In this document: positions 1-64,000 of the stretch, piece by piece
How positions within the stretch are numbered: position 1 is the first letter of the stretch
How the letters are laid out: every line of letters starts with the position of its first letter
NCBI GenBank assembly: GCA_035571835.1
Contig: DATNBU010000029.1
Location: 1-64,000, forward strand
DNA from: Candidatus Limnocylindrales bacterium
Lineage (GTDB): Bacteria > Desulfobacterota > Binatia > UBA1149 > CAITLU01
Length of the DNA: 64,000 nucleotides
Reading direction: 5' to 3'
Position numbers and translations under genes: made by a program
The notes under the pieces: model-generated
What the model saw: only the letters and a program-made list of their open reading frames with translations
Database searches by the model: none
What the model was told of the DNA's origin: nothing

Positions 1-1196
1 GACACGAGGCTGCCGGCCGCCGAGCCGCGTCCCGGCCCGACAGGGATCCCCTGCTCCTTCGCCCAGTTGATGAAGTCGGCCACGATCAGGAAGTAGCCGG
101 CGAACTTCATCTGCTGGATCATCGCGATCTCGGATTCGAGCCGCTCGCGGTAGCGTTCGACGTCGATCTCGCGGCCGGCGGCCTTCGCCGCGGCGAGGCG
201 GTCGTCGAGACCGCGCCGCGCGTCCTCGGCCAGCACCTCGTCGAGACTGCGGCCGGCCGGCACCTGGTAGACCGGGAACTTGTTGTCGCCGAAGCGCATG
301 TCGAGGTTGCAGCGTTCGGCCAGCCGCACCGTCTCGTCCACGGCTTCGGGCGCGTGCGGGAAGGCCGCCAGCATCTCGTCGTGGCCTTTGACGTAGAGCT
401 GGTCGGTGCCGAACTTCCAGCGGTCCTCGTCGATCAGGCGTTTGCCGGTCTGCACGCACAGCAGCACCTCGTGCGCGACGTGATCGTCGTGCTCGAGGTA
501 GTGGCAGTCGTTGGTCGCGACGAGAGGGATGCCCATCTCCTTCGACCACGGAATCAGCACCTCGTTGACCTTGCGCTGCTCGGCGAGATGGTTGTCCTGG
601 ATCTCGAGGTAGTAGCGGTCGCCGAACAGCGTCGAATACTCTTCGATGGCCGCGCGCGCCTTGTCGAGGCGGTCGGCCGTGATCGCGGTGGCGACCTCTC
701 CCGCAAGGCAGCCCGAAAGGCAGATCAGCCCTTCGTTCCACTCGCGCAGGATCTCCTTGTCGATGCGCGGCTTGTAGTAGAAACCGTCCTTGTAGCTCTG
801 CGAGACCAGCCGAGACAGGTTCGCGTATCCCTTCGCGTTCATCGCGAGCAGGATGAGGTGGTTGTTGCCGGCGCGCTCGTAGTCGGCGGCAGCCACCGCC
901 GCGCGCTCGAGCCGGCTTCGGGGCGCCACGTAGACCTCGCAGCCGATGATCGGCTTCAGGTCTTCCTTGCGAGCGGCCTTGTAGAAGTCGACCGCGCCGA
1001 ACATGTTGCCGTGGTCGGTCATCGCGACCGACTTGAGGCCCATCTTCTTGAGCTTCGGCATCAGCCGGCTGATCTTGTTCGCGCCGTCGAGAAGGCTGTA
1101 CTGGGTGTGAAGGTGGAGGTGGGCGAAGCCCTTCTGCACCGTAATCCCGTCCTCACAGTCCGCGCCGTGCACGTGTCCCGCTGCCGGCTTGCCCAC
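1..1196 (-). CDS. dnaE: DNA polymerase III subunit alpha (partial, N-terminal part)
   Basis: Catalytic subunit of the chromosomal replicase. Only about the first 390-400 codons lie in the window; the gene runs off the left edge just after the motif [10 protein letters not shown] that opens the polymerase palm region. The N-terminal PHP domain is recognisable by HLHLH followed by TQYSLLDGA and, about 30 residues later, DHGNMFG. Three GTG codons could be the start: 1202 (overlaps the guaA stop as GTGA), 1196 (GGGAG five bases upstream, chosen here) and 1139. Family conservation begins only a few residues after 1139, so the first ~19 residues of the chosen start are doubtful. It lies immediately downstream of guaA on the same strand. 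Confidence 0.93.
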
Positions 1197-1198
1197 CG

Positions 1199-2749
1199 TC
1201 ACTCCCATTCGACCGTCGCGGGAGGCTTGGTCGAGATGTCGTAGACCACGCGGTTCACGCCGCGAACCTCGTTCGCTATCCGCGACGCCGTACGCGCGAG
1301 CACATCTGGCGGAAAGCGGAACCAGTCGGCCGTCATGCCGTCTTCGCTGACGATGGCGCGTAGCGCGATGACCTTGTCGTAGGTGCGATAGTCGCCCTGC
1401 ACGCCGACCGTCCGCACCGGAAGCAGCACGGCAAACGCCTGCCAGATCTCGGAGTAAAGATCCGCACTGCGGATCTCCTCGATGAAGATCGTGTCGGCGC
1501 CGCGAAGGATCGTCAGGAACTCGCGCGTGATGGGACCGAGGACGCGTACGGCAAGCCCGGGTCCGGGGAACGGATGACGCCACAGCCAGTCGTGCGGCAG
1601 GCCGAGCACCGCGCCGAGCGCACGCACTTCGTCCTTGAACAATTCGCGCAGCGGTTCGACCAGCTGCATGTGAAGCCGCTCCGGAAGCCCGCCGACGTTG
1701 TGGTGACTCTTGATGACCGCCGACGGCCCCTTGACCGACTCCGACTCGATGACGTCCGGATAGAGCGTCCCCTGTCCGAGAAACGTCGCGCGCGCGCGGC
1801 CGGGCCGCGGCTTGAGCGCCGCGTCCTGGAACACGTCGACGAACACGCCGCCGATCGTCTTGCGCTTCTTCTCCGGATCTTCGATTCCGGCGAGCGCATC
1901 GAGGAAGCGGTCGGCCGCATCGACGAACACGAAGTCGTCTCCGAAGCGTGGACCCAGCATCGCGCAGACCTGCTCGGCTTCGCCTTCGCGAAGCAGTCCG
2001 TTGTCGACGAACACGCAGGTCAGCTGCCCCGGCACTGCGCGCTCGATCAGCGCCGCAGTCACGGTGGAATCGACGCCGCCGCTGATGCCGCAGACGACCT
2101 GCTGGTCGCCGACGAGCTTGCGGATCCGCGCCACGGCCGCATCGATGTAGTTCTCCATCGTCCAGTCGGCGGCAAGTCCGCAGATGCGGAACAGGAAGTT
2201 CTCGAGGATCTCGCGGCCGCGCCGGCTATGGACGACTTCGGGATGGAACTGCACGGCCCAGCGCCGCTTCGAAGGGCAGCGAATCGCAGCGAACGGAGAG
2301 TTCCGGGTGTGCGCGATCGACTCCCAGCCGTTCGGCAGCTTCTCCAGCCGATCGCCGTGGCTCATCCACACCGACGTGCTTCCACCCTTGTCGAAGCCGG
2401 CCAGCAGGTCGTCGTCGTTGTCGATGACGACGTCGGCCTGCCCGTACTCACGATGCGCGGAGCGAAGCGTGACGCCGCCGTCGGCAAGGCCGAGGATGCC
2501 CATGCCGTAGCAGATGCCGAGCATCGGCACGCCGAGCTCGAAAATCTCCGGCGACGGCGACGGTGCGCCTTCGTCGTAGACGCTCGCCGGTCCGCCCGAC
2601 AGGATCACCGCCGCCGGCGCCATCGCGCGGATGCTCTCGGCAGGAAAGTTGAATGGATGGATTTCGCAGTACACCTTCGCCTCACGCACGCGGCGCGCGA
2701 TGAGCTGGGTGTACTGGCTGCCGAAGTCGAGGATCAGGACGGTCTGCAA
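1199..2749 (-). CDS. guaA: GMP synthase (glutamine-hydrolysing)
   Basis: Converts XMP, glutamine and ATP to GMP in the cytoplasm. 516 residues, normal for the family. The N-terminal class I glutamine amidotransferase has the nucleophile in GICYGMG (Cys80) and the His169/Glu171 pair in FHPEV. The ATP pyrophosphatase domain follows with the PP-loop SGGVDS at about 223-228, and the C-terminal dimerisation domain ends in KPPATVEWE, the family's typical terminus. The stretch after the nucleophile ([12 protein letters not shown]) is slightly different from the usual YGMQ...LGG form. It lies 4 bases downstream of a small membrane-protein gene that separates it from guaB; its stop overlaps the possible dnaE start. 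Confidence 0.97.
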
Positions 2750-2753
2750 GACA

Positions 2754-3203
2754 CTATTCCTCGGGTTTGCCGGAGGCAGGAGACGTTTCGAACAATTCGA
2801 GAATGAATGCGACGAGGGCGATCGAAGCCGAAAGTACCAGCACGACGAACATCAGCGCAAAGGGCCCGAGATATGGCGCGAGGTGCTGCGCGGTGTCGGG
2901 GTCCGGAACGCTGGATGCCACTTTCGCAAATGAGATGAGCGCCAGAAGCGCGATCAGTACGCTGGCGCACTGCACAGCAAAGTACGGGACGCGCCCCACC
3001 CATTCCTTCCAGATCGCGGTCATCAGGTAGACCGCGAGTCGCAAGGGCGCCATCGCAAGCAGCCCGGCGACCAAGGCGGCCGGAAGCGGCGCATCATGGG
3101 CAGTCGCCATGCCCAACGGGAAACAGACGTACGACACGGCGTTTAACAGATCGATTCCTTTCGGCTTTGGCCGCTCGAAAGTCGTTGTCGTCGATAATTC
3201 CAA
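2754..3203 (-). CDS. small four-helix membrane protein between guaB and guaA
   Basis: I do not recognise the family. The 149-residue product has about four hydrophobic segments (near residues 22-38, 42-60, 73-95 and 113-137), with a charged loop WKEWVGR between the second and third and a Glu-rich C-terminus. The start is a TTG six bases after the guaB stop with only a weak ribosome site; a later ATG within the first membrane segment is possible but would remove part of it. Spacing (6 bases after guaB, 4 before guaA) places it within the guanine-nucleotide operon, but nothing in the sequence links it biochemically to GMP synthesis. Confidence 0.65.
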   Translation of the reverse strand: MELSTTTTFERPKPKGIDLLNAVSYVCFPLGMATAHDAPLPAALVAGLLAMAPLRLAVYLMTAIWKEWVGRVPYFAVQCASVLIALLALISFAKVASSVPDPDTAQHLAPYLGPFALMFVVLVLSASIALVAFILELFETSPASGKPEE

Positions 3204-3209
3204 TAAGGA

Positions 3210-4700
<1,491 letters not shown>

Positions 4701-4722
4701 TTACGTTGCAAGAATTCCCCGC

Positions 4723-4738
4723 GGGATGTGCACATCCC
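4723..4738. promoter_or_regulatory. perfect 16-bp palindrome between guaB and the gamma-CA gene
   Basis: GGGATGTGCACATCCC reads identically on both strands. It sits 47 bases upstream of the guaB start and 17 bases upstream of the start of the divergent gene at 4755, a position typical of a dimeric repressor operator serving both genes. No regulator binding this sequence is recognisable in the window; operator function is inferred from symmetry and position only. Confidence 0.45.
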
Positions 4739-4754
4739 ATACGGACTCCGTCGC

Positions 4755-5267
4755 ATGATCCGCAGCTATCTCCAGACGACCCCCCGCATCGATCCGACCG
4801 CATGGATCGCGCCGTCGGCCGACGTCGTCGGCGACGTCGAGATCGGCCCCGGCTCGTCGGTCTGGTACGGCACGGTCGTGCGCGGCGACGTGTTCCCGAT
4901 CCGCATCGGCGCGCGCACCAACATCCAGGATCATTCGGTGCTGCACGTGACCCACGAGCGCTATGCGACCGTGCTCCACGACGACATCACGATCGGTCAT
5001 CGCGTGGTGCTCCACGGCTGCACCATCGAAAGCGGCGCGCTCGTCGGCATCGGCGCGATCGTTCTCGACCAGGCCGTAATTGGCGCCGGTTCGCTCGTCG
5101 GTGCGGGTGCGCTCGTCACTCCGGGTACGAAGGTTCCGCCGGGGATGGTCGTGATGGGATCGCCGGCGAAAGTCATCCGCGAGGTGACCGACAAGGAGCG
5201 CGCGTGGATGGAAGAGGCGGCGCGCAACTATGTCGGGTACGCGCGCAATCATTCGGCGAGCGATTGA
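4755..5267 (+). CDS. gamma-class carbonic anhydrase-like hexapeptide-repeat protein
   Basis: 170-residue left-handed beta-helix protein of the YrdA/CaiE/gamma-carbonic anhydrase family. Hexapeptide repeats run from about residue 18 to 140. The three expected zinc-ligand histidines are present: His64 in SVLH, His82 in TIGH and His87 in VLHG. The C-terminal helix (KERAWMEEAARNYVGYA) is also typical. Family members bind metal; true carbonic anhydrase activity is proven for only some, so the reaction is uncertain. ATG 4755 is chosen because conservation starts within a few residues. It is followed 3 bases later by a TRIC-type membrane gene, probably the same transcript. Confidence 0.88.
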   Translation: MIRSYLQTTPRIDPTAWIAPSADVVGDVEIGPGSSVWYGTVVRGDVFPIRIGARTNIQDHSVLHVTHERYATVLHDDITIGHRVVLHGCTIESGALVGIGAIVLDQAVIGAGSLVGAGALVTPGTKVPPGMVVMGSPAKVIREVTDKERAWMEEAARNYVGYARNHSASD

Positions 5268-5270
5268 CCG

Positions 5271-5924
5271 ATGCCGCTCGCCGCCGCCGTCGATTTCCAG
5301 CTGCCTCCTGCCTTCCATTTCGCGGCAACCTTCGTTTTCGCACTGACCGGTGCGCTGGCCGCGTGTCGCCGGCACTACGACGTCGTCGGAGTCTTCGTTC
5401 TCGCGTTCGTTGCCGGAGTCGGCGGCTCGCTGCTTCGCGACGGGCTGTTCCTCGGGGTGGAGCCGCCGCTCGTGCTGCGCGACTGGCAGTACATACCCGT
5501 CATTCTGCTGGCGAGCATCGCCGGAGCGACGCTGTACGAGCGCATCGACCGCTTCCAGTTCGTATTCGGCCTTCTCGATGCGGCCGGGCTCGCGGCCTAT
5601 TCGGTGATCGGCACGCAGATGGCGCTTTCGCTTTCGCTGCCGGTGCCGGCTGCCGTCCTCGTCGGAACGGTCAACGCCGTCGGTGGAGGCCTTCTGCGCG
5701 ACCTGCTCGCACAGGAAGAGCCGATTCTGTTTCAGCCGAGCCAGTTCTACGCACTGGTTGCGGCATCTGGTGCGATGGCTTTCGCTGCGCTGCGCTCTTT
5801 TACGTCGCTGCCCGGTGGTGTTGCAGGGATACTGGCGGCGCTATGGATCTTCGCGCTGCGCGTCGCGGCGATCCGCTACGACTGGAGAACGGTGCCGGTG
5901 CGCCGGCCGGATGAGCTCCGGTAG
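5271..5924 (+). CDS. TRIC-type / UPF0126 family membrane channel protein
   Basis: 217 residues with about seven hydrophobic helices and an internal duplication: the motif AGVGGSLLRD in the first half and AVGGGLLRDLL in the second match the paired motif of the YadS/UPF0126 family, bacterial relatives of trimeric intracellular cation channels. Likely inner membrane. It starts 3 bases after the gamma-carbonic-anhydrase-like gene, which suggests co-transcription. Some bacterial relatives have been discussed as glycine uptake proteins, so the substrate should not be assumed. Confidence 0.85.
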   Translation: MPLAAAVDFQLPPAFHFAATFVFALTGALAACRRHYDVVGVFVLAFVAGVGGSLLRDGLFLGVEPPLVLRDWQYIPVILLASIAGATLYERIDRFQFVFGLLDAAGLAAYSVIGTQMALSLSLPVPAAVLVGTVNAVGGGLLRDLLAQEEPILFQPSQFYALVAASGAMAFAALRSFTSLPGGVAGILAALWIFALRVAAIRYDWRTVPVRRPDELR

Positions 5925-5948
5925 TAACGCCAGCAGTGCAGCAGGCTT

Positions 5949-7226
5949 TCAGTGCGGGCTTTGCTCCACGGAGTCGACGGTCACTTCAATCTCACCCGTT
6001 GCGCTCTCCGGCGGGCCGGCGCAACGGAACGACCAGCTCGCGCGCCGCGCGCCATTGACGAGCTGTTTCGGATAACGATCGAACAGCTGCTGCCAGTGCT
6101 CGCAGTCCGCTTTTGTCACGTGGATCGAGCTCGACGAACGAAGCGTCGTCGTGCGTGGGGAGCCATCGCCCGACGCGGGCAGATGGAAGAAAAGGTTACT
6201 CCGCAACGCAGGCTCGTCCTGGTTTCGTGAGCAGAAAATACCGCCGGACCCCGGATTTATCTTGTCGCTATCGTAGAAGCTCGAACCTCCGGTGTGGGAA
6301 AGGAACCGGCACGTCTCTTCCGATTCCGCCCTTTCGGGATCGAAAAAGGAGAGCTGCTCGAGCTTTCCCGGATCGAACGAGGCTTCGTGCATGCGAGCGA
6401 TGTGCTCTCCGTCCGGACGATCGCCCTCGACCTGAAGGCGAAACGACTGGCTCGGAATGGTAACCTTTACCCGAGCCGACTCGAGCGGGAACGTGTCATT
6501 TCCCGCTCGCGTGATGTTGAGCACGTGACCGTCGAGCGACACCACATTCACGCTGATTCGGAACAGCGAATCACCGGTGAGCGCGAACTCGAACATTTCC
6601 TGCTTGCCCGTCTCGAGCGGTCCCGTGTACTCGGTCTCGGCCGACGGTCGCACCGGCCAGAGGTGGTGGAACCCAAGCTCCGTATCTCCCTTGACGACGA
6701 GTTGAACGTTCTCGCCGGCTGGGCATTGCAGATGAATCGTCCACCGACCGGGAGCGCCTCTCTTGAAAAGAAGACGGTCCGAACGCGCGGTGGTCAGTGC
6801 TTCGACGGGAGCGACCACCGCACCTCGCCCGTCGCGGACGACGACGCGTGGCCGCTCGTGCGAGCCCGACACGTTTACCGAAAGCGGAGAAACCGTCGAG
6901 TCGACCGCGAATTCGAAGTCGGCGCTGCCGTCGGTGGCGAGCCCTTCGGCCGAAAACAACAGCTCGTACTTTTGGTCCTCTACGGCAGCTTGCGTCAGCC
7001 TTGCGGCCAGAGCCGGGTCGGTACTCGGGTCCAGGTGTACGACGGTCGCATTCGTTGCCCGAGCGAAGGCTTCAAGGCCATTGTGTCCGGAAAGCCCCTC
7101 GTCGCTGAGCCCGTGCTTCTCAACGCTAGCCGGTGCGCCGGACTCGCCGGCCAAAGCCGAGCTCGCACGCGAATCGACGATCACGAGCGCTGCAAATAGA
7201 GCAACACGACAGATGCGAGTTTTCAC
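5949..7226 (-). CDS. secreted protein with hemicentin/vWA-associated-like beta-sandwich
   Basis: A reading frame extends further upstream, but the GTG at 7226 begins a clear signal peptide (KTRICRVALFAALVIVDSRASSALA), giving 425 residues. After a region resembling the tail of a vWA domain (about 35-90) come two beta-sandwich-like stretches. One contains FAVDSTVSPLSVNVSGS and GAPGRWTIHL, followed by VVKGDTELGF, close to the domain that follows vWA modules in hemicentin-like proteins. No complete vWA domain with its metal site is visible. The C-terminal ~100 residues contain three cysteines and no recognised domain. It is divergent from a lipoprotein-like gene at 7306 and convergent with the TRIC gene. 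Function unknown. Confidence 0.7.
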   Translation of the reverse strand: MKTRICRVALFAALVIVDSRASSALAGESGAPASVEKHGLSDEGLSGHNGLEAFARATNATVVHLDPSTDPALAARLTQAAVEDQKYELLFSAEGLATDGSADFEFAVDSTVSPLSVNVSGSHERPRVVVRDGRGAVVAPVEALTTARSDRLLFKRGAPGRWTIHLQCPAGENVQLVVKGDTELGFHHLWPVRPSAETEYTGPLETGKQEMFEFALTGDSLFRISVNVVSLDGHVLNITRAGNDTFPLESARVKVTIPSQSFRLQVEGDRPDGEHIARMHEASFDPGKLEQLSFFDPERAESEETCRFLSHTGGSSFYDSDKINPGSGGIFCSRNQDEPALRSNLFFHLPASGDGSPRTTTLRSSSSIHVTKADCEHWQQLFDRYPKQLVNGARRASWSFRCAGPPESATGEIEVTVDSVEQSPH

Positions 7227-7305
7227 TTGTCCGTCCGCCGGGAGGCGGCCTCTTCCTTCAGGCCAGCATGTGTGAATAAGCTCCGATGAAGCAACCTTCC
7301 GGAAA

Positions 7306-8442
7306 ATGCCGATGCGCAGCGCTGCACATGATCTTGCGACACACAGGACAGCTTTCGCTGCGCCGTGCATCCGCCTGGTTAGGGCCTGCGCGGCGATTGC
7401 CGCCCTGGCCTCGACCTCGAGTTGCGGAAGATTCGCGTTGTCCGGTCCGGACAGGCCTCTGGATGTCGAGTGTTCGGTTCCCGGCGTCTCGATCATGAGC
7501 GCACGCTCCGGGGTCGACCTGGCTCTCGAGCGCGTGGGAAAAGTGCTGGTGGAACGAAGCCAGCCTTTCGGTCTCGCACTCATATCGATGCCGGGATGCA
7601 AGCTGGAAACCATCCTTGCGCCAGGGGTGGCGCAGCGGCCCTCGTCGATCCTGTCGGTCAATGCGCGCGGAGACCTGCTTTACGACAACGGCACGCACAC
7701 CAATTCGCTGGTCGTCAAGCAGGCGGGAAAAGATCCGGTCAACCTGCAGAAGCCCACGGACATCGGGAAAGACTGGTGGCAGCCGGTACTCTCGGACGAC
7801 GGCGCGCTGGTGTGGAAAGCGCGGCAGCCGACGGTCCGCCTGGTCATTCGCGATCTCGAAAACGGGTCGGAGCGTACAGTCCCTCTTGATGCGGTGCCGT
7901 CGGATTACGAGCCGATCGCCGCGAACGTCGAGCAGGACGAGTTCGTGCTTGGCAAATACCCGCCTTTTCATGTCCTGGTGATCGATGGTCACGGTGCGAC
8001 GCGATGGGCTCCGAAGACAAGGATGGGCGTACAGGCTACTGCCGACGCCATGTTCTTCCGCCGCGTGGGAGACGGCTGGGCAGCGTGGGACTTGAACGGC
8101 GATTCACGGCTCGAATGGTCCACGCCAAAAGGCAGCGGACAGCGCGAGTTCTCCAGGTCGAGCATCGAATCGCTTTCGATCGATCCCGCGCAGGAACACA
8201 TCGCCGTCAGCCTGTCCGCGAACACGCGCCTGAACATCGACGAGGCGATCATCATCCTGCGAATCCGTGACGGGAAAGAGCTGTTCCATCGCAAGCTGCC
8301 GAAGTTCAGCCGCGTGGAGCTTGCCTACCTCGACAATTCGCACCTCGCGATGAATGCCAACGGCGCGGTCGACGTCGTGCGCCTTCCGCCGCCGTTTGCC
8401 GCGCTCGACCCGTCTGATCCGTACGGCGCGAACGCGCCGTAG
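7306..8442 (+). CDS. exported lipoprotein-like beta-propeller-type protein of unknown function
   Basis: 378 residues from ATG 7306 (an ATG at 7312 would also do). The N-terminus is basic then hydrophobic and ends in a possible lipobox before the cysteine of TSSCG, so a lipoprotein is plausible. The body lacks other distinctive motifs but has repeated short beta patterns of the kind seen in WD40/TolB-type propellers (ILSVNARGDLLYDNG, PVLSDDGALVWKARQP, LSIDPAQEHIAVSLS, VELAYLDNSHLAMNANG). No catalytic motif is seen. It is divergent from the secreted protein gene ending at 7226, with about 80 bases between them that must hold both promoters, so a joint role is possible but unproven. Confidence 0.65.
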   Translation: MPMRSAAHDLATHRTAFAAPCIRLVRACAAIAALASTSSCGRFALSGPDRPLDVECSVPGVSIMSARSGVDLALERVGKVLVERSQPFGLALISMPGCKLETILAPGVAQRPSSILSVNARGDLLYDNGTHTNSLVVKQAGKDPVNLQKPTDIGKDWWQPVLSDDGALVWKARQPTVRLVIRDLENGSERTVPLDAVPSDYEPIAANVEQDEFVLGKYPPFHVLVIDGHGATRWAPKTRMGVQATADAMFFRRVGDGWAAWDLNGDSRLEWSTPKGSGQREFSRSSIESLSIDPAQEHIAVSLSANTRLNIDEAIIILRIRDGKELFHRKLPKFSRVELAYLDNSHLAMNANGAVDVVRLPPPFAALDPSDPYGANAP

Positions 8443-8450
8443 CGGCGACT

Positions 8451-9950
8451 TTACGTGTCCCGCCGTGATTTCACGCCGCGCCGGTCCCTGCCGGTCTTTT
8501 CCTTCGGCGCCTCGCCGCGGTCGCGATTGCTGTGCGAGTCGCGCCGCACGTAGCGGAAGCGCAAAGGTGTTCCACCGAAGTCGTGCATCTCGCGGAAGCA
8601 GCGCTCGATGAAGCGCTGATATTCCTCCGGCAGCTCCATGCGGTTCGTGAAGATGCTGATGGTCGGCGGCCGTGTGCCGGTCTGCGTTCCGTAGAACAGC
8701 TTCGCACGGCCACGCCCCATGATCGGAGGCTCGCGGCGCCGCGCAGCCTCTTCGAGCGCGCGGTTCACGTCGGAGGTCGACAGCTTGCGATTGTGCGACG
8801 CGAACGCGTGGTCGACGAGGTCGAACGCCGCGTCGATGCCGAGCTTGTTGCGCACGGAAATGCGTCCGACCGGCACCGGCGACAAGGTCGGATAGATGTC
8901 GTGGATGTTGGCTTCGAGCCGCCCGAGCTGCGACGCGTTCGCGAGGTCGATCTTGTTGATCAGCAACACGAGCGCGCGGCCTTCGTCCCACGCGCGACGC
9001 GCGATGCGCGCATCCTGGTCGGTGACGCCTTCTTCCGGCTCGATGAGCAGCACGACGACATCGGCGCGATCGATCGCGTCGAGCGCACGGCGCACGCTGA
9101 TCCGCTCGACGCCTTCGTCGACGCGCGACGGGCGGCGCATGCCGGCGGTGTCGAGAAGCACGTAGCGGCGGCCGCCGCGCTCGATCTCGGTATCGATCAC
9201 GTCGCGCGTCGTGCCCGGACGGTTGTCGACTAGCGAGATCATCTCTCCGGCCAGCAGGTTGAGCAGCGAGGACTTGCCGACGTTCGGCCGTCCAACGAGC
9301 GCGACGCGGCACGGACGGTCAGCAGCGTCGTCGACGTCTTCGACTTCCTCAGGCTCGGCCTCGGCGTCGTCGTCCTCACGCACTTCCGCCGGCCCGCGGC
9401 TTTCGAGCACGCGGTCTGCGCACTCTTCGATCGCCGCGCGAAGGTCTCCCATGCCGGAGCCGTGCTCGGCGGAAATCGTCATCGGCGCATCGATTCCGAG
9501 CGCGCAGAACTCGAGCGCGGCCTCTTCGGTCGCCCTGCCCTCGCATTTGTTGGCGACGTAGATCGCTTCGAGGCCGCTCTGGTTGACGAGCTCGACGGTG
9601 TCGCGGTCGAGCGGGCTCAGGCCGGTGCGCGCATCGAACAGCACGATCAGCACGTCGCTTGCGGCAATCGCGCGCACCGTGTGCTCGTGCACGCGGTCCG
9701 CGAGCGCAATCTCGGCCTCGCCGCCGAGTCCGCCGGTATCGACGAGATCGATCGGCGCGCCGTCCCAGTCGAGCTGCTCGATGATCGGATCACGCGTGAT
9801 GCCGGGCTGGTCGAGCGTGATCGCGCGGCGGCGGCCGAGCAGGCGGTTGAACAGCGTCGACTTGCCGACGTTCGGCCGGCCGACGATCGCAACGCGCACG
9901 CGTCCGCGCCCGTCTCCGAGGTTGGGATGAATGACCCGGCGATTCTTCAC
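8451..9950 (-). CDS. der: ribosome-assembly GTPase Der (EngA)
   Basis: Double-GTPase required for 50S ribosome assembly. The first G domain has GRPNVGKST (about 24-32), DTGG and NKCEG; the second has GRPNVGKSS (about 220-228), DTAGMRR and NKID (332-335). Between them is an acidic linker (EDDDAEAEPEEVEDVDD). A KH-like C-terminal domain follows with TNRMELPEEYQRFIERCFRE and PLRFRYV, then a basic tail. The start is GTG 9950, whose GTGA overlaps the era stop, and gives 499 residues; the reading frame extends far upstream but that part lies over era. Last gene of the long minus-strand run. Confidence 0.95.
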   Translation of the reverse strand: MKNRRVIHPNLGDGRGRVRVAIVGRPNVGKSTLFNRLLGRRRAITLDQPGITRDPIIEQLDWDGAPIDLVDTGGLGGEAEIALADRVHEHTVRAIAASDVLIVLFDARTGLSPLDRDTVELVNQSGLEAIYVANKCEGRATEEAALEFCALGIDAPMTISAEHGSGMGDLRAAIEECADRVLESRGPAEVREDDDAEAEPEEVEDVDDAADRPCRVALVGRPNVGKSSLLNLLAGEMISLVDNRPGTTRDVIDTEIERGGRRYVLLDTAGMRRPSRVDEGVERISVRRALDAIDRADVVVLLIEPEEGVTDQDARIARRAWDEGRALVLLINKIDLANASQLGRLEANIHDIYPTLSPVPVGRISVRNKLGIDAAFDLVDHAFASHNRKLSTSDVNRALEEAARRREPPIMGRGRAKLFYGTQTGTRPPTISIFTNRMELPEEYQRFIERCFREMHDFGGTPLRFRYVRRDSHSNRDRGEAPKEKTGRDRRGVKSRRDT

Positions 9951-10849
9951 AGGCCGATCTCCGCAAGGAAGCGCGGATCGTCCTGCCAGCCCGGTTTCAC
10001 CTTGACGAACAGCTCGAGGAAGACCTTGCGGTCGAGCAGCTCCTCGATGTTCTGGCGTGCGGCGATGCCGACGCTCTTGATGCGAGCGCCGCCCTTGCCG
10101 ATGATCATGCGCTTGGTCGAATCGCTGTCGGTAAAGATCGTCGCCGAGATCGACGTATGCTTGGGGCCGTCGCGGAACACGTCGACGACGACCGCGATCC
10201 GGTACGGCAGCTCGGCATCGAGCTGCAGGAACAGCTGCTCGCGCACGAGCTCGCCGACGAGGTAGCGCTCGCTCTGATCGGTAAACAGCTCGGGGTCGTA
10301 CATCCACGGCCCGGCCGGCATGCGCGCGGCCAGATGCTCGACCAGCACGTCGACGCCCTCGCCGGTTCGCGCGCTGACCGGATAGATCTCGCACCCGCTC
10401 ACGATCTTTGAAATCTCGGCAATCAACGGAAGCACCGAACCTTTGGCGACCGCGTCGCATTTGTTGATCGCAATGAGAGTTTTTCCTTCCACCAGACCGG
10501 GCGTCTCGTTGCGGTCGATCGAGCGCACGCCGCGCGCGGCGTCGACGATCCAGCAGACGACGTCGGCCTCGCGCACGCCCTGGCGCGCTTCGGCGTTCAT
10601 CCGGTCGTGCATCAGCCCGCGCGTCGGATGGATGCCGGGTGTATCGCAGAAAACGATCTGCACGTCGCCGCGCGTCTCGACGCCGAGAAGCCGGCGCCGC
10701 GTCGTCTGCGGCTTGGGCGTCGCGATGCTGAGCGGCCGGCCGAGAATGCGGTTGAGCAGCGTCGACTTGCCGACGTTGGGCGCGCCGGCGATCGCGACGT
10801 AGCCGCAGCGCTGGTTCGGCTGCGGAGGCATCTGCGGAGCGTCTGTCAC
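9947..10849 (-). CDS. era: ribosome-maturation GTPase Era
   Basis: GTPase that acts in 16S rRNA maturation and 30S assembly. The G domain has GAPNVGKST (22-30), DTPG and NKCD motifs; the C-terminal KH domain has the typical IIGKGGARIKSVG followed by AARQNIEELLDRKVFLELFVKVKPGW. 300 residues, normal. Start GTG 10849; an ATG six codons later is an alternative. It lies 36 bases downstream of rnc, the frequent rnc-era pairing, and overlaps der by four bases. Confidence 0.95.
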   Translation of the reverse strand: MTDAPQMPPQPNQRCGYVAIAGAPNVGKSTLLNRILGRPLSIATPKPQTTRRRLLGVETRGDVQIVFCDTPGIHPTRGLMHDRMNAEARQGVREADVVCWIVDAARGVRSIDRNETPGLVEGKTLIAINKCDAVAKGSVLPLIAEISKIVSGCEIYPVSARTGEGVDVLVEHLAARMPAGPWMYDPELFTDQSERYLVGELVREQLFLQLDAELPYRIAVVVDVFRDGPKHTSISATIFTDSDSTKRMIIGKGGARIKSVGIAARQNIEELLDRKVFLELFVKVKPGWQDDPRFLAEIGL

Positions 10850-10885
10850 CAGGGCGCTCCGCCGAAAGTGGCGCGAAGCGTCTCT

Positions 10886-11737
10886 TCAAGCATCGGTCTT
10901 GTCCTCGAGCGGCTCGTCCGCCACGTTCTTTTTCGCTCTCTTCGTCGAGCGTGTACGTTTTCGCGGGTGCGGCGATGGCGGCACCGCCGGGTTCTCCGGT
11001 TCATCCGGTGACACCAGCACGCCGGCTTCGATTCTGGCCAGCAGCACGCGCACCGCCTCTTCTGCCGCCATCTGCTCGGCGCTCTTGCGGTTGGCTCCTT
11101 CGCCGTGCGCGATGGTCTCGCCGCCGATGCGGATCGCGACCTCGAAATGCTTGGCGTGATCCGGGCCGCTCGTCGAAACCAGCGCGTAGCTCGGCGTGCA
11201 GTGGAAGCGTTCCTGCGTGAGCTCCTGGAGCTCGGTCTTCCAGTCGCCGCCGATCGGGTTCGCGGCAGCGATCTCTTCGGAGAACGTCGACTCGATCAGC
11301 GCGCGCGCGGCATCGTAGCCACCGTCGAGGAACACGGCCGCCACTACCGCTTCGTACGTGTCCGCGAGGATGTTGGCTTTCTTGCCGCCGCCGCTTCGCG
11401 CTTCGCCGCGGCCGAGCCGGATCCAGCGCCCGAGATCGAGCCTTGCCGCAGCGGTCGACAGGCCCTTGGCGCTGACGATGCTCGCGCGCATGCGCGTAAG
11501 GTCACCTTCGGCGCGCGCCGGATAGCGGCGCAGCAGGAACTCCGAAACCGCAAGGTCGAGGACCGCGTCGCCGAGGAACTCGAGCGTCTGGTTGCTCTCG
11601 AGAGCGCCTTCGGTCGCCGCCGAGCTGTGGACCAGAGCCTTTTCGAGCAGCGTCCGGTCGCGGAACGGATAGCGGATCAGAGTCTCGAGCGCATCGAGAT
11701 CAGCGGGTTCGATGTCGTTGTTTTTCTGCGCTTTCAC
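10886..11737 (-). CDS. rnc: ribonuclease III
   Basis: Double-stranded-RNA endonuclease that processes rRNA precursors and other structured RNA. The signature NQTLEFLGDAVLDL (about 49-62) and the second metal-site motif DTYEAVVAAVFLDGG (126-140) are intact; a double-stranded RNA-binding domain occupies about 163-235 (GANRKSAEQMAAEEA). The C-terminal ~45 residues form a Lys/Arg-rich extension (PHPRKRTRSTKRAKK) beyond the usual end. Start GTG 11737 overlaps the mtaB stop (GTGA); 283 residues. Confidence 0.95.
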   Translation of the reverse strand: MKAQKNNDIEPADLDALETLIRYPFRDRTLLEKALVHSSAATEGALESNQTLEFLGDAVLDLAVSEFLLRRYPARAEGDLTRMRASIVSAKGLSTAAARLDLGRWIRLGRGEARSGGGKKANILADTYEAVVAAVFLDGGYDAARALIESTFSEEIAAANPIGGDWKTELQELTQERFHCTPSYALVSTSGPDHAKHFEVAIRIGGETIAHGEGANRKSAEQMAAEEAVRVLLARIEAGVLVSPDEPENPAVPPSPHPRKRTRSTKRAKKNVADEPLEDKTDA

Positions 11738-13071
11738 AGAATCCTGCCATGCATCGCGGCGCCGGCATCGCCGCCGATGGCTGCCGGCGCTTCGGATTCG
11801 ACGCGGACCCTGCGAATGCTGCCGCGCAGATCGGCCGCGTCCGACGCACATGCGACCGGAACGTAGTGCTCGCTGTATCCCGTCCAGCGTCCGGTTGCGG
11901 GATCACGCGCGCCTTCGAACAGAACGTCGACTTCACGCCCGACGAAGCGCCGGCGGAAGCGCGCGCGCAGCTCGGCGTCGAGCTCGCGCATCCTCGTCGC
12001 GCGTCCGTGGACGAGCGCATCCGGCAGCGCATGCCACCGTTTGGCGGCCGACGTCGACGTGCGCTGCGAATACGGAAACACGTGCAGGTACGACAGCGCG
12101 AGATCGTCGGCTCTCCTCCAGGTCTCGTCGAACTCCGCTTCGCTTTCTTCCGGAAAGCCGGTCAGCAGATCCGTCCCGATCGCGAGATCGTCGCCGAGGC
12201 GCGCACGCGCGCGGTCGATCGCCGAGACGGCATCCGCCGCCGAATAGCGGCGCCGCATGCGCGTGAGCACACCGTCGTCGAGCGACTGCAGCGGCACGTG
12301 CACGTGCGGACAGAACTGTGTCCGGTCCGAGAGCACATCGAGAAGCCTCGGAGTGAGCTCGGGAGGATCGATCGAGCTTACGCGCACGCGCACCGCCGGC
12401 CGGCGCTCGGCGATGCACTCGAGCAGCCACGCAAGATCGCAAGGCGGATCGAGATCGGCGCCATATCCGCCGAGATGCACGCCGGTCAGAACGACTTCGC
12501 GAAAACCGCGCGCCGCCAGCCGCTCGATCTCGTCGAGAACGTCGCGCGCCGGAACGCTGCGGCTCCTGCCGCGGGCCACCGGCACGACGCAGAACGTGCA
12601 GAACAGGTCGCAGCCTTCCTGCACCTTGACGAATGCGCGGCTGCGGCCCGGAAAGCTCGCGATGCCGAGCGTCGCGACGGTATCCGCGCGCCGCAGATCG
12701 GAGACCGCGGAGCGCGAGGCAAGCTCGCCGGCGACCGCCTTCAGCAGATCGTCGACGCGTCCGAGGCCGACCACGTAGTCGACGCTGTCCAGCTTCGAGA
12801 CGGCCTCGGGGCTGACCTGGGCATAACAGCCGGTCATGATCACGCGTGCCGCCGGATTGTTGCGCCGCGCGCGGCGGCACAGCGCGCGCGAGTCGCGGTC
12901 GGCGCGATCGGTCACCGTGCAGGAGTTGACCACGTAGGCATCGGCAACGTCGTCAAAATCGACGCGCTGCCAGCCCATCGCAGCGATGCGCTGCTCGATC
13001 ACGGCGGTATCGTAGCGATTGACCTTGCAGCCGAGAGTGGTGATCGCAACGCGCATGCTGCCGGCCGTCAT
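11734..13071 (-). CDS. mtaB: tRNA t6A37 methylthiotransferase MtaB
   Basis: Radical-SAM methylthiotransferase expected to convert t6A37 to ms2t6A37 in tRNA. The N-terminal UPF0004 domain has its three cluster cysteines (Cys15 in TLGCKVNRYD, Cys51 in VNSCTVT, Cys82 in TGCYAQ); the radical-SAM triad is C154xxxC158xxC161 in EGCDLFCTFC. TDLLTGFPEESEAEF and a C-terminal TRAM-like region (about 380-445) complete the family layout. The TLGCKVN opening and missing MiaB features favour MtaB over MiaB or RimO. 445 residues; ATG 13071 overlaps the mnmA stop as ATGA. TsaE, needed for t6A itself, lies in the same run. Confidence 0.92.
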   Translation of the reverse strand: MTAGSMRVAITTLGCKVNRYDTAVIEQRIAAMGWQRVDFDDVADAYVVNSCTVTDRADRDSRALCRRARRNNPAARVIMTGCYAQVSPEAVSKLDSVDYVVGLGRVDDLLKAVAGELASRSAVSDLRRADTVATLGIASFPGRSRAFVKVQEGCDLFCTFCVVPVARGRSRSVPARDVLDEIERLAARGFREVVLTGVHLGGYGADLDPPCDLAWLLECIAERRPAVRVRVSSIDPPELTPRLLDVLSDRTQFCPHVHVPLQSLDDGVLTRMRRRYSAADAVSAIDRARARLGDDLAIGTDLLTGFPEESEAEFDETWRRADDLALSYLHVFPYSQRTSTSAAKRWHALPDALVHGRATRMRELDAELRARFRRRFVGREVDVLFEGARDPATGRWTGYSEHYVPVACASDAADLRGSIRRVRVESEAPAAIGGDAGAAMHGRIL

Positions 13072-14321
13072 CCGATCGGTCCGGCGCAGCCGGGCGCTAT
13101 CGGCGCCTCGTCTGCTTCGGCGCGCGCTGGCTCGCGACAGACACCGTCCGTGAGCGCAATCGATTCGCGGATCCAGCCGCCGCCGATCACTTCGTCGCCG
13201 CGATAGAAGACCGCGGCCTGGCCGGGCGTGACGGCTTCCTGCGCTTCGTCGAAGCGCAGCTCGATCGAAGCCGTCGCAGTTGCCGGAGCCGTTGTGGAAG
13301 CGATTGCCGCGGCGATCGACGAAGCATCCGAGCGCACGAGCGTCGACTCGACGCCGCGATGCCGGTAGCGGATCCGCACCGTCATCTTCGCGCCGACCGG
13401 TTCGGCTTCGCCCGACGTCCACACGACTCCGTCGGCGACGAGCCCCTGCCGCAGCAGATTCGGGCGCGTCGTGACGCGCACCGTAGCCGACGCGGCGTCC
13501 ACCGATTCCACGTACAGCGGCTCGTCGTGCGCAATGCCGAGCCCGCGGCGCTGGCCGACGGTGTAACGATGAATGCCGTCGTGCGCGCCCACCACAGCGC
13601 CGCTCGCATCGACGATGCTGCCTGCACGGATGCGGCCCGGTGCAGCCTTCTCGACGAACTCGGCATAGCGGCCGTCGGGCACGAAGCAGATCTCCTGGCT
13701 GTCGGGCTTGCCGGCCGTCGCGATGCCGCTGCGCGCCGCGAATTCGCGCACTTCGTTCTTGGTCATTTCGCCGACCGGAAACAGCGTGTGCGCGAGCTCC
13801 TGCTGGCCGAGCTCGAACAGGAAGTACGACTGGTCCTTTGCGCCGTCGCGGCCGGTGCGCAGCCGGTAGCGTGCGCCGTCGAAGTCGCGCCGCGCGTAAT
13901 GCCCCGTCGCGACCCACGACGCGCCGAGCTCGGCGGCGCGCCGGCGCAGCGCCGAGAACTTGATCGAGCGGTTGCACAGGATGCACGGGCTCGGCGTGCG
14001 GCCCGCGAGGTACTCCTCGACGAACGGCCGGATTACGTCGCGCGCGAACGCTTCGCGCATGTCGAAGACGAAATGCGGCACGCCGAGCGCATCGGCAACG
14101 CGCGCCGCGTCCTGGAAATCCTCGAGGCTGCAGCAGCCTTTGGAAACTCCGTCCTTGCGCTCTTCGGCGAGGCGGAGCGAGATTCCGACGACCTCGTAGC
14201 CGTCGAGCGCGAGCATGGCTGCCGCGACCGAGCTGTCGACGCCGCCGCTCATCGCGACCACGATGCGGGCGCCGCGCGGCGGCATCGCGCCGGACGCGAG
14301 TGTCGAAGCGGCGCCGCTCAT
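13068..14321 (-). CDS. mnmA: tRNA-specific 2-thiouridylase MnmA
   Basis: Thiolates U34 of Lys, Glu and Gln tRNAs using persulfide sulfur. PP-loop AMSGGVDSS at about 23-31; catalytic cysteines Cys116 in ILCNRSIKF and Cys212 in QEICFVPDG; ATGHYAR and DQSYFLF are intact. 417 residues, longer than usual (about 360) because of a low-complexity Ser/Ala/Thr stretch near 345-360 and a C-terminal tail (EPARAEADEAP). The stop and start overlap its neighbours by four bases on both sides. It directly follows a cysteine desulfurase, its natural sulfur source. Confidence 0.95.
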   Translation of the reverse strand: MSGAASTLASGAMPPRGARIVVAMSGGVDSSVAAAMLALDGYEVVGISLRLAEERKDGVSKGCCSLEDFQDAARVADALGVPHFVFDMREAFARDVIRPFVEEYLAGRTPSPCILCNRSIKFSALRRRAAELGASWVATGHYARRDFDGARYRLRTGRDGAKDQSYFLFELGQQELAHTLFPVGEMTKNEVREFAARSGIATAGKPDSQEICFVPDGRYAEFVEKAAPGRIRAGSIVDASGAVVGAHDGIHRYTVGQRRGLGIAHDEPLYVESVDAASATVRVTTRPNLLRQGLVADGVVWTSGEAEPVGAKMTVRIRYRHRGVESTLVRSDASSIAAAIASTTAPATATASIELRFDEAQEAVTPGQAAVFYRGDEVIGGGWIRESIALTDGVCREPARAEADEAPIAPGCAGPIG

Positions 14322-15457
14322 GCAGCTTCTCTCGCGCGTGCGACCACGGCAACGATTGCGTCCGTCAGCGCGTCGGCGTCCTCACTGCGCGTCTTCCATC
14401 CCGAAGACAGCCGCAGCACGCCGCCGTGCCAGCGCGAATCGAGGCCGAGCGCACGCATCACGTGCGACGGCTCGGTCGAGCCGGCAGCGCAGGCCGAACC
14501 GGCTGACACGCAGAAACCGGCAAGGTCGAGCGCCGCGATCAGCGTGTCGGCGGCAAGATCGCCGACAGCGATCGTCAGCGTATTGGGGAGCCCGCTCTCC
14601 GGCGTGATGCGAAGGATGTCCGGCATCGCCGACGCGAGCCGGCTCCAGATCCGTTCGCGCAGCGTGCGAAGCCGGTCGCCATCGGATGCGCGAGTCTCGA
14701 GGGCGGCGCGCGCGGCGGCGCCCATCGCGGCAATCCCCGGAACGTTCGGCGTGCCGGCGCGCAGCGACCATTCCTGCGGACCGCCGGTCAGCAGCGGACG
14801 CAGCACGCGCCGCAGCCGTTCCGAAATAAACAGCGCGCCGATTCCCGGCGGCGCGCCGAACTTGTGACCCGACATCGACAGCGCATCGATGCGGTCGTCG
14901 AATCGGATCGGCAGGCGGCCGGCGGCCTGCGCCGCGTCGAGGTGCACGAACGCGTGCGGCGGACATGCGCGCACGAGCGCATCCACGTCGAGGATCGCAC
15001 CGGTCTCGCCGTTGGCAAGGCCGAGGCAGACGAGAAATGCGCCGCCGGATTCCGTAAGTGCGGCAAGCGGCGAGAAATCGATCGACGAGTCCGGCCGCAC
15101 GTCGAGCCGCACCACCGGCTGGCCCTGGCGCTCGAGGTCCTCGGCGGTCGCGATCACCGAATGATGCTCCACGCGCGAGATCACGATCGGCGCGAGCGGA
15201 TTGGCGGCGGCGAACGCACGCAGCACGGTGTTGTTGGACTCGGTGGCACCGGACGTAAATACGACGTCGCGCGAGACCGCGCCGTCGGCCAGCGCCGCAA
15301 CGTCGCGGCGGGCGTCCTCGAGCGCAATTCGCGCGCGGCGCCCGAGCACGTGCATGCTCGACGGATTGCCGCCGCCGCCGTCGATCCACGCGCGCAGCGC
15401 TTCGGCCGCCTCCGGCCGGAGGAGGCTGCTCGCGTTGTAGTCGAAGTATCCGTGCAT
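14318..15457 (-). CDS. cysteine desulfurase (IscS/NifS family)
   Basis: PLP enzyme that takes sulfur from cysteine as an enzyme persulfide. The opening YFDYNASSLL, the PLP region TSGATESNN, VEHHS (His99), HLDAAQAAG, Lys199 in SMSGHKFGAP and the mobile catalytic Cys323 in SAGSACAAGS are visible. 379 residues. The sequence around the catalytic Cys resembles the shorter-loop NifS/IscS-like enzymes that often sit next to mnmA, so a dedicated donor for MnmA is likely; whether it also feeds Fe-S assembly (for example MtaB) cannot be told. No IscU or IscA gene is adjacent. Confidence 0.92.
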   Translation of the reverse strand: MHGYFDYNASSLLRPEAAEALRAWIDGGGGNPSSMHVLGRRARIALEDARRDVAALADGAVSRDVVFTSGATESNNTVLRAFAAANPLAPIVISRVEHHSVIATAEDLERQGQPVVRLDVRPDSSIDFSPLAALTESGGAFLVCLGLANGETGAILDVDALVRACPPHAFVHLDAAQAAGRLPIRFDDRIDALSMSGHKFGAPPGIGALFISERLRRVLRPLLTGGPQEWSLRAGTPNVPGIAAMGAAARAALETRASDGDRLRTLRERIWSRLASAMPDILRITPESGLPNTLTIAVGDLAADTLIAALDLAGFCVSAGSACAAGSTEPSHVMRALGLDSRWHGGVLRLSSGWKTRSEDADALTDAIVAVVARAREAA

Positions 15458-15475
15458 GAGCCGACCCGGGCGCCG

Positions 15476-17218
15476 TCAGTCCTTGCGCCGAATCGAGCTC
15501 GACGCGGCCGCCGACTTGCGGCGCGAAGCCGCGCGCTCTTCCTGACTCAGCAGGAAGTAGACGAAGCTGTCGACGAGCGCCTGCCAGCTGGCCTCGACGA
15601 CGTTGTGGGAAACGCCGACGGTCCCCCAGCGACGCGTACCGTCGCCGGATTCGATCAGCACGCGCACGCGGCTTTCGGTGCCGTTGGTGCCGTCGAGCAC
15701 GCGCACCTTGTAGTCGTGCAGATGGATCTTCTCGATGCCGGGATAGAACTTGGTGAGCGCCTTTCGCAGCGCGAGGTCGAGGGCATTGACGGGCCCGTTG
15801 CCCTCCGCCGCCGTGTGCTCGACGGCCCCGTCCGGCCCTTCGAGCATCACCGTTGCCTCGCAGCGCGTATGGCCGTCTTCCGAGCGCTTCTCGTCGGTGA
15901 CGCGAAAGCCGAGCAGCCGGAAGAAGCGCTGGAACGGGTCGAGGTTGCGGCGCATCAGCAGCTCGAACGACGCGTCGGCGCCTTCGAACTGGAAACCGCT
16001 GTATTCGAGCTCCTTCAGATGCGACAGCAGCGAGGCGAGCTCGTCGTGACGGCCGGCGACGTCGATGCCGAACTGCTCGGCTTTGTGCATGACGTTGCTG
16101 CGTCCAGACAGGTCCGACACCAGCACGCGCTGCTCGTTGCCGACGACGGTCGGGTCGATGTGCTCGTACGTGACCGCGTTCTTGCGCACGGCCGCCACGT
16201 GAAGGCCGCCCTTGTGCGCGAACGCCGAGCGGCCGACGTACGGCAGGCGCCGTTCGAGCTCCACGTTGGCGAGCTCGGCGCAGAACCGCGAAACCTCGGT
16301 CACCCTGGCCAGTTGCTGCGGCGAGACGCAGCGGTAGCCCATCTTGATCTGCAGGTTCGGAACGACCGTGCACAGGTTCGCGTTGCCGCAGCGCTCGCCG
16401 AATCCGTTGATCGTTCCCTGCACCTGCGACGCTCCGGCCTCGATCGATGCCAGCGAGTTCGCAACCGCGAGCCCCGAATCATTGTGGCAGTGGATTCCGA
16501 TCGGGACGCCGAGCGCGCCCACTTCGCGCGTTGCGGCAGCGACGTCGCGCGGCAGCGAGCCGCCGCGCGTGTCGCACAGGCACAGCAGGTCGACGCCGGC
16601 GTCGACGGCAGCCTCGAGGCACTGCATCGCGTAGTCGTGGTTGGCGGCGTAGCCGTCGAAGAAATGCTCGGCGTCGAGGATGACGCGGTCGGTCCGTTCT
16701 TTCAGGTAGGCGATCGACTTCGAGATCAGCTCTAGGTTCTCGTCGAGCTCGATGCGAAGGTCCTCGTGGACGTGCAGATCCCAGGTCTTGGCGACGATCG
16801 TGACGACCGGCGTTTCGGCGGCGAGCAGCGCCTTCATGTTCGCGTCGTCGGCCGGATCGGTGCCCGGACGGATCGTCGAGCCGAACGCCGCGATCTTCGC
16901 TCGCGAAAGCTTGACGCCGCGGATCAGCTCGAAGAACGCGGCGTCGCGCGGGTTGGAGCCCGGCCACCCGCCTTCGATCACGGAGACGCCGAACTCATCG
17001 AGCTTGCGGGCAACGGCGACCTTGTCGTCGACGGTGTAGCTGACGCCCTCGCCCTGGGTGCCGTCGCGAAGCGTGGTGTCGTAGATCTCGATGATGCGGT
17101 CGCCGGTCGGCTCCTGACCGACGGACGACGGCATCGGCGCACCGGCGGGCGCATGCCTCGCACCAAGGCGATCTCCGGCCACCGCCCGAGGACGGCTCGT
17201 TGGACGCTTACCGCTCAA
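15476..17218 (-). CDS. cimA: (R)-citramalate synthase
   Basis: Condenses pyruvate and acetyl-CoA to citramalate, the threonine-independent entry to isoleucine. The HMGL-type barrel begins EIYDTTLRDGTQGEGVS and contains IHCHNDSGLAVANSLA; the C-terminal LeuA-type allosteric domain (about 440-560) contains GPVNALDLALRKAL. The pattern matches the longer CimA type rather than 2-isopropylmalate synthase. TTG 17218 gives 580 residues with GGAG about 10 bases upstream; ATG 17134 gives a 552-residue form starting nearer the conserved domain, so the Arg-rich first 28 residues are uncertain. It begins one base after the lysC stop. Confidence 0.9.
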   Translation of the reverse strand: MSGKRPTSRPRAVAGDRLGARHAPAGAPMPSSVGQEPTGDRIIEIYDTTLRDGTQGEGVSYTVDDKVAVARKLDEFGVSVIEGGWPGSNPRDAAFFELIRGVKLSRAKIAAFGSTIRPGTDPADDANMKALLAAETPVVTIVAKTWDLHVHEDLRIELDENLELISKSIAYLKERTDRVILDAEHFFDGYAANHDYAMQCLEAAVDAGVDLLCLCDTRGGSLPRDVAAATREVGALGVPIGIHCHNDSGLAVANSLASIEAGASQVQGTINGFGERCGNANLCTVVPNLQIKMGYRCVSPQQLARVTEVSRFCAELANVELERRLPYVGRSAFAHKGGLHVAAVRKNAVTYEHIDPTVVGNEQRVLVSDLSGRSNVMHKAEQFGIDVAGRHDELASLLSHLKELEYSGFQFEGADASFELLMRRNLDPFQRFFRLLGFRVTDEKRSEDGHTRCEATVMLEGPDGAVEHTAAEGNGPVNALDLALRKALTKFYPGIEKIHLHDYKVRVLDGTNGTESRVRVLIESGDGTRRWGTVGVSHNVVEASWQALVDSFVYFLLSQEERAASRRKSAAASSSIRRKD

Positions 17219-17219
17219 G

Positions 17220-18479
17220 TCACGCGATCTCCTGAAGGGCCTTGGCGTCGGGGCCGAGGAAGGCGGCGTGGAGGGCGCGGACGGCGGCGTCGATCTGGGC
17301 GTTGTCGACGACCACCGAGATCTTGATCTCCGACGTCGAGATCATGCGGATGTTGATCTTCTCGCGTGCGAGCACTTCGAACATGCGCGCGGCGACGCCG
17401 GCATGATTGCGCATGCCGAGCCCGACCACCGAAACCTTGCCGAGGCCCGAATGCGTGTTCACTCCGCGCGCGCCGATCTTCGCGGCGACTTTTTCGGCAA
17501 CGGCGCGCGTGGCCGATGCGTCGGCTTCGGCAACCGTGAACGTCACGTCCGTATGCCCGTCGGTGCCGACGTTCTGCACGATCATGTCGATGACGACCGA
17601 CGCCTCCGCCAGCGGCACGAAGATCGACGCCGCGAGCCCCGGCGAATCCGGCACGCCTTCGACCGTGACCTGCGCCTGGTCGCGTTCGAATGCGACACCG
17701 GAGACGAGAATCTCTTCCATGCTTCCTTCCTCAGGGACCACCCAGGTTCCCTCCACATCGTTGAAGCTCGAGCGCACGTGCACCGGAACCTGGTAACGCT
17801 TGGCAAACTCGACCGAACGGATCTGCAGAACTTTGGCGCCGAGGCTCGCCAGCTCGAGCATCTCGTCGTACGAAATCCGCTCGAGCTTGCGCGCGTCGTT
17901 GCAGACGCGCGGGTCGGTCGTGTAGACGCCGTCCACGTCGGTCAGAATCTCGCAGACATCGGCGTGAATGGCAGCCGCAATTGCGACGCCCGTCGTGTCG
18001 GAGCCCCCGCGGCCGAGGGTCGTGATGTTGGCGTCGTCGTCGACGCCCTGGAACCCGGCGACGACCGCGACGCAGTTCTCGGCAAATGCCCGTTCGATGC
18101 GCGACACGTCGATCGAGCGGATGCGCGCGCGTCCGAACGACGAATCGGTCTGGATGCGCACCTGGTGGCCGAGCAGCGAGATCGCCGGCACGCCGAGGTC
18201 GTTCAGCGCCATCGCGAGCATCGCGCACGAGACCTGCTCGCCGGTCGACACCATCGAATCGAGCTCGCGCGCATTGGGTGCAGGCGATACGGCCCGGCCC
18301 AGGGCCAGCAGCCGGTTGGTCTCGCCGGACATGGCCGAGGCCACAACGGCGATCTCGTGGCCCTCGTCGTAGCTGCGCTTGATGCGCCGGGCGACCGAAC
18401 GGATGCGGTCGGCGTCGGCAACCGACGTGCCGCCGTATTTCTGGACGATGCGGATCCTTTTCGACATTCCGTTCGACAT
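17220..18479 (-). CDS. lysC: aspartate kinase
   Basis: Phosphorylates aspartate, first step toward lysine, threonine and methionine. KYGGTSV lies near the N-terminus; [36 protein letters not shown] and [15 protein letters not shown] mark the kinase domain; two ACT domains follow from about residue 270, consistent with feedback control. 419 residues from ATG 18479. A second ATG four codons later (18467) is created by a perfect 12-base tandem duplication across the start, so either could be used. Directly upstream of cimA, giving a branched-chain/aspartate-family pair. Confidence 0.95.
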
Positions 18480-18483
18480 TCCG
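18460..18483. repeat. perfect 12-bp tandem duplication at the lysC start
   Basis: TTCGACATTCCG occurs twice without interruption (18460-18471 and 18472-18483). On the coding strand each copy supplies an ATG preceded by CGGA, so the gene has two equivalent in-frame starts and an N-terminus MSNGMSKR. Confidence 0.85.
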
Positions 18484-18529
18484 GGCCTTCGGCGAGGCGC
18501 CTGGGCTACTTGATCAGTTGGTGAGGGAA

Positions 18530-19051
18530 TCAGCCGGAGAAGCGGCGCCACGCCGCATCCAGTCCGGGACCCCTGAAATCCAGGTGAATCGACCTAACAT
18601 CGCCGGATTCGACGACGAGTTCAACGCTGACCAGACGCTCCGGCTCGGCCCCGTGCGCCCTTGCGTAGTACGGCCACCATTCGACGAGCGTGACTGCGTC
18701 GCTCGCGAGCGCTGCATCGAGGCCGATACTCTCGAATGCGAGCTCGGCCATCTCAGGGGGAACATCCGCAAAGCGGTAGAGGTCTGCGTGAATGAACGGA
18801 ATACGGCCTTCGCTGTAGTCGACCAGATAGACGAACGTGGGGCTCGCAACATCGACCGGGTTGACGCCGAGCCCCGAGGCGACCCCGCGCGCAAAGACCG
18901 TCTTGCCGGCTCCGAGAGGTCCCGTGAGCGCGATCGCAGTGCCCGGCGGAAGCTCGGCGGCGAGGCGCCGGCCGACGCCTTCGGTCTGGCCCTCGCTTGC
19001 CGAAGAGACGGTGGCCCGGCGGGCGGTCATGGGCTTGGCGTGTTCGCTCAT
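18530..19051 (-). CDS. tsaE: tRNA t6A biosynthesis ATPase TsaE
   Basis: ATPase partner of TsaB/TsaD in making threonylcarbamoyl-adenosine at position 37 of ANN-decoding tRNAs. Walker A GPLGAGKT (44-51), [10 protein letters not shown], the HADLYR motif and LVEWWPYY match the family; 173 residues is within the normal range. ATG 19051 is chosen since conservation starts about 12 residues later. It lies 19 bases after the nnr stop. TsaB and TsaD are not in the window. Confidence 0.93.
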
Positions 19052-19070
19052 CGCGGTTCTACCGCCGGCA

Positions 19071-20729
19071 CTAGCGCGGCATCCGGGAGGCGAGCTCGAA
19101 CGGCACGCGGTCGGCGAGCTCGCTCGCCAGAAAACCCGGGCCTGTCGTGCTCTCCAGATGATCGCCGGCGGCGCCGTGCACATGGACCGCAAGGCACGCG
19201 CGCTCGAACGGATCGAGCCAGTCGCGGGCCGCTGCGCCCGCCGTCGGTGAGGCCGCTTCGGCTTCGGTGCGGCGCGCGGCCAGCGCTCCGCACACGCCCG
19301 ACAGCACGTCACCCATCCCTGCGCATGCCATGCCCGGGTTGCCGGACAGGTTGAACGCGATGCGCGCATTGTCGCAGACGATCGTAGCCGCGCCTTTGAG
19401 AACGACGATGACTCCCAGCTCTTTCGCAAGGCTGCGCGCCGTGACGTCGCGCGCTTGTTGAACGTCGGCCGACGACATTCCGGTGAGCCGGCCCATCTCG
19501 CCGGGATGCGGCGTGAGCACAGCCGCCGGCGCGCCGGCTGCAATGCGTGCGGCGAACACTCCGTCGCGACGCGCCTTGCTCCAGCCGGCAACGATCGTGA
19601 GCGCATCCGCATCGAGAATCAGCGGAACTGGAAGACTCGCGAGCCTTTCGACGGCCGCACTGGCGCCGGCCCCGGTGCCGAGGCCCGGACCGATGACGAT
19701 CGCATCGGCGGCGGCCGCCGCAGCCGTCAGCACGTCGATGCCGGCGCAGTCGATCTGCCCGGCGTCATCGGCCGCGACCATGGTTGTCATTGCCTCCGGC
19801 AGCACTTGCGAGACAGCAGCCTGCACCTCGGCCACGGACGCGACCGTGACGAGACCCGCACCGGCGCGGAGCGCGCCGCGCGCGGCCAGCACTGCGGCTC
19901 CGGTCTTGCCGAGGCTGCCGGCGACGATCAGCACGTGGCCGCGCGTGCCCTTGTGCGACCGGCGCGCGAGCCTCGGCCAGCAGCCCGCGGTCGTCGCATC
20001 GTCGATCACAGTTGCCGACATTTCGAGCCCCGCCGCGGAAGGCGGAAGCAACCCGATCTCGGCGACGCTGACCCGACCGGCATAGTCGGGGCCTTCGGCG
20101 AGGAAGAGCCCCAGCTTCGCGGCGCCGAGCGCGAGCGTTGCGCGGGCCCGCACGGCAATCCCGAGCGGACGTCCCTTGTTGCTGCATAGTCCCGATGGAA
20201 TGTCTGCAGAAATCACAGGGATCGAGCTTTCGTTGATGCAGTGGATGAGATCTGCGTCGGCGCCTTCGACAGGGCGCGTGAGGCCCGTTCCGTAGAGCGC
20301 ATCCAGGATCAGCTCGAAGCCGGACGCACTGCCCGCTCGCATCAGATCGACGGCGTCCTGGCGGCCTATGCACTGGCCGCCGGCCCGGTTCCATGCGGCC
20401 AGATTCGTCACGGCGTCCGGGCTGCTCGGCCCCGCGCCGAGCGCAACGCGGCAGTTCCACCCGGCTGCCTGCAGGAGGCGCGCGACCACGAACCCGTCCC
20501 CTCCGTTGTTGCCGGGGCCGGCAAGGATCAGCAGACCGCGCTGCCTGCCGCGTGACGAAGCCGAAGACGACAGGCCGCAGTCGCGAGCCTCGGCGACGAA
20601 CTTCGCGAGCGCCGCGCCCGCAGCCTCCATCAGATTCAGCGACGGCGTGCCCGCAGCGATGGTGCGCGCGTCGAGCTCGCGCACCGCCTCGCGTCCGAGC
20701 ACCCACGCCGACGCCGCGTCGAGATTCAC
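19071..20729 (-). CDS. nnr: bifunctional NAD(P)H-hydrate epimerase / ADP-dependent dehydratase
   Basis: Repairs hydrated NAD(P)H. The N-terminal YjeF_N epimerase half has GPGNNGGDGFVVARLL and DALYGTGLTRPVEG; the C-terminal kinase-like dehydratase half has HKGTRGHVLIVAGS, LTPHPGEMGRL, GNPGMACAGMGDVLSG and HGAAGD. 552 residues from GTG 20729, whose GTGA overlaps the pdxJ stop. The epimerase half carries a small insertion (LSSSASSRGRQRG) before the glycine-rich loop. In Geobacter-like genomes an acpS gene often lies between pdxJ and nnr; here it is absent. Confidence 0.94.
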   Translation of the reverse strand: MNLDAASAWVLGREAVRELDARTIAAGTPSLNLMEAAGAALAKFVAEARDCGLSSSASSRGRQRGLLILAGPGNNGGDGFVVARLLQAAGWNCRVALGAGPSSPDAVTNLAAWNRAGGQCIGRQDAVDLMRAGSASGFELILDALYGTGLTRPVEGADADLIHCINESSIPVISADIPSGLCSNKGRPLGIAVRARATLALGAAKLGLFLAEGPDYAGRVSVAEIGLLPPSAAGLEMSATVIDDATTAGCWPRLARRSHKGTRGHVLIVAGSLGKTGAAVLAARGALRAGAGLVTVASVAEVQAAVSQVLPEAMTTMVAADDAGQIDCAGIDVLTAAAAAADAIVIGPGLGTGAGASAAVERLASLPVPLILDADALTIVAGWSKARRDGVFAARIAAGAPAAVLTPHPGEMGRLTGMSSADVQQARDVTARSLAKELGVIVVLKGAATIVCDNARIAFNLSGNPGMACAGMGDVLSGVCGALAARRTEAEAASPTAGAAARDWLDPFERACLAVHVHGAAGDHLESTTGPGFLASELADRVPFELASRMPR

Positions 20730-21465
20730 CGTCGCTCCCCGGTGCGCGCCTGCCGGCAGGCCTCGAGCATTTCGCGCGTCGCCTCCTCGATGCCGACGAA
20801 GATCGAGCGCGCGACGATCGAGTGGCCGATGTTTAGCTCCTCGATTTCGGGAAGAGCCGCGATCGGTGCGACGTTCTCCAGCGTGAGGCCGTGTCCGGCG
20901 TTCACGCGGAGCCCGCGCGCCGCGGCGAGCGTCGCTCCGTCGCGAATGGTCGCAAGCTCGCGTGCAAGGTCCGACCCTGCCGCATTCGCATACGAGCCGG
21001 TGTGCAGCTCGACGAACTTTGCGCCGACGCTGGCCGCGGCCGCGATCTCGTTCGTATGCGGCTCGATGAACAGGCTGACGACGATTCCCGCGTCGGTGAG
21101 ACGGCCGACGATCGGCTCGAGCAGCCGCTCGCGTCCGGCAACCGCAAGGCCGCCTTCGGTCGTCAGCTCCTCGCGCTTCTCGGGCACCAGGCAGACATCC
21201 GCGGGCCGGACCGCGCATGCGAAGTCGACCATCGCGTCCGACGCGGCCATCTCGAGGTTGACCTTGCTCGCGACGATGCCGACGAGCCGCCGCACGTCGT
21301 GCTCCTGGATGTGCCGCCGGTCTTCGCGAAGATGCACAGTGATGCCGGTCGCACCGCCGCGCTCGGCGGCCAGCGCGGCTTCGACGGGATCAGGATAATC
21401 GACGCCGCGCACCTGGCGGATGGTCGCGACGTGATCGATGTTCACGCCGAGGCGCAGCGGGTGCA

Positions 21466-21466
<1 letters not shown>
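20726..21466 (-). CDS. pdxJ: pyridoxine 5'-phosphate synthase
   Basis: Condenses 1-deoxyxylulose 5-phosphate with 3-amino-2-oxopropyl phosphate to pyridoxine 5'-phosphate. Typical motifs: LGVNIDHVATIRQVRG at the N-terminus, TVHLREDRRHIQ, NLEMAA, CLVPEKREELTTEGG, LHTGSYA, and near the C-terminus NAGHGLTLENV and ELNIGHSIVARSI. 246 residues, standard. Its ATG overlaps the glmM stop by one base. Confidence 0.96.
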
Positions 21467-22962
<1,496 letters not shown>

Positions 22963-22987
22963 TCGATTGTCGTCGCCGCTCGGCGCG

Positions 22988-24799
22988 TCAGACGCCCGCG
23001 GGCAGCGCCGCTCCACAGCCGTTCAGGATTTCGTCGAGCTCCGGTCCGTCGAGGGTTTCGCGTTCGAGAAGGGCCGCCGCCATGCGGTGGAGCGACTCGA
23101 TGTTGGCCGTCAGGATCGCTTCCGCACGCCGGTACGCGTTGGTCAGGAGGCTCTTCACCTCGATGTCGACGAGCCGCGCCGTGTCTTCGGAGTACTCGCG
23201 CTGATGATGCAGATCGAGGCCGAGGAACGGCTCGTCGCCGGAGCGCTTGAGCATCACCGGACCGAGCGATTCGCTCATGCCCCACTCGCAGATCATCTTG
23301 TGCGCGAGCTGGGTGGCGCGCTCGATGTCGTTGCCGGCGCCCGTGGTGATTTCCTTCAGCACGAGCTGCTCGGCGACGCGTCCTCCATAGAGGATCGCGA
23401 GCGTGTTCAGCAGGTACGTGCGGTTGAACGAATGGCGGTCTTCCTCGGGCAGCTGCTGGGTAAGGCCGAGCGCCATGCCGCGCGGAATGATCGTGACCTT
23501 GTGGACCGGATCGGTGCCCGGAAGCATGCGCGCGACGAGCGCATGGCCCGACTCGTGGTACGCGGTATTGCGCTTCTCGTCGTCCGACAGCACGAGGCTG
23601 CGGCGCTCGCTGCCCATCAGAACCTTGTCCTTGGCGGCTTCGAAGTTGTGCTGCGAGACCGTGTCGCGGCCTTCGCGCGCAGCGGTCAGCGCCGCTTCGT
23701 TGACGAGGTTTTCGAGATCGGCGCCGGCAAAACCCGGCGTGCCGCGCGCGACGGCCTCGAGATCCACGTCGGTCGCGAGCGGAACCTTGCGGGTATGCAC
23801 TTTGAGGATGCCGGTGCGGCCGCGAACATCGGGACGCGGCACCACCACGCGGCGGTCGAAGCGGCCCGGACGCAGCAGCGCGGGATCGAGAACGTCCGGC
23901 CGGTTGGACGCGGCCATCAGGATCACGCCTTCGTTCGACTCGAAGCCGTCCATCTCGACCAGCAGCTGATTGAGCGTCTGCTCGCGCTCGTCGTGACCGC
24001 CGCCGAGGCCGGCGCCGCGATGACGGCCGACCGCGTCGATCTCGTCGATGAACACGATGCACGGGGCGTTCTTCTTTCCCTGCACGAACAGGTCGCGCAC
24101 GCGCGACGCACCGACGCCGACGAACATCTCGACGAAGTCCGAGCCGGAGATCGAGAAGAACGGAACGCCGGCTTCGCCGGCCACGGCGCGTGCGAGCAGC
24201 GTCTTTCCGGTTCCCGGCGCGCCGACGAGCAGCACACCCTTCGGAATGCGCCCGCCGAGACGCGTGAACTTTTTCGGATCGCGAAGGAACGCGATGATCT
24301 CTTCGAGCTCGTCCTTGGCTTCGTCGATGCCCGCGACGTCACTGAACGTAACCTTGTTGGCGTGTTCGCTGAGCAGCTTGGCCTTGCTCTTGCCGAAGCT
24401 CATCGCCTTGCCGCCGCCGACCTGCATCTGGCGCATGAAGAAGATCCACACGCCGACCAGCAGCAGCATCGGGAACCACTGCACCATCATCTCGATGTAC
24501 CACGGGTCCTGCGCTTCGGGACGGACGGTGAACGGGATCTGCTTGTCGAGGATGTGCTGGGCAGCGTCGTGACCCGGAGGCGCGTACGTGCGGAAATCCT
24601 TCTCGCCCTCGAGCTTTCCGCGCAGCGTGTCGCCCTGCATCGTGACGGCCTCGACGGCGCCTTCGTCGACCTTCTTGATGAAATCGCTGTAGCTGAGCTC
24701 CTGGTCCCTCACCTGCTGGGCCTGGAACATATTGAAGAGGAGCACGACCATCAGGCCGAGCACGAGCCAGAGTGCGAGGTTTCTGGAGAACTGATTCAT
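22988..24799 (-). CDS. ftsH: ATP-dependent zinc metalloprotease FtsH
   Basis: Membrane-bound AAA+ protease for quality control and regulated proteolysis. Two transmembrane helices (about 8-25 and 107-122) flank a periplasmic domain; Walker A GAPGTGKT (193-200), Walker [12 protein letters not shown], the SRH region [20 protein letters not shown] and the zinc site HESGH (415-419) are all present. 603 residues, slightly short because the C-terminal tail is brief. A TATAAT box lies about 85 bases upstream. In Geobacter-like genomes folP often follows; here glmM follows directly. Confidence 0.97.
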
Positions 24800-24884
24800 T
24801 GGTGACGGCTTGCCAGCATCCCTTGTCGCCGCTTCGGCCGGTACTTACCGGAACAGGGGCAACGCTGCGGATTATCTTGCGAAA

Positions 24885-24890
24885 ATTATA
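24885..24890 (-). promoter_or_regulatory. candidate -10 box (TATAAT) upstream of ftsH
   Basis: On the minus strand the otherwise GC-rich gap between tilS and ftsH contains AAATATAATTTTCG, a perfect -10 consensus. No good -35 box is seen at 16-18 bases. Transcription would begin near 24878 and give a leader of ~80 bases that contains the inverted repeat CCGGTA-ct-TACCGG (24838-24851). Confidence 0.5.
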
Positions 24891-24936
24891 TTTGGCGCGA
24901 AACCTAACACGGCCATGGAAAGGCGGCAACACAGCA

Positions 24937-26010
24937 TCAGCCTGCCTCTTCCGCTTCTTCGTCCCGACGTTGCTCGTGCGATTCGCCGGACCGTAACGCA
25001 TCGTCACTCAACACGGGGCTGTCAATGAAGGATTCCACGCGCGGAAGCCTGCCGCCGGCACCGCGGAGCGCGAGCCTTCCGCGAGCGCGCGTGAGGCGCG
25101 CGCCGGCAACGTCGATTCCTCCCTCCGTGCTCCGGCTCTCGTCGAGCCAGCTCTCGATGACCGCGATCTCGCGGCTGGTCGGCGCCCGTTCCCCCTGCTC
25201 GGCGAGCCACCTGCGCAGCACGCGCGCGCGAAGCGCCGGATGCGCGCCGGCAAGCGCGGCCGCATCGAGCTCGACACCGGCCGGCCCGCGGCGCGATGCG
25301 AACGCGATGAGCCGCCCGGCTTCGATCTCGAGGTAGTCCTCGTCGGCGCGCCAGCGCGGCGCAACGTCGAGAAGATGCTCGAGCGCTCCCTGACCGAACG
25401 CGCGCAGCATCGCCGGAAACACCTGCGAGCGCAGCCGGCCGCGTGCATAGCGGTCCGACGTGTTCGACGGATCCTCGAACCACGCGAGGCCGCGCGCGCG
25501 CAGGACGTCTCGCAGGTCCTCGCGGCCTAGAGCGAGAAGCGGCCGCACGAATGGCGGACGGATCTCCCGCATGCCCGACAGTCCGCCGAGGCCCGCGCCG
25601 CGCAGAAAGCGGAACACGATCGTCTCGATCTGATCCTCCCTGGTGTGACCGAGGAGAATGAACCGGCATCCGCTCGCTCGCGCGATTTCCTCCAGCGCCA
25701 GATGACGCCGGCGGCGCAGCGTGTCTTCGTCGCCGTTTCCGGGATCGATCGCTGCCGGATGAAAGATCGCGCCGCAGAGCGCAGCGGCCGCACGGACGGC
25801 CTCGATCTCGCCCCCCGCTTCGGCGCGCATGCCGTGATCGATCGATGCCACATGGAGCGCAAGATCGAGCTTCGGCGCCAACAGTGCGACGATTTCGAGC
25901 AGTGCCATCGAATCGCTGCCGCCGGAGACCGCGACGACCACCGGCTCGTTGCGGATGCCGGCGCGTACGAGGGTTTCCCCGGCGCGGCGAACGCAGCGAT
26001 GGACATTCAT
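24937..26010 (-). CDS. tilS: tRNA(Ile)-lysidine synthetase
   Basis: Modifies C34 of tRNA-Ile(CAU) to lysidine. PP-loop AVSGGSDSMALLEI near residue 27, IDHGMRAEAGGE, LGHTREDQIETIVFRFLRG, GMREIRPPFVRPLL and DPSNTSDRYARGRLR (substrate-binding segment) are all recognisable. The C-terminal domain is short and ends in a Glu-rich tail. 357 residues from ATG 26010; an upstream in-frame ATG at 26037 would add nine residues. It precedes ftsH on the same strand with a 137-base gap containing a separate promoter candidate. Confidence 0.93.
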   Translation of the reverse strand: MNVHRCVRRAGETLVRAGIRNEPVVVAVSGGSDSMALLEIVALLAPKLDLALHVASIDHGMRAEAGGEIEAVRAAAALCGAIFHPAAIDPGNGDEDTLRRRRHLALEEIARASGCRFILLGHTREDQIETIVFRFLRGAGLGGLSGMREIRPPFVRPLLALGREDLRDVLRARGLAWFEDPSNTSDRYARGRLRSQVFPAMLRAFGQGALEHLLDVAPRWRADEDYLEIEAGRLIAFASRRGPAGVELDAAALAGAHPALRARVLRRWLAEQGERAPTSREIAVIESWLDESRSTEGGIDVAGARLTRARGRLALRGAGGRLPRVESFIDSPVLSDDALRSGESHEQRRDEEAEEAG

Positions 26011-26095
26011 AGGCAGCCTGGTCGAGTCGGTCGTCATCGGTTTGCGAAAGAGTCGATGGCAAGCGGGACTGTCTTTTGACAGCATCCGGCCTGCC

Positions 26096-26857
26096 ATGAC
26101 TGCTATGCACCGCTTTGCCCGGTCTTTCGAGTCGCGCGTCGCTGCCACGGCCGTGTCCGTCGCAGTCGCGGCGGCGCTGCTGGTCGGACCCGCGGCTGTG
26201 ACGGCCTTCGCGACCGATGACGCGCCCGTCCCTGCGAAGGGCGAAACCGTTCCCCGGCATGCCGCCGGCGGCTGGCCGACTTCGGTAACCGGCGACGACA
26301 AGAAGCCCGGGCGCACCCCCGAGCAGCAGGCGGCGCTCGACGAGGTCGCCGGCGAGCTCAAGCGCCTCGCCAACCAGTACGGCCCGGACAGCGTCATCCT
26401 GCAGTCCAAGCTGCTCATCCGTTCGATGTCGGCGGGCGCCATCGGACCGACCGAAGTGCGCGTTGCCGGTCCGTCGAGCGGCGAAGCGGGCCCCGGACAC
26501 CTCGAAATCGATGTCGAAACCGGCCTGGTCTTCGATGAGAAAACCACGACGGCCGAATCGCGCCTCGATACCGTATGGAAGGACGTGGCGTTGCCGGTCC
26601 TCGACGAGATGCGCTCGTTCAACATTGCCCCGGGCTCGCTCGAGCTCGTGTTCCTGTTCGACGTACAGAACGTCGCTGCGGGCGAAGTGCCGACCGTGTC
26701 GGAAGAATCGCGCCACGAGGCGTTCCGCGTGCGGCTCGCTCGCGAGCTCCTCGAGGACCTCATCGCCGACAGGATTGTTGGTGACGCGACGCGTGAGAAG
26801 GCCGTGTTCACACCGGCCATCCCGGTGGCACGCACAGCGTCCTCCGGGCGCAGGTGA
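26096..26857 (+). CDS. secreted protein of unknown function
   Basis: I do not recognise the family. 253 residues; after a short basic N-terminus there is a long hydrophobic signal segment (about 17-38) ending in VTAFA, then a Pro/Lys-rich linker and a compact domain (about 75-235) with mixed alpha/beta pattern, no cysteines and no catalytic motif. The gene begins ~60 bases from the divergent tilS start and is followed after ~90 bases by the three-gene redox operon; its own transcription unit is more likely. Confidence 0.62.
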   Translation: MTAMHRFARSFESRVAATAVSVAVAAALLVGPAAVTAFATDDAPVPAKGETVPRHAAGGWPTSVTGDDKKPGRTPEQQAALDEVAGELKRLANQYGPDSVILQSKLLIRSMSAGAIGPTEVRVAGPSSGEAGPGHLEIDVETGLVFDEKTTTAESRLDTVWKDVALPVLDEMRSFNIAPGSLELVFLFDVQNVAAGEVPTVSEESRHEAFRVRLARELLEDLIADRIVGDATREKAVFTPAIPVARTASSGRR

Positions 26858-26874
26858 ACCAGCAACTATTTGTC

Positions 26875-26904
26875 TTGACTCGTCACCCGCCCCGTAGGTA
26901 GCTA
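26875..26904 (+). promoter_or_regulatory. possible sigma70-type promoter upstream of the redox operon
   Basis: TTGACT (26875-26880) and TAGCTA (26899-26904) are separated by 18 bases, about 45 bases upstream of the ATG at 26951. The -10 match is weak (4 of 6). A strong ribosome site GGGAGG lies about 8 bases before that ATG. Confidence 0.3.
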
Positions 26905-26950
26905 GCGGACGTATCCACTTAGACCGTTCAGTCCACGAGGGAGGACCCAC

Positions 26951-29149
<2,199 letters not shown>

Positions 29150-29170
29150 CACCGGAGCGACGGAGGACTC

Positions 29171-31627
29171 GTGAACATGTCAGGCTTTTCGAGTCCTGTG
29201 CTTTGCGCGCTGCGGAGAGGGCTTCTCGCCCTCTCCGCAGCGGCCCTCGTGTCGGCAGGACTGCTCGCAGTGCCGGCCGTCGTGACGGCAGCAACTCCGC
29301 TGCCGAGCACGCGCGAGGATTTCCGGCTGCCCGGCACGCAGCCGATGACGATCACCGATAATCTCGAAGTGCCTTCGAACTGCACCGGCTGTCACGCAAG
29401 CTACGGTGCGCCGGAGGTTGAACCTTATGCGAACTGGCAGGGCTCGATGATGGCCCAGTCCGGTCGCGATCCGATCACGTATGCCGCGATGGCGATCGCG
29501 AACCAGGATGCGCCGCACGCCGGCGAGATGTGCATCCGCTGCCACATGCCCAAAGGCTGGCTCGAAGGCCGGTCGGTACCCGAGGACGCGACCGCAACCA
29601 CGGCCGACGACCGCCAGGGCGTGCAGTGCAACCTCTGTCATCGCCTGGTCGATCCGTCCGGCGCGCCCGGCGCGCCCGCGGAAGACGCGGCGATCCTTGC
29701 GGCTCTTGCGACGCCGGTGACCACACACGGCGGCGCGCAGATGGTCGTCGACCCGGAAAATCGCCTGCGCGGTCCGTTCGACATCATCGCCGACCTCGGC
29801 AGCAACCCGCACGCGCCTACGCGCGAGACGCTGGTGTCTCCGTTCCACGAGACATCCGACATCTGCGGCACGTGCCACAACGTGCTCAACCCGGTGTTCC
29901 AGCGGAATCTCTCGGGTGACTATGAAGTCAGCGCGTTCGACGCCCCGGGCGACCCTGCCCTCGCGTTCCCGGAGCAGCAGACCTACTCCGAATGGGAGAA
30001 CAGCGCGTATGCGAACGGCGGCGTCGAAGCGCCCCAGTTCGCGGGCAACGGAAACGGCGTCGGCGGCGACAACACCGTGTCCACGTGCCAGAGCTGCCAC
30101 ATGCCGGCCGTCTACGGCAAGGATGCGAGCAGCGGCATCATCCGCACCGATCTGCCGCTTCACGAGATGGCCGGTGCGAATACCTTCACTCCGACCATCA
30201 TTCCGATGCATCCGGTCTTCGGCGCGGAAGTGAACGCGGATCTGCTTGCCAATGGCATCGTCAAGGCCGAGCGCATGCTGCGCCGCGCGGCGACGGTCAC
30301 CGCTTCGATCAGCGCGGGGATGCTGCACGTGCGCGTCACCAACGAGAGCGGCCACAAGCTTCCGACCGGCTATCCGGACGGACGCCGCATGTGGCTTCAC
30401 GTGCGCGCGCTCGATGCCGATCGCAACGTGCTGTTCGAGTCGGGCCGTTACGTGTTCTCCGATGCGACGCTTTCCGGTTACGGCGCGGCGCCGCTCGACG
30501 ACGACTTCGATCCGTACCTGCAGGTCTGGGAGACGCGCCAGGGCATCAGCTCCGACGTCGCGCTGCTGACCGGCCAGCCCGCCGGAGAAAGCTTCCACCT
30601 CGCGCTCAACAACGTGCGCGAGTTCGACAACCGCATTCCGCCGCGCGGGTTCACGAATGCGGCGTTCGAAACGATCGACGCCGAGCCGGTCGGCCAGGCA
30701 TACGCCGACGGCGAGTACTGGGACGACGTGGATTATCCGGTCGGAGCGTCGGCCGTGCGCGCGGAGGTCACCCTGTACTACCAGACGACGTCGAAGGAGT
30801 ACGTCGAGTTCCTGCGCGACGAAAACTTCACGACCGCCGCCGGACCTCTATTGTTCGACCTGTGGACGGCGGCCGACATGGGGCCGCCGGTCGAAATGGC
30901 GGTCGTCAACGTCGAGCCTGACGAGAAGGTCCTCGCAGGCTGCCGCAAGAACATCGACAAGCTGCAGGCGAAGTACTTCAAGACGTATCTGTCCGAATGG
31001 AGCGACTGCTACGCCGCCGAAGCCGCGAGCCTCGCTTGCCACGACGAGGACCTCAATGCGGCGATCGAAAGTGCCGCAGGCAACGTGCACGACCGTCTCG
31101 GCGGCTCGCTCGACAAGCGCTGCGCGGCCGCCAACCTGACGCCGGGAAGCCTCGGCCTCGGCAACTACTGCCCCGCGCCGTGCGCGAGCATCCTGCTGTT
31201 CGACATGAACGACGTCGGCGACTGCGCGATCTGCCTTTCGGAGAAAGTCGCGGCGGCGACGCTCGAAGCGGCGTACGGCACCACGCCGCCCACGCTGCCC
31301 GGCTCGGTCCCGCTCGGTCCGCCCAAGGATTGCCAGCTCGCCATCGGCAGCGCGGCCACGAAGCTGGCCTCGTCGTGGGCGCAGACCCTGCTCAAGTGCG
31401 AGGGAGCCAACGTCAGCGGCAAGAACGATCCGCCGCTCGACTGCTCGCTCAGCAGCAAGATCGCCAAGTCGCAGGAATCCGCCGCGTCGCGCATCGACGC
31501 ATGCACGGCGTACACCGGCATCGAGGGCTGCGCCGAGGGAGCCCCGGACAACGCAGCCGTCTACCAGTGCGTCGAAGACGCGATCGGCGCGGTGGTGACC
31601 TCGTATCCGGAGCTCGCGTACCCATGA
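29171..31627 (+). CDS. exported pentaheme c-type cytochrome with C-terminal cysteine-rich modules
   Basis: 818 residues with a signal peptide (hydrophobic about 17-40). Five CXXCH heme-attachment sites: CTGCH (71), CIRCH (121), CNLCH (153), CGTCH (232) and CQSCH (306). The heme region is followed by a beta-rich domain with the motif ESGHKLPTGYPDGRRMWLHV (about 392-411), seen in multiheme cytochromes of the c554-related type. The C-terminal 228 residues (591-818) are two cysteine-rich modules like those of its neighbours, including the stretch YGTTPPTLPGSV. Likely periplasmic or surface electron carrier; the acceptor is unknown. It follows the beta-helix gene by 21 bases, and its stop overlaps an ATG of the next gene. 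Confidence 0.88.
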   Translation: MNMSGFSSPVLCALRRGLLALSAAALVSAGLLAVPAVVTAATPLPSTREDFRLPGTQPMTITDNLEVPSNCTGCHASYGAPEVEPYANWQGSMMAQSGRDPITYAAMAIANQDAPHAGEMCIRCHMPKGWLEGRSVPEDATATTADDRQGVQCNLCHRLVDPSGAPGAPAEDAAILAALATPVTTHGGAQMVVDPENRLRGPFDIIADLGSNPHAPTRETLVSPFHETSDICGTCHNVLNPVFQRNLSGDYEVSAFDAPGDPALAFPEQQTYSEWENSAYANGGVEAPQFAGNGNGVGGDNTVSTCQSCHMPAVYGKDASSGIIRTDLPLHEMAGANTFTPTIIPMHPVFGAEVNADLLANGIVKAERMLRRAATVTASISAGMLHVRVTNESGHKLPTGYPDGRRMWLHVRALDADRNVLFESGRYVFSDATLSGYGAAPLDDDFDPYLQVWETRQGISSDVALLTGQPAGESFHLALNNVREFDNRIPPRGFTNAAFETIDAEPVGQAYADGEYWDDVDYPVGASAVRAEVTLYYQTTSKEYVEFLRDENFTTAAGPLLFDLWTAADMGPPVEMAVVNVEPDEKVLAGCRKNIDKLQAKYFKTYLSEWSDCYAAEAASLACHDEDLNAAIESAAGNVHDRLGGSLDKRCAAANLTPGSLGLGNYCPAPCASILLFDMNDVGDCAICLSEKVAAATLEAAYGTTPPTLPGSVPLGPPKDCQLAIGSAATKLASSWAQTLLKCEGANVSGKNDPPLDCSLSSKIAKSQESAASRIDACTAYTGIEGCAEGAPDNAAVYQCVEDAIGAVVTSYPELAYP
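30941..31624 (+). other. cysteine-rich module pair in the pentaheme cytochrome
   Basis: Residues 591-818. The first copy (591-717) aligns with the first copy of the next protein: both have a Gly-Leu-Gly or Gly-Phe step, a CxxxC pair, a DC..C or QC..C pair about 15 residues on, then YGTTPPTLP versus IGTTPPDLP. The second copy opens DCQLAIGSAATKLAS. Confidence 0.72.
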
Positions 31628-31662
31628 GCACGATCGTGGAAAGCCAGGGAGTGAGGACACGC

Positions 31663-33138
31663 ATGAGGAATTCGCAGCCTCTGGCAGCGGCACTCCGCGT
31701 CGTCGTGGCGGGACTGATCGTGGCGCTGACCGCGTCCGCCGGTCACGCGCGGCCCGCGTATTTCGAACAGTTCAAGGAATTCTACTCGATTCCCGACGGC
31801 AGCAATCTCGATGCATGCGGTGTGTGCCATTTCCGCTGGTACGGCACCGGCGCGCGCAACCCGTTCGGATCGACCGTCGAGCAGCAGCTCTATCTCGGCA
31901 AGACCGTCATGCAGTCGCTGATGGACGTCGAGGGGATGGACCCGGACGGCGACGGCTACACGAGCGGCGACGAAATCATCACCTTCATGACGCTGCCCGG
32001 CTACAACTGCGCGAACTATACGGACGCGATCGACCCGCCCCTCGGCTACGACACGTACATCACGCCGGGCGTTGCGACCTGTCACGAGCCGCTCGACATC
32101 CGCGTGAGCCCGACGAGTGTCGGCATGATCCTCTACAACGGCCAGACGCGGACCTCGTCGGTGACGGTGTTCAACAACGGCAGCGATGATCCGCTGAACA
32201 TCACTTCGTATGCTCTGCTGCCCGGAGCGCCGGCTTCGCTCTCGGTCAGCGGTCCGGCCACTCCGCTTTCGATTCCTGTCGGCCAGAGCATCACACTCGA
32301 CATCACGTTCTCGCCAGCAACGGACACGTTCTCCTCGACCGCGCTGCGCATCTCTTCGAACGATCCGGACGAGGCTCAGTACGACCTTCCGGTCACGGTG
32401 TTTGCCGGAGACAATCCTACGGCCAGCAATGAAGAACGTGCCCCGTGCTTCGCCGCCATCACCAAGGCCATGTCGAAGTATGCCAAGTCGCACCTTCGCA
32501 TCTGGAATCAGTGTTACCTCGAGGAGCTTGCGGGCCGCGCGTGCGATGGCGGAGACCGCGACCTCAAGCTCGCCCGCGCCGTCGAGAAGTTCGAAACCGC
32601 GGTCGGCGGGAGCAAGGACGAAGCGTGCGCCGGCGCAGGCCTGACCGGAACGACGCTCGGATTCCCGTCGTCGTGCGGCGAAGGATGCGAAAGCATCTCG
32701 ACGACCACGATCAGCGGCGTCGCCCAGTGCCTCGAATGTGAGCAGGATCTTGCGATGAAGGGCATGCTCGCCGACGGGATCGGAACCACTCCGCCGGATC
32801 TTCCCTCCAACGTGATCTCTGACGCGGAAGCCTACTCGTGCCAGCAGCGCATCGTGCGCTCGATGCAGAAGACGATGCTCAAGATGTATTCGGCGCTCAC
32901 CGAGTGCGAGCTCGACGAGGTCGTCATGGGCAGCGAAGGCGGCACCTGCCAGACCGACATCGCAGCGGAGCTCGCCGAGCTGCGCGAGCCGCTCGATGCG
33001 ACGCTCGACAAATGCACGAGCACGACCGGCCTGCTCGGCTGCCGCTTCGACGACATGCCCGATGCGCAATGCCTCGGCCTGTCCGCCGAAGACCTCGCCG
33101 CCGCCCTGACCAACACGACCTTCGGGCTGTACGAATAA
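31663..33138 (+). CDS. exported monoheme cytochrome with Ig-like domain and cysteine-rich modules
   Basis: ATG 31663 gives a clean signal peptide (MRNSQPLAAALRVVVAGLIV, ending near SAGHA); an upstream ATG at 31624 overlaps the cytochrome stop (ATGA) and would add 13 residues before it. 491 residues. One heme site CGVCH (52-56) is followed by a calcium-loop-like DPDGDGYTSGDE (93-104). An ASPM/SPD-2/Hydin-like or choice-of-anchor Ig domain (about 144-248) has the pattern SPTSVGMILYNGQTRTSSVTVFNNG and SSNDPDEAQYDLPV. Two cysteine-rich modules (262-491) close the protein, sharing GTTPPDLPSNV with the cytochrome. Third and last gene of the operon, followed by a terminator-like palindrome. Confidence 0.82.
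   Translation: MRNSQPLAAALRVVVAGLIVALTASAGHARPAYFEQFKEFYSIPDGSNLDACGVCHFRWYGTGARNPFGSTVEQQLYLGKTVMQSLMDVEGMDPDGDGYTSGDEIITFMTLPGYNCANYTDAIDPPLGYDTYITPGVATCHEPLDIRVSPTSVGMILYNGQTRTSSVTVFNNGSDDPLNITSYALLPGAPASLSVSGPATPLSIPVGQSITLDITFSPATDTFSSTALRISSNDPDEAQYDLPVTVFAGDNPTASNEERAPCFAAITKAMSKYAKSHLRIWNQCYLEELAGRACDGGDRDLKLARAVEKFETAVGGSKDEACAGAGLTGTTLGFPSSCGEGCESISTTTISGVAQCLECEQDLAMKGMLADGIGTTPPDLPSNVISDAEAYSCQQRIVRSMQKTMLKMYSALTECELDEVVMGSEGGTCQTDIAAELAELREPLDATLDKCTSTTGLLGCRFDDMPDAQCLGLSAEDLAAALTNTTFGLYE
32446..33135 (+). other. cysteine-rich module pair in the monoheme protein
   Basis: Residues 262-491. Copy 1 has cysteines at 262, 284, 294, 322, 338, 342, 356 and 359; copy 2 at 393, 415, 429, 451, 460 and 470. 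The Cys-21 residues-Cys opening is exact in both copies, as in the beta-helix protein. Confidence 0.72.
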
Positions 33139-33146
33139 AAATAAAT

Positions 33147-33191
33147 GGGGACAGGTACAATTTCGTAACTCTGCGAAATTGCACGGTCCCC
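33147..33191. repeat. palindromic repeat of the GGGGACAGGTACAATTT family
   Basis: A 45-base imperfect hairpin: GGGGAC..., core CAATTTCG, seven-base loop TAACTCTG-type, then CGAAATTG and GTCCCC. It shares GGGGACAGGTACAATTTCGTAAC with the copy near 38771-38793 on the opposite strand. Confidence 0.75.
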
Positions 33192-33198
33192 GTTTTTT
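33147..33198 (+). terminator. hairpin plus T-run after the redox operon
   Basis: The palindromic repeat (stem arms 33147-33163 and 33173-33191) is followed at once by TTTTTT (33193-33198), only 9 bases after the stop of the third operon gene. It has the form of a rho-independent terminator, although it is also a member of a dispersed repeat family. Confidence 0.6.
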
Positions 33199-33240
33199 CG
33201 GCTCCGGTCGGCCCTGTTCTCGCGAAATCCGCGGAGCTCC

Positions 33241-34287
33241 TCAGCTCAGGCCGACTCCCAGCATCCTTCCGATTCCCCACGTCGCCGCTCCGGCGCACAT
33301 CCCGATGGCGAGCATGCGAATCCCGCCGGTGATCGCGCCCCGGCCCGAAAACAGGCTCAGCGTCGCGCCGATCCCGAACAGCGCAACGGCCGATGCGGCG
33401 ATCGAAATGCGTAGCGCGCTCGCGACGTGACCCGCCACGAATGGCAGAAACGGCAGCAGCGGCAGCAGCGCGCCGCACGAGAACGCAACGAACGACGCCA
33501 TCGCCGCTCCGATCGGTGAGCCGAGATCGTCCGGATTCAGGCCGAGCTCCTCGCGCGCGAGCGCGTCGAGCGCCGTCTGCGGATCCTTGATCAGCACGTG
33601 TGCGAGCTCGCGCGCCTTGTCGACCGGCACGCCGCGCGCACCGTAGATCAGCGCGAGCTCTTCGGCTTCCTCTTCCGGATACATCTCGAGCTCGTCGCGC
33701 TCCTGGCCGATCTGGTACTCGAACAGCTCGCGCTGCGACCGGACCGAGACGTACTCGCCGGCCGCCATCGAAAACGCCCCGGCAAGAAGCCCCGCGGTGC
33801 CCGCGAGCACGACCGCGCTCGAATCGGGCGCCGCTCCGGACACGCCGAGGATCAGGCACGCGTTGGAAACGAGCCCGTCGTTGACGCCAAAGACGGCCGC
33901 TCGAAGATTTCCGCCGGCGAGGCTCTGGTGACGCCCGCCGACCTCCGAGACGTTCTTCGGCATCACGTGCCCGTTGATCAGCAGGTGACGATCGTAGACG
34001 GAAAGGCCGCGCACCTTGACGGCCGCGAGCAGCGGCCGGCAGCGCTTCGGCCCGAGCAGACGAACGAGAATCGCAACGAGCTTGAGCCGGGGTGTCGGAC
34101 GAAACGACGGCGGCCCGTCCGACGCCGGAATGTCGCGCGCGATGATCTCCGCCTGGTCGTCGGAGGCCTTGGCGAGCGCGCGAAACAGCGTCGCGTGGTT
34201 CAGGTCGGGCTCGGCGTCGGCGACGATGCGATAGACCCAGCTCGACGCCTTCTCTTCGCGCCACCGTTCGAGAGCAGTCTCGTTCAC
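33241..34287 (-). CDS. VIT1/CCC1-type transporter with N-terminal rubrerythrin-like region
   Basis: 348 residues. The C-terminal ~225 residues are a VIT1/CCC1-family membrane transporter: FGVNDGLVSNACLILGV, GTAGLLAGAFSMAAGEYVSVRSQRE, an EE-rich cytoplasmic stretch with GVP, and AMASFVAFSCGALLPLLPF. Family members move Fe2+ or Mn2+. The first ~115 residues (ASDDQAEIIARDI; YDRHLLING) resemble the ferritin/rubrerythrin-like domain that some bacterial VIT proteins carry, but with few of the Glu/His ligands visible, so it may be degenerate. It is convergent with the cytochrome operon. Confidence 0.85.
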   Translation of the reverse strand: MNETALERWREEKASSWVYRIVADAEPDLNHATLFRALAKASDDQAEIIARDIPASDGPPSFRPTPRLKLVAILVRLLGPKRCRPLLAAVKVRGLSVYDRHLLINGHVMPKNVSEVGGRHQSLAGGNLRAAVFGVNDGLVSNACLILGVSGAAPDSSAVVLAGTAGLLAGAFSMAAGEYVSVRSQRELFEYQIGQERDELEMYPEEEAEELALIYGARGVPVDKARELAHVLIKDPQTALDALAREELGLNPDDLGSPIGAAMASFVAFSCGALLPLLPFLPFVAGHVASALRISIAASAVALFGIGATLSLFSGRGAITGGIRMLAIGMCAGAATWGIGRMLGVGLS

Positions 34288-34379
34288 GCTGTCCTTCTCA
34301 GCCTACGGGCCACTCGCGGGCCGTGGCGATTTCCGAGGACGATCTCCACGGCCCATTCCGGCCCGGGGCGTGAGAAAGA

Positions 34380-37352
34380 TCAATTCGTATTGCGCTCGAG
34401 GAACGACAGCAGCGGCGCGTAGACCTGGTTGTGCACCGGATCGTCCGCGGCAGCGACGATGTCGATGTGCGCGTAGCCCTCCGAGATGTACGCCTCGAAG
34501 CCTCCGTCGATGTCGCCGTAGGTCGGCGTGATGGGGTCGCTCAGCGCCACGCGCGCCGCTCCGGTGCAGCTCGGCGCCGTGCAGGTGCCGATGCTCTCGG
34601 CAAAACCGAGGAACGCGCCGGGCGTGTTCGAGATGCCGTTGCTGCCGCCGAAGCAGATCACCGGGATGTCGATGTCGGCGCCTTCGGTCAGGTTCTCGAT
34701 GTCGGGCCGCCCGCGCCCGATCGACAGTGCGCTCGAGTCGAGCCCGCCGGTAAAGCCGTCCTCGACGAACACGCGCAGCTCGCTCGTCACGCCGAGACCG
34801 GCCGACGGGAAATACCAGTCGCCGATGTTGCGATCGCCCGTGCGGACCATCGTCAGCACGTTCTCCATCGGCGTGATCTCTTTTTCCTGTCCGTTCAGCT
34901 CGAACGTACCGGTCGCCGCGCCGTGATCGGGAACGGCAGCCGCAGGCATGGACAGCTCGATGCCCTTCCAGTAACGATACGGATCATCGAACGGTGCACC
35001 GGCCAGGTAGTAGGCGCCGAGATCGTTGTTCACGCCGTTATCCGAAAAGCCCATCGACGCCATGAACGAAACCTCCGGCGAGTAGTCGTCGTCGAGGAAG
35101 AATCCGACGGCCGCCTCCGCGCTGCCTTTGGGCAGCAGCGCAAGAAGCGAAAGGCCCGGAACGGCCTGGATCGGCGTCTGCGTGCCGTACTTTTTCTGCG
35201 CAACCGAAAGCGAATCGGGATGACGCCGTGCCTGCACGACGACCGAATCGCCGACCGCATGGATCTGCGGCGAGATGACTCCGCCGGCGAATGCATCGAC
35301 CGGCACGATGCACTTGTTGGTGGCCGCGCCGGCGGCGAGCGTCACGCTGTTGCAGTCCGAGTTGGTGGCGCACGGCGTGCCTTCCCAGCAGCGCGGCGCG
35401 CCGTCCTTGATCGCGTGGTAGAGCCCGCCGTCGGCCTTGGCGATGACCATGTCGAGCGAGTCGGACGACGGTGTTCCGGTCGGCAGCGAATCGCCGCCGC
35501 CTTCGAACAGCACCAGGCCGGCGACTTTGCTGTAGCCCGGAACCACCGCCACGCCGGGATCGAGGTCGGTCGCCGCGTAGCGCGCACTGAACAGCGTGCC
35601 GAGCGAATGGCCGCCGAGGAAGACCGTCGGCGAGCCGGATACGGCGTGCGCTGCATCGACGACCGCGTCGATGTCGTGGATGAACATGTTGTACGTGAAG
35701 TTCGCGATGAACGGGATGTCGCTGCCCTCGTGGAATACCGCGCGACGCGTGATGCGAGGGTCGAGCGCGAGTCCGAGCTCACCGCCGAAATACCAGTTGA
35801 TGCCGAGATCCGGGTCGTCCTCGCTGTCGGCGAGCGCGCCGCCGAGATCGTCCTCGAGCTGGTCGGTGCGCCGGTCGAACGCCCACACTTCGAGCACGAT
35901 GTTACCCGCCGCCGCCGCTTTGGCCACCATCGTCTCGGCCACGATCTTCAGCGAATGCGTGCCGCCTGCGAAGCCCGGAACGAGCACGAGAATCGCGTCG
36001 GGATCGCCGGCGCCCGGCGCGTGGTAGCGAACGTACGATGCGTGATTGAGGTCCGGCGTCGTCGTGCCGAACTGGATCGCAACCGAGCTGCCCGGATCGA
36101 CGGCGTTCGGAAGCGTCCCGTCCGGCGTGTGCGCGGGGTGCGCAGCGCTCGGGATCAGCACGCTCTCGTGTACGGTCGGGCCGACCTGGCACGTGTTGGT
36201 GCACGTGTCGTTGGTATCACCGTTGCCGTCGTCGCAGACCTCGCCGTCCTCGACGACGTTGTTGCCGCAGACCGGCGTACAGAAATTGCCGCGCGTGAAG
36301 ACGTCGTAACCGCTGTCCTCGCCGAGCTCACACGTGCGCGGTACGGCCTCGTCGATCGACAGGAACAGCGGCGGCAACGCCGCGTCGCGCGCGCAATCGA
36401 CGACGTCGGCGACCGTGGTCGCCGACGAGCACCCGAGCTCGAAGTTCAGGTCGGCCTTCATATCGGCGGCCGTAACCGATGCGCACGCCGCTGCAGCCTT
36501 GCTGGCGAGGTCGGTCGCGGCGAGGGCCGTCACCTTCTTGTCGGCTTTCGCACACGAGGTCGAGGCATCTTCGAAACAGGCCGGCGGCTGGCTCTCGTTG
36601 GTGCGCAGCCTGTCTTCGTGAAGCTGGCACTGGAGCAGGTCTGCGACGCAGGCGGAGAGATCTTTCGGCGTCTTCGAGACCGTCTTCTCCAGTATCTTTG
36701 CAAGGCCCGCCTGGCAGTCGGCAAGCAGCGCCGGGTCGCCCGCGGACGGTGCGACCGGGGCGCGGACATCGAGGCACTCGACGTCGTGCGCGCGCGTCGC
36801 AAGCAGCCCCGCCGCATTCAACAGCTCGTAGGTGCGCGGTCGCAGCATTTCGGTGATGTCGTTGGAGCGGCAGCGCGTGCGTGCGAGCAGGCAGTCATAC
36901 GCGCCCGCCTCCGTCTCGACGACGCCGCATTCGGCGAGCAGGCGCCGCTGTCCGAGACCGACCGATGTGCGGTAGTCCGTCTCGGCAAGACCCGAGCAGC
37001 TCTTGCCCAGCTTTTCGACCGCGATCGTTTCGGCGTCGTCGGCCTTATCGAGCAGCTTGTTGCAGGTCGCGATCGCATCGACCGAGCAGGTCGCAAAGTT
37101 CCCGCTCCCAAGCTCGTCGTCAAGCTTGCACGCGAGCAGTGCATCCGAGCATTTTCCAAGAGCGGACGTACGCTTCTTCAACAGTACGCTCGAGTTTTTC
37201 AGGAACGCCTGGGCACAATCGTGGAACACCACCGGGGCGATCAACGCACCGGCGTTGCGAACGTCCGCGGCGAGCAGCGCCACAGCGGCCAGGAAAACCA
37301 ATGCGGAAGTGGTCGCGCGCGTGCGCGACGAAAGGCAGGCAGATGCAAACAT
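34380..37352 (-). CDS. exported alpha/beta hydrolase (esterase/lipase-like) with cysteine-rich modules and DUF4215 repeat
   Basis: 990 residues. After a signal peptide (about 16-36) two cysteine-rich modules of the type found in the nearby redox operon fill about 46-341. A DUF4215-type Myxococcus cysteine-rich repeat follows ([17 protein letters not shown], about 361-388). The C-terminal ~600 residues form an alpha/beta-hydrolase: [12 protein letters not shown] near 457, nucleophile elbow GHSLGT with Ser583, and a candidate catalytic His962 in GYAHIDI; the acid residue is not assigned. The arrangement implies a secreted enzyme cleaving an ester or similar bond; substrate unknown. It is on the opposite strand to the redox operon. 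Confidence 0.82.
36330..37217 (-). other. cysteine-rich modules in the secreted hydrolase
   Basis: Residues 46-341. Copy 1 opens [17 protein letters not shown] with the next Cys 22 residues later; copy 2 opens [17 protein letters not shown] with the next Cys also 22 residues later. Overall identity to the redox-operon copies is low, but spacing and helix character agree. Confidence 0.55.
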
Positions 37353-37435
37353 GGGGCCCCTCCTCCGGAGTCCGTAACCGCCGTTGGAACGGCGGACGAC
37401 TTAGAGTGCGACTTTCCCGTGACCGCCGGCTGTAG

Positions 37436-38620
37436 TCAACGCAGATCGATCGCCATGGCCGTTGCTTCGCCTCCGCCGATGCACAGTGACGCAACGCCCC
37501 GTGAAAGACCCCGCGATCGCAGGGCCGCAATCAGCGTGACGAGGATGCGCGCGCCCGAGGCTCCGATCGGATGGCCGAGCGCGCACGCTCCGCCGTGGAC
37601 GTTGACGCGCTCCGGATCGAGACCGTGCTCGCGCACGGACGCCATGGCGACTACGGCGAAGGCTTCGTTGATCTCGTAGAGATCGACGTCGGAGGCTTTC
37701 CAGCCGGACGCGGACAGGACTTTCGTGATCGCATGGACCGGCGCGGTCGTGAACCAGCCGGGCTCCTGCGCGTGCGTCGCGTGCGAGACGATGCGGGCGA
37801 GCGGCTCGATACCGCGGCGCGCGGCCTCGCTTTCGCGCATCAGCACGAGTGCGGCGGCGCCGTCGGAGATCGATGACGAGTTGGCCGCAGTGACCGTTCC
37901 GTCTTTTCGGAACGCAGGGCGCAGAGTCGGGATCCGCGACGGATCGGCCGAAAACGGCTGCTCGTCGCGGTCGATGCGGCGCTCGCCGCTGCGGTCGCGG
38001 ACGGTGACCGGCGCGATCTCCCATGCGAACGATCCGTCTTCGTTCGCGCGCTTTGCGCGCTCGAGCGAACGGATCGCCCACGCGTCCTGCTCGTCGCGCG
38101 AGAACGCGAACTTCGTCGCGCAGTCTTCGGCGAACGTTCCCATCAATCGGCCCTTGTCGTATGCGTCTTCGAGACCGTCGAAGAACATGTGATCGACGAG
38201 CACGCCGTTTCCCATGCGCTGTCCGCTGCGGACCTTCGGCAGAAGGTACGGAGCGCTGCTCATCGACTCCATTCCGCCGGCGACGGCGACGCGGGCGCTG
38301 CCGGCGAGCAGCAGGTCGTGCGCGAGCATCGCGGCTTTCATGCCGGAGCCGCACATCTTGTTGACGGTGGTGGCGCCGGTGCCGAGCGGCAGACCTGCGC
38401 CAAGCGACGCCTGCCGGGCCGGGGCCTGCCCCTGGCCTGCGGGGAGCACACATCCCATCAGGACTTCGTCGATTTCCGCGGCCGGAACGCGCGATCGCTC
38501 GACCGCCGCAGCAATCGCAGTCGCGCCGAGCTCCGTCGCCGCCACGCCCTGAAACACGCCCTGAAAAGACCCGAGCGCAGTCCGCGCCCCCGACACAATG
38601 ACAACCGGATCGTCAACCAT
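37436..38620 (-). CDS. acetyl-CoA acetyltransferase (thiolase)
   Basis: 394-residue type II thiolase catalysing acetyl-CoA condensation or 3-ketoacyl-CoA cleavage. Catalytic residues are intact: acyl-binding Cys90 in [11 protein letters not shown], His350 in [17 protein letters not shown] and the base Cys380 in [21 protein letters not shown] is also standard. No beta-oxidation or polyhydroxybutyrate genes adjoin it, so its pathway cannot be read from context. It is separated from the next gene by a composite palindromic repeat. Confidence 0.95.
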
Positions 38621-38635
38621 GCCGGATCATTAATA

Positions 38636-38793
38636 GGGACAGGTACATTTAAAAAACACGTGACAAATCAAGGCGGCGAAATCGGGGACAGACACCGATT
38701 TCGGGAAATCGGTGTCTGTCCTCGATTTCCGAGCCGGCGTGCAAATTCGCGATCACAACGAAGACGCACAGTTACGAAATTGTACCTGTCCCC
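38636..38793. repeat. composite palindromic element with GGGACAGGTACATTT ends
   Basis: GGGACAGGTACATTT (38636-38650) and the inverted AAATTGTACCTGTCCCC (38777-38793) bound a 158-base segment between the thiolase gene and the spermidine-synthase-like gene. The interior holds a second, unrelated hairpin at 38678-38729. The right end is followed by TTTTTT. Confidence 0.75.
38678..38729. repeat. near-perfect 25-bp hairpin nested inside the composite element
   Basis: Arms 38678-38702 and 38705-38729 are complementary over 25 bases with a single mismatch, separated by two bases. The arm contains GGGGACAGACACCGATTTC, a different core from that of the outer repeat (GACAGACACC rather than GACAGGTAC). 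Confidence 0.8.
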
Positions 38794-40934
38794 ATTTTTT
38801 GCGGCAGCAGGCGCCACGAGATGGCGTACAGGACGCCGACGAGCACGAGCAGGCTTCGCAGGCCGATCAGGAAGCTGACCGACTGCAGCAGCGCGCCGGC
38901 GAGCGAGCCGAGCAGGTTCGCGCCGAGCGCTTTGTCTTTGCCGTCGGCCGCGGTGAACGAGCGCGCGAAGATGAGCCCGCTGAACAGCATCGGCAGCGTC
39001 GTCAGCACGCCGACCAGCACGGCCTTGGTGAGGTACGGAAGGAACGCGAACACCGCAAGGTCGACGAACCAGAGCCCGCCGATCGTCGCGAGCAGTACGA
39101 CATAGATTGCAGCCGTCGGTATGCGCAGCAGGCGCGGCGCGAGCGCGTTGGCGAGCAGTACCATGACGAGCACCGCCGAGATGATCACGGCGTTGACGTC
39201 CCACGTGTTCCCGAGCACCACCGACGCCTTGCTGATGTTCTGCACTTCGAGCAGCAGGAACGCGGCGCCCATGGCCGCAAAATGCCCGTCCGCCCTGCTC
39301 CACCGCATCGGATTGAGACCTTCCTCGATGCCGAACGCGACGCGGAGATAGACGACGAGCAGAGCGGCCAGCCCCGCAAGCAGCAGATGCAGCGGCGGAA
39401 GCGTCGGCGCCGCAAGGTACAGATACGGCCAGTCGTCGGTCGCCGGACGCACCGTTCCGGTCAGTCCGAGCGGAGCGTCGGCCTTCCACTTCGCAATTGC
39501 CGCCGACAGGCGCGGATTGGCGGCGAGCTGATGCGCTACGGATGCCCGATCGCCGGCAACGAACAGCACGCCGCCCCAGCCGTACGGCCCGTACGGGATG
39601 CGGAATGCTTCGGGCGCGGCTCCGAACGTATGCGTCAGCGTATTCGCGATGCGGTCGCGCAGGAACGGCTTGAACGCCTCGAACGACAGCACCACGATTC
39701 CGCCCGGCGCGAGCAGCGAGCGCACGCGGTCGATGCTCTCCTGCGTGTAGACGTAGTGGTCGAGCCGCGCGTTGGTCATCGATGTGGTCGTGTGCGAGTC
39801 GAGCAGGCCGAAGACGATCACGTCGAAGCGTTCGTCGGTCGTCGCGAAGTACGCACGCGCGTCGTCGTTGACCACGGTAACGCGCGGATCGTCGTACGGC
39901 TTCTCCGGATGCAGCCGCCGTCCGAAGTCGAGGATTGCCGGATCGATCTCGACGGCGGTCACCGAACGCGCTCCGCCTCGAAGCGCACCCGCCACGTCGT
40001 TGCCCGAGCCGGCGCCGACCACCAGCACGCGATCGGGCTTCGGATGCAGCAGCGTCGGGATGTCGTACTGCGACAGCCCGGCGTCCGCGGGCGGAAACAG
40101 CTCCGGGTGCGCGGCGACATAATCGGGCGCCAGGTTGTACATGCCCTGGTAGCCGACGTTGTTGACGCGGATCTCCCACGTCTGCATCCCGCGGTGCTCG
40201 GGAGGCGGCTCCTCGAGGACGAGCTTCTGGTACGGCGACCACAGCGTCTCGGCCGCGGTATCGAAGTGCGACGCAACGGCGGGAGCGATGGCGATGACGG
40301 CAAGCAGGCCGACGTCGGCAAGCCGCACATGCCGCAGCAGCGGAAGCATCAGCACCGCGAGGATCACGAACCAGACCCACGGCGGCTGCGACGCGACCGA
40401 CACCGCGACGAACAGCAGCGTTCCGACGAGGCTACCGGCGACGTTGACCGAGTACGCGACGAGCGGTCGTCCGGCCTCGTCCATCTCGCGACCGAGCCAG
40501 CGGCCCATCGGGACGAAGACTTCGATCAGCACCGCCAGCATCACGAGCGTCAGCAGGAGCGCGGCGCCGACGACCAACGGGATCAGGGCCTTGTGCTCGG
40601 TCTCGATCGGGCTCCAGATGTTGACGTCGGCCACCAGCGAGAACGAGTCACTGATGTGGGCAAACGCCTCGCGGGTCCACGGGATGAGCAGGGCCAGGAC
40701 GAGCATTGCCAGCGCGCCGAGCATCCGCGTTACGCTGGCGCCCTTACGCGAGGAGAAAAGGCCGGCGCCGAGGCCGAGGAAGCAGACGACGAGAACCGTG
40801 TTCTGGAGGTAGGCGAAGATCCGCACCTCGGTGCCGATCCAGCGGATCAGCAGGAGCTCGAGGTACAGGCCGAGCACGCTCAGCCAGAAGATCGTCGGAA
40901 GCGAGCCTCCGAGCCCGACTGGCCGGTCCTGCAT
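38772..40934 (-). CDS. membrane-embedded spermidine-synthase-like protein
   Basis: 720 residues. About seven hydrophobic helices (residues 12-220) precede a class I methyltransferase/spermidine-synthase fold, with SAM-binding motif VLVVGAGSGNDV (303-314), AVEIDPAILDFGRRL and the acidic motif FDVIVFGLLDS; another group of helices fills about 480-710. Related membrane proteins transfer aminopropyl or methyl groups in some bacteria, but many are uncharacterised, and the active-site detail needed to assign polyamine synthesis is not clear. The last coding bases overlap the repeat end at 38777-38793. Confidence 0.85.
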   Translation of the reverse strand: MQDRPVGLGGSLPTIFWLSVLGLYLELLLIRWIGTEVRIFAYLQNTVLVVCFLGLGAGLFSSRKGASVTRMLGALAMLVLALLIPWTREAFAHISDSFSLVADVNIWSPIETEHKALIPLVVGAALLLTLVMLAVLIEVFVPMGRWLGREMDEAGRPLVAYSVNVAGSLVGTLLFVAVSVASQPPWVWFVILAVLMLPLLRHVRLADVGLLAVIAIAPAVASHFDTAAETLWSPYQKLVLEEPPPEHRGMQTWEIRVNNVGYQGMYNLAPDYVAAHPELFPPADAGLSQYDIPTLLHPKPDRVLVVGAGSGNDVAGALRGGARSVTAVEIDPAILDFGRRLHPEKPYDDPRVTVVNDDARAYFATTDERFDVIVFGLLDSHTTTSMTNARLDHYVYTQESIDRVRSLLAPGGIVVLSFEAFKPFLRDRIANTLTHTFGAAPEAFRIPYGPYGWGGVLFVAGDRASVAHQLAANPRLSAAIAKWKADAPLGLTGTVRPATDDWPYLYLAAPTLPPLHLLLAGLAALLVVYLRVAFGIEEGLNPMRWSRADGHFAAMGAAFLLLEVQNISKASVVLGNTWDVNAVIISAVLVMVLLANALAPRLLRIPTAAIYVVLLATIGGLWFVDLAVFAFLPYLTKAVLVGVLTTLPMLFSGLIFARSFTAADGKDKALGANLLGSLAGALLQSVSFLIGLRSLLVLVGVLYAISWRLLPQKMGTGTIS

Positions 40935-40975
40935 CGGCGGATCCTATCAAGCCGGCGACACTCGCGCACGAAATA

Positions 40976-41176
40976 GGGACAGGTACATTTAATTTTCCGC
41001 TGCAGAATCAGGCGCCGCAGGGAGCGCCCATTGAAGCCGAGTGTGCGGAGCTGCATGACCATGCCCACGGCTTCTCTGTTCTCGCGGACAAAGACAGCGT
41101 TCGCGGATACCGATCGTTGACGACCCACCGTCAGGCCAGCTGTTTTTGCAGCGAAATTTTAAATGTACCTGTCCCC
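40976..41176. repeat. ~200-bp element with long terminal inverted repeats
   Basis: GGGACAGGTACATTTAA...CGCTGCA at 40976 recurs inverted at the right end, where AAATGTACCTGTCCC occupies 41161-41175; similarity continues inward for about 35 bases (ATTTTCCGCTGCAGAA versus AAATTTCGCTGCAAAA on the complement). The ~130-base interior encodes nothing recognisable. It has the form of a non-autonomous, MITE-like element between two convergently or tail-to-tail placed gene ends. Confidence 0.75.
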
Positions 41177-41179
41177 TTT

Positions 41180-43372
41180 TTATTTCACGCGGATCGACGC
41201 GGTGTTGGAGTAGGCGGAGACTTTGCCTGTCGCCGTGCTGAATGCCTGTACGCGATAGACATAACCGCCCTTGGGCGCGCTCTGCGAGAACGTCTGCGCG
41301 CCCGCGGCCGTGGTCGCGACGCGTGTGTACGGATCGCGGGTGGATGCGGCGCGCTCGACGTAAAAGCCCGACTCGTTCGTCGAGTTGTCCTTCCATTTGA
41401 GCGTGACGACGCTGCCGGCGACGCTCGCGGTCAGGCCCGACGGCGCCGCCAGCACGCTCGGATCCGGGCTGACCGTGATCGCAACGCCCGCGGAGCCCGT
41501 GGCGCCGAGGTTGTCGGTCACCGTGAGGGTCGCCGTGTAGCTGCCCGCCGCGGTGTACGTGTGCGACGGAGTCGCTCCGCTGCCGGTCTGGCCGTCGCCG
41601 AAGGTCCACGCATACGACGCGATCGTGCCGTCGCTGTCGCTCGAAGCCGCGCCGCTCAGCGCCACCGTCAGCGGCGCGGTTCCCGACGTCGGAGTTGCCG
41701 ACGCGACCGCCGCCGGCGCCGCGTTCGCCGTTCCGGACTTCGCGAGCACGAACAAGGTCACGCTCTGCGCCGGCACGGACGTCGAAAGCGCGCCCGATGT
41801 CAGGCTGACGCTCGCCGGTCCGCTGATCGATCCCGCGGCGAGGCGCCAGTACTGCGCCGTCGGCTGCGCGGTGAAGTTCGCCAGACTGATCGTGACCGGC
41901 GTCGAGCCGGACAGATACTTGGAGACGACCATGACGGTCAGCGCGCCGTCGCTCGCACGCTCGGCGGCGAACACCGAAAGATTGTCGGCGTTGGCGCTCG
42001 ACGTCGCCGCCACGCTGGTGTCGCCGAAGCTGCCGCGGCTGCCGTCGTAGTTGCGATACATCTTGATCGCCTTGAACGCCGGCGTGGTCGCGGCCGGAGT
42101 CGTCCAGCGTGCGGCCGCATCGAGGCCTTCGCGCCCGAAGATGCCGAGAATGTCGGCCTGCGCGGTCGCGCCGTTCATGTGGCCTTCGGCGCCCCAGTTG
42201 TACTCGGTGATCGCGGTCTCGGTTCCGGGGTAATACGCGGCGACCCAGTTCTTGATGCGCGGGATCAGCATGACCTTGTCGGCGATCCACGATTCGTCGG
42301 TGTAGCTCGGATCCCACAGCGAGCGCGTCGAGCGGTTGCGGCGAAGCTGCATCGTCGTCGAGGTATCGGTGCCGAACTCGCCGCTCTGCGGGTAATAGTG
42401 CACGCTGAAGACGTCGAGCAGGCGCTTTCCGGCTGCCGCCTGCGCCTGCCGCATCTGGTCGAGGTACCACGGAAGGTAGTCCATGTTCCCGTGCGACGAC
42501 CGGTCGGGATACGGCTGCTGCCAGTTGTGCGTCGCGCCGTAGAGCTGATCGAGGCCGCTGTAGAAGTATCCTCCCCAGCCCCACTCTTCCGGACCGACGA
42601 TCTTCGCGGCAGCGTCGTTGTTCTTGATCATCGTCGCGTATGCGACCGTCTTGCTCCTCAGTGCATCCATCGACTCGCCGGCCGGATGCACATCGCGATG
42701 GGTCGAGTGCCAGATGCTCGGCTCGTTATCGAGGATGTAGTAGCGAAGTCCGCTCGCCTGCGCGCTGCCCCACGTCGAGACGAGGTGCTGCACCCAGCCC
42801 TGCTCCAGCGTCGTGCTGTTGGGAGTGTTCGCGTCGAGAGGATCGTTGCCGGTGACGTTGGTGCCGTCGGTGCGCACGCCGTTGCCGGCGTCGGGGAACC
42901 ATTGCCAGTCGCTGTCCTGCTGCGCACCGTACTTCGCGATCGAGAAGCTCGACCTGCGCGCGCGCGAGGCACCGAGCGTGGCGACGTACTCGATGATCGG
43001 GATCGTCAGCATCGGCTCGGCGGCGGCCGAGCGGCTGGCGGCGATGAACGTGTCGCCGACTTCACCCGGCGTCGCGCTCGAGTACGCGAGACTCTCGAAA
43101 TACCAGTCGGCCCCGCGGTTGTCGGCGTTGAGCTGCCAGTTGTAGCGGCTCGTGTTGTTGCCGCCGCTGCGGTTGAGCGGACAGTTGAGCTCGGTCAGCT
43201 GCGCGGCCGTCGCGTGGGCGACGCCGTAGACCCGGGGATCGATCGGATGGCGGCCGGACGCGGGATTGACCTGGACCGTTACGGCAGCGTTCTGGGCGCC
43301 GGCGGCCGACGGAGCCAGCACGGCGACGGCCAGCAGCAGGCCCGCGATCCGCGAGCGACTACGAAAGTGCAT
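41180..43372 (-). CDS. secreted glycoside hydrolase family 44-type enzyme with PKD and Fn3 domains
   Basis: 730 residues. Signal peptide MHFRSRSRIAGLLLAVAVLA ending near AGAQ; RBS AAGGGGG is 6-7 bases upstream of ATG 43372, so a longer in-frame extension upstream is not used. The catalytic domain (about 30-545) shows GH44 traits: general acid Glu217 in LDNEPSIWHSTHRDVHP and nucleophile Glu390 in ITEYNWG. GH44 enzymes are endoglucanases/xyloglucanases. A PKD domain (about 552-637; AWTFGDGQTGSGATPSHTY) and a fibronectin type III domain (642-730) follow. The stop lies 4 bases from the end of the mobile-like repeat. Confidence 0.9.
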   Translation of the reverse strand: MHFRSRSRIAGLLLAVAVLAPSAAGAQNAAVTVQVNPASGRHPIDPRVYGVAHATAAQLTELNCPLNRSGGNNTSRYNWQLNADNRGADWYFESLAYSSATPGEVGDTFIAASRSAAAEPMLTIPIIEYVATLGASRARRSSFSIAKYGAQQDSDWQWFPDAGNGVRTDGTNVTGNDPLDANTPNSTTLEQGWVQHLVSTWGSAQASGLRYYILDNEPSIWHSTHRDVHPAGESMDALRSKTVAYATMIKNNDAAAKIVGPEEWGWGGYFYSGLDQLYGATHNWQQPYPDRSSHGNMDYLPWYLDQMRQAQAAAGKRLLDVFSVHYYPQSGEFGTDTSTTMQLRRNRSTRSLWDPSYTDESWIADKVMLIPRIKNWVAAYYPGTETAITEYNWGAEGHMNGATAQADILGIFGREGLDAAARWTTPAATTPAFKAIKMYRNYDGSRGSFGDTSVAATSSANADNLSVFAAERASDGALTVMVVSKYLSGSTPVTISLANFTAQPTAQYWRLAAGSISGPASVSLTSGALSTSVPAQSVTLFVLAKSGTANAAPAAVASATPTSGTAPLTVALSGAASSDSDGTIASYAWTFGDGQTGSGATPSHTYTAAGSYTATLTVTDNLGATGSAGVAITVSPDPSVLAAPSGLTASVAGSVVTLKWKDNSTNESGFYVERAASTRDPYTRVATTAAGAQTFSQSAPKGGYVYRVQAFSTATGKVSAYSNTASIRVK

Positions 43373-43539
43373 CTTGAGTTCCCCCTTCTTCCGATGGCCG
43401 GCGAGTACCCACGCGCCTGCCGAAAGCCGGATTGTAGTCGGGCTCGCGGCAGGCGAACAACGGGGTTCGGAAAACAACCGAACCTCACCAAGGGCTTGAA
43501 CAGGATCGCCCAAGCCCCGGTTTCACTGAGGATATTGGC

Positions 43540-44367
43540 TCAGTACGTGGGCGGCGGCTGGTCCTCGCCGCCGCGCTCGTCTTCGCGGTGCTCCGGCCTC
43601 GCAATCGGCCGCGGCGGCGGAGGCGGCATCCGCGTCGCGCGGGCATCCTCGTGCAGCACGCGGAACGCAATGTCGCGATCGGTCGCCCGCAGCACCTCGA
43701 GCTGCGTCTTGCGGAACGTGATGGTCTTGGTGGAACGCAGGTCGTACGTGAGCTGCTGCTGGTAGACCGGCGCGGCGTTGTCGTCGAACGCTCCATTGCG
43801 GAACTCGCGGTACTCGAGCGTCACCGTGTTGCCGGTGCGGCCGCCGTACAAAAGCTGCCAGCGCACGGCATCCTGCGAGAATCCTGCAATGTACGGAACC
43901 GGCGAGAACGGCTGGATGGGAAGCGCGTCCTCGAGCCTCCAGGTCCGCCCGCGGTTCCCGCCGACCAGCTGGATGACCGGCGGATCGCACACGATGGTGC
44001 CGTCGCGGGTCGTGATGATGCCGATGCGTTCCTCGTAGAAGAACGGATTGGTCAGGATGTAGTGGCCGTCCGGGCAATCTCCACGGTATTCGAACCGCGC
44101 TGCCCATAGCCCGGCTTCTTCCGTCGGCTGCTTGTCGGTGCCGAGAACCCGGATCGGTTGTTTCAGGATGAACCCGGGCAGGATCTGCGAACCATCGGTG
44201 CGATCGATCATGACCGTGCCGGGAGTTGCCGTAAGAGTTTCACCAGGAGCGTAGTTGGAGACCGGCTCACCGACGGGCACGACCGGCGCGACTCGAGGAA
44301 TCGGATAGCACGCTGCGACCAGGCCGCAGCCGGCCGCGACGAGCACTGCAAGGCGGTGTCTTCTCAT
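43540..44367 (-). CDS. lipoprotein of unknown function
   Basis: From ATG 44367 the 275-residue product begins MRRHRLAVLVAAGCGLVAAC, a lipoprotein signal with lipobox LVAAC. No known domain is seen; the body is beta-rich, with three cysteines after the lipid site region and a Pro-rich, charged tail (PPPPPRPIARPEHREDERGGE). An in-frame start pair at 44511/44514 has a much better ribosome site (GGAGGATCAA) and would add ~48 hydrophilic residues before the signal, so the true start is open. It is divergent from the FadL-type gene. Confidence 0.68.
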   Translation of the reverse strand: MRRHRLAVLVAAGCGLVAACYPIPRVAPVVPVGEPVSNYAPGETLTATPGTVMIDRTDGSQILPGFILKQPIRVLGTDKQPTEEAGLWAARFEYRGDCPDGHYILTNPFFYEERIGIITTRDGTIVCDPPVIQLVGGNRGRTWRLEDALPIQPFSPVPYIAGFSQDAVRWQLLYGGRTGNTVTLEYREFRNGAFDDNAAPVYQQQLTYDLRSTKTITFRKTQLEVLRATDRDIAFRVLHEDARATRMPPPPPRPIARPEHREDERGGEDQPPPTY

Positions 44368-44590
44368 TCCCGCTCGGACGTTCGCGTCGCGGCGCACCTT
44401 CATTTTTCGAAACGGCGAACGCCCTGTGTGAGCGGGACGCGCCAAGTCTGAGCCAAGGGGGTCCTGATTGAGGTGACGCGAAGCTTCGGCGATCGAAATC
44501 TCGTCTTCCATCATTTGATCCTCCGACGGCGTTTCTTCCGGACACGGACCACAATAGACGATGCTGCCGCGCGCGGACCGGGGGGACCAC

Positions 44591-45829
44591 ATGCATCAGA
44601 AAACATTCCGCAGTCGGGGCGCGCTCCGCTCGCCCTTCTCTCCCTTCGCAGCCGCAGCCGCCGCGCTGGCCGTCGGTCTCACCAGTTGGGGCGCTCCTCT
44701 CGCTTACGCATCCCAGATCATCGCCCCGAGCATTGGAGTGCCTGACACCGCGATGAGCGGTGCGACGGTCGCAACTCCGCTGACGCCGACCGCCGCCGCG
44801 TTCTCGAACCCGGCGGGGATCATGAACCTCGAGCCGGGATCGATGTCGGCCGCGTTCGGCCTCCCGGTCGGTCATTCGCGCGTGGACGCGACGATTCCGA
44901 CGGGCAACTACAACACGACGTCGGATTTCGTCGCGTACGCTCCCGAGGGCGGCTCGGTGTTCGCTGCGGACTACGGCGTGCGCTGGGGCTTCGCGATCTA
45001 CGGCAGCCTCGGCTCGGTTTTCGATTCGGACGCCGAGCCATCGGTGCGGGTCGAGCACGATTTCCTGTCGACACAATCGATTTCCAACGTTGCGCTGATG
45101 GCTGCCGTTCCTGCCGGCGAGCGGCTCAGCATCGGCGTCGCGCTCGCGGGAATCTACGGGCAGGCCAAGCTCCGCTACTTTCAGAACGACCAGTTCGCCT
45201 ACACCGTGCGCGGCCCCGGCGTGCAGGCGATCTTCGGACTGCGCTACCGCGTCACGGACAACATTGCCCTCGGTGCGAGCTATCGCACGCCGGGAATGGT
45301 GTGGGCCGACGGCGACGATGCGCTGCCGGACGGCAACAAACAGGACGTCGATCTCGACCTCGAGCTGCCGGCCCAGGTCTTCCTCGGCATCAACGCCGAT
45401 GTGACCGAAAGACTGTCGGCAGGTCTTTACGGCCGCTGGACCGACGCGAGCCGCTTCTCGCATTCGACGTTCCGCTTCGAGGATACGCCGCAGGCGAACG
45501 TCAACTTCATTCGAGCGGCCAGCGACGAGTGGAGGATCGGGGCCGGCGCCGCCTACCGCGCAACCGATACGCTCACATTGCGCGGCGGCGTCGGCCATGC
45601 CGACTCGATCGTGCCCGACACGTGGGTCTCGCCGCTGCTGATCGATTCGAACGAATGGAAGATCAGCGCAGGGTTTTCGTGGGAGATCAGCGGATGGACG
45701 GTCGACTGCACCGTCGGCCACTCGCCGACCGGCGACCGCGAAGTCTCTGCATCGGAAGCCGTGATCTTTCCCGGGCGCTATACGATCGGCGGACAGATCT
45801 ACATGATCGGGCTTCGCACGACGCTGTGA
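44591..45829 (+). CDS. FadL/OmpP1-type outer-membrane transport protein
   Basis: 412 residues from ATG 44591 (an ATG at 44561 would add ten). A long hydrophobic signal ends near LAYAS. The mature N-terminus ATPLTPTAAAFSNPAGIM is the hallmark of the FadL/TodX family, whose beta-barrels admit hydrophobic compounds such as fatty acids or aromatics. Alternating beta-strand patterns fill the rest (IALGASYRTPGMVWADG; LSAGLYGRWTDAS), and it ends with the aromatic-poor but typical GLRTTL. No catabolic genes adjoin, so the substrate is unknown. Confidence 0.85.
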   Translation: MHQKTFRSRGALRSPFSPFAAAAAALAVGLTSWGAPLAYASQIIAPSIGVPDTAMSGATVATPLTPTAAAFSNPAGIMNLEPGSMSAAFGLPVGHSRVDATIPTGNYNTTSDFVAYAPEGGSVFAADYGVRWGFAIYGSLGSVFDSDAEPSVRVEHDFLSTQSISNVALMAAVPAGERLSIGVALAGIYGQAKLRYFQNDQFAYTVRGPGVQAIFGLRYRVTDNIALGASYRTPGMVWADGDDALPDGNKQDVDLDLELPAQVFLGINADVTERLSAGLYGRWTDASRFSHSTFRFEDTPQANVNFIRAASDEWRIGAGAAYRATDTLTLRGGVGHADSIVPDTWVSPLLIDSNEWKISAGFSWEISGWTVDCTVGHSPTGDREVSASEAVIFPGRYTIGGQIYMIGLRTTL

Positions 45830-45851
45830 GCGCCGGACTTCCGGAGCGAAT

Positions 45852-46700
45852 TTAAACCAGGCGCGCCTCATCGCCGCGGCTTACGGTGCCGGGAGTCTCG
45901 ACGCGCGCGTAGACGCCCACGTTCTGTGCGGCCTTCTGTACGACTGTCCTCAGCAACCCCGAGTCGCGCGGCAATTCGTCGACCGGATGCGTGATCATCA
46001 CGCAGCGAGGACATGCCACCGTCACCTCCAGCACGGCGCTGCCGATCGCGATGCGCCGGCCCTGCCACGCCATCTCGGGGAACTCACCATCGCTGCCGTT
46101 CGTATGGATCAGCAGGTTCGGCCGGAAGCGCCGCACGTCCACGCTCGACGACGGGGCGAGCTCCTGCAGCCGGCGCAGCGAGGCATCGGTCAACAGCAGA
46201 AGCGGAAACGCATCGAAGTAGGTCCCCGGCGGCGATTCGTATTCGAAAAGCTCGGGAGGAAAGACGCTGAGGTCCGGCAGCGGCTCGCCGGCTTCGCGAC
46301 CGAACACGGAGCGCAGCTCGACCTCCATGTCTTCATGATCGGGCGCGCCGCGTCGATAGTGTTCGAGGTCTTCGATCGGCCTGCGCGGCCACAGCGTCAC
46401 GCTGGTTCCAACTGCCGCGCTTACTGCAGCGGCAGCACCGGCGGCGTCTGCGCGGATCGTCGTGCCGTCCGGCAGCGTGATCTCGGGCGCAGACAGCTGC
46501 GCATCGAGATATCGCGCCTTGCACAGCATCAGCGGCGCGATTTTCTTGGCGCCGCGGATGCCGCCTCGCACCTCGTCGCGAACCGCCCAGCCGCGATCTC
46601 CCGGCACGCCGAGCGCACCAAGCTCCGCGCTTTCGATGCGCTCGCCGGCCATCGATTTTACCGGATAGCGCCAGATTTCTGCGATGGTCCCGATGCTCAT
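45852..46700 (-). CDS. MOSC domain protein
   Basis: 282 residues. N-terminal MOSC beta-barrel (IAEIWRYPVKSMAGERIESAEL and DRGWAVRD) and C-terminal MOSC domain (RRFRPNLLIHT, VACPRCVMITHPVDELPRD, NVGVYARV). The conserved cysteine of the MOSC family is present in CPRC. Such proteins resemble the C-terminal domain of molybdenum cofactor sulfurase and mARC and may handle Mo cofactor or sulfur transfer. No molybdenum gene is nearby. It is convergent with the FadL-type gene. Confidence 0.9.
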   Translation of the reverse strand: MSIGTIAEIWRYPVKSMAGERIESAELGALGVPGDRGWAVRDEVRGGIRGAKKIAPLMLCKARYLDAQLSAPEITLPDGTTIRADAAGAAAAVSAAVGTSVTLWPRRPIEDLEHYRRGAPDHEDMEVELRSVFGREAGEPLPDLSVFPPELFEYESPPGTYFDAFPLLLLTDASLRRLQELAPSSSVDVRRFRPNLLIHTNGSDGEFPEMAWQGRRIAIGSAVLEVTVACPRCVMITHPVDELPRDSGLLRTVVQKAAQNVGVYARVETPGTVSRGDEARLV

Positions 46701-46873
46701 GCGTGCTCTCCCGGCGTGGTCGTTTCACTCGTGTTGCGGTAACTGCATCGGTTCCTGCCACGGGCGATTTGTGGCGACAAGGCGCGACACGAACATACCA
46801 TCAAAGCGATTGGTCGTTGACGGTCGCTGATCAATGAAATTCTCGAGAAGGCGATGCGGCGGGCAATGAAGAG

Positions 46874-48169
46874 TCAGCGCATCTCGTCCAGGACCTCGCC
46901 GAGCCGGGCCGCTACGGAATCGCTGTCGAGTATGCTCGCATGGTTCTCTCCGAAGCCGCGCAGCGACCTCGCCTCCTCCTGCGCCTCCGGCCTGAGCTGA
47001 CTCGCAATCGTCACGACGCCGTCACTCGATGTGCTGGCGCCGAAACCGAACAGCATGTGCCAGGCAACGTGCTCGGGAAGGCGTCGCCTTTCCTTCTTCG
47101 TCGCAGGGTCGCGGTAGAACAGGCCGTCGAGATAGGCACTCCCGGGCGCAAGGCCCCTCCAGCATTCCAGCACCACCGGGGAACGTTCCACGCCTTTGCC
47201 GGCGGACGCCATGCCGCCGAATGGTGATGAGATCGTCACCCAGGTACGCACGGCGCGCGTCGCATTGTTCTCGTAGTCCTGAAGCACGAACTCACGGCTG
47301 ATGAGGCCGCCCATGCTGTGGGCAACGATCGCGGCTTTGTCGAACCGGTACTGCTCGCGCACACGCACGAAAAGCTGCGCGAGCAGGCTCGCACTGGTCT
47401 CCAGCTTCGCACCCGACGGATAGTAGTAGACCCACGCCTGGTACTTGCGGCGATCGAGACTGTCGATCAGATGCGTGAAGTCGCGCGGCGTCCCGCCGAC
47501 GCCATGAACGAACAGAACGGGAATCCTGCGAGGATCGTACGGCTCGAGAAAGTAGATCCCGGGCTCGGCGTGAAGGATGAAGTCGTAGTACTTCCACATT
47601 CCTTCCTGGCCGACGGCCGGGTCGAAGCGCGGATCAGCCAGAGCCGCAACGCGGCCCGCGACGCTTCTTGCGAACAGGCTGATGCGTTTCTGATCTTCGG
47701 GGCTGCGCGGCGCGAGCTCGGCAAGGGAGAACTGCTCGCGGACGAAACGGCCGGCTTTGGGGATCACCAGATTGACGCCGCCGACCCGCTGACCTGCCGC
47801 CAGCTCGATGGCCGGTTGCTGATCCATGCGAAGCGCAGGCTCGTCGTCGTACCTGCCGTCATGGTTGGCGTCCTCGAAGGCGGCGACGCGATAGGTGCCG
47901 GCGCCGACGGCGAAGATCCACGGTCCGGGCTTCTCCGTGACGAAATGGTCGAGCAGGAAGTCGCCGTCATTGCCATGGGCGATCAGACCGATGATCAGCG
48001 GGCCCGAAGGCTTGTGGTCGGCCGAGACGGTGCCGCTCAATACCGCGGTCTCTGCGGCGAGCTTCTGCTGACCGCTTACCGCGAGCAGCGTGGAGCAGCC
48101 TGAAGCAATGACGAGCATCGCGGCCAGTCCGAGACTTCCAGCAACGCCGGAAACGGTAGTCTGCGTCAC
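46874..48169 (-). CDS. alpha/beta-hydrolase lipoprotein
   Basis: 431 residues from GTG 48169, which has AAGGAG about nine bases upstream; the open frame continues further but lies over the divergent gene's upstream region. Lipobox near SLGLAAMLVIASGC. An N-terminal beta domain (about 45-130; VLSGTVSADHKPSGPLIIGL) precedes the hydrolase domain: PVLFVHGVGGTPRDF and the elbow AHSMGG with its Ser. A second, similar lipoprotein hydrolase lies 3.6 kb away (51776). Likely an esterase or phospholipase at the periplasmic face; substrate unknown. Confidence 0.82.
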   Translation of the reverse strand: MTQTTVSGVAGSLGLAAMLVIASGCSTLLAVSGQQKLAAETAVLSGTVSADHKPSGPLIIGLIAHGNDGDFLLDHFVTEKPGPWIFAVGAGTYRVAAFEDANHDGRYDDEPALRMDQQPAIELAAGQRVGGVNLVIPKAGRFVREQFSLAELAPRSPEDQKRISLFARSVAGRVAALADPRFDPAVGQEGMWKYYDFILHAEPGIYFLEPYDPRRIPVLFVHGVGGTPRDFTHLIDSLDRRKYQAWVYYYPSGAKLETSASLLAQLFVRVREQYRFDKAAIVAHSMGGLISREFVLQDYENNATRAVRTWVTISSPFGGMASAGKGVERSPVVLECWRGLAPGSAYLDGLFYRDPATKKERRRLPEHVAWHMLFGFGASTSSDGVVTIASQLRPEAQEEARSLRGFGENHASILDSDSVAARLGEVLDEMR

Positions 48170-48251
48170 GATTGGCTGGCTCCTTGTTGAAAACGTGTGA
48201 GCGGTTCGGTCGCTCGCCTTGTTTCGCTGCAGGCAGGTGTCAGCATACGGC

Positions 48252-49268
48252 ATGCGCCTGTTCTCTGTCCTGGTTCGCTGCATCGCAGTGATCCTGCTTC
48301 TTCCGCTCGTTCTGTGGGCTGTCGGCGTGTTTGTGTACGCGGGCCCATCCATGCCCGCCGTGGCAGATGCGTGCGCGCTCGTCGTCGCGCTGGTCGGAAT
48401 CGCAGCAACCCTCGGACTGTTCATCCGGCGGCTGAGGCCCGCACTCTATGTTCTGGCAGCCTGCCTGATCGCAACCGGCCTGTGGTGGAGCAGCATCCAC
48501 GCGTCGAACGATCGCCAGTGGCAGACGGATGTGTCGGTCCTGCCGTGGGCCGAAATCGACGGTGATCGCGTGGTCTTTCACAATGTACGCAACTTCGACT
48601 ACCGCACGGAAACGGACTACACGCCGGCGTGGTACGACCACACCTACGACCTCGGCAAGCTCGACGAGGTCGACATCGTTGCAGTGTACTGGATGGGCGA
48701 CGACATTGCCCACATCATGCTCAGCTTCGGGTTCGGCGGCGAAGATTACCTGGCGGTCTCGATCGAAACACGCAAGGAAGTCGGGGAATCGTACTCCACG
48801 CTGGCAGGATTCTTCCGCCGCTATGAGCTCTACTACGTCGTGGCCGACGAGCGCGACTCGATCCGGCTTCGGACCAACTACCGCAAGGATCCTCCGGAAG
48901 ACGTCTACCTGTATCGGACCAGCACCCCGCGCGAGAACGTCCGGCGGCTGTTCCTCGACTATGTCCGCGAGATCAACGAGCTGCGCGACCACCCGAAGTT
49001 CTACAACACGCTGACGACCAACTGCACGACGAGCATCTGGATGCACACGCAGGTCAATCCCAATGCGACCCCGCTCAACTGGAAAATCCTCGCCAGCGGC
49101 CACGTGCCGTCGTACGTCTACGATATCGGACGGCTCGATTCGTCCCTGCCCTTCGAAGAGCTCCGGCGGCGTTCCCGCATCAACGACGTTGCGCATGCCG
49201 CCGACAAGGCCGCGGATTTCTCACAGCGGATCCGCGCGGGGCTTCCGCGCCCGCCAGTGACGCCATGA
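48252..49268 (+). CDS. DUF4105 (Lnb N-terminal-like) membrane-anchored protein
   Basis: 338 residues; two or three N-terminal hydrophobic segments (about 4-24, 30-53 and 62-75) anchor a periplasmic domain. The domain has FHNVRNFDYRTETD, the repeated short motif WMGDDIAHIMLSFGF, and YNTLTTNCTTSIW with the cysteine typical of DUF4105, a papain/NlpC-like fold. Its ATG overlaps the next gene: the stop here and the MscS start share four bases (ATGA), so the two are translationally coupled. Confidence 0.85.
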   Translation: MRLFSVLVRCIAVILLLPLVLWAVGVFVYAGPSMPAVADACALVVALVGIAATLGLFIRRLRPALYVLAACLIATGLWWSSIHASNDRQWQTDVSVLPWAEIDGDRVVFHNVRNFDYRTETDYTPAWYDHTYDLGKLDEVDIVAVYWMGDDIAHIMLSFGFGGEDYLAVSIETRKEVGESYSTLAGFFRRYELYYVVADERDSIRLRTNYRKDPPEDVYLYRTSTPRENVRRLFLDYVREINELRDHPKFYNTLTTNCTTSIWMHTQVNPNATPLNWKILASGHVPSYVYDIGRLDSSLPFEELRRRSRINDVAHAADKAADFSQRIRAGLPRPPVTP

Positions 49269-51688
49269 TCCGTGCCGCCGCATCGGCTCTCTGGCTGCTG
49301 GTCGCTGTTCCGGTCGCAGCCTTCGGTCAGGAGATTCCCCCGGCAAGCAGCGCGAGCGTCGCGACGCCTTCGGCAACGGCCGCGAGCGCGTCCGCAGCCG
49401 GCTCCGCATCACCTGCACCGGCAGCCGCAGAGGATTGGATCCGTCCGGAAAACATCGCCGAGCGCGCAGACTCGCTGGCACGACGCCTCGTAACGCAGGT
49501 CATCGATCCATCGACGGTCGCGGCGATCGAGAAGATCGAAGCCGAGCTGTCCGCACTCGATCCCGAGATACGCGCAAGTCTCGACCAGGCCCATCACGTC
49601 GTGGAAGGACGTAACTCGCTGATCGCCATCCAGGACGCGCGCCGCAGCCTGCAGCAGACGTCCGCGTCGTTTCCGGCCTGGAGAAAACAGATCGACGCCG
49701 AAGCCCGTCGCGTGTCCGACGAGCTTGCCGAGCTGGACCAGGCCGCGCGCCGCTGGTCGGCCACCCGCGAGCGTCCGGAAACAGCCCAGGCCGGTGAGGC
49801 CGTGGTACGACGGGTCGCGAGCTCCCTCGATCTGCTCAAGCGCAACTCCGAGAAGTTGAAGTCCTGGCGCATTCGCATTCTCGCGCTTGCCGACCGGCTC
49901 GTCGACGACAGCGCTGCGATCAGCGATGCAAACGCTCAAGTGGAAGCCGCGAGCGTGGCCGAGGGAACGAGCCTTTTCGTTCCGGACCATCCGCCGCTGT
50001 GGCAGCGCGGACTCGGCGCGTCGCTTTCGGACGAGTTCCGCCAGATGCCCGGGCAGCTCGCCGAGTTCCGCCGCAGCACGCAGGAGTACCTCGCGCTCGA
50101 TGTGCGGCCGTTCGGACTGCTGACTCTGCTCGCTGCGGTGCTGATGTTCCTGTTTCGCAGGCTTCCCGAGCACGCGGTTCAGCGAGGACGCCTGTCGGAG
50201 GTTTCGCCGGGGACCATACGTCTTCTCGAACGGCCATACGCGATGGCGCTGCTGCTCGCCCTGGCGGCCGCGCCGGTGATCCTTTCGACGGCCCCCCAGC
50301 GCGTGATGCAGGTGATCACCCTGATCGCGCTGTTCCCGGTCGCGCGCATCCTGAACGTCGTCAGTCAGAGCTCGAATCTGCCGTTGTACGGCGGGCTTTG
50401 CGCCGTTCTGGTTCTCGATCGCGTGATCGCCGCGGTAACTGCACTCCCGGCGCTGTCCCTTGCAACGTTCCTTCTGGAGCTCGCAATGGCCCTGGTTCTC
50501 GGGGCGGGCTACCGCCGCCATGTCGCCGCATCGGGCGGAAGGCCTGCTGTCACGCGCTTGCTCGACGCCGGAATGTTCGCCGTCGCATTCGCTGCGGTGG
50601 CAGAGATCGGCGGCTGGTCATCGCTGGCGGAGCTGCTCGGCCGCGGCACGCTCGTAACCACGATCATCGGCATCTACATCTACGCGGTAACTCTTTCGCT
50701 CGAAGCGCTGGCGGCGTGCGCGCTGGCCTCGCCGGCACTGCGCCGCAGCCGCTTCGTCGATCGAAACCAGGACCTGGTTCAGCACTGGACGGCGTTCGCC
50801 ATCCGGTTCCTCGGGGTCGCGCTCTGGCTGCACCTGGCCCTCAGCGCGCTCGGGCTTCGAGTCCTCGTTTCCAATGCGATCACACGCGTCCTGTCGTCGG
50901 GGGTGTCCGTCGGCGCACTGTCGCTGACCATCGGCGGGATCCTGGCCTTCGCGGCAACTCTGTTGATCGCGATGCTGCTGAGCCGCATTGTCCACGAACT
51001 GCTCGAGGACGAAGTCTTTCCGCGCGCGAATCTCCCCCGGGGGATCCCGAATGCGCTGTCGACGATGGCCGGATACGCAATCTATTCGCTCGGCTTCGTC
51101 ATCGCGCTCGCTGCCGCCGGAGTACAGCTCAGCCAGCTTACCATTCTGCTCGGTGGTTTCGGCGTGGGAATCGGGCTTGGCCTTCAGGACGTCGTCAAGA
51201 ATTTCGCAGCCGGCCTGACGCTGCTGCTCGAGCGCCGCGTCCACGTCGGCGACACCGTGCAGATCCATGACAAGCAGGTGTTCGGACGGGTGCTTTCGAT
51301 CGGAATGCGCGCGAGCGTCGTGCGCAACTGGAACGGTACCGAGGCGGTCCTTCCCAACGACAACCTGGTGTCCAATACGATCACCAACTGGACGCTGTCG
51401 GACGGCCTTCAGCGCCTCGAAATCCCGCTGCAGGTGACAACCGACAGCGCTCCCGGGTCCGTGATCGACCTGCTGCTCGGCGTCGCGCGCGCCGACAACA
51501 GGATCCTGCGGTCGCCGCCGCCTTCCGCGCTTCTCGTGCGATTCGAAGCTCGTGCGCTGCACCTCGTGCTGCACGTCTGGACAGATGAACCGTACGAAAC
51601 GACTGGCCTGCTGACCAGCGAGATCGCGCTGGCAATCCACCGGGCGCTGCGGGACGGAGGGATTGCGCTTCCGGCAGCCGGGGCCTGA
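49265..51688 (+). CDS. large MscS-family mechanosensitive channel
   Basis: 807 residues. Signal peptide (about 1-21, ending AFG), an Ala/Ser-rich linker, a ~190-residue coiled-coil-like periplasmic region (about 60-220), then about ten membrane helices ending in the pore helix LGGFGVGIGLGLQDVVKNFAAG and the MscS beta domain (LERRVHVGDTVQI, RNWNGTEAVLPNDNLVSNTITNW). It resembles the large MscK/YbdG-type channels with a big periplasmic region. It opens under membrane tension and is expected to release osmolytes. Coupled to the DUF4105 gene. Confidence 0.93.
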   Translation: MIRAAASALWLLVAVPVAAFGQEIPPASSASVATPSATAASASAAGSASPAPAAAEDWIRPENIAERADSLARRLVTQVIDPSTVAAIEKIEAELSALDPEIRASLDQAHHVVEGRNSLIAIQDARRSLQQTSASFPAWRKQIDAEARRVSDELAELDQAARRWSATRERPETAQAGEAVVRRVASSLDLLKRNSEKLKSWRIRILALADRLVDDSAAISDANAQVEAASVAEGTSLFVPDHPPLWQRGLGASLSDEFRQMPGQLAEFRRSTQEYLALDVRPFGLLTLLAAVLMFLFRRLPEHAVQRGRLSEVSPGTIRLLERPYAMALLLALAAAPVILSTAPQRVMQVITLIALFPVARILNVVSQSSNLPLYGGLCAVLVLDRVIAAVTALPALSLATFLLELAMALVLGAGYRRHVAASGGRPAVTRLLDAGMFAVAFAAVAEIGGWSSLAELLGRGTLVTTIIGIYIYAVTLSLEALAACALASPALRRSRFVDRNQDLVQHWTAFAIRFLGVALWLHLALSALGLRVLVSNAITRVLSSGVSVGALSLTIGGILAFAATLLIAMLLSRIVHELLEDEVFPRANLPRGIPNALSTMAGYAIYSLGFVIALAAAGVQLSQLTILLGGFGVGIGLGLQDVVKNFAAGLTLLLERRVHVGDTVQIHDKQVFGRVLSIGMRASVVRNWNGTEAVLPNDNLVSNTITNWTLSDGLQRLEIPLQVTTDSAPGSVIDLLLGVARADNRILRSPPPSALLVRFEARALHLVLHVWTDEPYETTGLLTSEIALAIHRALRDGGIALPAAGA

Positions 51689-51775
51689 AGCACGCCGCCG
51701 GATCGTTGATCAGAATCTCGCGTTCGACATCGCGTTGTCGCTACAATCCCGCTAGACGACAATTGCGAGGTGGCC

Positions 51776-53719
51776 ATGCGTTCGAAGCTGTTCTCTGTTT
51801 TCCTGTCGGCGACGTTTCTCAGTACTGCGATGCTGTCGGGCTGCTCGATCAGCCCGGTCGGCGTCCGGCGCATGGATCCGGAGGCCGTACACCGCTCTGT
51901 CACCGCGAACGCGCTGACCGAGAACAAGCCGAGCATCGACACCGTCAACGTCCTGCATCGTTACGGGCTTTTCGCAGACTTCAAGAAGACGCCAGCGCAC
52001 GCGCTCGCCGAGCTTCACCGGATCGTTCTCGAAACCGACGACAACGACACGTGGTTCGCGCTGGCGGAGCTGTCGTTCCTCCACGCGGACCGCACGCACG
52101 ACCGCAACTACGCGATGATGGCGGCGATCTACGCATGGTCGTATCTGTTCGGCGGCACGTCGCCGCAGCCGTTCGACCCGCGCTTCCGGCTTGCCAGCGA
52201 CATCTACAATCTTGGCCTTACGCAGGGACTAGAGCCCAGCCGGAAAATCGGAGTGATCGTCCAGGCGGCGGACGTCAATCTGCCGATAGGCCACCTGGTC
52301 GTGGCGTTCGATCCGGAGTGCCTCGACTGGAACGGGCGCAAGCTGCGCGACTTCGTGCCCGTGGCCGAGCTCGAGGTGCGCGGGCTCAACAATCGCTTTC
52401 GGACGCCTGGCGTCGGTGCGCCGCTCGCCGCCAGTGCCGCCGCGCTTCACGCCGATCATGGCGACGACTTCCTTGCTCCGAAATTGAAGATTCCCGTCAC
52501 CGCGCTCGTGCGCATCGAGAACGTACGCAAGCAGATCCGAAGCGGGACGATCCATGCCCGGCTCGAGCTGCACACCGATCCGAACGAGGAACACGTGCAG
52601 ATCGGCGATCGCGACGTGCCGCTCGAGAAGGAGCCGAGCGCCGTACTGGCGTCGATGGTGGCCGAACAGCCCGTAATCAAACAGGAGATCCTCGCGTTCA
52701 TCGGAACCGTCGTGCAGCATCAGGACAAGGGCCTGCTGGCCGCGCTGCGACCGCACGTTCGCGGACGCATTCCTGTCGTGTACGTGCACGGCACCGCGTC
52801 GAGCCCCGCGCGCTGGGCCGAGATGATCAACGTGCTCGACAACGATCCTCGACTGAACGAGGTCTACGAGCCGTGGCTTTTCACCTACAACTCCGGAAGC
52901 CCGATCATCTACTCATCCTACCTGCTGCGTCAGGCACTGACCCAGGCAGTCCAGTCGCTCGATCCGGCCGGAACAGACGACAAGCTTCGCGACATGGTCG
53001 TGATCGGCCACAGCCAGGGCGGCTTGCTCACGAAAATGACCGCCGTCGATAGCGGCGACCGTTTCTGGAAGAACGTCTCTTCCAAACGCTTCGAAGACGT
53101 AAAGCTGAGCGACGAGAACCGCGAGCTGCTGCGTTCGGTCGGATTCATCAAGCCGCTGCCGTTCGTTCGGCGCGTGGTCTTCATCTGCACCCCGCATCGC
53201 GGCAGCTACCTAGCCGCCAGCGGATGGGTGCGCTCGATCATCACGCGTCTGGTGAGCTTGCCGGCGCGCGTCACGAAGATCACCGCCAGCCTTGTGACGC
53301 TCAATCTGGACCGCGTCGACGTCACGTCGCTGCAGCGGGTGAACGCCGTCGACAACATGGCGCCGGGCAACGGGTTCATCAAAACACTGGCCGAGATCCC
53401 TGTTGCGCCCGGGATTGCGTCGAACTCGATCGTCGCAGTGCAAGGCACCGGTCCGATCGAGACGGGTGACGACGGCGTGGTCAAGTATACGAGCGCTCAC
53501 ATCGAAGGCGTCGAGTCGGAAAAAATCGTGCGCTCGACCCATTCGACGCAGGCCGTGCCGGAGACGATCGAGGAAGTGCGCCGCATCCTGCTCCAGCACG
53601 AGGCGTGGGTGACTGCCGGGCCGGTGAAGGTCGCGTCCCCGGCTTCGCAGGCTGCCTCGAAGCCGGGGACTGCATCTGCGGCCGCAGCGGCAGGCGGAGC
53701 TACTTCGAAATCCTTGTGA
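51776..53719 (+). CDS. alpha/beta-hydrolase lipoprotein (second copy type)
   Basis: 647 residues from ATG 51776 (an ATG two codons earlier at 51770 is possible). Lipobox LSTAMLSGC follows a short hydrophobic signal. A helical N-terminal region (about 45-170) and a middle beta domain precede the hydrolase: PVVYVHGTASSPARWAEM, nucleophile GHSQGG and FICTPHRGS. A His-containing segment HSTQAVPETIEEVRRIL near the C-terminus may carry the catalytic His. The tail is Ala/Ser-rich low complexity. Related in type, not closely, to the lipoprotein at 46874-48169. The 3' end overlaps the convergent SYLF gene by 20 bases. Confidence 0.82.
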   Translation: MRSKLFSVFLSATFLSTAMLSGCSISPVGVRRMDPEAVHRSVTANALTENKPSIDTVNVLHRYGLFADFKKTPAHALAELHRIVLETDDNDTWFALAELSFLHADRTHDRNYAMMAAIYAWSYLFGGTSPQPFDPRFRLASDIYNLGLTQGLEPSRKIGVIVQAADVNLPIGHLVVAFDPECLDWNGRKLRDFVPVAELEVRGLNNRFRTPGVGAPLAASAAALHADHGDDFLAPKLKIPVTALVRIENVRKQIRSGTIHARLELHTDPNEEHVQIGDRDVPLEKEPSAVLASMVAEQPVIKQEILAFIGTVVQHQDKGLLAALRPHVRGRIPVVYVHGTASSPARWAEMINVLDNDPRLNEVYEPWLFTYNSGSPIIYSSYLLRQALTQAVQSLDPAGTDDKLRDMVVIGHSQGGLLTKMTAVDSGDRFWKNVSSKRFEDVKLSDENRELLRSVGFIKPLPFVRRVVFICTPHRGSYLAASGWVRSIITRLVSLPARVTKITASLVTLNLDRVDVTSLQRVNAVDNMAPGNGFIKTLAEIPVAPGIASNSIVAVQGTGPIETGDDGVVKYTSAHIEGVESEKIVRSTHSTQAVPETIEEVRRILLQHEAWVTAGPVKVASPASQAASKPGTASAAAAAGGATSKSL

Positions 53720-54260
53720 CCTTCGTGCCCTGGATGCCGACGCCTGCCATCAGCCCTTTCTGGTCGAAGATGATGCCGTAGACGTCTTTCTGCAGCGTCG
53801 TGCTCGAAATATTCTTTGCGACTCCCTCGTCGACGATCACGATGCTCGGGCCGACGCCGATCTCCCAGCCTTCGCTCTTGTTGAGGTACTTGACCGCATT
53901 GTCCGTCATCAGGAAGAGCGCGTATCCGAAAGACTGCGCGCCAGCCTGCAGCCCGTACGATGCGGCAACCGAGCTGTAGTATCCCGACGGCTTCCCGCCC
54001 CTGTAAAGAACGCCCTCGCCATACTGCCCGCCGACGATGAAGCCGGCCTTGACGATGTTCGGGAAGACGAGAATCGCCTTGGCGTGCTCACCAAGCACTT
54101 TCGCAGACGGTGTCTGCTTGTAGAGGGCGGCGAGCGCGGCGGACGCATCTTCGCGAAGTCCGGGGCCGGATTCGGCGAAAGCGGCGCGCGTCGGCGCGGC
54201 GGCGGCCGCAGCCAGGACGATGGTGAATGCAATGGTGCAATGGCGAAGAGATTGAAGCAT
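53700..54260 (-). CDS. SYLF (YSC84-type) lipid-binding secreted protein
   Basis: 186 residues. Signal peptide (hydrophobic about 9-27). The SYLF domain is recognised by AKAILVFPNIVKAGFIVGGQYGEGVL, GGKPSGYYSSVAASYGLQAGAQSFGYALFLMTDNAV and GPSIVIVDEG. Such domains bind lipids in eukaryotes; bacterial members are exported and poorly studied. It converges on the hydrolase lipoprotein, overlapping it by 20 bases at the 3' ends. Confidence 0.9.
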   Translation of the reverse strand: MLQSLRHCTIAFTIVLAAAAAAPTRAAFAESGPGLREDASAALAALYKQTPSAKVLGEHAKAILVFPNIVKAGFIVGGQYGEGVLYRGGKPSGYYSSVAASYGLQAGAQSFGYALFLMTDNAVKYLNKSEGWEIGVGPSIVIVDEGVAKNISSTTLQKDVYGIIFDQKGLMAGVGIQGTKVTRISK

Positions 54261-54387
54261 CTGGGAAATCCTCCGGTAACCGCGTCTTTCTGACTACGGT
54301 CACGCAACGACAGTCCCAAAACCGGCGGGAGGATCAAGCGGGAACGCCGTGGCGAAGGATGACTGCCGCAGAGCCCGCTGCCCTGTT

Positions 54388-54621
54388 TCACGCGCCGAGC
54401 AGGGAACGCAGACTCTCATAGTCCTCATGACACGCCGGGCAGTTCTCCAGATGCGCGCGAAAGCCAGGCAGCGCTGCATCGGCGTCGGTTCCGGCAAGCT
54501 GCAGATCGACGTAGCGATCGAGATGCTCGAAGCACTCTTCGCACGTCACCTCGGGCTTGTCCGAACCGAGAAGACGCGCGAGAAGCTCGCGTTCGCGGCG
54601 AGATGGTGTCTCGAAGCTCAT
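54388..54621 (-). CDS. zinc-finger anti-sigma factor
   Basis: 77 residues without membrane segment. The ZAS signature is visible: Cys27 and Cys30 (CEEC), and HLENCPAC (His57, Cys61, Cys64). Its ATG overlaps the stop of the sigma factor gene (ATGA), so the pair is coupled. A soluble, membrane-free form of this type of anti-sigma usually answers to redox or cytoplasmic signals; the stimulus is inference. Confidence 0.85.
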   Translation of the reverse strand: MSFETPSRRERELLARLLGSDKPEVTCEECFEHLDRYVDLQLAGTDADAALPGFRAHLENCPACHEDYESLRSLLGA

Positions 54622-55340
54622 CGCAGCTCTCCTTCGCCGGCCGCAACGTCGCCGGCCGCAACGTCGCCGGCCGCAACCAGCAGCCCTTTTTGCAGCAGAG
54701 CCTTGCGGAGTTTCCTTCGCGCATCGTGAAGGGTCTTGTAAATGGCGCCGCGGGACGTCTGAAGGCGGTCAGCCAGCACGTCGATCGGAACATCCTGCAG
54801 GGTCAGCGCGACGAGGACTCTTCGCTGGTGCGACGTTAGCTCCCCGGCGATCGCGGCGCTGACCGCGCGCATCAGCTCGGTGCTTCGCGCCTGCTGATCC
54901 GGGGTCGCGCTCGAGTCGGCAATGAGTGCCCAGTGGTCGTCGTCGGCAGGAATCTCACGGCCCTGCCATGCACGGCGGCGAAGCTTCACGGCAGCTTCCA
55001 GAAGCGCGAACTTGTAGGCCCACGTCGTAAAGCGGCTGTCGCCGCGATACCCGTCGAGTTTGCCGAGGACGGCCAGCAGAGCGTCGTTGGCGCTCTGCTC
55101 GGCGAGGTCGTCGTAGTCCTCGCCGCGAAGATGAGGGAGCGAGGCTCGACGGCGGTTCACCTCGAAACGCGCGGCGCGAAGCAGGAGGTCGCGCAACTCG
55201 CGGATCGCGTCGTCGCGCTCGGGCGCCTGCGCGCGCAGGCGCCGCAGCCATGCCGTCGACTCGACATCGATGCCGGCTTCGGTGACGGCACGACGAGCCT
55301 CATCAGAATTTGCAGGAATGCTCGGCACGACGGGAAGCAC
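54618..55340 (-). CDS. ECF-like sigma factor
   Basis: About 240 residues from GTG 55340 (a GTG at 55328 is also possible). Region 2 is recognised by YDDLAEQSANDALLAVLGKL and DSRFTTWAYKFALLEAAVKL; region 4 by LTSHQRRVLVALTLQDVPIDVLADRLQTSRGAIYKTLHDARRKLRK. The N-terminal ~60 residues are an extension. The C-terminus carries the repeat AAGDVAAGDVAAG, encoded by a 15-base tandem repeat. It precedes and overlaps an anti-sigma gene, and lies divergent from a DoxX gene, a common target arrangement. Confidence 0.88.
   Translation of the reverse strand: MLPVVPSIPANSDEARRAVTEAGIDVESTAWLRRLRAQAPERDDAIRELRDLLLRAARFEVNRRRASLPHLRGEDYDDLAEQSANDALLAVLGKLDGYRGDSRFTTWAYKFALLEAAVKLRRRAWQGREIPADDDHWALIADSSATPDQQARSTELMRAVSAAIAGELTSHQRRVLVALTLQDVPIDVLADRLQTSRGAIYKTLHDARRKLRKALLQKGLLVAAGDVAAGDVAAGEGELR
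54634..54677. repeat. 15-bp tandem repeat at the 3' end of the sigma factor gene
   Basis: TCGCCGGCCGCAACG occurs almost three times (54634-54648, 54649-54663, 54664-54677), encoding the AAGDV units before the sigma C-terminus. Copies are identical at the nucleotide level, unlike old repeats. Confidence 0.85.
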
Positions 55341-55557
55341 GACGCTATCTGACCCTGGCCATGGGTCAATTCTGCGCGCCGCGCGTCGCGCATGCGTGGA
55401 CCACGCCAGTGAGCTCGAAGCCAGCCCGTGCATGTCCTTTAGCGTCGGGAGCCGATCATTTCTTACCTGCAGGTAAGAACCTCGTCGCAGACGTCGCTAA
55501 GCAAGCATCAGGACCTCAGGAAACTCCGCACTCAAAACAACAAGGAGAAGACTTCTC

Positions 55558-56022
55558 ATGTCTACCACAGCCAATGCCCTGCCTGTCCGCGACGCACTGA
55601 CCAGCTCGTACGAGCGCAGCTGGAGCGATCCAGCCTGGCAGGGTTACCTGCTGCTTCGGGTCGGCTTCACGGTCGCGCCCATCGTTTTCGGTCTCGACAA
55701 GTTCTTCAACGTCCTCGTCAGCTGGCCGCAGTATCTGGCTCCATGGATCGCCGGTCTGGTTCCCGGAGGAGCGACCGCAGCGATGAGCGTGGTCGGCATC
55801 GTCGAGATCGTTGCGGGCATCGTCGTCGCTCTGAAGCCTCGCTACGGCGGGTATCTCGTGGCGGCGTGGCTCGGCGGGATCATCTTCAATCTTCTGACCT
55901 ATCCTGGATTCTACGACGTCGCGCTGCGCGACTTCGGCTTGCTGCTCGCAGCGTTGTGCCTCGCCCGGCTCGCGAGCGTGTACGACCCTACGGTTGCTGC
56001 CTCGAGGCGCGAGCTGCGATGA
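55558..56022 (+). CDS. DoxX-family membrane protein
   Basis: 154 residues with four hydrophobic helices (about 30-50, 72-92, 98-118 and 125-140). The opening RVGFTVAPIVFGLDKFFNVL and the later GIVEIVAGIVVALKPRYGGYLVAAWLGGI fit the DoxX/DoxD-like family, with roles in quinone or thiosulfate-linked redox or in stress defence. The ribosome site AAGGAGAAG is strong. The gene is divergent from the ECF-like sigma factor across 217 bases and its stop overlaps the next gene (ATGATG). It is a natural candidate target of that sigma factor. Confidence 0.82.
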   Translation: MSTTANALPVRDALTSSYERSWSDPAWQGYLLLRVGFTVAPIVFGLDKFFNVLVSWPQYLAPWIAGLVPGGATAAMSVVGIVEIVAGIVVALKPRYGGYLVAAWLGGIIFNLLTYPGFYDVALRDFGLLLAALCLARLASVYDPTVAASRRELR

Positions 56023-57200
56023 TGCGGCCGCTGGCCGGTACTGTGGTGTCGGGTCTTGCCGCGCTCGCGACGTCATTGATCGCTTTTGGCTGCGGCGACG
56101 GCGATTCGCGAGGCGGCGACAATACTGCGGAAGTCGCCGCCGGCCGCGAGATTTTCCGGCATGAAACCTTCGGCGATGAAAAACTCTGGACGGATACGTT
56201 GCGCATGCACGAGGTGATCGCGTCATCGATCGACCCCGTCACTGCGTTGTCGGTCGGAATCAAGGTGGATGCCGACGCGCTGCCCGACGGCATTCTAGCC
56301 GCGGTCGACCTGAAGGATCCTGCGACTACAGTGGCACTGCTCGAGCTTGGAGCCATCGTCGGCCTCGAGGGCACGGTCGAGAACGGGCCGGGCGGGAAAG
56401 TGCTTACGAAGGTCGGCGTGACCTGTGCCCTTTGCCATTCGACCGTCGACGATTCGGTTGCGCCCGGCATCGGGCGGCGTCTCGACGGATACCCGAACCG
56501 TGATCTCGACCCGGGACTGATCCTGTCGTTGTCGCCGGCCATGGACTCGGCCGACGTGAGGACAGTGCTGCGTTCCTGGGGGCCCGGGAAATACGATGCG
56601 TATTACAATCTGGATGGCCTCAGCGATCCGGCGGTCATCCCGCCGGCATTCGGCCTTCGAGACGTGCCGCTCGAAACGTTTACCGGCGAAGGCGTGATTT
56701 CCTACTGGAACGCTTATGTCGCCGTCACGCAGATGGGCGCGCAGGGATCGTTCTCCGATCCTCGTCTCGGCATCGACATCAAGGCCGATCCCGATCTGGT
56801 CACACCGAGGCTTGATGCTCTGCGCACCTATCAGTTGAGCCTCGCCGCGCCTGCACCACCGGAAGGAAGTTTCGACGCCGAGGCGGCGGCGCGGGGAGAA
56901 GAGTTGTTTCGCGGCGATGCCCGGTGTTCCAGTTGCCACAGCGGGGCGTCATTTACCGACGCGGATCGCCGCCTTCATGCTCCGGACGAAGTCGGCACCG
57001 ACCCGTTGCTGGCGTCGCGCGGGACGACCGGAAAGTACCGCACGACACCTCTCGCCGGCATCTGGCAGCACCCGCCCTACTTCCACGACGGCAGCGCGGC
57101 AACGCTTCGAGACGTCGTCGAGCACTACGACGGCCAGCTTGGTCTTGACCTCAGCGAAACCGATAAACGAGACCTCGTGGAGTATCTGAAGTCGCTGTAG
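56019..57200 (+). CDS. diheme cytochrome c lipoprotein
   Basis: 393 residues. Lipobox LIAFGC25 follows a hydrophobic signal. Two heme sites, CALCH (136-140) and CSSCH (303-307), with likely distal Met or His ligands later (LAGIWQHPPYFHDGSAATLRDVVEHY resembles the MauG/cytochrome-c peroxidase C-terminus). The C-terminal half resembles the cytochrome c peroxidase-type electron-transfer domain. Coupled to DoxX by a four-base overlap. Probably an electron carrier or peroxidase-like protein at the periplasmic membrane face. Confidence 0.85.
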   Translation: MMRPLAGTVVSGLAALATSLIAFGCGDGDSRGGDNTAEVAAGREIFRHETFGDEKLWTDTLRMHEVIASSIDPVTALSVGIKVDADALPDGILAAVDLKDPATTVALLELGAIVGLEGTVENGPGGKVLTKVGVTCALCHSTVDDSVAPGIGRRLDGYPNRDLDPGLILSLSPAMDSADVRTVLRSWGPGKYDAYYNLDGLSDPAVIPPAFGLRDVPLETFTGEGVISYWNAYVAVTQMGAQGSFSDPRLGIDIKADPDLVTPRLDALRTYQLSLAAPAPPEGSFDAEAAARGEELFRGDARCSSCHSGASFTDADRRLHAPDEVGTDPLLASRGTTGKYRTTPLAGIWQHPPYFHDGSAATLRDVVEHYDGQLGLDLSETDKRDLVEYLKSL

Positions 57201-57349
57201 GACCGTCGACCTTCGTGCTTCGGCTCGCGGGATGCGACGCGGACGAAAGCGCGCGAAATTGGAATAAGGACCCCGTGCGCGTTACGAAACGCCCCGAGGA
57301 TCACGCAGCCATGATGAGCCACATGCCGGTACGCATGGCCTGGCGCTGA

Positions 57350-58273
57350 ATGTCGCCGGTGCGAATCGTTTCGCTGCTTCCGTCGGCAACGGAGATCGTC
57401 TGCGCGCTCGGATCCGGCGCCGAGCTCGTCGGCGTTTCCCACGAATGTGACTTTCCGGCCGCAATTGTCGGCCGACCGGTGCTGACCAGTGCGCGCATCG
57501 ACAGCAGCCAGTCGAGCAGCGCCATCGATCGAGCGGTGCGAAGCGTGATCCGCGATGCGCTGAGCATTTATGCGATCGATGAAGCTGCGCTGGCTGCCGC
57601 CGCTCCGGATGTGATCATCACGCAGGATCTCTGCGAGGTCTGCGCGGTCTCCATCGACGACGTGCGTCGAGCCGTCGGCCGCATCGCGGGAGAACGGCCG
57701 GTCAAGATCGTAAGCCTTCGCCCGACGCGGCTTGCGGACGTGTTCGAGGAGATCGAGTCCGTAGCACGGGCCATCGGCCGGGAAAGCCAGGGTCGAGCGC
57801 TGCGCGCATCGCTCGATCAAAGGGTAGCAGACATCGCCTCGAGGGCGCGCGCGGCTACGTCACGCCCGCGCGTGGTATCGATCGAATGGATCGAGCCGGT
57901 GATGCTCGGCGGCACCTGGATGCCCGAGATCATCGAGCTTGCCGGCGGCGATGCCGTCGGGGTAACGGCCGGTGCGCCCGCACCGACCATTGCGCCCGAA
58001 GACCTGGCGGGTCTGCGTCCGGACGTCGTCGTGATCAAGCCTTGCGGGTTCGGTCTCGAGCGCTGCCTGAGCGAGATGGAGACGATCGAGCGCACGATCT
58101 GCGAGCGGGTCGCGGCGTCGTGCAGGATCTATGCGACCGATGGCAATGCGTTCTTCAACCGGCCCGGGCCGAGGCTGGTCGAGTCGCTCGAGATCATGGC
58201 GGCCTGCGTGCACCCCGCGATGTTTCTCGATCATGCGGCGAAGCACGAAGCGGTGATCCGGCGCCTTCGTTAG
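57350..58273 (+). CDS. BtuF-like cobalamin/metallophore-type binding protein without signal peptide
   Basis: 307 residues. The fold is that of a class III periplasmic binding protein of the BtuF type: RIVSLLPSATEIVCALG at the start, LVGVSHECDFP, PDVIITQDLCEVCAVS and PDVVVIKPCGFGLERCLSEM. No signal peptide precedes the fold, so it is likely cytoplasmic, unlike true BtuF. No ABC permease or ATPase gene adjoins. Family members of this kind are often annotated cobalamin-binding; the ligand here is unproven. Confidence 0.85.
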   Translation: MSPVRIVSLLPSATEIVCALGSGAELVGVSHECDFPAAIVGRPVLTSARIDSSQSSSAIDRAVRSVIRDALSIYAIDEAALAAAAPDVIITQDLCEVCAVSIDDVRRAVGRIAGERPVKIVSLRPTRLADVFEEIESVARAIGRESQGRALRASLDQRVADIASRARAATSRPRVVSIEWIEPVMLGGTWMPEIIELAGGDAVGVTAGAPAPTIAPEDLAGLRPDVVVIKPCGFGLERCLSEMETIERTICERVAASCRIYATDGNAFFNRPGPRLVESLEIMAACVHPAMFLDHAAKHEAVIRRLR

Positions 58274-58292
58274 TCCGCGTTCGACTGCGTTC

Positions 58293-59102
58293 CTACTTGC
58301 AGCAGCCAACCCACTTGCTGTCGGCGCAGTTTCGCGTCGAGCCGCCGCCGACGACCAGCGTTCCGAGCGCTCCGGTGCCGTTGTTCAGAGGGATGAAGTC
58401 GCCGCCTACGCCGAGGTGACCGGTGTTGTAGGTCCACAGCGGCGCGCCCTCGCTCAGGCTCTGACCGCACTGGCGTGTCACGCCCTGGCTCGAATCGATC
58501 GCCCAGAACGACGTCACCGTCGTGCCGTTGATGTCCTTGAGGCCCTGGAGCTTGGCGCCCTCGGATGCGAGCAACTCGCTCAGCACGCAGAAATGGCTGC
58601 CCGGGAAGTTGTCTTCGCACGCGGCGGTCGCGGCCGGCAGGCCGAGTTTCTGTTCCGCGTTCATGCGGCCCTGAAACGCGATCGCGCCGACAACGCCGGA
58701 TCCGAGGGTCGTCGTCGTGGTGGTTGTCGTAGTGGTGGTGGTCGTCGGCTCGTCGCACGGACAATTCAGCGCGACCGGCTGGCCGACGGCATGCTTGAGG
58801 CAGATCAGCGCATCGCTCGCACTGATGGGCAGCGTGCCTTTGGGCGCGCAGATGCACTCGACTTCGCACGATTGCGATCCGACTGCAGCCTTGAGGATGA
58901 ACAGGCAGTCGGAAGCCGCCGGCTCTCCGCCCGCGCTGAGAGGCTGGCTGCAGTCGCCTTTGTCGGCATGTGCCGAGGTCGCGGGAATCGCAGCGGCAAC
59001 GAAGAGCGCAGCGAGGCACGTTGCGGCGCCAAGTCCGGCCGCGAATCGCACAGCGCTGATTCGGTCAGACAACGATACGCGAAGCGATTTTGTCTCGATC
59101 AT
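58293..59102 (-). CDS. secreted protein with dockerin-like repeats, poly-Thr linker and a C-terminal lectin-like domain
   Basis: 269 residues; ATG 59102 precedes a signal peptide (to about 46, ending SAHA). Two dockerin-like segments with unusual cysteines follow (about 51-80 and 86-117; ASDCLFILKAAVG and ISASDALICLKHAVG), then 13 consecutive threonines (120-132) as a linker, then a ~130-residue domain with FQGRMNAEQKLGLPAATAACEDNFPGSHFCVLSEL, resembling DUF1554/C-type-lectin-like folds. The Asp ligands of a calcium-binding dockerin are mostly missing, so these repeats may not bind calcium. Synonymous codons in the Thr run argue against simple slippage. Confidence 0.78.
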   Translation of the reverse strand: MIETKSLRVSLSDRISAVRFAAGLGAATCLAALFVAAAIPATSAHADKGDCSQPLSAGGEPAASDCLFILKAAVGSQSCEVECICAPKGTLPISASDALICLKHAVGQPVALNCPCDEPTTTTTTTTTTTTTLGSGVVGAIAFQGRMNAEQKLGLPAATAACEDNFPGSHFCVLSELLASEGAKLQGLKDINGTTVTSFWAIDSSQGVTRQCGQSLSEGAPLWTYNTGHLGVGGDFIPLNNGTGALGTLVVGGGSTRNCADSKWVGCCK

Positions 59103-59296
59103 GATGGAGCTCCGTACGGTCGGCTGTATCCGCAGCGTACGCCGGAGCGGTGCTGGTGCAACGGCGATTGTTCGCCGCACCCGTGTCGGGGTGAGCCGCA
59201 AATGATCGTCCGCGGCGCGCCGGAGAGGCGATCATGACGGCACCCGGTGTGTCATCACCAGATCCGGCGGCCGGCCCATTTTCCCACCGACTGGAA

Positions 59297-59312
59297 AAAT
59301 GTACCTGTCCCC
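59297..59312. repeat. solo copy of the GGGACAGGTACATTT repeat end
   Basis: AAATGTACCTGTCCCC, the right-end orientation, followed by ATTTTTTTT. No left partner is present nearby; a short inverted pair CATTTTCC (59278-59285) and GGAAAAATG (59293-59301) could form a small stem before the T-run. Confidence 0.7.
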
Positions 59313-59393
59313 ATTTTTTTTCTTTAGCATTTTTAACCCGGATCGGCGGGCGGCGGCGTTTCCACGATCGAAATACCGATACGGAGGAATTCC

Positions 59394-60884
59394 ATGCGCC
59401 GCACCCTGCCCGTCGCCTTCTTCATCCTTGGTCTCGTCCGGCTCGCCGCCGCCGAGCAGCCCGACTTCTCGCTGACCATCTACAGCTCCGCCCAGCCAGG
59501 CCAGATCGGCGTCGAGGCGCTTCCCGGCTACGGCATGGCCATCCCCGGCTACGCTCTGGTTCGTGATCGCCGGCAGATGACGCTGCAGAAAGGCATCGGA
59601 GACCTGCGCTTCAGCGATGTCGCGAAGAGAATCGATCCGACGACGGTGAGCTTCTCTTCGCTGACGGACCCCGAAGGCACACGCGTGCTCGAGCAGAACT
59701 ACCAGTTCGACCTGGTCAGTCAGCAGAAGCTTCTCGAGCGCTACATCGGCGCCGGCATCACCGTCGACCAGCCGCGCGGCGAGCAGGTCGACACCGTGAC
59801 CGGAAAGCTCCTCTCGGCAAGCGGAGGCCTGATTCTCGAAAAAGATTCGGGCGAGATCGTGACGCTGTCGAGCTACTCGAACGTGCGCTTCCCGAGCCTG
59901 CCTGGCGGACTGATCACCAAGCCTACTCTTGCCTGGCAACTCGACGCGAAGCGCGGCGGCGTGCACGACGCGCGCGTCAGCTATCAGACGCAGGGAATGA
60001 CGTGGTGGTCCGACTACAATGTGACGCTCCGCGAGTCGGGCGATACCTGCGATATGGACCTGGCGGCGTGGGTGAGCATCGTCAATCAATCCGGCGCGAG
60101 CTTTGCGCAGACTCAGCTCAAGCTGGTGGCCGGCGAGGTGCACCGCGCGCCGGCTGCCGCACCGATGTTGTCCCAGGTACGCATGCGAGCCGAGGACGCG
60201 ATGGCGAGTGCAGCCGCAGGCTTCGAGAGCTCCGAGCTGTTCGAGTATCACCTCTATACGCTCGGGCGGCGCAGCGACCTGCCCGACAATTCCACCAAGC
60301 AGCTCGAGCTCTTCCCCGCCGCGACCGGCGTCCGGTGCACGAAGCAGCTCGTCTTCAGCGCCGCGCCGGCGCCATACCATTACTGGAACCAGCCGATCTA
60401 CGATCAGGGCTACGCGGCGACGACCCAGGGCACCACCGGTGCGTACCTCGAGTTTGAAAACAGCGAATCCAACCGGATGGGAATGCCGCTGCCTGCCGGA
60501 CGTATTCGCGTGAACCAGGCGGCCGCAGACGGAACGCTCGAGTTCATCGGCGAAGACATCGTCAAGCACACGCCTCGCAACGAGAGCGTGCGCATCAAGC
60601 TCGGTAACGCGTTCGACATCGTCGGCGAGCGCAAGCAGACGAGCTTCACGTACAACGACAAAGGCCACTACATCGACGAATCGTTCGAGGTCAGCGTACG
60701 CAACCGGAAAAAGACCGCCGCAACCGTTGTGGCGCGCGAATACCTGTCGCGCTGGAGCAGCTGGAAGATCACGGCCAGCAGCCATGACTTCGTGAAGCGC
60801 GATGCGGATACGATCGACTTCGTGCTCGATATCCCCGCCGATGGCGAGGCGAAGGTCAGCTATTCCGTACGCTACAGTTGGTAG
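59394..60884 (+). CDS. DUF4139-like exported protein
   Basis: 496 residues with a signal peptide ending near LAAAEQ. The pattern of a DUF4139 protein is visible: a beta-rich N-terminal half (VSFSSLTDPEGTRVLEQNY), then SYQTQGMTWWSDYNVTL, and a C-terminal half with LPAGRIRVNQAAADGTLEFIGEDIVKHTPRNESVRIKLGNAFDIVGERKQT and a final RNRKKTAATVVAREYL. Function of the family is unknown. Good ribosome site GGAGG eight bases before ATG 59394. Confidence 0.8.
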   Translation: MRRTLPVAFFILGLVRLAAAEQPDFSLTIYSSAQPGQIGVEALPGYGMAIPGYALVRDRRQMTLQKGIGDLRFSDVAKRIDPTTVSFSSLTDPEGTRVLEQNYQFDLVSQQKLLERYIGAGITVDQPRGEQVDTVTGKLLSASGGLILEKDSGEIVTLSSYSNVRFPSLPGGLITKPTLAWQLDAKRGGVHDARVSYQTQGMTWWSDYNVTLRESGDTCDMDLAAWVSIVNQSGASFAQTQLKLVAGEVHRAPAAAPMLSQVRMRAEDAMASAAAGFESSELFEYHLYTLGRRSDLPDNSTKQLELFPAATGVRCTKQLVFSAAPAPYHYWNQPIYDQGYAATTQGTTGAYLEFENSESNRMGMPLPAGRIRVNQAAADGTLEFIGEDIVKHTPRNESVRIKLGNAFDIVGERKQTSFTYNDKGHYIDESFEVSVRNRKKTAATVVAREYLSRWSSWKITASSHDFVKRDADTIDFVLDIPADGEAKVSYSVRYSW

Positions 60885-60968
60885 CCGGCACAAGCTTCGG
60901 ATTCGCGATTCTCCGCCGACGGAAGGTATGATGGGCCCGCTCGCCCAATCGTCCTCGAGGAGATTCCG

Positions 60969-61733
60969 TTGAAGACAGCATCCGCCGCCCACACCATCCA
61001 CCGTGCCCTTGCCGCCTTGTTCATGCTCGTCGTACTCGGCGCGGCCGCGCGCCCTGCATCGGCCGGCCCGGCTCCGCTTCGCGCGTCGGAACCGGCCGAA
61101 AAGGCGGTGACCGGTCAGCCTGCGTCCGCCGCAACCATGACCGGCAAGGTTCTCGAGACGATGAACGCGAGCAACTACACGTATGCCCGCGTCGAAACCC
61201 CTGCCGGCCAGCAATGGATCGCCGGCCCGCAGACGCCGCTAAAGGTCGGTGACGTCGTCGAGTGGAAAGGCGGAATGAAAATGGAGAAGTTCACGAGCAA
61301 GACACTCGACCGAACGTTCGATTCCCTTCTGCTCGTCGATCAGATCGTGGGCAGCGCGGCCGGCGGCTCGCCGCACGGCGCGCTCGCGAGCAAGGCTGCC
61401 GATGATGCAGAGATCAGCGGCGTCGCAAAGGCGCCCGGCGGAATGAGCGTGGCCGAGATCTACGACCAGAGCGCAAGTCTCGAAGGCAAGGAAGTCACGG
61501 TGCGCGGCAAGGTCGTCAAGTTCAACGGCGGCGTGATGGGCCGCAACTGGCTGCACGTGCGAGACGGAAGCCGCAGCGCCGCGGGAGACAACGACCTGAC
61601 CGTCACCAGCGACATGAACGCGACCGTGGGCGACACCGTGCTGGTGCGCGGCACGCTCGTCCTGAACAAGGATTTCGGCTTCAACTACAAATATGCCGTG
61701 ATGCTCGAGCGCGCGACGGTGACCGTCGAATAG
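60969..61733 (+). CDS. secreted protein with OB-fold (NrfJ-like) domains
   Basis: 254 residues from TTG 60969 with GAGGAG upstream. A signal peptide (about 13-33) precedes two OB-fold-type stretches: TGKVLETMNASNYTYARVETPAGQQWIAGPQ (about 57-90) and SLEGKEVTVRGKVVKFNGGVMGRNWLHVRDG (about 172-200). The first contains the Tyr/Ala pattern typical of NrfJ-like periplasmic proteins; NrfJ is known from dissimilatory nitrite-reducing bacteria, but no nrf gene is nearby. Function unknown. Confidence 0.75.
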   Translation: MKTASAAHTIHRALAALFMLVVLGAAARPASAGPAPLRASEPAEKAVTGQPASAATMTGKVLETMNASNYTYARVETPAGQQWIAGPQTPLKVGDVVEWKGGMKMEKFTSKTLDRTFDSLLLVDQIVGSAAGGSPHGALASKAADDAEISGVAKAPGGMSVAEIYDQSASLEGKEVTVRGKVVKFNGGVMGRNWLHVRDGSRSAAGDNDLTVTSDMNATVGDTVLVRGTLVLNKDFGFNYKYAVMLERATVTVE

Positions 61734-61789
61734 TCTTTCCGTCCGTTGACAGTGAACTTTGTCCGGATCCGCATCTTAGAGGAGCCGAT

Positions 61790-62200
61790 ATGGATTCCCG
61801 CAACACGATGAATACGTTCCTGATGATCCTCGGCATCGTGTTCCTACCGTATGGTCTCTACTGTTTTGCAGTCCCCGGGTATCTTGCGGACGCCGCCGGC
61901 GTATCGGCAACGACCGCGACCGGCGTCGTCGAATTGCGCGCCATGTACGGCGGCCTGCAGGCCGCGTTCGGAGTTCTGCTGATCGCTGCGGCGCGTGATT
62001 CGCGCTTCCTGCTCGCCGGACTCGCGGCTGTTGCGTTCATCCTGCCGGGGCTGGCATCTGCGCGTCTGCTTGGCGTGGCGCTCGGCGGCGACCTCAGCGC
62101 GTATACGATTGGTGCGCTGATCTTCGAGATCGGCTCGAGCGTGATTTCACTTTCGTTGCTCCGACATCAACTTTCGATGACCGCGCACGGAGCTCATTGA
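61790..62200 (+). CDS. DUF4345-like membrane protein
   Basis: 136 residues with four hydrophobic helices and the conserved ELRAMYGGLQAAFGVLL (about 49-65). DUF4345-type proteins are small membrane proteins of unknown role. Ribosome site GAGGAG lies six bases upstream of ATG 61790. Confidence 0.8.
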   Translation: MDSRNTMNTFLMILGIVFLPYGLYCFAVPGYLADAAGVSATTATGVVELRAMYGGLQAAFGVLLIAAARDSRFLLAGLAAVAFILPGLASARLLGVALGGDLSAYTIGALIFEIGSSVISLSLLRHQLSMTAHGAH

Positions 62201-62396
62201 GGAGATCTGCGCGCCCTCACTGGACGGTCGCGTCATTCGCGGTCTCCCCCGATATCCCCTCGGTCCCGGATCCAGTTCGACGGGCGCTGCGAGGAATGCA
62301 GGGGGCTTCCCGTGGGTGCGATCCGCCTCCTGAGGCGGTCCGGCGGCATGGGGGCGTTGCTGCAGTGCCCATGTCCCGCCATTGCTTCATTTCAGG

Positions 62397-63866
62397 ATGA
62401 TCCGCGACATTCGCTCAGCGCGCGAGAGGCTGTTCACTCCGGTCGATATCGCGCCGCTCGTCTTCCTGCGCATCGTCTTCGGCAGCGTAATGCTCTGGGA
62501 GGTGGTTCGCTACTTCCAGCACGGCTGGATCGAACGGTACTACTCGCCTGCCGATTTCCATCTCAGGTACTACGGGTTCGAGTGGGTAACGCCCTGGCCG
62601 GGGCACGGGATGCAGTGGCACTTCGTCGCGCTCGGAATCGCGGCCGCATGCATTGCGGCGGGGTTCCTGTACCGCATCGCCGCTGCCGTCTTCTTCGCAG
62701 GATTCACGTACGTGTTCCTTCTCGACGAGGCGCACTACCTCAACCACTTCTATCTGGTCTGCCTTCTCAGTTTCCTGCTGATCTTCGTGCCGGCCGAGCG
62801 AAGCTGCTCGGTCGACGCGTGGCTAGGGCGTGTACGGCGATCCGACTTCGCGCCGGCGTGGGCGCTGTGGGTGATTCGAGCCCAGATCGGCCTGCCTTAC
62901 TTATTCGGCGGCATCGCCAAGCTCAACGGCGACTGGATACGTGGCGAACCGATCCGGATGTGGTTGGCCGAGCGCTCGGACTATTTCCTGATCGGTCCGT
63001 ACGTCCACGAAGAATGGTTCGTTTACTTCTTCGTGATCGGTGGCCTGCTGCTCGACCTGCTGCTGGTTCCCTCTCTGCTCTGGAGACGCACGCGCGTGCC
63101 GGCGTTCCTCGCCGCCATGTCGTTTCATCTGATGAACGCCTGGCTGTTCCGCATCGGGATTTTCCCGTGGCTGATGCTGGCGGCGTCGCTGGTCTTCTTT
63201 CCGCCGGAGGTCTCGCGGCGCATCCTGAATTTCCTGCGATTCCCGATTGACGGACGCGCGAGCGAAGGCGACGTGTTCACGCCGCCGCGAAAGCAGGTTC
63301 TGGTTGCAGCTCTTCTCGCGGTCTATCTCGGCATACAGGTGCTGATGCCGCTGCGGCATTTCCTGTATCCGGGCAACGTGAACTGGACGGAAGAAGGTCA
63401 CCGGTTTTCCTGGCACATGAAGCTTCGCGACAAGGAAGGCAACGCTGTCTTTCACGTTGTTGATCGCGCGACGGGTAAGAAATGGACCGTGAACCCGTCG
63501 TCGCACCTCGATCCGTGGCAGGCGAGCATGGTGCCCAAGCATCCCGACATGATCCTGCAGTACGCTCACGAGCTGGCGGAGAAGAGTCGCCGCAAGGGAA
63601 TTGCCGATGTCGAGGTGCACGCGGACGTTCTCGTGTCGCTCAACGGACGCAAGCGGCAGCGGCTCATCGATCCCGCGGCGGACCTCGCCAAGGTAGAGCG
63701 CAGCCTGCACCACGCGGACTGGATCCTGCCGCTGACGGAGCCGTTACCGCCGCCCGGCCGGAAGAGGAAGATCATGGACAACCAGGCCCACGGACCGGCT
63801 CGAGACGCGAGAACCGGGGCCGACACCTCAGGGCAAGAGATTTCTTCGGCCGAGTCATCGAGATGA
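62397..63866 (+). CDS. HTTM-domain protein related to vitamin K-dependent carboxylase
   Basis: 489 residues from ATG 62397 (a TTG five codons earlier is possible). About eight hydrophobic helices in the first 300 residues form an HTTM domain; RIVFGSVMLWEVVRYF, NHFYLVCLLSFLLIFVPA and GGIAKLNGDWIRGEP are diagnostic, with Lys175 aligning with the conserved lysine of vitamin K-dependent gamma-carboxylase, and MSFHLMNAWLFRIGIFPW containing a conserved His244. The C-terminal ~190 residues add a soluble part (HRFSWHMKLRDKEGNAVFHV) and a charged tail. The bacterial substrate is unknown. Confidence 0.87.
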   Translation: MIRDIRSARERLFTPVDIAPLVFLRIVFGSVMLWEVVRYFQHGWIERYYSPADFHLRYYGFEWVTPWPGHGMQWHFVALGIAAACIAAGFLYRIAAAVFFAGFTYVFLLDEAHYLNHFYLVCLLSFLLIFVPAERSCSVDAWLGRVRRSDFAPAWALWVIRAQIGLPYLFGGIAKLNGDWIRGEPIRMWLAERSDYFLIGPYVHEEWFVYFFVIGGLLLDLLLVPSLLWRRTRVPAFLAAMSFHLMNAWLFRIGIFPWLMLAASLVFFPPEVSRRILNFLRFPIDGRASEGDVFTPPRKQVLVAALLAVYLGIQVLMPLRHFLYPGNVNWTEEGHRFSWHMKLRDKEGNAVFHVVDRATGKKWTVNPSSHLDPWQASMVPKHPDMILQYAHELAEKSRRKGIADVEVHADVLVSLNGRKRQRLIDPAADLAKVERSLHHADWILPLTEPLPPPGRKRKIMDNQAHGPARDARTGADTSGQEISSAESSR

Positions 63867-63910
63867 CCGTCACAACCGCAAAGCTTTCCTAGGACTTTCG
63901 ATCCAGCAGA

Positions 63911-64000
63911 ATGGCCCTTGCAGCGCCGGCCCGGCGCGAAATACAAGGTGTGATGATTTCCGCGCCGACCATCGCCGCCAGACTCCGCTCCTCGGTTCCA
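63911..64000 (+). CDS. possible start of a gene cut by the right edge
   Basis: An open frame begins at ATG 63911 or ATG 63953 (AAGGTG four bases upstream of the latter) and runs to the window end without a stop. Only 16-30 codons are visible (ISAPTIAARLRSS), too few to judge coding potential or family. Confidence 0.25.
   Translation, partial: MALAAPARREIQGVMISAPTIAARLRSSVP

Follow-up and report, generated by a model that had tools for sequence, protein, structure and literature searches.

SLH, LysM, dockerin and the T9SS C-terminal domain are general anchoring modules. Each puts one module to use on a wide range of unrelated exported proteins, and the same likeness is found in the Binatia module described here, which differs from them in that none of 19 tested sequences has a meaningful match in Pfam (best E 0.047) or NCBIfam (best E 0.052), with no family hit in more than two sequences. 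The Binatia are uncultured. Our literature searches yielded no account of how Binatia arrange their exported proteins, nothing joining Binatota with a secreted cysteine-rich domain, and nothing under DUF4215. A word search of PMC8262859 gave 0 occurrences for words beginning with secret, esterase, cysteine, outer membrane and multiheme, and 3 for hydrolase.

The enzyme that carries the module in the window (the whole 64,000-nucleotide stretch of DNA analysed) comes closest to two kinds of known protein. The putative lipase/esterase of Sulfolobus solfataricus (PDB 2rau) shares with it the alpha/beta-hydrolase core, the aligned nucleophile, and the motifs of a putative strand-6 acid and a late His, but has 350 residues, no modules, and 18% identity over 312 aligned residues. 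The lipoprotein hydrolases of Halioglobus, Haliea, Acidovorax and Variovorax share its hydrolase domain, aligned at 36-42% identity, whereas their N-terminus consists of a lipobox and a short linker, with no modules and no DUF4215 found. Our preferred reading, whose chances we put at about even, is that the window protein is an exported serine ester hydrolase in which the lipid anchor has been replaced by a lineage-specific pair of general docking modules.

Fold and predicted catalytic residues of the exported hydrolase

The gene lies on the minus strand at 34380-37352, as an ORF of 990 residues with an ATG start and full-length orthologues; GGAGGAGG stands immediately 5' of the ATG. A promoter scan found none, and terminator-like sites numbered 7 against a shuffled mean of 3.7. 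The domain order read in the first-pass annotation, namely signal peptide, two modules, Myxococcus cysteine-rich repeat and an alpha/beta hydrolase of about 600 residues, is borne out in this ORF (coordinates of its parts are all on the minus strand). The signal peptide region, plain-looking by eye, covers residues 1 to about 36 (37245-37352), and a home-made script pattern found no lipobox at its end. Matches to the module profile place module 1 at residues ~46-158 (36879-37217) and module 2 at residues ~213-325 (36378-36716). They are followed by a DUF4215/TIGR02232 cysteine-rich acidic repeat at residues 361-390 (36183-36272), which passes the NCBIfam cut-off for TIGR02232 myxo_disulf_rpt (23.7 against 20.8 bits) and stays under the gathering score of Pfam DUF4215 (PF13948; 23.8 against 27 bits). 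The likeness to the Myxococcus cysteine-rich repeat consists of this one repeat; the window hydrolase differs in having it singly, inside a larger enzyme.

Residues 388-990 (34383-36191) have an alpha/beta-hydrolase fold, as judged from the AlphaFold2 model (44 rows, pLDDT 82.8) and from structure and profile comparison. The nearest structure is 2rau, with a VIA-align Z of 22.5 and an rmsd of 3.6 over the aligned residues, a Foldseek E of 2.3e-5, and a sequence-profile E of 2.7e-7. Absence of a family from the VIA-align lists was not counted as evidence for a different fold. Pfam alpha/beta-hydrolase models match the window hydrolase only below threshold (Hydrolase_4, PF12146, 16.9 against 27 bits).

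The GHSLG motif and late His noted at first pass are present as GGHSLG at 580-585 and His962. The nucleophile Ser583, in GGHSxGT (35604-35606, minus strand), and the catalytic His962 (34467-34469, minus strand) are invariant in 44 of 44 aligned rows, as are Gly581, His582 and Gly585. The likely catalytic acid is Glu617 (35502-35504, minus strand), which directly follows the predicted strand 613-616 and is Glu in 40 rows and Asp in 4; in the profile alignment the LLDGG of 2rau puts an Asp opposite it. We infer a triad Ser583-Glu617-His962 with Glu617 as a strand-6 acid, of which the acid is the less certain member because Glu488, Asp501, Asp560, Asp596, Asp754, Asp845, Glu953 and Asp964 also lie in columns that are acidic in at least 43 of the 44 rows. 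The usual place of the acid, after strand 7, is position 905, where 41 rows have Asn, 2 Ser and 1 Ala. This substitution would suit a catalytically dead domain acting as a binding protein, an explanation that we regard as most improbable given the invariance of Ser583 and His962 and the Glu or Asp at 617 in every row. The gene product is probably an exported, ester-cutting serine hydrolase of the lipase/esterase type, this activity being predicted from the sequence and the model. On its own it would be an ordinary result, an exported esterase-like enzyme. Gene neighbourhoods of the hydrolase, listed by ORF only for one locus each of Acidovorax and Halioglobus and for two others, contained no clue to the substrate.

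A cysteine-rich module reused across the genome

Close to the hydrolase, on the plus strand, lies a cytochrome operon whose three products also carry module pairs according to domain and module scans. They are op1, an exported beta-helix protein with an N-terminal pair (26951-29149); op2, an exported multiheme cytochrome with a C-terminal pair (29171-31627); and op3, an exported protein with a sub-threshold ASH/choice-of-anchor-D match and a C-terminal pair (31663-33138, its start picked by eye within a longer ORF, 30997-33138). The claim that hydrolase and operon share a homologous module survived profile-profile comparison, the refutation test fixed beforehand. With hhalign, the hydrolase module pairs (9 rows) matched the op3 pairs at E 2.4e-7 and the op2 pairs at 4.9e-4, and single hydrolase modules matched the op2 pairs at 1.4e-5 and the op3 pairs at 5.5e-5, while op2 against op3 gave 1.3e-48. 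Six reversed controls involving the hydrolase ranged from 0.13 to 0.34, and op2 against reversed op3 gave 0.11. The hydrolase-module profile alone scored op1 at 14.6 bits; the highest score was 8.0 among 3,000 composition shuffles and 11.0 among 3,000 in which Cys was fixed. As op2 and op3 are not among the matches listed for this one-sided profile, the link of the hydrolase to these two proteins needs profiles on both sides.

Among the 19 rows of profile A2 are one module of the hydrolase and several of the operon; over the window's own genome this profile has 54 matches at E <= 1. In the stretches retrieved from this genome, 31 proteins contain the module at E <= 0.001 (two copies in 27 of them, three in 1 and one in 3), placed in the N-terminal half in 26 and in the C-terminal half in 5. 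Their partner domains above the Pfam cut-off include M12 metallopeptidase, DUF6851 (in a protein where a vanadium-haloperoxidase helical domain falls just under the cut-off), SGL, RCC1, carboxypeptidase regulatory, beta-helix, cytochrome c554-type and DUF4215; Hydrolase_4/PETase and ice-binding domains appear below threshold, and many partner regions have no Pfam match at 0.001. One of the module proteins (L193:3251-5599), with sub-threshold PETase and Hydrolase_4 matches, is a possible further exported hydrolase. The genome also encodes a paralogue of the window hydrolase (L002, G000:C29:255215-257365), which has the module pair but no DUF4215 repeat.

Up to 60 aligned modules show four near-invariant cysteines (58/58, 58/60, 58/58 and 60/60), which would be expected to form disulphides inside each module. 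Lys or Arg occupies module positions 7, 11 and 18 in 76, 85 and 68% of the aligned modules, positions that would lie on one face of the first helix. Lysine makes up 5.8% of residues inside modules and 1.4% outside, and all 31 proteins have the higher share inside. We considered and rejected net charge as the means of capturing an acidic polymer: the modules are slightly acidic (-3.2 per 100 residues, against -6.1 for the rest), so that the lysine stripe alone, and not net charge, points to an acidic polymer.

Modelled alone, the module pair forms helical bundles (pLDDT 84.7). With this model Foldseek returned nothing at 0.001, and the module profile had no match among PDB chains (best E 0.28). 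The PhoU-like proteins 2iiu and 2olt can be aligned with the greater part of the model (Z 9.8 and 9.4; the 9.8 match has an rmsd of 5.0 over 197 aligned residues), but share only 6-8% identity with it, and these Z values lie within the range given by unrelated long-helix models. PhoU is cytosolic.

Two kinds of C-terminal sequence were seen among the module proteins. A tail GRV(I/V).Q..A..FC....Y.PG...CP ends L173, two proteins of L174, L185, L187:5752-8325 and L194, whereas L177, L178 and L181 end near a PGP..IR or PGP..VxxE..RY motif. The shared tails are possibly further C-terminal domains of the same secretome.

Of 118 members of the class that were sampled, 50 have the module at E <= 1e-5. 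At E <= 0.001 it was present in 3 of 59 genomes of a phylum sample, all three of them class members and the window's own among them, in 10 of 50 genomes holding a hydrolase relative (drawn from 50 of 69 loci), and in 2 of 77 genomes of the phylum of G183 (G183 and G209, whose hydrolase relatives L121 and L151 have no module). The module is centred on Binatia, and perhaps not confined there.

Module pair and lipobox in the hydrolase family

A hydrolase homologue at 1e-20 occurs in 19 of 39 genomes, the window's own included, and the full architecture of module pair, repeat and hydrolase in 9 (G000, the window's genome, and G005, G002, G006, G011, G009, G008, G012 and G017). The only homologue of the same-genus G001 has another cysteine-rich N-terminus instead of the module form. 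A scan of named genomes gave 71 hydrolase loci, the near ones titled Candidatus Binatia, UBP10 or Deltaproteobacteria, and found the hydrolase domain in Halioglobus, Haliea, Acidovorax, Variovorax and others as well. A survey of N-termini covered 59 homologues, 56 of them from these loci and three added to them (L017, the paralogue L002 and the window protein itself); L153, L155 and L160-L172 (15 partial or short matches) were left out.

Module pair and lipobox do not occur together in any of the 59: 15 homologues have the module pair, 31 a lipobox, 13 neither, and 0 both. Lipobox calls were made with the home-made pattern, and four labels were corrected by eye with the totals staying at 15, 31 and 13: L110 and L125, whose lipobox-like Cys is followed by a normal cleavage site and a domain rich in Cys, were moved to 'neither', and L122 and L134, with LxxC motifs missed by the pattern, were moved to the lipobox group. 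L108 and L115, counted among the 13, are cut at a contig edge. The same pattern gave one doubtful match (L181) in the 31 module proteins of the window's genome. In the Gamma- and Betaproteobacteria seen here, the hydrolase is a lipoprotein without modules.

An exchange is suggested by L017, from Binatia genome G018, where a lipobox and a Thr/Pro linker precede the DUF4215 repeat and the hydrolase; the window protein has modules and DUF4215 in that place. L017 groups among module-bearing rows on the tree, and its genome has only 2 module matches. L139, likewise with a lipobox, groups among rows in which another Cys domain stands at the N-terminus; since 19 module matches were found in its genome, G199, it is probably from Binatia. 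One Binatia homologue, and probably a second, carries a lipobox in place of the N-terminal Cys domains. The tree comes from a quick search of 61 related rows (L108, L115 and L130 left out, seven genome-search rows added), and on it 5 changes account for the three kinds of N-terminus, where shuffling gives a mean of 25.8. Among 18 Binatia genomes with a known N-terminal type (G024, with its N-terminus cut, was dropped), the 12 with the module-form hydrolase are richer in modules genome-wide than the other 6 (p = 0.0028, or p = 0.0056 after four matches are subtracted from each of the 12), a contrast confounded by descent.

In most of the 13 homologues with neither feature, other Cys-rich domains stand in the module slot. 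Two such types were distinguished, one in L111, L113, L154, L018, L019 and L022, and the other in L112, L114, L121, L126 and L151. The second was considered as a divergent form of the module and dropped: it compares with the module at an hhalign E of 0.062, and L114 alone has one module-profile match, at 0.0032. Since other Cys-rich domains fill the same place, the N-terminal slot tolerates many things.

The proposed operon link and possible roles of the module pair

The first-pass annotation had proposed that the hydrolase, lying 1.2 kb from the cytochrome operon, may be recruited to the same surface structure. The distance was accurate: the gap between hydrolase and op3 is 1.24 kb and contains a VIT1-family gene without module (33241-34287, minus strand; ORF, Pfam and module scan), which we take to be of the iron/manganese transporter type. 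That the module lets the hydrolase bind the neighbouring operon proteins in one functional complex appears very unlikely to us. Besides the module homology it could call on the gap itself, since the chance of one of at most 1,244 bp is 0.014 when all 30 other module genes count and 0.0005 for the operon alone, both comparisons being chosen post hoc. The hydrolase also directly adjoins the operon in G005, as it does in the window's genome, these being the only such cases seen and two genomes of one family, and in G007 hydrolase paralogues lie ~9 and ~16 kb from the operon. The two are nevertheless not adjacent in G008, G011 and G017, whose contigs run long on the operon's side (that of G012 is too short for a call), and the op1-op2-op3 set recurs in the class by itself. 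Co-occurrence, with the operon defined by a full cytochrome match (op2 below 1e-200) and the hydrolase by its full architecture, looked favourable over 39 genomes (of 9 with the hydrolase and 12 with the operon, 6 have both, which leaves 3 with the hydrolase alone, 6 with the operon alone and 24 without either; Fisher p = 0.014, confounded by descent), but within the order (13 genomes: 5, 3, 2 and 3, respectively) it is no more than chance (p = 0.59) and was dropped as support. For the three genomes with the hydrolase only, G002, G006 and G009 (97, 94 and 96% complete), a search with the operon cytochrome was negative at 1e-10. The module is moreover common to 27 further proteins of the genome. 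In G002 and G006, as in the window, the kept neighbour of the hydrolase is a thiolase (Pfam; 37436-38620, minus strand, 83 bp upstream), and because the pair is kept there the two genes may be co-transcribed. With 31 module proteins, and full hydrolases in genomes lacking the operon, the operon-specific part of the proposal is weak, while the wider idea of a shared module on one surface structure is favoured; the operon link would be a special case of it, one that the data do not favour. Further along the window, at 41180-43513 on the minus strand, lies a GH44 glycoside hydrolase with a PKD domain, a weak fn3 match and no module.

As to what the pair does, a domain standing in the lipobox's place could equally be a spacer, or a folding or stability domain, on an enzyme that is freely released without docking. 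We hold this to be somewhat unlikely, even though such a role fits nearly as well as surface retention: the module is a long-helix bundle, and its slot is also filled by other Cys-rich domains, as in G001 of the same genus, which likewise counts against docking. The conserved lysines and the near-strict pairing, on unrelated partners and at either end of the protein, suggest instead a selected surface. The many unrelated cargos and the Binatia-centred spread would also be compatible with a secretion or sorting signal for a dedicated machinery, with a role like that of dockerin or the T9SS C-terminal domain and not that of an anchor; a pair of ~210 residues found at either end is unlike familiar sorting signals, and we consider this function improbable.

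Under the docking interpretation, an exported hydrolase, present as a lipoprotein in the Gamma- and Betaproteobacteria surveyed here, would in many Binatia have its lipid anchor's place taken by a Cys-rich, lysine-striped pair of helical modules, with a DUF4215 repeat behind it in some cases. The pair would hold the hydrolase at the surface in the lipid's stead. It would act as a general retention device on 31 exported proteins, those of the cytochrome operon included, at either end, and would attach them, without a covalent bond, to a single structure on the cell surface or outside the cell. That Binatia have in this pair a surface-docking or sorting system not described before, a double helical bundle with one receptor or polymer, functionally exchangeable with a lipoprotein anchor, is a tentative proposal, possible though not probable. 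If it is true, a large part of the secretome, some thirty exported proteins with enzymes and cytochromes among them, would be assembled on one structure. The module, which matches no Pfam or NCBIfam family, recurs across the class and appears to stand in the slot of a lipid anchor in one enzyme family, provides a testable handle on the organisation of exported proteins in Binatia, and a tag for listing their secretome.
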